Source: a virus
DNA: 20,989 bases
IMG/VR virus record: IMGVR_UViG_3300006919_000580
Location: 1 to 20,989 of that record
Reading direction: 5' to 3' (one strand)
Position numbers and translations under genes: made by a program. Below are positions 1 through 20,989 of this stretch, one piece after another. Position 1 is the first letter of the stretch, and every line of letters starts with the position of its first letter. Below the pieces are notes generated by a model. It saw nothing but the letters and a program-made list of their open reading frames with translations. It ran no database searches and had not been told where the DNA came from.

Positions 1-28
1 ACGCGACCAAGATAATATCCTAGTTGCA

Positions 29-334
29 TTATTTGCTCTCCGGTGTCCACTCTCTAGCGAAAGATGTCACTGATGTGCCACCTTGTAGACTAGCGTGTGG
101 TTTGAGTTTGAACGCCACTGAGCCGTCTTCTTTAAGGATAAAGAATTCGAACATCTCTCTGATGCTAGTCATCGCGTAGCTGTCAGGTCCTTCCTTCGCT
201 TTTTTATCGAAGTTAGGGTTCGCTACTTTAGCGTCCAAGTTGAGGTTACCGCCTTTAGATACTGATAACGCTCTGTCTTTACGAGCCTCGATGGTGTCAA
301 CATCAAAGCTAGTTTCATATTTAGATTTAGCCAT
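29..334 (-). CDS. Small hypothetical protein, divergent strand (101 aa)
   Basis: The product is unrecognised. The start is well supported: read on the minus strand, an AGGAG Shine-Dalgarno lies about 6 bases before the ATG. The protein is soluble-looking and mixed charge, with a Lys/Asp-rich N-terminal half and a C-terminal half (FFILKEDGSVAFKLKPH) that looks beta-rich; no signal peptide, membrane segment or catalytic motif is visible. It is the only gene on the minus strand and faces away from the packaging operon, so it belongs to a different transcription unit, perhaps the rightward end of an early or middle module outside the window. An inverted repeat (360-380) lies in its 5' leader. That it is a real gene is fairly sure from the ribosome site and composition; its function is unknown. 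Confidence 0.75.
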   Translation of the reverse strand: MAKSKYETSFDVDTIEARKDRALSVSKGGNLNLDAKVANPNFDKKAKEGPDSYAMTSIREMFEFFILKEDGSVAFKLKPHASLQGGTSVTSFAREWTPESK

Positions 335-359
335 AATAATCTCCTATTTAGCTAGTTAT

Positions 360-380
360 GTAAGTAAACCATTTACTCAC
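360..380. repeat. Imperfect inverted repeat in minus-gene leader
   Basis: GTAAGTAAA and TTTACTCAC are separated by three bases and pair at 8 of 9 positions. It lies about 15 bases upstream of the ribosome site of the minus-strand gene, where it could be an operator or an mRNA hairpin. Role is inferred from position only. Confidence 0.35.
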
Positions 381-495
381 TTCATAAACCTATATGGAAG
401 AGACAGCTTGTCTGGCCTTTGTCTTGAGCCACTGCTATAAAACTGAAACAAGGTTCCAAACGTTGAAAACAGAAAGGTAGTTACGAAAGCGAATC

Positions 496-531
496 GGGGT
501 CGGGGGTAGGTCGCTGGCAGAGGGGAGGGGG
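496..531 (+). other. G-run cluster (possible G-quadruplex or packaging signal)
   Basis: Four runs of four to five G (496-499, 502-506, 522-525, 527-531) sit within 36 bases, with loops of 2, 15 and 1 bases. The middle loop also contains two GG pairs. This is exceptional in an otherwise AT-leaning sequence and lies 88 bases before the TerS start. It could form an intermolecular or long-loop G-quadruplex, or be a recognition site for the terminase; neither is shown by the sequence. Confidence 0.35.
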
Positions 532-583
532 AATGTGAACGCGATATAGAAAACATTTTTCAAAAAAAATTTTCACGCAAAAA

Positions 584-613
584 TTTACAAGTTATCTACA
601 AATAAGATATGCT
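584..613 (+). promoter_or_regulatory. Candidate sigma70-type promoter for packaging operon
   Basis: TTTACA (584-589; 5 of 6 to TTGACA) and TATGCT (608-613; 4 of 6 to TATAAT) are 18 bases apart, and the upstream stretch 551-583 is dominated by A and T tracts like an UP element. Transcription would begin around 620, which is the A of the TerS start codon, so the first gene would be read from a leaderless or near-leaderless mRNA. Confidence 0.45.
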
Positions 614-619
614 TACGAT

Positions 620-1138
620 ATGAGCCTTGTAGCAAATCAAGAAATGCAAGTGACCGAAGAAGACAGAATTGAACTTCAGTCCCATTACCCATACGCCGGA
701 GTTAAATTGTCCGAGCTTTCTGTACAAGAAGAAAGGCTAGTTTTGTTTCATTTGAGAGGACTAAGTAAAGCTGCAGCTGGACGGGCGGCAGGCTACCGCA
801 ACATGGATCATGTGTACGAGGTTTTTAAAAAACCAAAAATAGAACAAGCAATCGGGTACCTAAGAGAAGAGATGCGTGAAGAGGTCAGGTTCGATCGAAA
901 CACGGCCACCACCATGTATCTTGAGGCTCACCGAAAATCGGCCACCGCCACAGAAGAAAAAAACGTGGTCGACTCCTTATGTAAACTACATGGGCTATTC
1001 GCTCCTGAACAAGCGACCCAGGTCAATATAAATGTAGACAAGATCCAACAACTAGAACGGTTGCCGGATGCCGAGCTTTTAAAACTAGCTGGCGTAGACA
1101 CTTCATACTTAGAACCAAAAGGAGATAACAATGACTAA
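620..1138 (+). CDS. terS: Terminase small subunit (172 aa)
   Basis: Small terminase: recognises phage DNA for packaging and hands it to the large subunit encoded downstream. Evidence: an N-terminal helix-turn-helix-like region around residues 34-75 (SVQEERLVLFHLRG ... AAAGRAAGYRN, then a KKPKIEQAI helix), followed by a helical oligomerisation-like part (about 76-128) ending in the typical KLHGLFAP. Length is usual for the family, and it opens the operon that contains TerL. The ATG at 620 has no Shine-Dalgarno; the next in-frame ATG (644) has none either, and the candidate promoter ends only six bases upstream, so leaderless translation is plausible. The 3' end overlaps the next small gene by eight bases. 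Confidence is good on family features and context; the exact start is less sure. Confidence 0.8.
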   Translation: MSLVANQEMQVTEEDRIELQSHYPYAGVKLSELSVQEERLVLFHLRGLSKAAAGRAAGYRNMDHVYEVFKKPKIEQAIGYLREEMREEVRFDRNTATTMYLEAHRKSATATEEKNVVDSLCKLHGLFAPEQATQVNINVDKIQQLERLPDAELLKLAGVDTSYLEPKGDNND

Positions 1139-1259
1139 ATATGCACAACAAGCGAAAGTTACTAAAAAGAAAATGAAGAAAAGCAAACTAACGTCTGCTC
1201 AAAAAACTTTGCCAAAATTTCTTCAGAAAAAAATATTAGCTAAGAAGGGGAAAAAATAA
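1131..1259 (+). CDS. Basic microprotein 1 (42 aa)
   Basis: First of six tiny basic proteins. It has 16 lysines among 42 residues and no acidic residue. A GGAG at 1121-1124 is six bases before the ATG, and the gene overlaps the end of TerS by eight bases and touches the next gene through TAATG, so translation is probably coupled. Such composition suits binding nucleic acid or being packaged with it, but no named family is recognised. The ribosome site, the overlaps and the consistent composition of the neighbours argue that it is a real gene and not chance. Confidence 0.7.
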   Translation: MTKYAQQAKVTKKKMKKSKLTSAQKTLPKFLQKKILAKKGKK

Positions 1260-1366
1260 TGCATTGTATAAATCAAAAGCCAAAGAAAATGAAGATGGCT
1301 AATAAAAAGAAATCTAAAGGTACAACCAAGAGGGGTTATCGTGGCGGTAAAAAGAAAAGCTACTAA
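1259..1366 (+). CDS. Basic microprotein 2 (35 aa)
   Basis: A 35-residue protein with 12 Lys, 2 Arg and no acidic residues; the C-terminus is Gly/Lys-rich (RGYRGGKKKSY). Its ATG overlaps the preceding stop (TAATG), with GAAGGGG at 1244-1250 eight bases upstream. Internal ATGs at 1289 and 1295 lack a ribosome site. The 3' end overlaps the next gene by 26 bases in another frame. No family recognised; probably nucleic-acid binding by charge alone. Confidence 0.6.
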   Translation: MHCINQKPKKMKMANKKKSKGTTKRGYRGGKKKSY

Positions 1367-1526
1367 ACGAAAAAACACAAAGAGAAAAGGTGCAACACCT
1401 ACCAACAAAGCTCTATACTCAAGAGTAAAAGCAGAAGCTAAAAGAAAATTTAAAGTTTATCCTTCAGCCTATGCCAATGGTTGGTTAGTAAGAACCTATA
1501 AAAAACGTGGCGGTGGGTATAGATAA
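1341..1526 (+). CDS. Basic microprotein 3 (61 aa)
   Basis: A 61-aa protein with 21 Lys/Arg. The N-terminal 16 residues are nearly all K/R/T/A and resemble a histone tail. The second half (about 23-60: NKALYSRVKAEAKRKFKVYP, then SAYANGWLVRTYKKRGG) looks like a small folded helical domain and resembles a motif recurring in small phage and large-virus proteins, which I cannot name with confidence. The start is GTG with GAGG at 1330-1333 seven bases upstream. Its stop overlaps the next start (TAATG). Role probably DNA or virion associated; inferred from charge and position. Confidence 0.7.
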   Translation: MAVKRKATKRKNTKRKGATPTNKALYSRVKAEAKRKFKVYPSAYANGWLVRTYKKRGGGYR

Positions 1527-1846
1527 TGGCTAAGCCTACTGGTGGCCTAACCGCGTGGTTCGGTAAAGGACCAAAAGGCGATTGGGTAGATATCGGTGCT
1601 CCAAAAAAGAAAGGCAAATACCAAGCTTGCGGTAGAAAATCCGCTAAAGGTAAAGGTAAACGCAAATACCCAAAATGCGTTCCAAGATCAAAAGCTAATT
1701 CAATGACTGCGGCTCAGAGAAAAAGCGCAGTTAAAAGAAAACGTGCAGCGGGCAACCCAGGGGGAAAACCACGCAACGTAAAAACTATAGTTAGGAAAAG
1801 AAAACCTGCAGTGAAAAGGAGGACCCGTGCCAAGAAAAAGAGATAA
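1526..1846 (+). CDS. Basic protein 4, DUF5872-like (106 aa)
   Basis: The largest of the basic cassette. The N-terminal half has a conserved-looking pattern: GGLTAWFGKGPKGDWVDIG (residues 6-24), then QACGRKSAKGKGKRKYPKC (33-51) with two cysteines that could bind metal, followed by TAAQRKSAVKRKRAAGNPGG. From memory this matches the family called DUF5872, seen in phages and large DNA viruses; this is unverified. The C-terminal 30 residues are almost purely K/R/A/T. Start ATG overlaps the previous stop; no strong ribosome site, so coupling is likely. Function unknown; probably nucleic-acid associated. Confidence 0.75.
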   Translation: MAKPTGGLTAWFGKGPKGDWVDIGAPKKKGKYQACGRKSAKGKGKRKYPKCVPRSKANSMTAAQRKSAVKRKRAAGNPGGKPRNVKTIVRKRKPAVKRRTRAKKKR

Positions 1847-2111
1847 CATGCCCAAACGGAATAAAAAAAACTTCCGTTCTACAAAGTCTGGCGCCGGTAT
1901 GACTAGAGCAGGCGTAGCAGCCTACCGAAGAAAGAATCCTGGGTCAAAATTAAAGACAGCAGTAACAGGAAAAGTTAAAAAAGGATCAAAAGCAGCTAAA
2001 AGACGTAAATCTTACTGCGCTAGAAGCGCAGGACAGATGAAAAAGTTCCCAAAAGCAGCTAAAAACCCAAATTCTAGGCTAAGACAAGCCAGAAAGCGTT
2101 GGAAATGTTAA
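1827..2111 (+). CDS. Basic protein 5, DUF6321-like (94 aa)
   Basis: Starts at GTG 1827 just after a strong AGGAGG (1817-1822), overlapping the previous gene by 20 bases; the ATG at 1848 has no ribosome site, so GTG is preferred. Lys/Arg-rich throughout. The C-terminal block KSYCARSAGQMKKFPKAA, then NPNSRLRQARKRWKC, resembles the small viral family I remember as DUF6321, with paired cysteines near each end of the motif (unverified). The N-terminal part has the RNKKNFRSTKSGAGM type of tail. Function unknown. Together with its neighbours it suggests a DNA-condensing or virion-core role, which is inference. Confidence 0.75.
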   Translation: MPRKRDNMPKRNKKNFRSTKSGAGMTRAGVAAYRRKNPGSKLKTAVTGKVKKGSKAAKRRKSYCARSAGQMKKFPKAAKNPNSRLRQARKRWKC

Positions 2112-2126
2112 AAAAAGGAGAAAACT

Positions 2127-2210
2127 ATGGGCTATGGTAAAGGATATCCTAGAACGTCGGTAAAAAAACCTAAAAAAACTAAAAAGAAGACTAAAAAAGC
2201 TAAAAAATAA
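2127..2210 (+). CDS. Basic microprotein 6 (27 aa)
   Basis: A 27-residue peptide: a Gly/Tyr-rich start (MGYGKGYPR) followed by a tail in which 11 of the last 15 residues are lysine. AAAGGAG at 2114-2120 gives a well placed ribosome site, and the stop is two bases before the GTG of the large terminase, so it may also serve to couple TerL translation. Reality is supported by the ribosome site and by the matching composition of five neighbours. Confidence 0.55.
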   Translation: MGYGKGYPRTSVKKPKKTKKKTKKAKK

Positions 2211-2212
2211 GC

Positions 2213-3856
2213 GTGACAGACCTTCAAAAGCTAGAATGCTATAAGTGTAAGAAACTTTTAGCAGAGAATCTCGTATTACCTAAAGGTTTATGCGTGTATT
2301 GTGCTGCCGACGAAGCAGAACAGCTTCCCCAACCGAAAAAACAGAACAAAGAACAAAAAGCAGCGCACACAGCACAATTACGGGCCGAACAAGAGCTCGC
2401 GAAGAGAATACTAGCACGAAAACGCATGTTGCCTTTTGTAGAAAAGTTTAATCCGGATTACCAAGCAGGTTGGGTACACAAAGATATCTGTAAAAGGCTA
2501 GAGAAGTTTAGTGAAGATGTAGCTAATAAAGAATCCCCCCGACTGATGTTGTTTATGCCCCCGCGGCATGGCAAATCTACTTTAGCTAGTATCGCTTTTC
2601 CTGCTTGGCATCTTGGACGCAACCCAGACCATGAATTTATAAGTTGTTCCTACTCTGGATCTTTGGCTATGAGTTTCTCAAGAAAAGTTCGACAGGTTCT
2701 AAGAGAGCCGAGCTATAAAAAAGTTTTTGAAGAAACAAGATTGGACAAAGATTCTCAGTCAGTAGAGTCCTGGCAAACAACCCAAGCCGGTGGGTATGTT
2801 GCAGCTGGTGTCGGTGGTGGTATCACCGGTAAAGGTGCGCACATATTATTAATCGATGATCCGATAAAAAACAGAGAGGATGCAGAATCTGAAAATAATC
2901 GCGAAGCGACCTGGGACTGGTATACCTCAACAGCTTATACTCGTCTAGCGCCGGGTGGCGGGATCTTAGTTATTTTAACTAGATGGCACGATGATGATTT
3001 AGCGGGCAGACTATTAATGGCCAGTGAGAACGGCGCCGATGATTGGGAAGTTGTTAAGTATCCTGCGCTAGCTGAAGAAGACGAAGAGTTTAGAAAAGAA
3101 GGCGACCCGTTGCATCCCGAACGTTACACAATAGAATCTTTAGAAAAAATACAAAAAGCAATCGGGCCTAGAGATTGGACGGCTCTGTACCAACAAAACC
3201 CAGTGTCAGACGAAGGGGATTATTTTACCCGCGACATGATCCAATATTATGACCCACCCGACTTAGACTATGATAGACTTCGATATTATACCGCTTGGGA
3301 TTTGGCGATTGGACAAAGGGATCGGAATGACTACTCAGTAGGTATGACTGTTGGGATCGACGAGTACGATAATATGTTCGTGGTTGATGTTATCCGCGGC
3401 AGGTATGACGGTTTTGAGTTAGTAGAAAAAATTCTAGATTTTTATGAGCAATGGCGTCCTGGAGTTATAGGTATAGAGAAGGGACATATAGAAATGGCAA
3501 TTGGGCCTTTCTTACAGAAAAGGGTTTCAGAGCGTGGATTACATTCCGCGTATTTTAAAGATTTAAAAGTAGGTAGGCGTGACAAAGAAGCAAGGGCTAG
3601 AGCTATCCAAGGTCGGATGCAACAGGGAAGAGTATTTTTTCCAGAGAACGCAGTTTGGACGGGCCCACTCGTGGCTGAGCTTTTACGTTTTCCTAACGGC
3701 GTGCACGACGACCAAGTTGATGCCTTGGCTTGGGTTGGTTTAATGATGAGTGAGTACGCAACTTTTTATGAAGCGCCAGAGCATGTACCTTCGTGGCGCG
3801 ATAGGTTAAGATATATAGCAAAAGGACCGAAGAAGAAGTCCGCAATGAGCGCATAG
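2213..3856 (+). CDS. terL: Terminase large subunit with N-terminal zinc ribbon (547 aa)
   Basis: ATP-driven packaging motor and headful nuclease. Visible motifs: Walker A PPRHGKST (residues 116-123), Walker B LLIDD (acidic pair 215-216), coupling motif LTRWHDDD, and an RNase H-like nuclease with AWDLA (D363), IGIEKG (E422) and HDDQVDA (D499-D503). The set matches the terminase family with a DDPIKN Walker B extension. Unusually, the N-terminus carries C9-x2-C12 and C27-x2-C30, a zinc-ribbon-like module joined by a Lys/Gln/Glu-rich linker (about 40-70). The start is GTG without a clear ribosome site, two bases after the preceding stop, implying coupled translation. The portal gene follows after one base. 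Identity is very sure; the zinc binding is inferred. Confidence 0.95.
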   Translation: MTDLQKLECYKCKKLLAENLVLPKGLCVYCAADEAEQLPQPKKQNKEQKAAHTAQLRAEQELAKRILARKRMLPFVEKFNPDYQAGWVHKDICKRLEKFSEDVANKESPRLMLFMPPRHGKSTLASIAFPAWHLGRNPDHEFISCSYSGSLAMSFSRKVRQVLREPSYKKVFEETRLDKDSQSVESWQTTQAGGYVAAGVGGGITGKGAHILLIDDPIKNREDAESENNREATWDWYTSTAYTRLAPGGGILVILTRWHDDDLAGRLLMASENGADDWEVVKYPALAEEDEEFRKEGDPLHPERYTIESLEKIQKAIGPRDWTALYQQNPVSDEGDYFTRDMIQYYDPPDLDYDRLRYYTAWDLAIGQRDRNDYSVGMTVGIDEYDNMFVVDVIRGRYDGFELVEKILDFYEQWRPGVIGIEKGHIEMAIGPFLQKRVSERGLHSAYFKDLKVGRRDKEARARAIQGRMQQGRVFFPENAVWTGPLVAELLRFPNGVHDDQVDALAWVGLMMSEYATFYEAPEHVPSWRDRLRYIAKGPKKKSAMSA

Positions 3857-3857
3857 T

Positions 3858-5975
3858 ATGGCATACAGAAATAAAACTAAAAAGAAGTTAGATAAAGGGG
3901 AAGAACTTACACTAGCAAAAACCCAGTGGAACTCATACACACGTGCGCGAGACAACGGCCACGAAGACTATGTGCAACTGGCAAAAAAATGCGATATGTA
4001 TTATCGCGGAGACCAGTGGGATGAGTTCGATATGCAAGAACTCGATGATCAGGGCAGACCTGCTCTAACCATAAATACCATCTTACCTACGATCAATGCT
4101 GTGCTCGGAGAACAGAGCACGAAAAAAGCAGATATAACATTTAAACCCAGAGGCGGTGGCAACCAAGATGTTGCTGATGTTCTAACAAAAGTTTACCAAC
4201 AGGTAGCAGACAACAATAAGTTAGAGTGGGTAGAGAACCAAGTATTCTCTGATGGGTTGATCCAAGACAGGGGTTACTTTGATGTGCGAATAGATTTTTC
4301 TGACCACATACAAGGGGAAGTTAAGATAGAGGCAAAAGACCCGTTAGATATTCTTATAGACCCAGATGCAAAACACTACGACCCAAGAACTTGGAATGAG
4401 ATATTTGAAACCAAGTGGATGAGTGTTGAGGAGATAGAAGAAACATACGGGCAAGACCAAGCAGACAAGTTAAGAATGTTAGCAGAGACAGGTACAACTT
4501 TGGGCGCAGACTCTATGGAGTTTGAAGAAGAAAGGTATGGAGATACTGACGAATACAATTACGGACAACAGTACCCTGGGGATCCTGAAAACGCACGTAT
4601 GCTTAGGTCGATAAGAGTTATAGAAAGACAATATTATAGACTTAAAGATTGCATGTATTATTTAGACCCAGTAACAGGCGACATGCGAGATGTGCCTCAG
4701 AACTGGACTAAAAAGAAAAGAGAAAATTTTGCTGATCAGTATGGGTTAGATATTTTAACTAAGACAGTTAGAAAAGTACGTTGGACCGTTACAGCTGACA
4801 CAGTTGTACTGTTTGATGATTGGTCTCCCTACAAACATTTTACGATTGTGCCCTACTTCCCGTACTTTAGACGCGGTAAACCATTCGGTATGGTACGAAA
4901 CTTATTATCTCCACAAGAGCAACTTAATAAAATTACTTCCCAAGAACTGCATATAGTAAACACAACTGCAAACAGTGGTTGGATCGTAGAGAACGGTTCT
5001 CTTTCAGGCATGACTGCAGATGATTTAGAAGAACACGGAGCAGAGACTGGGTTAGTATTAGAGTTTAACCGTGGTTCATCGCCCCCTGCGAAGATACCAC
5101 CCAATCAAATACCTACGGGCTTAGATCGATTGGGTCAAAAAGCTGCGGCAAATATTAAACAAATAAGTGGTATTACTGATGCTATGTTAGGTCAAGACAG
5201 CGCGGAAGTATCTGGCGTAGCCATACAAGCTAAACAAAACAGAGGGTCTATGCTTTTACAGGTACCCCTTACTAATTTAGCTAAGTCTAGACAGTATTTA
5301 GCAGAATCTATACTTGATTTAATACAGGGGTATTATACAGAAGAGCGTGTTATACAAATAACTGACGAATCTGATCCGTATAAACCAAGAACACAACTAA
5401 GAGTAAATCAAATGACTCCAGAAGGGCAAGTTATTAATGATTTACAACTAGGAGAGTACGACGTAATAGTATCAAATGCACCTGCTAGAGATAACTTTGA
5501 TGAGATGCAGTTTGCTGAGGCCATATCTTTACGTCAAGTTGGAGTGCCAATACCGGACGATATGATAGTAGAGTACTCACACTTGTCACGTAAAGCGGAT
5601 GTTGCTGATAGGATAAGAAAAATGCAGGGTACTGCTCCTCCAACACCTGAACAAATACAACTACAACAGTTCCAAATGGAATCACAAATCAGAAGCACGC
5701 AGCTTGAGATTGCTAAGCTAGAGGCAGAGGTTGCTAACTTGCAAACACAAGCAGCTGTGAATGTTGCTAAAGTAGATCAAATAGAAAACGAACCACAGTT
5801 GAAGATTGCAGAGTTACAGAGTAAACTGCAAACTAAACGAGAAGAACTCGATTTACGTGAGAGATTGTCATCATTGACAAACGATATGCGTAAGGAACAG
5901 AGTGACACAGCAGCGGCGTCCAAGATGGCCGTCGAAGCTCTTAAAAACTTAGACACCACAGGAGGTACTCAATAA
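3858..5975 (+). CDS. Portal protein, P22 type (705 aa)
   Basis: Dodecameric portal at the special vertex, through which DNA enters and leaves. The N-terminal part (about residues 49-88, YYRGDQW ... GRPALTINTI ... INAVLGEQ) is characteristic of P22-like portals, followed by a DPLDILIDPDA motif and a clip/stem region around GITDAMLGQ with a following SGVAIQAKQNRG. The C-terminal 100 residues (about 597-690) are a long Gln/Glu/Lys helical coiled-coil-like stretch, consistent with the barrel of P22-type portals, which are of similar length (P22 gp1 about 725 aa). It sits between TerL and scaffold as expected, and its stop overlaps the scaffold start. The identity is sure from motifs and context. 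Confidence 0.92.
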   Translation: MAYRNKTKKKLDKGEELTLAKTQWNSYTRARDNGHEDYVQLAKKCDMYYRGDQWDEFDMQELDDQGRPALTINTILPTINAVLGEQSTKKADITFKPRGGGNQDVADVLTKVYQQVADNNKLEWVENQVFSDGLIQDRGYFDVRIDFSDHIQGEVKIEAKDPLDILIDPDAKHYDPRTWNEIFETKWMSVEEIEETYGQDQADKLRMLAETGTTLGADSMEFEEERYGDTDEYNYGQQYPGDPENARMLRSIRVIERQYYRLKDCMYYLDPVTGDMRDVPQNWTKKKRENFADQYGLDILTKTVRKVRWTVTADTVVLFDDWSPYKHFTIVPYFPYFRRGKPFGMVRNLLSPQEQLNKITSQELHIVNTTANSGWIVENGSLSGMTADDLEEHGAETGLVLEFNRGSSPPAKIPPNQIPTGLDRLGQKAAANIKQISGITDAMLGQDSAEVSGVAIQAKQNRGSMLLQVPLTNLAKSRQYLAESILDLIQGYYTEERVIQITDESDPYKPRTQLRVNQMTPEGQVINDLQLGEYDVIVSNAPARDNFDEMQFAEAISLRQVGVPIPDDMIVEYSHLSRKADVADRIRKMQGTAPPTPEQIQLQQFQMESQIRSTQLEIAKLEAEVANLQTQAAVNVAKVDQIENEPQLKIAELQSKLQTKREELDLRERLSSLTNDMRKEQSDTAAASKMAVEALKNLDTTGGTQ

Positions 5976-7018
5976 TGGCTAAGAATCCAGAAACTGAAAC
6001 TAACGATGATGTCGTGCTAAGCACGATGCCCGGATCAGATCCAAAGACCGAAGAAGAAGTAAAACCATTCGAGGTGGATTTAAATTTCGACGACCCCGTT
6101 CAAGATGAGGAAGACGAAGAAGAAGCCGAAGAAACTCAAGAGGAGGAGACCAATGAAGTCGAGGTTGAAGAAGAATCATCTGAAGAGCCTGAAGAGGAAA
6201 CAGAGGAGGAAGAATCTGAACCTGAAACTGAAGTCGCAGAAGACACAGGAGAAGAAACAGTATTGGCAGAAGATGAGGGAGATACACAACAACCTGAGAC
6301 AACAGATGAGGGAGGACTTGCTCAAAAAGAACCGATGATTCCTAAGTCTAGGTTTGATGAAGTTTTAGCTAAACAAAAAGCGCTTCAAAAGAAACTAGAT
6401 GAAGCATTGGCCCCTAAAGTCGAAGATGTCACAGAAGCACCGGAGTTTGATTTTGATGCTAAAGAAGTAGAGTACCAAACTTTAGTTATGGAAGGTGAAA
6501 CAGAAAAAGCTACCCAACTTAGGAAAGAAATAAGAGATGCTGAAAAACAACAAATGATGTTTGAGGTACAAGCCAAGATGGGTCAGACTGTTACTCAAAA
6601 CCAAGAGATGGTAGACCTACAGACCAAGGCTGTACAGCTAGAAACTCTGTACCCTATGTTAAATCAAGCAGATCCAAGTTTTAATCAAGACAAAACTAAC
6701 GAGGTGTTAGAACTAAGGGATGCTTATATGACACAAGGTTACTTAGGTGCAGACGCTTTACAAAAAGCTGTGGACTTGCTTATGGGTAAACCAACTGTAC
6801 AAGAGACCCAAAAGGTTGATTCTGTACAGAAAGAGATAGTCCAAAAGAAAAAAATTGCGAATACCAATAAAAAGATAGAAGCAGCGGAAAAACAACCGCC
6901 AGCTATGAAAGGTAAAAATAAATCTGATAAAAAAGTTGATATTAATACCTTATCTACCGAAGAATTTGCCGCATTGCCCGAGGAAACTTTAAGAAGAATG
7001 CGTGGTGATTTCGGATAA
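5975..7018 (+). CDS. Scaffolding protein (347 aa)
   Basis: Assembly scaffold for the procapsid. It begins with a very acidic, disordered stretch (about residues 35-103, dominated by Glu), followed by MIPKSRFDEVLAKQKALQKKL (121-141) and long helices with a Lys-rich C-terminus ending in LPEETLRRMRGDFG, the classic arrangement of a disordered acidic head, coiled middle and basic shell-binding tail. GGAGGT at 5961-5966 lies eight bases before the ATG, which overlaps the portal stop (TAATG). The position directly before the capsid gene supports the call. Sequence identity to a specific scaffold family was not established. Confidence 0.85.
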   Translation: MAKNPETETNDDVVLSTMPGSDPKTEEEVKPFEVDLNFDDPVQDEEDEEEAEETQEEETNEVEVEEESSEEPEEETEEEESEPETEVAEDTGEETVLAEDEGDTQQPETTDEGGLAQKEPMIPKSRFDEVLAKQKALQKKLDEALAPKVEDVTEAPEFDFDAKEVEYQTLVMEGETEKATQLRKEIRDAEKQQMMFEVQAKMGQTVTQNQEMVDLQTKAVQLETLYPMLNQADPSFNQDKTNEVLELRDAYMTQGYLGADALQKAVDLLMGKPTVQETQKVDSVQKEIVQKKKIANTNKKIEAAEKQPPAMKGKNKSDKKVDINTLSTEEFAALPEETLRRMRGDFG

Positions 7019-7031
7019 AGTGTGGTATAAA
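7003..7031 (+). promoter_or_regulatory. Candidate extended -10 promoter for capsid gene
   Basis: TG-G-TATAAA (7023-7031) matches the extended -10 consensus TGnTATAAT at nearly every position. The -35 region (TGGTGA, 7003-7008, 17-base spacer) is weak, which is tolerated by extended -10 promoters. It would start transcription near 7038 and give the capsid mRNA a leader of about 195 bases. Confidence 0.4.
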
Positions 7032-7047
7032 ACAAATAAGTTCGCAC

Positions 7048-7146
7048 GTAAGAGCGATATCTTACTAGGATCGATCCTATAAAAAATCGTTATTCGCCGG
7101 CACAAGGCGTAAAATTGGCCGGGTTCGCAACCCGTATCAAAACGAT
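7048..7146 (+). ncRNA. Hairpin-rich capsid mRNA leader (candidate structured RNA)
   Basis: The 214-base gap before the capsid gene contains several consecutive foldable elements: GTAAGA/TCTTAC (7048-7053 with 7060-7065), the perfect palindrome TAGGATCGATCCTA (7066-7079), and a set that closes into a three-way junction: ATCGTT/AACGAT (7086-7091 with 7141-7146) enclosing CGCC/GGCG (7095-7098 with 7106-7109) and CGGGTT/AACCCG (7120-7125 with 7129-7134). No T-run follows any of these on the plus strand, so they do not look like terminators. A regulatory leader RNA or phage ncRNA is possible; covariation would be needed to decide. The remainder of the gap (7147-7232) holds only the ribosome site. 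Confidence 0.35.
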
Positions 7147-7232
7147 AACGTAACCCCAACGACAAAGGGTATACGGACAAATAGTCGCTCCAATAAGTCG
7201 ACTGGTTAATTTTAATTAATGGAGACATTATC

Positions 7233-8378
7233 ATGGCAAATACAAACTTTGCTTCGTTGACCAGTGAACAATTAACGATCTGGTCTCGTGACTTCTGGCG
7301 TGTTGCAAGAAATATGTCCTTTATTAACCAATTCGCGGGTAGCGGATCCAATGCTATGGTTCAGAGAATATCTGAACTTACTCAATCAGAAAAAGGAGCT
7401 AGAGCTGTATTAACACTTTTAGCCGATATGACTGGTGACGGTATTGTTGGAGACAACACCTTAGAAGGTAATGAAGAGGCACTAAGAGCTTTCGACATCG
7501 TCGTAACAATTGATCAATTAAGATTTGCAAACAGACTTTCGGGTCGTCTTGCTGATCAAAAATCAGTTGTAAACTTCAGGGAACATTCTAGAGATGCACT
7601 TGCTTATGCAATGGCTGACAGAATGGACCAATTAGCGTTCCTTACTTTAAGTGGTATTGGATATAACCTCAAGAACAATGGTGCTCTAAGACCATCATTA
7701 CTTTCAGGTCAAAATCTAAATGACTTAGAGTTTTCAAGTAATGTAACTGCTCCAACTTCTAATAGACATAGAAGATTTGATGCTACAAACGGTATCGTAG
7801 CCGGTGATGTTACTGCAACTGTTGCAGCTGACAAACTAAGCTATGGCGCTATTGTTGATCTAAAAGCTTATGCTAAAGATCAGTACATCAGAGGGCTAAG
7901 GGGTGCGGGTAATGACGAGATGTTCCATCTCTTCGTAACTCCACAAGTAATGGCTGACCTTAAACTTGATTCAGATTTCTTGGCTAACGTCAGAAATGCT
8001 GGAATCAGAGGACCTCAGTCAAGCTTGTTCTCGGGCTCTTCAAGTCTAATGGTTGACGGTGTTATGATTCACGAGTTTAGGCACGTGTTTAACACTACGG
8101 GCGCTACAACTGGCACATCATCAAATGCTGGTGCTGCTGGGTACAAATGGGGTGCTGACGCTGATGTTAACGGTTCTGCATGTTTATTCTGCGGTGCTCA
8201 AGCATTAGCTATGGCCGACATTGGTATTCCTGAAATAGTAGAAGACACCTTCGACTATGGCAACCAAAACGGTATATCAATTGGTAAGATATTTGGTCTA
8301 CAGAAACCTAAGTATCATTCAGATGTCACAGGACAGTCTGAAGACTTCGGTGTTATTAGATTAGATGTAGCATACTAA
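7233..8378 (+). CDS. Major capsid protein, N4-gp56 family (381 aa)
   Basis: Forms the icosahedral shell. It shows the hallmark sequence pattern of the N4-gp56/DUF4043 major capsid family: LTSEQLTIWSRDFWR (residues 8-22), RISELTQSEKGARAVLTLLAD (about 45-65), GDNTLEGNEEAL, IDQLRFANR, and LAYAMADRMDQLAFLTLSGI. The end is GVIRLDVAY, typical of a conserved C-terminus. GGAG at 7221-7224 is eight bases from the ATG. It is flanked by a hairpin-rich leader with a candidate promoter upstream and a strong hairpin after the stop, so it may be a separately controlled, highly expressed unit. Scaffold before and adaptors after confirm the context. Confidence 0.93.
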   Translation: MANTNFASLTSEQLTIWSRDFWRVARNMSFINQFAGSGSNAMVQRISELTQSEKGARAVLTLLADMTGDGIVGDNTLEGNEEALRAFDIVVTIDQLRFANRLSGRLADQKSVVNFREHSRDALAYAMADRMDQLAFLTLSGIGYNLKNNGALRPSLLSGQNLNDLEFSSNVTAPTSNRHRRFDATNGIVAGDVTATVAADKLSYGAIVDLKAYAKDQYIRGLRGAGNDEMFHLFVTPQVMADLKLDSDFLANVRNAGIRGPQSSLFSGSSSLMVDGVMIHEFRHVFNTTGATTGTSSNAGAAGYKWGADADVNGSACLFCGAQALAMADIGIPEIVEDTFDYGNQNGISIGKIFGLQKPKYHSDVTGQSEDFGVIRLDVAY

Positions 8379-8391
8379 TTGTGTTATTCTT

Positions 8392-8420
8392 TATGGGTGG
8401 CTAATTAGTAGTCACCCATA
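8392..8420 (+). terminator. Strong hairpin after capsid gene
   Basis: TATGGGTGGCTA (8392-8403) pairs with TAGTCACCCATA (8409-8420) around a 5-base loop: twelve pairs, one of them G-T. It begins 14 bases after the capsid stop. Only a short T-rich run (TATTTA) follows, so it may be a partial terminator that lowers expression of the genes behind the capsid, or an mRNA-stabilising 3' end. The ribosome site of the next gene follows immediately. Confidence 0.65.
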
Positions 8421-8434
8421 TTTAGGAGAAAATT

Positions 8435-8791
8435 ATGTGGATAGTATCAAACGAAGATAAGTCAATAGCCTCTACCTGGGGCGCAGTAATACATTTAAAA
8501 GCAAACGAACCTAGACAAGTCGGTGATGACTTAGGTTTACTATGCTTACAAGCGGGATGTACAGAAGTTAAAGGCGGAATTCCTGATGTAAAAGTAGAAG
8601 AAGTTCCAGAACCCGTTGTTGAAGAAGAAGTTTCAATAGAAGAAACGGCCGTAGTAGAAGAGCCTAAGCCAAATCTTAAAGGCATGAGTAAAATCGAGCT
8701 TGAGGAATACGGCCGTACTATTGGCATTGAGTTAGATAGACGTAAGAAAAAAGCAGACCTTATTGCAGAAATAGAAGACTGCCTACACTAA
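8435..8791 (+). CDS. Small acidic protein with SAP-like C-terminus (118 aa)
   Basis: Follows the capsid gene with AGGAG (8424-8428) upstream of the ATG. The N-terminal 45 residues form a compact, probably beta-rich domain (MWIVSNEDKSIASTWGAVIH ... CLQAGCTEV), then a Glu/Val/Pro linker (about 52-80), then a helical segment (84-116, MSKIELEEYGRTIGIEL ... KKADLIAEIED) that looks like a SAP or HeH/LEM fold, a small nucleic-acid-binding helix-extension-helix. The position between capsid and adaptor is often held by a minor head or head-completion protein. That role is inferred; the SAP-like call is by pattern only. Confidence 0.7.
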   Translation: MWIVSNEDKSIASTWGAVIHLKANEPRQVGDDLGLLCLQAGCTEVKGGIPDVKVEEVPEPVVEEEVSIEETAVVEEPKPNLKGMSKIELEEYGRTIGIELDRRKKKADLIAEIEDCLH

Positions 8792-8805
8792 TATTAAGGT
8801 AAACC

Positions 8806-9525
8806 GTGGGCACGCTAACAGAGACTAACTTATTAGCTAGAATAAGAGACACCCTACAAGATACCACTAGTGTTCGTTGGTCAGATGCTGAATTGCGTCG
8901 CTACATTAATGACGCTCAACGAGAAATCGTTAACTTCAGACCCGAAGCCTCTGCTAAAACAGCAAACGTAGCTTTAGTGGTAGGGACTAAACAAACCCTA
9001 CCCACCGAGGGGTTGCGATTAATTAAAATAACTAGAAATATGTCTAGTGCAGCCGCTGATGCAACTGGCAAAAGGGCAGTTAGGTTAGTTAACGCTGATA
9101 TTTTAAACACGCAAGACCCTGATTGGCATGATCCCACTGTAACGGGGTCTTCTGCACATGGGACCACTGTTAAAAACTATATATTTGACGAAGACGACCC
9201 ACGAAATTTCTACGTTTATCCAGGAGCGTCTAGCACAAGTACTTTTTTAGAGATTGTTTATTCGAAGTCTCCTACAGATTTAACTACAGGCAGTAGCACT
9301 ATTGATATAGATGATACTTATGCTAACGCGATTATAGACTTCGTGTTGTATAGGGCCTACCTGAAAGATGCAGAGTACGCAGGAAATGCACAACGAGCAG
9401 GTACACATTACCAGCTTTTTCAAGCAAGCATAGGCCAAGGCGCCCAAGCTCAACTATTATTAGACCCTAACAACGACTCAGTTTCTAACATAGGAGCTGT
9501 GTCACCCATGATGCGAGGAGCATAG
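8806..9525 (+). CDS. Head-tail adaptor protein, DUF6682-like (239 aa)
   Basis: Likely neck/adaptor protein under the portal. The N-terminal helix pair (about residues 8-45: LLARIRDTLQD ... VRWSDAELRRYINDAQREIV) followed by a beta-rich middle and a second helical block (IDDTYANAIIDFVLYRAYLKDAEYAGN, about 165-192) is the pattern of the phage adaptor family I remember as DUF6682, functionally like the adaptors of T7 and P22. Start GTG is preceded by AAGG (8796-8799) at six bases. The C-terminus ends in NIGAVSPMMRGA, and the next gene begins only two bases after the stop by the reading proposed here. Good confidence on role class, less on the family name. Confidence 0.8.
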   Translation: MGTLTETNLLARIRDTLQDTTSVRWSDAELRRYINDAQREIVNFRPEASAKTANVALVVGTKQTLPTEGLRLIKITRNMSSAAADATGKRAVRLVNADILNTQDPDWHDPTVTGSSAHGTTVKNYIFDEDDPRNFYVYPGASSTSTFLEIVYSKSPTDLTTGSSTIDIDDTYANAIIDFVLYRAYLKDAEYAGNAQRAGTHYQLFQASIGQGAQAQLLLDPNNDSVSNIGAVSPMMRGA

Positions 9526-9526
9526 A

Positions 9527-10201
9527 ATAGCAACTTATACTTCTTTAGTAAAAGAAATCTTACCTTACGTGCCTTTGTGCCCTGATTCTTTAGTTGAACA
9601 GAACATTAGATCCGCGACTATAGAATTTTGCGAGAGATCAAAGGCTTACATACTAGATATGGACCCATTCAACACCACTGCGGGTGTTTATGAATATGAT
9701 TTTGATATTCCAGTAGCTACAGAAGTACATCAAGTTTTATATATGACTCACGATGGCAATGATATGGACCCTATTAGTCCCCGTAGCCTAGAGTTAAACT
9801 ATCCAGACTGGAGAAATAGAACAGGCAGCCCGCATGTTTACTTACAAAAATCTTCTAGTTTGTTTTGGATAGTGCCCGTGCCAAGCGGGTCTAAAGAAGT
9901 TATTGCTAGTGTGGCTTTAAAACCAACTAGAACCAGCAATAACATTGACAGCACAGTTTCTAATCAATACAGAGATGCAATTATTTATGGTGCTCTATAT
10001 AGACTACTTCGTATGCCTAACAGAGAGTGGACAGATATAGGTGCGGCTAGAGAATATTTAGTACAGTTTAATGGTGAAATAATACAAGCAGAACTTCGTG
10101 CAAGAGGCGGGGACCTGGGCGTAAAACGGACCGTAAAATACAAAGGAATAGGTAAGCCAAGGAGGCGCTATGGAAGATACGGAAGGGAGATCGACTACTA
10201 A
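9527..10201 (+). CDS. Head-tail connector / tail-completion protein with apparent AUA start (224 aa)
   Basis: A second neck protein: helical N-terminus (ATYTSLVKEILPYV, CPDSLVEQNIRSATIEFCERS), a beta domain with YEYDFDIP, and HVYLQKSSSLFWIVPVP, then a helix block DAIIYGALYRLLRMPNREW, as in phage neck proteins. The start is odd: the only ATG/GTG-type codon at the head is GTG 9569, with no ribosome site, which would remove the first helix. Instead, GAGGAG (9515-9520) lies six bases before ATA at 9527, and the 14 residues it adds fit the expected N-terminus; the frame is closed by TGA at 9509. So AUA initiation is proposed. Stop lies inside the next gene (32-base overlap). Confidence 0.75.
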   Translation: MATYTSLVKEILPYVPLCPDSLVEQNIRSATIEFCERSKAYILDMDPFNTTAGVYEYDFDIPVATEVHQVLYMTHDGNDMDPISPRSLELNYPDWRNRTGSPHVYLQKSSSLFWIVPVPSGSKEVIASVALKPTRTSNNIDSTVSNQYRDAIIYGALYRLLRMPNREWTDIGAAREYLVQFNGEIIQAELRARGGDLGVKRTVKYKGIGKPRRRYGRYGREIDY

Positions 10202-10619
10202 TGACTTTGTCGAACCAGTGCTTAGTGACATACGTTCCACGTGGAACATTGTTAGACCTGGTATCGAAAGTATATTAGCAGACAACCCAAGTCTAACCTT
10301 TATTCCCGAAGATGTTTATAGTGATTGCGTAGATGAAAGAGCGTTTTTATTTACCTCACCAATCGGGTTTTTAGTACTTACTATAGATATAGATAGGTAC
10401 ACAAAAGACAAGACATTGTATATGTGGATAGCGTATACTTATAAAAAAGGCGGGCATGAGTGGTTAGCTCACCAAGATTGGATTGAAGACCTAGCTAGGA
10501 AATCCGATTGTAAGTATATAGAAGCACAATCTCATGTACCTGAATTGGAACCGTATGCAATAGCAAAAGGCTGGCATACTGATACAAGGATATATAGGAG
10601 AACAGTTAAAAGTGAGTAA
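10170..10619 (+). CDS. GNAT-like protein (149 aa)
   Basis: Overlaps the previous gene by 32 bases; AGGAGG at 10160-10165 supports the ATG. Residues 42-146 follow the order of a GNAT acetyltransferase fold: beta strands (AFLFTSPIGFLVLTIDID, LYMWIAYTY), a loop with K-K-G-G (92-95) where the acetyl-CoA-binding RxxGxG/A is expected, a helix (HEWLAHQDWIEDLARKS), a strand (KYIEAQS), and an AIAKGWHTDTRIYRR ending of the 'Y..GF' type. The cofactor loop is poor, so it may be structural or inactive. P22 carries a GNAT-like head-assembly protein, so a structural role is possible. The gene also contains an exact parS core at 10234-10247. Function is tentative. Confidence 0.6.
   Translation: MEDTEGRSTTNDFVEPVLSDIRSTWNIVRPGIESILADNPSLTFIPEDVYSDCVDERAFLFTSPIGFLVLTIDIDRYTKDKTLYMWIAYTYKKGGHEWLAHQDWIEDLARKSDCKYIEAQSHVPELEPYAIAKGWHTDTRIYRRTVKSE
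10234..10247. promoter_or_regulatory. parS-like site (GTTCCACGTGGAAC)
   Basis: A perfect 14-base palindrome that equals the core of bacterial chromosomal parS sites (GTTnCACGTGnAAC), the loading site of ParB. It lies in codons 22-26 of the GNAT-like gene, where it also encodes amino acids. The flanking bases (C before, A after) are compatible with the 16-base consensus at the 3' side. No parA or parB gene is in the window, so if used it would bind host ParB or a ParB encoded elsewhere on the phage. Confidence 0.5.
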
Positions 10620-11235
10620 GCCTAAAAAGTCAGACTACAAAGCTAGCGAAGCTGAAAAGGTAAATGCTGCTGTAGCCATGCAAGACAAAGCGTTTTTTAG
10701 AGAAAACTATTTACCTAAATTAAAAACATTGGTAGATAGGTCTTTTACTGAAGAAGATACTTTAATCTCTCAAGGTGAGGGCAGAGCCCAAGCTGATACG
10801 ATGCAAGCCCTTACTGAGAATCCAAACAGAAGAGCAGTAAGTGCAGTAGATACCCAAGCCGATTTAGCTTCTGCTGCTAGTGCGCAACAACTCCAAGGTA
10901 CAGCTCAAGGACTATTAGGCTCAAGAAGTGATCAGATTGGGGGAATAAAAAGTGCAAACAAAATGGCAGCGCAAACAGCTTCAGGTTTATCTACAGCTTC
11001 TAAGATAGCTACCACTGATACTTTAAATAGAGCAAAAGCTAAACAAATACGTACCGCCGGTAACATAAAAGCTTTCGGTACTTTAGGACAACAAGTTGGT
11101 AAAAATGTCCAGCAGTATAGAGCGGCAAAGGTATATGATAAAACCCAAGAAGGCAAACCAGATGGTGGTAACCCACTTAATCCTAGTGATAATCCATTTG
11201 ACATAATATTTGGTCGAAGTATTGATATAGGATAA
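10612..11235 (+). CDS. Putative internal virion protein, Ala/Gln-rich (207 aa)
   Basis: Not recognised by family. It is helical, Ala/Gln/Ser-rich, with a basic start (SKPKKSDYKASEAEKV), an NYLPKLKTL helix and a long Ala-rich middle (about 55-160), ending in a Gly/Asn/Pro tail with DNPFDIIFGRS. This composition, length and place after the neck genes are those of small internal (ejection) proteins such as T7 gp14 or P22 gp7, but no direct similarity could be shown. The start is GTG, overlapping the preceding gene by eight bases, with AGGAG (10596-10600) eleven bases upstream, slightly far. The next gene starts three bases after its stop. Confidence 0.65.
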   Translation: MSKPKKSDYKASEAEKVNAAVAMQDKAFFRENYLPKLKTLVDRSFTEEDTLISQGEGRAQADTMQALTENPNRRAVSAVDTQADLASAASAQQLQGTAQGLLGSRSDQIGGIKSANKMAAQTASGLSTASKIATTDTLNRAKAKQIRTAGNIKAFGTLGQQVGKNVQQYRAAKVYDKTQEGKPDGGNPLNPSDNPFDIIFGRSIDIG

Positions 11236-11238
11236 ACA

Positions 11239-11802
11239 ATGTCTTTATTAAGTAATTATAACAACTTAAAAACTACTCAAGACTTTGCAGGCGCGTTGCC
11301 TAATGTAGAAAACCCAGATAAAGCATTTGCTGACATAACTCGGCAAGATTATAACGATTATATTGGGAACTTCAGGGATCCTGAAAAAAAATTATTGAGT
11401 ATGACTGACGATACTACGCTCATTGATAGGGCTAGGCAAACTGCACCCCAGCAAGCAGAGATAGCTGCGGGGGTACAAGCTCGTAACTTAGAACGGTATG
11501 GAGGTGCGGGGTTATCCCAAGCACAACTTCAACAACAGCAACGAGCTGCGCAAAGGGGCGGGCAGTTATCTTTTGCAAACACTTTAAATAATGCTAGGGT
11601 TCAACAAAGGTCAACAAACCAAGCGTTATTACAAGAATTAATTGGTATAGGCCAAGGCGTTAATGCTAGGGCTTTAGAGGGGTTAGGCACTGCGGCCCAG
11701 GGTGAAGTGCAAAGAAGAGGAGCATACAAAGGCGCTAAAGCTAACTATGCTTCGCAAATGACTAATATGGGAGCCTCCGTATTAGCCGCATTTTTAATTT
11801 AA
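11239..11802 (+). CDS. Putative internal virion protein, Gln-rich (187 aa)
   Basis: Similar in style to its upstream neighbour: a short N-terminal domain (about 1-60), then RARQTAPQQAEIAAGVQARN and a long Gln/Ala/Arg helical region (AQLQQQQRAAQRGGQ) up to a hydrophobic end (MTNMGASVLAAFLI) that could insert into membrane. AGGA (11229-11232) is six bases from the ATG. With the neighbours it forms an ejection-protein block comparable with the T7 gp14-gp16 or P22 gp7-gp20-gp16 sets. This role is inferred from position, composition and size; no motif is diagnostic. Confidence 0.65.
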   Translation: MSLLSNYNNLKTTQDFAGALPNVENPDKAFADITRQDYNDYIGNFRDPEKKLLSMTDDTTLIDRARQTAPQQAEIAAGVQARNLERYGGAGLSQAQLQQQQRAAQRGGQLSFANTLNNARVQQRSTNQALLQELIGIGQGVNARALEGLGTAAQGEVQRRGAYKGAKANYASQMTNMGASVLAAFLI

Positions 11803-11803
11803 C

Positions 11804-13654
11804 ATGCCAACCTTATCAGACATACTTACCGCCCAAAAAATAGGTTCTCAGATTAAATCACAAAATGATTCAACAGCTGCACAAGTTATTGAAACTGTAG
11901 CTCCGTACGTTGAATATCTGGAGCTAGAAGATAACACAAAGTATGCACAAATGAGCGAGGATGATTTTAAACAATTACTCGCAGAAGAAGGTGGTAAAGA
12001 CAGGTTGATAGGTATTTTAAATTCTAGTCCTATTGCAACTAGTTACAAAGATATAAATACTGGCCAAACAGAAAAAGGTAAGATTGTTGGTATAAATGAA
12101 ACTGACAAAGGAATTGCTTTTGATATAGAAACTAAACAAGGCATTTTTCCAAAGACTATGGGGTTTACTAATAACCCAGAAGATATTGTTATGTTTACGA
12201 ACACTGAAGGCCTTCGTACTATGGCTAATAGCATTTTGCAAAAACATTCTCATAGACTTACTGCACAAGGTAAGCCACTGGGACAAAGAGCGCAAGCTAT
12301 AGCTACTTTAGATGGGATAAGAAAAAACGAATCACTTTCAATATCCGAACAATTAGAAGCAGCCGGTAGTGTGCCAGAAGCTGTAGATGTCATCGAAGGC
12401 TTAGTAGAAAATGGCGAGTTAGACCCTGCGCAGGGTTTTGAAATGTTAATTCAAATGGGGTCAGAGTTTAATGATAGTTTAGATGCGTATAGAGAAAAAC
12501 TTAGAGGTGATTTAACAGAAAACAAAGAGACAAGAACAACGTTAGAAAGAGAAAGCAAACCCGTGTTTGGTACTGGCGTAGGTGGGAGTATGGGAGACGG
12601 ATCTGCTGGAATGCTTGGTAACCCTCTAAAAACAACTGATGGTAATACAGAAGAAGAACGACAAAGAATTAAGCAATTGGAAGCAGAAGCAGGTGATTTA
12701 CGAGGCCGTCTAAAAGATTCAGAAATTGTTTTCCCTGTAAATGCTAGTCCAGAGGCTATGTTTAGTTTTGTAAAACAAAACGAAGCCTTAATGGTCGAAG
12801 TAGGCGGAGATCAAAACATTTTAGATAAGGCCCGTTCTGCTTTTAACAAATACAAAGTGTCTTCACCAGAAGATTTAGATAAGATCCCGGATTACGACAG
12901 TTCAATTGATGTTAGTAAAGCAGAGATAGCTGCTGCTATAGCCGTAACAGCAGGTGGCGATTTTAGTACTGAGTTCCAAGACGCTTACAGATTATTAGCT
13001 ACTGGGGATGCTGCTACAAGTCCTATGCAAGTACAGTCGTTTGATAGAGAGTCTCAAAACATGAATGCAAGGCTAGATCAGTACATAACTGAATCTAACG
13101 CTAGAATTAGACAACTAGACGATGATAGGGCCCAAGACCTAGTCTCAGAATTAAACTCGGAGCTAAAAGAATTTGTAGGCAATATAACTGATAGCGATAC
13201 TGGTCAGTTTCAACCTGAAAACCTTAAAGGTAAAGCCAGCGTTAACTTTAGGAATATACTAAATGCTTACGATCGAGCAAACAAGTTAGGGTTATTTAAA
13301 GGGGCAGACGGATTAGCTATGGATGGTTACTTTAGAAATGCTTTAGGCACAACTATGTTTAATTTATTAAGGGGTGAGGGAGTTAACCCCGGTGTAGAAA
13401 TATTTGGTTTTGTAATACCAGGCACTGGAACTAGCCCTTCAGATATGCCTCTTGGCGATCCAACAGCTAGGTTGCGTGCTAAATACAAAGAAAATAGTCA
13501 AGGCGAAGAAGTGCTCGATGCAATCATAGCAGTTGATAGTCGAGGGATACAAATAGGTAAAGAACTATCTGGTAAGAAGTATAGCGATATATTTAATGAC
13601 GCAGTAACAGCTCAGTATGTAAGCAGATACATACAACGGGCTGATGGGAATTAA
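11804..13654 (+). CDS. Putative internal virion protein (616 aa)
   Basis: Not recognised. Mostly helical, acidic and hydrophilic, with Gly-rich linkers (about 250-275, GTGVGGSMGDGSAGMLGNP) and a coiled region EEERQRIKQLEAEAGDLRGRL following it. There is no signal peptide or membrane segment, and no lysozyme or protease signature is seen. The ATG lies one base after the preceding stop with no clear ribosome site, so translation is probably coupled. Placed between small Ala/Gln-rich proteins and the giant protein, it corresponds in order to the middle member (T7 gp15, 747 aa) of an ejectosome. Role inferred only. Confidence 0.65.
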   Translation: MPTLSDILTAQKIGSQIKSQNDSTAAQVIETVAPYVEYLELEDNTKYAQMSEDDFKQLLAEEGGKDRLIGILNSSPIATSYKDINTGQTEKGKIVGINETDKGIAFDIETKQGIFPKTMGFTNNPEDIVMFTNTEGLRTMANSILQKHSHRLTAQGKPLGQRAQAIATLDGIRKNESLSISEQLEAAGSVPEAVDVIEGLVENGELDPAQGFEMLIQMGSEFNDSLDAYREKLRGDLTENKETRTTLERESKPVFGTGVGGSMGDGSAGMLGNPLKTTDGNTEEERQRIKQLEAEAGDLRGRLKDSEIVFPVNASPEAMFSFVKQNEALMVEVGGDQNILDKARSAFNKYKVSSPEDLDKIPDYDSSIDVSKAEIAAAIAVTAGGDFSTEFQDAYRLLATGDAATSPMQVQSFDRESQNMNARLDQYITESNARIRQLDDDRAQDLVSELNSELKEFVGNITDSDTGQFQPENLKGKASVNFRNILNAYDRANKLGLFKGADGLAMDGYFRNALGTTMFNLLRGEGVNPGVEIFGFVIPGTGTSPSDMPLGDPTARLRAKYKENSQGEEVLDAIIAVDSRGIQIGKELSGKKYSDIFNDAVTAQYVSRYIQRADGN

Positions 13655-13657
13655 CGT

Positions 13658-16600
13658 GTGGCTATTACTACAGACTCAATCACAAGGATAAAAGAAGGCG
13701 ATTTAGCAAGAAGAACTAGCGACCGCGCGGATTTTAAAAACCCACAACAAGGCAGTCTTGCCCGACCAAGCGTAGAAAGAGTAGAGCCAATAGACACTTT
13801 GGGTGAAGCTTTCGGTGCAGGTATAGATTCTGGTATTAGAAATATACAGGCGCAAAATCAAAACTTTTTAGCCGCTATAGATACACTTAGAGGAAAAGAT
13901 GTATCTGCACGTAATAGGTTGCGCGAAGCAGATTTTCTTGAGGGCCAAGCAGGAGCACCATTGCGTGGGCTTGAGTCAGATTTTGCTAGTGCCTTAGAAG
14001 AGGGTAACGTGCATGATTTTTTTCTAAATACTGTTTCAGCCACGGGGCAATTCATACCTTCTTTAGCTGCTAGTTTGGCTGAAGCTGCTGTTGTAGGCGG
14101 TGTTGTAGCCGGTGGTACTATATTGTCTGGTGGTACTGCAACTCCTGGGTTATTAACAGCCGCAGCTGCTGGAACAGCGGCCCGAAGGGAAGCCGTAGAA
14201 GGTGGAGTAAAAACTTTACAACGAAGGAAACCTGGTATAGATAAAGCGGATGTAGAAGACCTACTTAATAGATCTTACAAAAATCAAATTAGAGTCAATG
14301 CTGGTAAACAACCTTTACACAAATTTTCAAAAGAAGAACTGCGTAACTTAGACGATATCTACGGGGTTATGCGTTCTAACTTGAGGGGCAAAAGGTTTAC
14401 TCAAGGTGCAGTTTTAGGTGCATTTACCCAAGAACAAAGAATGGGTACTGGTATAGCATTTAGTGATTATGTTGACCAAGGCATGGATAGTAAACAAGAT
14501 GCTATTAACTCTATACTTCAGGGTTCGGCTTTTGGTGCTATTGGAGTTGGTGCTGAAGCTTTAACTGCTGTAACTACTTTTAGGGCTTTTAAAAGACCAG
14601 GCAGGGTTAAAAAAGCTGGGGCGACGGACCCATTTAAGTTTGATCCTTTACCTCCAGGCAGCATGTTTAAAGACTTTGCTTCAATAAGTGCGGTTACATC
14701 TGCTTCTGAAGGCCTTGCTGAACTGCTACAAGAAGAGCTGTCCGTGCAACAGAAGTTCAGGATAGACGACACTTACACGAAAGCCCAAGCAAAAGTAGAT
14801 AGGGTAAACGCCTTGTTTGCAGGTGTTATGGGGGGTTTAGGTGTTGGTGGTGGTCTAGGTGCAGGTACTGCTGTTATAAACAAAGCTAGAAACCTTTCGC
14901 AAAGGGGTGCCGCTGAACGTGAGATGATGCGTATTTTTTCAGATAGAGAGTTCCAAGCATCTATAGGCGCAGTTATGGGTGAACGCGCTGGGGCCTTAGA
15001 AACTCAGTTTGATTTTATTAAAAACGAAAACTCTGGAGCAAGAAGTGTATTTGTTCCCATAGAGGCGAAAGGAGAGTTTGCAAAGATACAAGACAAAGTA
15101 GAAGCTATGTTTGGTGAGAATGAGTTGTTTAGCGTTTCTACACCCACAGGGGTTTTCTTTACAACTGATCAACGTGCTGCTGGCAGGCTAGCAAATATCA
15201 TGGACAGTGGTTATAAGTATGACACTGGGATTTTAGAAGGATTCTTAGCAAAAGAACTTGGCTTTAGCAGAGGCAGAGACCCTAGAGATGACATAGTAGT
15301 TGGTCTTTTTGATAACGAAAAAGGTGAGTTTGTTAAGTACCAATCTGCTAGAGAAGATGTAAAAGGCGATGCAGAAGCTGCGCAAGCAGCCATGAACAAA
15401 ATAAGAGCGGCCATGGACCCAAAGAGGTACACAGTAGAAACTCAAAGTTTGGCACAACACAGAAAGTTTAGACAAGAAGGACTGCCAAAAGATGCTGATG
15501 TATTAAAAGCTACCAAAGAGGCTTTCGAAACAAGCGATATGTCTGAGATGGGAACCAGTGACGATGATGCTGGAGTAGAAGGGGACAGAGGGACTCAAAA
15601 CCTAGATGTAACAGCAGCCAACATTGACATAAGAAAGAACAAAGTGCCCCCAACCCAGAGAGCGCAGTTTGATGCTTATCTTAAAGACGTTTACAAACTA
15701 CCAATTAACTTTAGTGATCTTGTTTTCTTCATAGACCAGACACGAAAGCTTTTATTAAGTGGGCGACAAACTACGCAAACTACTACTGAAGGGCAATTAA
15801 ATGTTGCGTCAGTTGAACAATTACAAGGCGAATTAGATCGTGCAAAGCAAAGACTTGAAGAACTATCTTCTGAAGAAACTTTTGAAGCCTATGAGCAAAT
15901 AGAAAATGAAACAGAAAGAAAGAACAAAGTAATAGAAGATCAAGCTTTTGACCAAGAATTGAGAGCAAACATAAAAGCTTTAGAAAGCACAATAAATTAT
16001 TTAACTAAAGGAGTAGGGCGAACTCTTGTTTTTACTGAACAGCAAGTGCAAGAACTAAAACAAGCTAACCTAGAAGTAGCTCGGTCAGAGCTTAAAAATA
16101 CTCCCGAGGCTTTAAGGTCATTAGGCACAACAGAAAAAAAGAAAGCAGGAGAGGAAATAAAAGCTAAATATGCTAGGGCAGATGCCGCAAGAAAAGCGGG
16201 CGTAAAACCAGCAGCTACAAAAACATTAGATGCAGTAGGCAAACCGGGATCAAATACAAGAGCTAGGTATTCAGAAATATATGGTGAGTTAATAAACGCA
16301 GAAAAAAACGCTGGCCCACTTAACGCAGACGATAGGGCTTTCTTACAAAGAATGAACTCTGGGGGTCTTGAACGTATAGCTTTTGAGTTAGATGGGGTGT
16401 TACAAGAGATAGTCGAAGAAGGAGCACAACTACAACAATCGGATTCTATCGAAAGCAGTATAGCTAGAGATGAGTTTGGTAGCAGAGAAGTTACTAACGT
16501 GCCTTTGATAGGAGTTAGTGAAGTTTTAAGTAGAACCAATGTTGAGTTAGAAAGACCAAACCCAAAAGACTTTAAAAAAGGCAGGAAAGACAAAGCTTAT

Positions 16601-19600
16601 ATAAAACAACTTGCTGATTTTAGAGCCGCACAAAGAGAAGCTAAAGCTCCTATAAAAGAACAAGACCCAGTCGTTATGGCTAAAAAAGGTTCGGGTACTG
16701 TACAGAATCCATTTGTAGATCCAAAGACAGACAAAGGGTTTGAAATATCAAAAGGTGATCCTAAAGCAGATGGGCGTTCTATTGCTGGATTAAATACATT
16801 TATACATCCTACTCTAAGGGCTGAATTTGAAAGCCAAAAACCTTTTTTATCTAAAAGAGCAGTACAAACTTTTAGAGATAAAGCCAAGATAGAAAGAGAA
16901 GAAACTAGCGAAACAGGGTTCTTAAGATTTGTAGATGTAAGAGATCTAAGAGATTTAAGAACAGCAACAGCTAATAATCAACCTTTTGTAGCACCTGAAA
17001 GACCAGTAGTTACTAAAACTAAACCTAAAGCTAAACCCGCTAAGAAAAATGTACCGTTTAAAACTTTTCTTAGAAACAACAAACTTGATCCTAAAGCGGT
17101 AGGAGTTGCTGAACTAAGAGACAGATTAGATAAAGGCACTTTTAGTTATACAAAAACTGGTGGTATGGGGGTTGACCAGTTGATAGAAGCCGCTGTAGAT
17201 GCGGGTTACTTAAGAGAAGATAACGCAGGACCACAAGGCCAAAAAACATACACTGTAGATGATATTGTTGAGTTAATTGATAGTAATGCTACACCACTAG
17301 CAGACCAGGAAGCTTCTTTTGAAGCTCAAGATGAAGCGCGTAGATTAGAAGCAGAAGGGGAACAAGAAGTAGAGCAAGAAGTAGAGCAAGAAGTAGAGGA
17401 ACCTACACAAGATACCAGTAGAAGATATGTAATAGTAAGGATGAAGCCTGACCCAGAACAGTTTAGAGAGATTACTAGAGAAAATGTTGATACCCTTAGA
17501 AACATACGTGCAGATCTTCAGATAAGATTAGATCAAGCGCACGCAAGAACTAGGTCTGGTACTTATAAGACCCCAATACATTTTAAATTACAAAACTTAA
17601 ACCCAGAAGCTAAGAGTAGAACCCCAATCAATATAGATATGTCAGTTTTACTGGAGGGTATTTCTACTTTATCTAAAATAAAACAACGTAGACAACCTGA
17701 AGAGTACACGAACCAAGCCGCACAGAGAGTCGCATCTTTATTAGATGCAATAGACATACTGCAAGAAAACAACTTTAAGCTTGAGTACTACCCGTTAGGT
17801 GTAAAAGAAGATGCAGTCTTCACTATGACAGGGGGCAAAAAGAAAAGCGACATAGAACTAGGAGCCGCTCTTGATGACATCATCTCTCAACCAGATGGGC
17901 CTGGGGCAAGTATTCTTAGAATTACAATGCCTAAAAAATTTGAGGGCGAGTTCGCTCAACAAGTAGCGTATCTACGACAGCAGTTTGGTCTTCCAAGACT
18001 AGCTAGTGGTTTTTTTACAAACGATAGATTTGCAAAAGTAAACGTTCCTTTAAAAGATTTAGTGTACGAAGCAGGGCCCACACCTTTAACTGCTGGTATG
18101 AACCCTGCATATATTGTGCCTTTAATACAAAATATTGAAGCTAATACTATGCAAGAAATGACTCTACAAGAACTAGAAGATCTTGCGGCTAGGGCTGAAG
18201 ATGCTTTGAGTGTTAGGTATGCTGCAGTAGATAAAGATTCTAAAAAGACACCCGGTGAAGTTAAAGACTTGTACGGAGAAGTTCAAGCCCAAGACAGGAC
18301 CATAATGCAGTTTTTAAATGAAATAGGTAAGGTTATAGCTGCTATAAATAGCGCAGATATAAGAAATGAGCCTGGCGAATTACAAGAAATATCTGCTCCA
18401 TTAGGACAACCTGTTACGAGGGATGTAGCGTTTGGTAGTCCTACAGGTGAAGTAGAAATAAGACAACAACAAGTAAATGTACCTGCTAACAGACCTAATT
18501 TAGCTTTTAGAGGGGCTGGCGGTAGGATTGATAGAAATGTACCAATAGAAACTTATTTAGATGACCTTCAAGCAATCGCTATAGAAAGAGCCACTCCTTC
18601 TATAGATGAGACCGGTATGTATAATCTAGACGCTCCTTCTGATACCCAGATTACAGATAACTCTGCTATAAAGATGGACATACAAGATCGAAACTTGTTT
18701 GAGTCTTATCAAGAACAACAGGGTAAAGAATTTAGGGGTAGAGATAGATACGCAGATTTAGCAAGAGCAGGTAATATAAAACCAACTTTTAAAGATAATA
18801 CGAAGTATCAGAAGGTTACAGCGGTATACCTAGGTAATGTCATACAACAAAAAGCCAATAAGCTAAAAGGTATAGATACTCCAGCACCTACTACAAGAAC
18901 AAGAGCAAACCTACCCTTTAGAAAACAAATAATAACCAACATGATTGGCGCAGCTAGGAACTTAGGCCTTACAACAAACCTGCATGTGATTGCAGCTGAG
19001 GAAGGGTACAGTGATTCTCAACTGCCTCCTAGAATTAAAAATGCAATAGACCAAAAAAACTTTGATACTAAAAGACAAGACTTGTTAAATCGACCAGATA
19101 AAGTTGCTATGACTCTGCAGTACAGAGACTTTGATATTATTTTAGTAAAAACTAATCCAAACATAGCAGAAGGCCAATATTATTCTGCATTCTTAAAAGA
19201 GTTAGGTAACTCTTTAACTTTTCAAGAACTAGAAAAAAGTTTAAAAGTTCCTGCAACTAGGAAGAAAATATTGCAGGCGTACGAACAAATATTAAAAAGT
19301 GACAACGTGCCCCCAACTTACACTAACGATGACACGGGCATAGAAAACTTTATGGCTGATCAGTTTGGTGTAGCTATAAGAAAAGAACTGGGCATAGAAG
19401 TTGATGGCACAGTGTTTGACAGTATGAATAAGCCCACTCAGGCTTGGTTCAAACGGTTAGCCAAGTCACAAAAGAAAATGTATGACCAATCAAAAATCTT
19501 TAGAAAACGTACAGAAATAGATGAGACTTTCCAAGAGTATGCAGCTGACTTGCAACAGAAACTTGTAAACCCAGAGAATCAACAAGTCCCATACAAAACT

Positions 19601-20989
19601 AAAGCAAGCATAGAAAGCATGATTGAAGGTATTCTTGGGCCCGAAACGTTCACTGATAAGCAGTTGCGAAAAGTTATGGAGCAAACCAGTAAACTATTTA
19701 AGAGCAAGAACTTGCCTACTTGGCTTACTAAAATACTTCTTACTTCTGATACCAGACTTAGAAATTATGGTTCAGTCGGTGAAGAGATAGCTAACTTCTT
19801 TAATCTAGATCCTAGGACTGTGTCTAAATCTGGTAGAGCGGGTATCTTTACACTAAAAACTAGAAGAGCAAACGCTCTACATAATGAATTAGCTAAGATT
19901 TTAGGTGTAGAAGATGGATGGATATACTCTACTTTAGCAGCTGAACAGAAAGCTATAGTTGACGAAGCAGCAGATGACACTAAAGATACATCAGCTTTAT
20001 CCCCAAAAGCCCAAGAAGTTAGAAACTTTTTTAACAGAATATACGATGACTTAGGGTTAGAAAGATATGGTATAGATAGAAGAAGTAACTTCTTTCCTCG
20101 TATAGTTGCGGTTGCAGAAATTGCAGGCAACGAAAACTTACAAGTAGTAGCTAGGAATGTGCTTAAAGAAGCTAACCCTAAAGCATCTGAGGCTGATATT
20201 TATGACGCAGTTAATAGAATTGTGAAATTAGGCAGTGGTGAATTAGATTTTAATCCACAAGATGAAATCGACCTCGGCATGATGAAAGAAAGAAAAAAAC
20301 TTTGGTCTAACATAACAAACAAACAACTTATAGATTCTGGGCTTGCTTTGCCTGCAGAAGTAGCTGCAAAACAATACCTAGACAAAGTAGCTCTTAAGTA
20401 TGAGTTTGAACAATCTGGCGGCGTAGAAAGATTAAATTCTTTAATAACTAAATTAACTCCTGAACAACAACAAGATGCTAGAAATATAATTGACTCTATG
20501 TTTGGAAAAACACCGCCTATAGATAAAGGTTGGTTAAAGACAGCAAACAACGTATTGCTTCCTGTAAACATCATAACCCTATTGGCATTTACTGTATTAG
20601 CATCTTTGCAAGATACAGCGGGACCGGTGTTAAGGTCTAGGGGTACAGCTAAGATTAGTGACATAGCTAACGTTATAAAAAATATGACAAAAGACCCACA
20701 AGAAGCTGCAGAGTTAGCGCGTGAGGTTGGAGTTATAGGTGTAGATGCTATGTCTAGTTTCTTTATCTTTGCAGGAGAACAAAACTTTATGAATCAAACT
20801 GCAAAAAACGTATCTGATACTTGGTTTAGGGTTACTTTATTAGAGGCATACACTAAGTTTACTAGAGTATTTGCTACGGGCATGGGCACAAGATTCTTGC
20901 AAGACAGTGCACGAAAAGCCCAAAAAGGTGATACTACTGCTCAACTTTATTTAGATGAGTTAAACGTAACAGCAGATGAAGTCTTAACT
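13658..20989 (+). CDS. Giant internal/polyvalent virion protein, partial (at least 2444 aa)
   Basis: One open frame from GTG 13658 to the window end with no stop; it continues beyond. The GTG at 13656 is out of frame and closes quickly. Visible layout: hydrophobic Gly/Ala segments at residues 131-175 and 386-407; a Gln/Glu coiled-coil at about 711-782; a Lys/Pro linker at 1119-1130; QEVE repeated three times at 1236-1247; a degenerate zincin-like segment with KELGN at 1847-1851 where HExxH would be; NFFPRI at 2144-2149; a hydrophobic segment at 2299-2317, in a region resembling the large polyvalent-protein domains of phages. The expected role is an injected ejection/effector protein, by analogy with T7 gp16 and polyvalent proteins. 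No polymerase or transglycosylase motif was recognised in the part seen. Confidence 0.8.
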   Translation, partial: MAITTDSITRIKEGDLARRTSDRADFKNPQQGSLARPSVERVEPIDTLGEAFGAGIDSGIRNIQAQNQNFLAAIDTLRGKDVSARNRLREADFLEGQAGAPLRGLESDFASALEEGNVHDFFLNTVSATGQFIPSLAASLAEAAVVGGVVAGGTILSGGTATPGLLTAAAAGTAARREAVEGGVKTLQRRKPGIDKADVEDLLNRSYKNQIRVNAGKQPLHKFSKEELRNLDDIYGVMRSNLRGKRFTQGAVLGAFTQEQRMGTGIAFSDYVDQGMDSKQDAINSILQGSAFGAIGVGAEALTAVTTFRAFKRPGRVKKAGATDPFKFDPLPPGSMFKDFASISAVTSASEGLAELLQEELSVQQKFRIDDTYTKAQAKVDRVNALFAGVMGGLGVGGGLGAGTAVINKARNLSQRGAAEREMMRIFSDREFQASIGAVMGERAGALETQFDFIKNENSGARSVFVPIEAKGEFAKIQDKVEAMFGENELFSVSTPTGVFFTTDQRAAGRLANIMDSGYKYDTGILEGFLAKELGFSRGRDPRDDIVVGLFDNEKGEFVKYQSAREDVKGDAEAAQAAMNKIRAAMDPKRYTVETQSLAQHRKFRQEGLPKDADVLKATKEAFETSDMSEMGTSDDDAGVEGDRGTQNLDVTAANIDIRKNKVPPTQRAQFDAYLKDVYKLPINFSDLVFFIDQTRKLLLSGRQTTQTTTEGQLNVASVEQLQGELDRAKQRLEELSSEETFEAYEQIENETERKNKVIEDQAFDQELRANIKALESTINYLTKGVGRTLVFTEQQVQELKQANLEVARSELKNTPEALRSLGTTEKKKAGEEIKAKYARADAARKAGVKPAATKTLDAVGKPGSNTRARYSEIYGELINAEKNAGPLNADDRAFLQRMNSGGLERIAFELDGVLQEIVEEGAQLQQSDSIESSIARDEFGSREVTNVPLIGVSEVLSRTNVELERPNPKDFKKGRKDKAYIKQLADFRAAQREAKAPIKEQDPVVMAKKGSGTVQNPFVDPKTDKGFEISKGDPKADGRSIAGLNTFIHPTLRAEFESQKPFLSKRAVQTFRDKAKIEREETSETGFLRFVDVRDLRDLRTATANNQPFVAPERPVVTKTKPKAKPAKKNVPFKTFLRNNKLDPKAVGVAELRDRLDKGTFSYTKTGGMGVDQLIEAAVDAGYLREDNAGPQGQKTYTVDDIVELIDSNATPLADQEASFEAQDEARRLEAEGEQEVEQEVEQEVEEPTQDTSRRYVIVRMKPDPEQFREITRENVDTLRNIRADLQIRLDQAHARTRSGTYKTPIHFKLQNLNPEAKSRTPINIDMSVLLEGISTLSKIKQRRQPEEYTNQAAQRVASLLDAIDILQENNFKLEYYPLGVKEDAVFTMTGGKKKSDIELGAALDDIISQPDGPGASILRITMPKKFEGEFAQQVAYLRQQFGLPRLASGFFTNDRFAKVNVPLKDLVYEAGPTPLTAGMNPAYIVPLIQNIEANTMQEMTLQELEDLAARAEDALSVRYAAVDKDSKKTPGEVKDLYGEVQAQDRTIMQFLNEIGKVIAAINSADIRNEPGELQEISAPLGQPVTRDVAFGSPTGEVEIRQQQVNVPANRPNLAFRGAGGRIDRNVPIETYLDDLQAIAIERATPSIDETGMYNLDAPSDTQITDNSAIKMDIQDRNLFESYQEQQGKEFRGRDRYADLARAGNIKPTFKDNTKYQKVTAVYLGNVIQQKANKLKGIDTPAPTTRTRANLPFRKQIITNMIGAARNLGLTTNLHVIAAEEGYSDSQLPPRIKNAIDQKNFDTKRQDLLNRPDKVAMTLQYRDFDIILVKTNPNIAEGQYYSAFLKELGNSLTFQELEKSLKVPATRKKILQAYEQILKSDNVPPTYTNDDTGIENFMADQFGVAIRKELGIEVDGTVFDSMNKPTQAWFKRLAKSQKKMYDQSKIFRKRTEIDETFQEYAADLQQKLVNPENQQVPYKTKASIESMIEGILGPETFTDKQLRKVMEQTSKLFKSKNLPTWLTKILLTSDTRLRNYGSVGEEIANFFNLDPRTVSKSGRAGIFTLKTRRANALHNELAKILGVEDGWIYSTLAAEQKAIVDEAADDTKDTSALSPKAQEVRNFFNRIYDDLGLERYGIDRRSNFFPRIVAVAEIAGNENLQVVARNVLKEANPKASEADIYDAVNRIVKLGSGELDFNPQDEIDLGMMKERKKLWSNITNKQLIDSGLALPAEVAAKQYLDKVALKYEFEQSGGVERLNSLITKLTPEQQQDARNIIDSMFGKTPPIDKGWLKTANNVLLPVNIITLLAFTVLASLQDTAGPVLRSRGTAKISDIANVIKNMTKDPQEAAELAREVGVIGVDAMSSFFIFAGEQNFMNQTAKNVSDTWFRVTLLEAYTKFTRVFATGMGTRFLQDSARKAQKGDTTAQLYLDELNVTADEVLT
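17363..17398 (+). repeat. 12-base tandem repeat (three copies)
   Basis: CAAGAAGTAGAG is repeated three times exactly, encoding QEVE three times in an acidic hinge of the giant protein. The identical copies point to recent slippage, and the copy number may vary between relatives. Confidence 0.85.
19187..19210 (+). other. Degenerate zincin motif in giant protein
   Basis: Encodes AFLKELGNS-like sequence at residues 1844-1851. The phrase KELGN followed by SLTFQELEKSL, preceded by DIILVKTNPNI, has the form of an active HELGH zincin helix and its upstream beta strand, with both histidines replaced (K, N) and the catalytic Glu kept. Similarity is by pattern only. Confidence 0.45.

Follow-up and report, generated by a model that had tools for sequence, protein, structure and literature searches.

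Chromosomal ParB proteins bind parS, load onto the DNA in a CTP-dependent manner, slide along it and are linked to ParA and SMC. A phage can apparently profit from such a protein: according to Meijer et al. (EMBO J, 2005), the host Spo0J (ParB) reportedly takes part in the trapping of phi29 DNA in spores. The ParB of Pseudomonas aeruginosa binds, in vivo, both parS and the GTTCCAC half-site (PMC10419367). Extrachromosomal prophages, for example those of mycobacteria, have parABS systems of their own (PMC7157519). Literature searches turned up no publication that deals with parS in virulent phages, the phi29 study having been outside their reach.

The DNA analyzed here, the window, is a 20,989-bp IMG/VR fragment of a marine, podovirus-like phage of about 63 kb, a distant relative of Pseudomonas phage KPP25; records of the phage group reach 56–64 kb. 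It carries a 14-bp palindrome, GTTCCACGTGGAAC, that is identical to the parS core of the chromosomal ParABS of Pseudomonas and its relatives. Each of these chromosomes has several such sites, close to oriC, whereas the window has a single one, in a late operon without parB. As in the extrachromosomal prophages (PMC7157519), parS is on phage DNA; theirs is served by self-encoded partition proteins, unlike that of the window phage group, in which neither ParB_N nor HTH_ParB was found. The preliminary description had seen no par genes near the site, and the relatives bear this out: ParB_N (PF02195) was absent from all 16 relatives searched, and HTH_ParB (PF17762) from 11 relatives and from KPP25. 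A self-encoded phage ParABS was considered and set aside, both searches for ParB having come back empty.

The closer parallel is phi29 (NC_011048), which has four TGTTTCACGTGGAACA sites matching the 16-bp parS consensus TGTTNCACGTGNAACA; annotated genes contain or overlap three of the four. It is a virulent phage with parS-consensus sites, some in genes, and no ParB_N was found in the phi29-like phage Goe1. The window phage also has parS without a ParB of its own, and its virulence is likely, judging from the families listed for a near-full-length relative (G008). They differ in that phi29 uses sporulation and its four sites are T/C hybrids; the window phage has one C-type site, is marine and has no known spore context. 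With a probability of roughly 0.66, we read the palindrome as a cis-acting parS of host type that would load host ParB on phage DNA without a phage ParB.

The palindrome and the gene that carries it

The features of the window to which the text refers are the following.

620 to 1138, plus strand: terminase small subunit (terS)
3858 to 5975, plus strand: P22-type portal protein, about 39% identical to that of Kochitakasuvirus KPP25 and used to place the phage
9569 to 10201, plus strand: upstream neck/adaptor-like gene (Pfam SU10_adaptor, phrog_437), overlapping the start of the next gene and not the palindrome
10170 to 10619, plus strand: 149-aa gene carrying the site; phrog_610, of unknown function, GNAT-like by one annotated match
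10234 to 10247, no strand assigned: palindrome GTTCCACGTGGAAC, identical to the parS core and unchanged in 38 of the 40 relatives that have at least 73% amino acid identity
10401 to 10441, plus strand: second ultra-conserved DNA block, ACAAAAGACAAGACATTGTATATGTGGATAGCGTATACTTA, in the same gene, with a weak sigma-70-like match (AAGACA-N18-TATACT)

Other genes in the window encode a major capsid protein of the phage capsid_3 type, SU10-adaptor-like neck proteins and the large terminase.

The exact palindrome reported at 10234–10247 in the preliminary description is present, in one copy in the 20,989 bp. Its rarity had been put at about 1e-4 for the exact form and below 0.01 for the degenerate form, and both estimates hold at the composition of the window, where GTTCCACGTGGAAC is expected 4.1e-5 times and the degenerate pattern GTTNCACGTGNAAC 1.0e-3 times. 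With up to three mismatches to GTTCCACGTGGAAC, the sole further match in the window is at 5669, and dinucleotide shuffles average 0.44. Core and flanks together, CGTTCCACGTGGAACA at 10233–10248, agree with TGTTNCACGTGNAACA at 15 of 16 positions, the mismatch being C in place of T at the first base. By its match to the consensus (core exact, 15/16 with flanks), the site belongs with parS of the chromosomal type.

The same description called the carrier a structural gene. That term calls for caution: the gene does lie within the portal/capsid/adaptor operon, but phrog_610, a family without assigned function, is the only match of its product (E=3.5e-7). A tblastn search of cultured phages with this product gave a single match, annotated as an acetyltransferase. 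Dual coding with the overlapping upstream gene was entertained as a cause of conservation. It is ruled out because the overlap ends at 10201 and the palindrome begins 32 bp beyond it.

The block at 10401–10441 exceeds the parS site in DNA conservation. All 19 non-redundant relatives of the gene agree over the first 27 bp of the block, and 39–41 of its 41 bp are kept even at 61–69% amino acid identity. The promoter-like match within it is near chance level; the block may possibly be an internal promoter or a packaging or regulatory signal.

Conservation among relatives and the array upstream of terS

Relatives of the carrier gene numbered 58, of which 40 have at least 73% protein identity. Of these 40, 38 keep the exact 14-mer, and none has a synonymous variant of it. 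Of the two exceptions, L007 has one change, which alters the protein (T to M; the natural variant of this type is GTTCCATGTGGAAC), and L033 has lost several positions. Loss of the palindrome with retention of the amino acids had been named in advance as the observation that would count against a function in the DNA. When this comparison was made, all relatives that encode R-S-T-W-N proved to have the identical 15 bases.

Three comparisons extend this result. The first was restricted to genes that have the site: across 29 distinct ones, the five R-S-T-W-N codons show no synonymous change, while variation is seen in the codons next to them. Among 19 non-redundant genes, a set not selected for the site, the 14-mer is kept in 17; other 14-mers from the gene are kept in a median of 4/19, and the block at 10401–10441 is the only part that is better kept. 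A 3.5-kb alignment with pairwise identities of 66–94%, its members again selected by presence of the site, has invariant runs longer than 8 bp only at CGTTCCACGTGGAACA and at that block, which appears as runs of 27 and 13 bp. The DNA of the site is conserved beyond its coding content, and on this ground too it belongs with parS.

That the site was retained solely for R-S-T-W-N, with the match to parS arising by chance, had been offered as an alternative. The reading frame had been given correctly (CGT TCC ACG TGG AAC in the ORF at 10170–10619), and the peptide itself is conserved in the clade. However, the 38 relatives lack any synonymous variant while neighboring codons change, and lineages in which the amino acids change have mostly lost the whole motif. 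Given R-S-T-W-N and the codon usage of the phage, the choice of codons, three of the four being uncommon, has P = 3.3e-4. For the clade as a whole the codon analysis refutes retention for coding alone, which we regard as very improbable.

On the gene tree, presence and absence of the site are scattered, forcing at least five changes, with several lineages lacking it; this pattern fits an old site that was lost several times. In some near-full-length relatives (57–58 kb), even a search allowing one mismatch finds no site. The records of 12 of 16 relatives have a single match to the degenerate pattern, each time as GTTCCACGTGGAAC. In record G010 the gene is without the site, and the full 16-mer TGTTCCACGTGGAACA is found between genes, upstream of terS. 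The distribution would fit a site kept by selection and yet dispensable. The site is real and under selection, and it is probably functional; its sequence and the selection on it give the host-ParB reading good support.

The region upstream of terS has a repeated structure of its own. An intergenic array of GTTCCAC/GTGGAAC half-sites lies about 0.6–2 kb upstream of terS in relatives, which is beyond the left end of the window. Nearly all relatives with enough upstream DNA have 3–11 copies within 600 bp, with conserved spacing. In examples such as L264, L286, L293 and L329 the half-sites are highly ordered, in direct and inverted orientation. Exact palindromes occur within the array in seven loci and core-altered versions in others. 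The base preceding GTTCC in the array half-sites is G in 153 of 186 cases; array palindromes are flanked by T..A, as is typical of parS, and the gene site by C..A. The array may be an origin, a control region or a series of half-parS sites for ParB.

Because the clade carries this intergenic array, GTTCCAC may be a motif of the phages themselves. The palindrome would then be an outlying copy of a phage operator or iteron, two abutted, inverted GTTCCAC half-sites for a phage-encoded protein that also binds the array, as an origin or for early/late control, and identity with parS would be a coincidence. This is the main rival reading, and we think it unlikely. It draws on the conservation of the array in nearly all relatives with that region and on a sister clade that has the full palindrome inside the array, with core-altered versions elsewhere; in addition, the gene site and the array palindrome were never together in any record seen, which is suggestive only. 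Although the 7-bp half-site is common to both, the gene site does not share the half-site consensus when the flanks are included: these differ, being G in the array half-sites, T..A in the array palindromes and C..A in the gene site. The gene site is also solitary, about 10 kb from the array, and KPP25 has a full parS, while the 17.9 kb of it that were examined contain no cluster of half-sites. Moreover, P. aeruginosa ParB binds GTTCCAC half-sites too (PMC10419367), and the array could therefore be a ParB target as well.

parS in the KPP25 group and in other phages

The P. aeruginosa phage KPP25 has a single exact GTTCCACGTGGAAC, which lies within the full TGTTCCACGTGGAACA at 16588–16603. This site is right at the stop codon of the scaffold gene, before a terminator hairpin, and the major capsid gene is next. 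The region is 98–100% identical in the three sister phages phiR18, CRPAP1904 and R4900a. The exact motif has thus recurred independently, at an unrelated position and in a phage whose host has a ParB known to bind it. Five other records are without the site; four of them have a related portal and one is the only tblastn match of the carrier gene. The KPP25 group (Kochitakasuvirus) resembles the window phage in having one GTTCCACGTGGAAC and a related portal, and no ParB was found in KPP25. It differs from the window phage in that its site is the full 16-mer, is intergenic between the scaffold and major capsid genes, and is outside a gene of the phrog_610 type.

A padded 18-mer BLAST search over 50,697 phage records, in which a match was at least 17 of 18 bases, returned 41 records with the C-type 18-mer ATGTTCCACGTGGAACAT and 198 with the T-type ATGTTTCACGTGAAACAT, where about 0.3 would be expected. 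Two control palindromes had zero matches in the same records. Among the T-type matches, the short unannotated pieces named ‘Listeria phage LM 4-...’ are to be discounted as apparent bacterial contamination. Independent cases are fewer than records because many of the matched records are near-copies of each other. The inovirus bajarodino 3 (PQ006097) has six copies in 6.2 kb; Pseudomonas phages XD2 (PQ288046) and Ep020 (OQ603351) have four each, and there are three each in Roseobacter phage DSS3P8 (KT870145), Xenohaliotis phage pCXc (KY296500) and Butyrivibrio phage Arian. ParB_N was not found in 12 of 14 parS-bearing cultured phages checked; bajarodino 3, XD2, Ep020, DSS3P8 and pCXc are examples with several copies and no ParB_N found.

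Klebsiella jumbo phages have an exact parS inside a baseplate wedge gene, for example at 62492–62505 in RaK2 (JQ513383). The Klebsiella chromosome is not known to have ParB or parS. Since a few of the parS-bearing phages infect Klebsiella, exact matches would not all be put to use by the phages that carry them; in these phages the sites may be due to chance or be aimed at the ParB of plasmids or of other hosts.

In IMG/VR, the parS 16-mer gave at least 120 matches, compared to 0 and 54 for two control 16-mers. Since one control gave 54, the case does not rest on these counts. A scan of viral contigs gave a better internal signal: the parS flanks T..A are present on 35 of 81 14-mers, and 14-mers flanked by C..A, as in the window, are hardly enriched (8/81). 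Of 40 such contigs from IMG/VR, none had ParB_N.

Proposed loading of host ParB on phage DNA

The preliminary description had also thought of a role in a prophage. This is not borne out by the families listed for G008, among which there is no integrase or repressor, and because of this a lytic life is more likely. The cargo of G008 (L180–L183) is unusual for a podovirus-like phage. It includes CsgG- and CsgF-like curli secretion genes and a gene of the CHASE2/guanylate-cyclase type, together with PLOD-type and family-25 glycosyltransferases and three 2OG-Fe(II) oxygenases.

With respect to the host, related portals are found on five contigs of metagenome-assembled genomes (MAGs), whose bins are assigned to three different phyla or simply to Proteobacteria, and no host is claimed from them for that reason. 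The marine gammaproteobacterial MAG TMED226, which has a related phage contig, carries GTTCCACGTGGAAC between recF and gyrB, although binning does not prove it to be the host. A Neomarinimicrobiota MAG with a related phage has T-type parS sites. What is shown is that bacteria with this type of parS exist in the habitat of the phage.

If the palindrome does load host ParB, the events following infection may be pictured as follows. The chromosomal ParB of the host would recognize the palindrome on phage DNA, load as a CTP-dependent clamp and slide to neighboring phage DNA, giving a partition complex on the phage genome. Host ParA and/or SMC could then handle the phage DNA. The likeliest benefit would be that phage DNA is positioned, or kept and inherited, in slow infections of poorly growing cells. 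A similar benefit has reportedly been proposed for phi29 and Spo0J. We infer both the benefit and the binding by the window phage's own host. Counting against host ParB loading as the explanation are the C in place of T at the start of the 16-mer, the dispensability of the site, the half-site array of the clade, the weakness of the IMG/VR counts and the parS-bearing phages of Klebsiella.

The benefit might also be of another kind. The site could recruit ParB as a decoy or roadblock, acting through titration, through local transcription, or by shielding or tethering the DNA against nucleases or SMC-type defenses. This is compatible with ParB loading and draws on the same facts; as the benefit obtained, it is given the smaller share and seems rather unlikely. 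The KPP25 site adjoins a terminator between the scaffold and capsid genes, where a clamp could affect transcription, and in P. aeruginosa higher ParB levels reportedly strengthen repression beside parS3/parS4 (PMC5521831). The positions of the site vary between phages, which argues against an effect on local transcription, and a single site would be a poor titrator against the several of the host, except at high phage copy number.

Returning to host ParB loading with a benefit in the handling of phage DNA, the use of host ParB by a phage has a precedent because of phi29, and the broader pattern merits systematic study. It is tentatively proposed, at odds somewhat short of even, that the trait of having a host-type parS and no ParB is widespread and has evolved repeatedly in phages of ParB-bearing hosts, in tailed phages as well as in filamentous inoviruses and microviruses. 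By this means virulent phages would borrow host ParB clamps, and through these ParA/SMC, so that their DNA is kept, placed or passed on in the absence of lysogeny. The window would then be a marine case, with its site preserved within the coding sequence of a gene. A filter that uses only sequence finds many further phages with parS, and the KPP25 group, with its single site, is testable in P. aeruginosa with existing ParB tools. If host ParB does load onto the genomes of phages, those that are virulent and have no lysogeny genes could be kept, placed or inherited by means of the host segregation machinery. This would bear on the persistence of infection in slow-growing marine cells and would offer a mechanism for carrier states.
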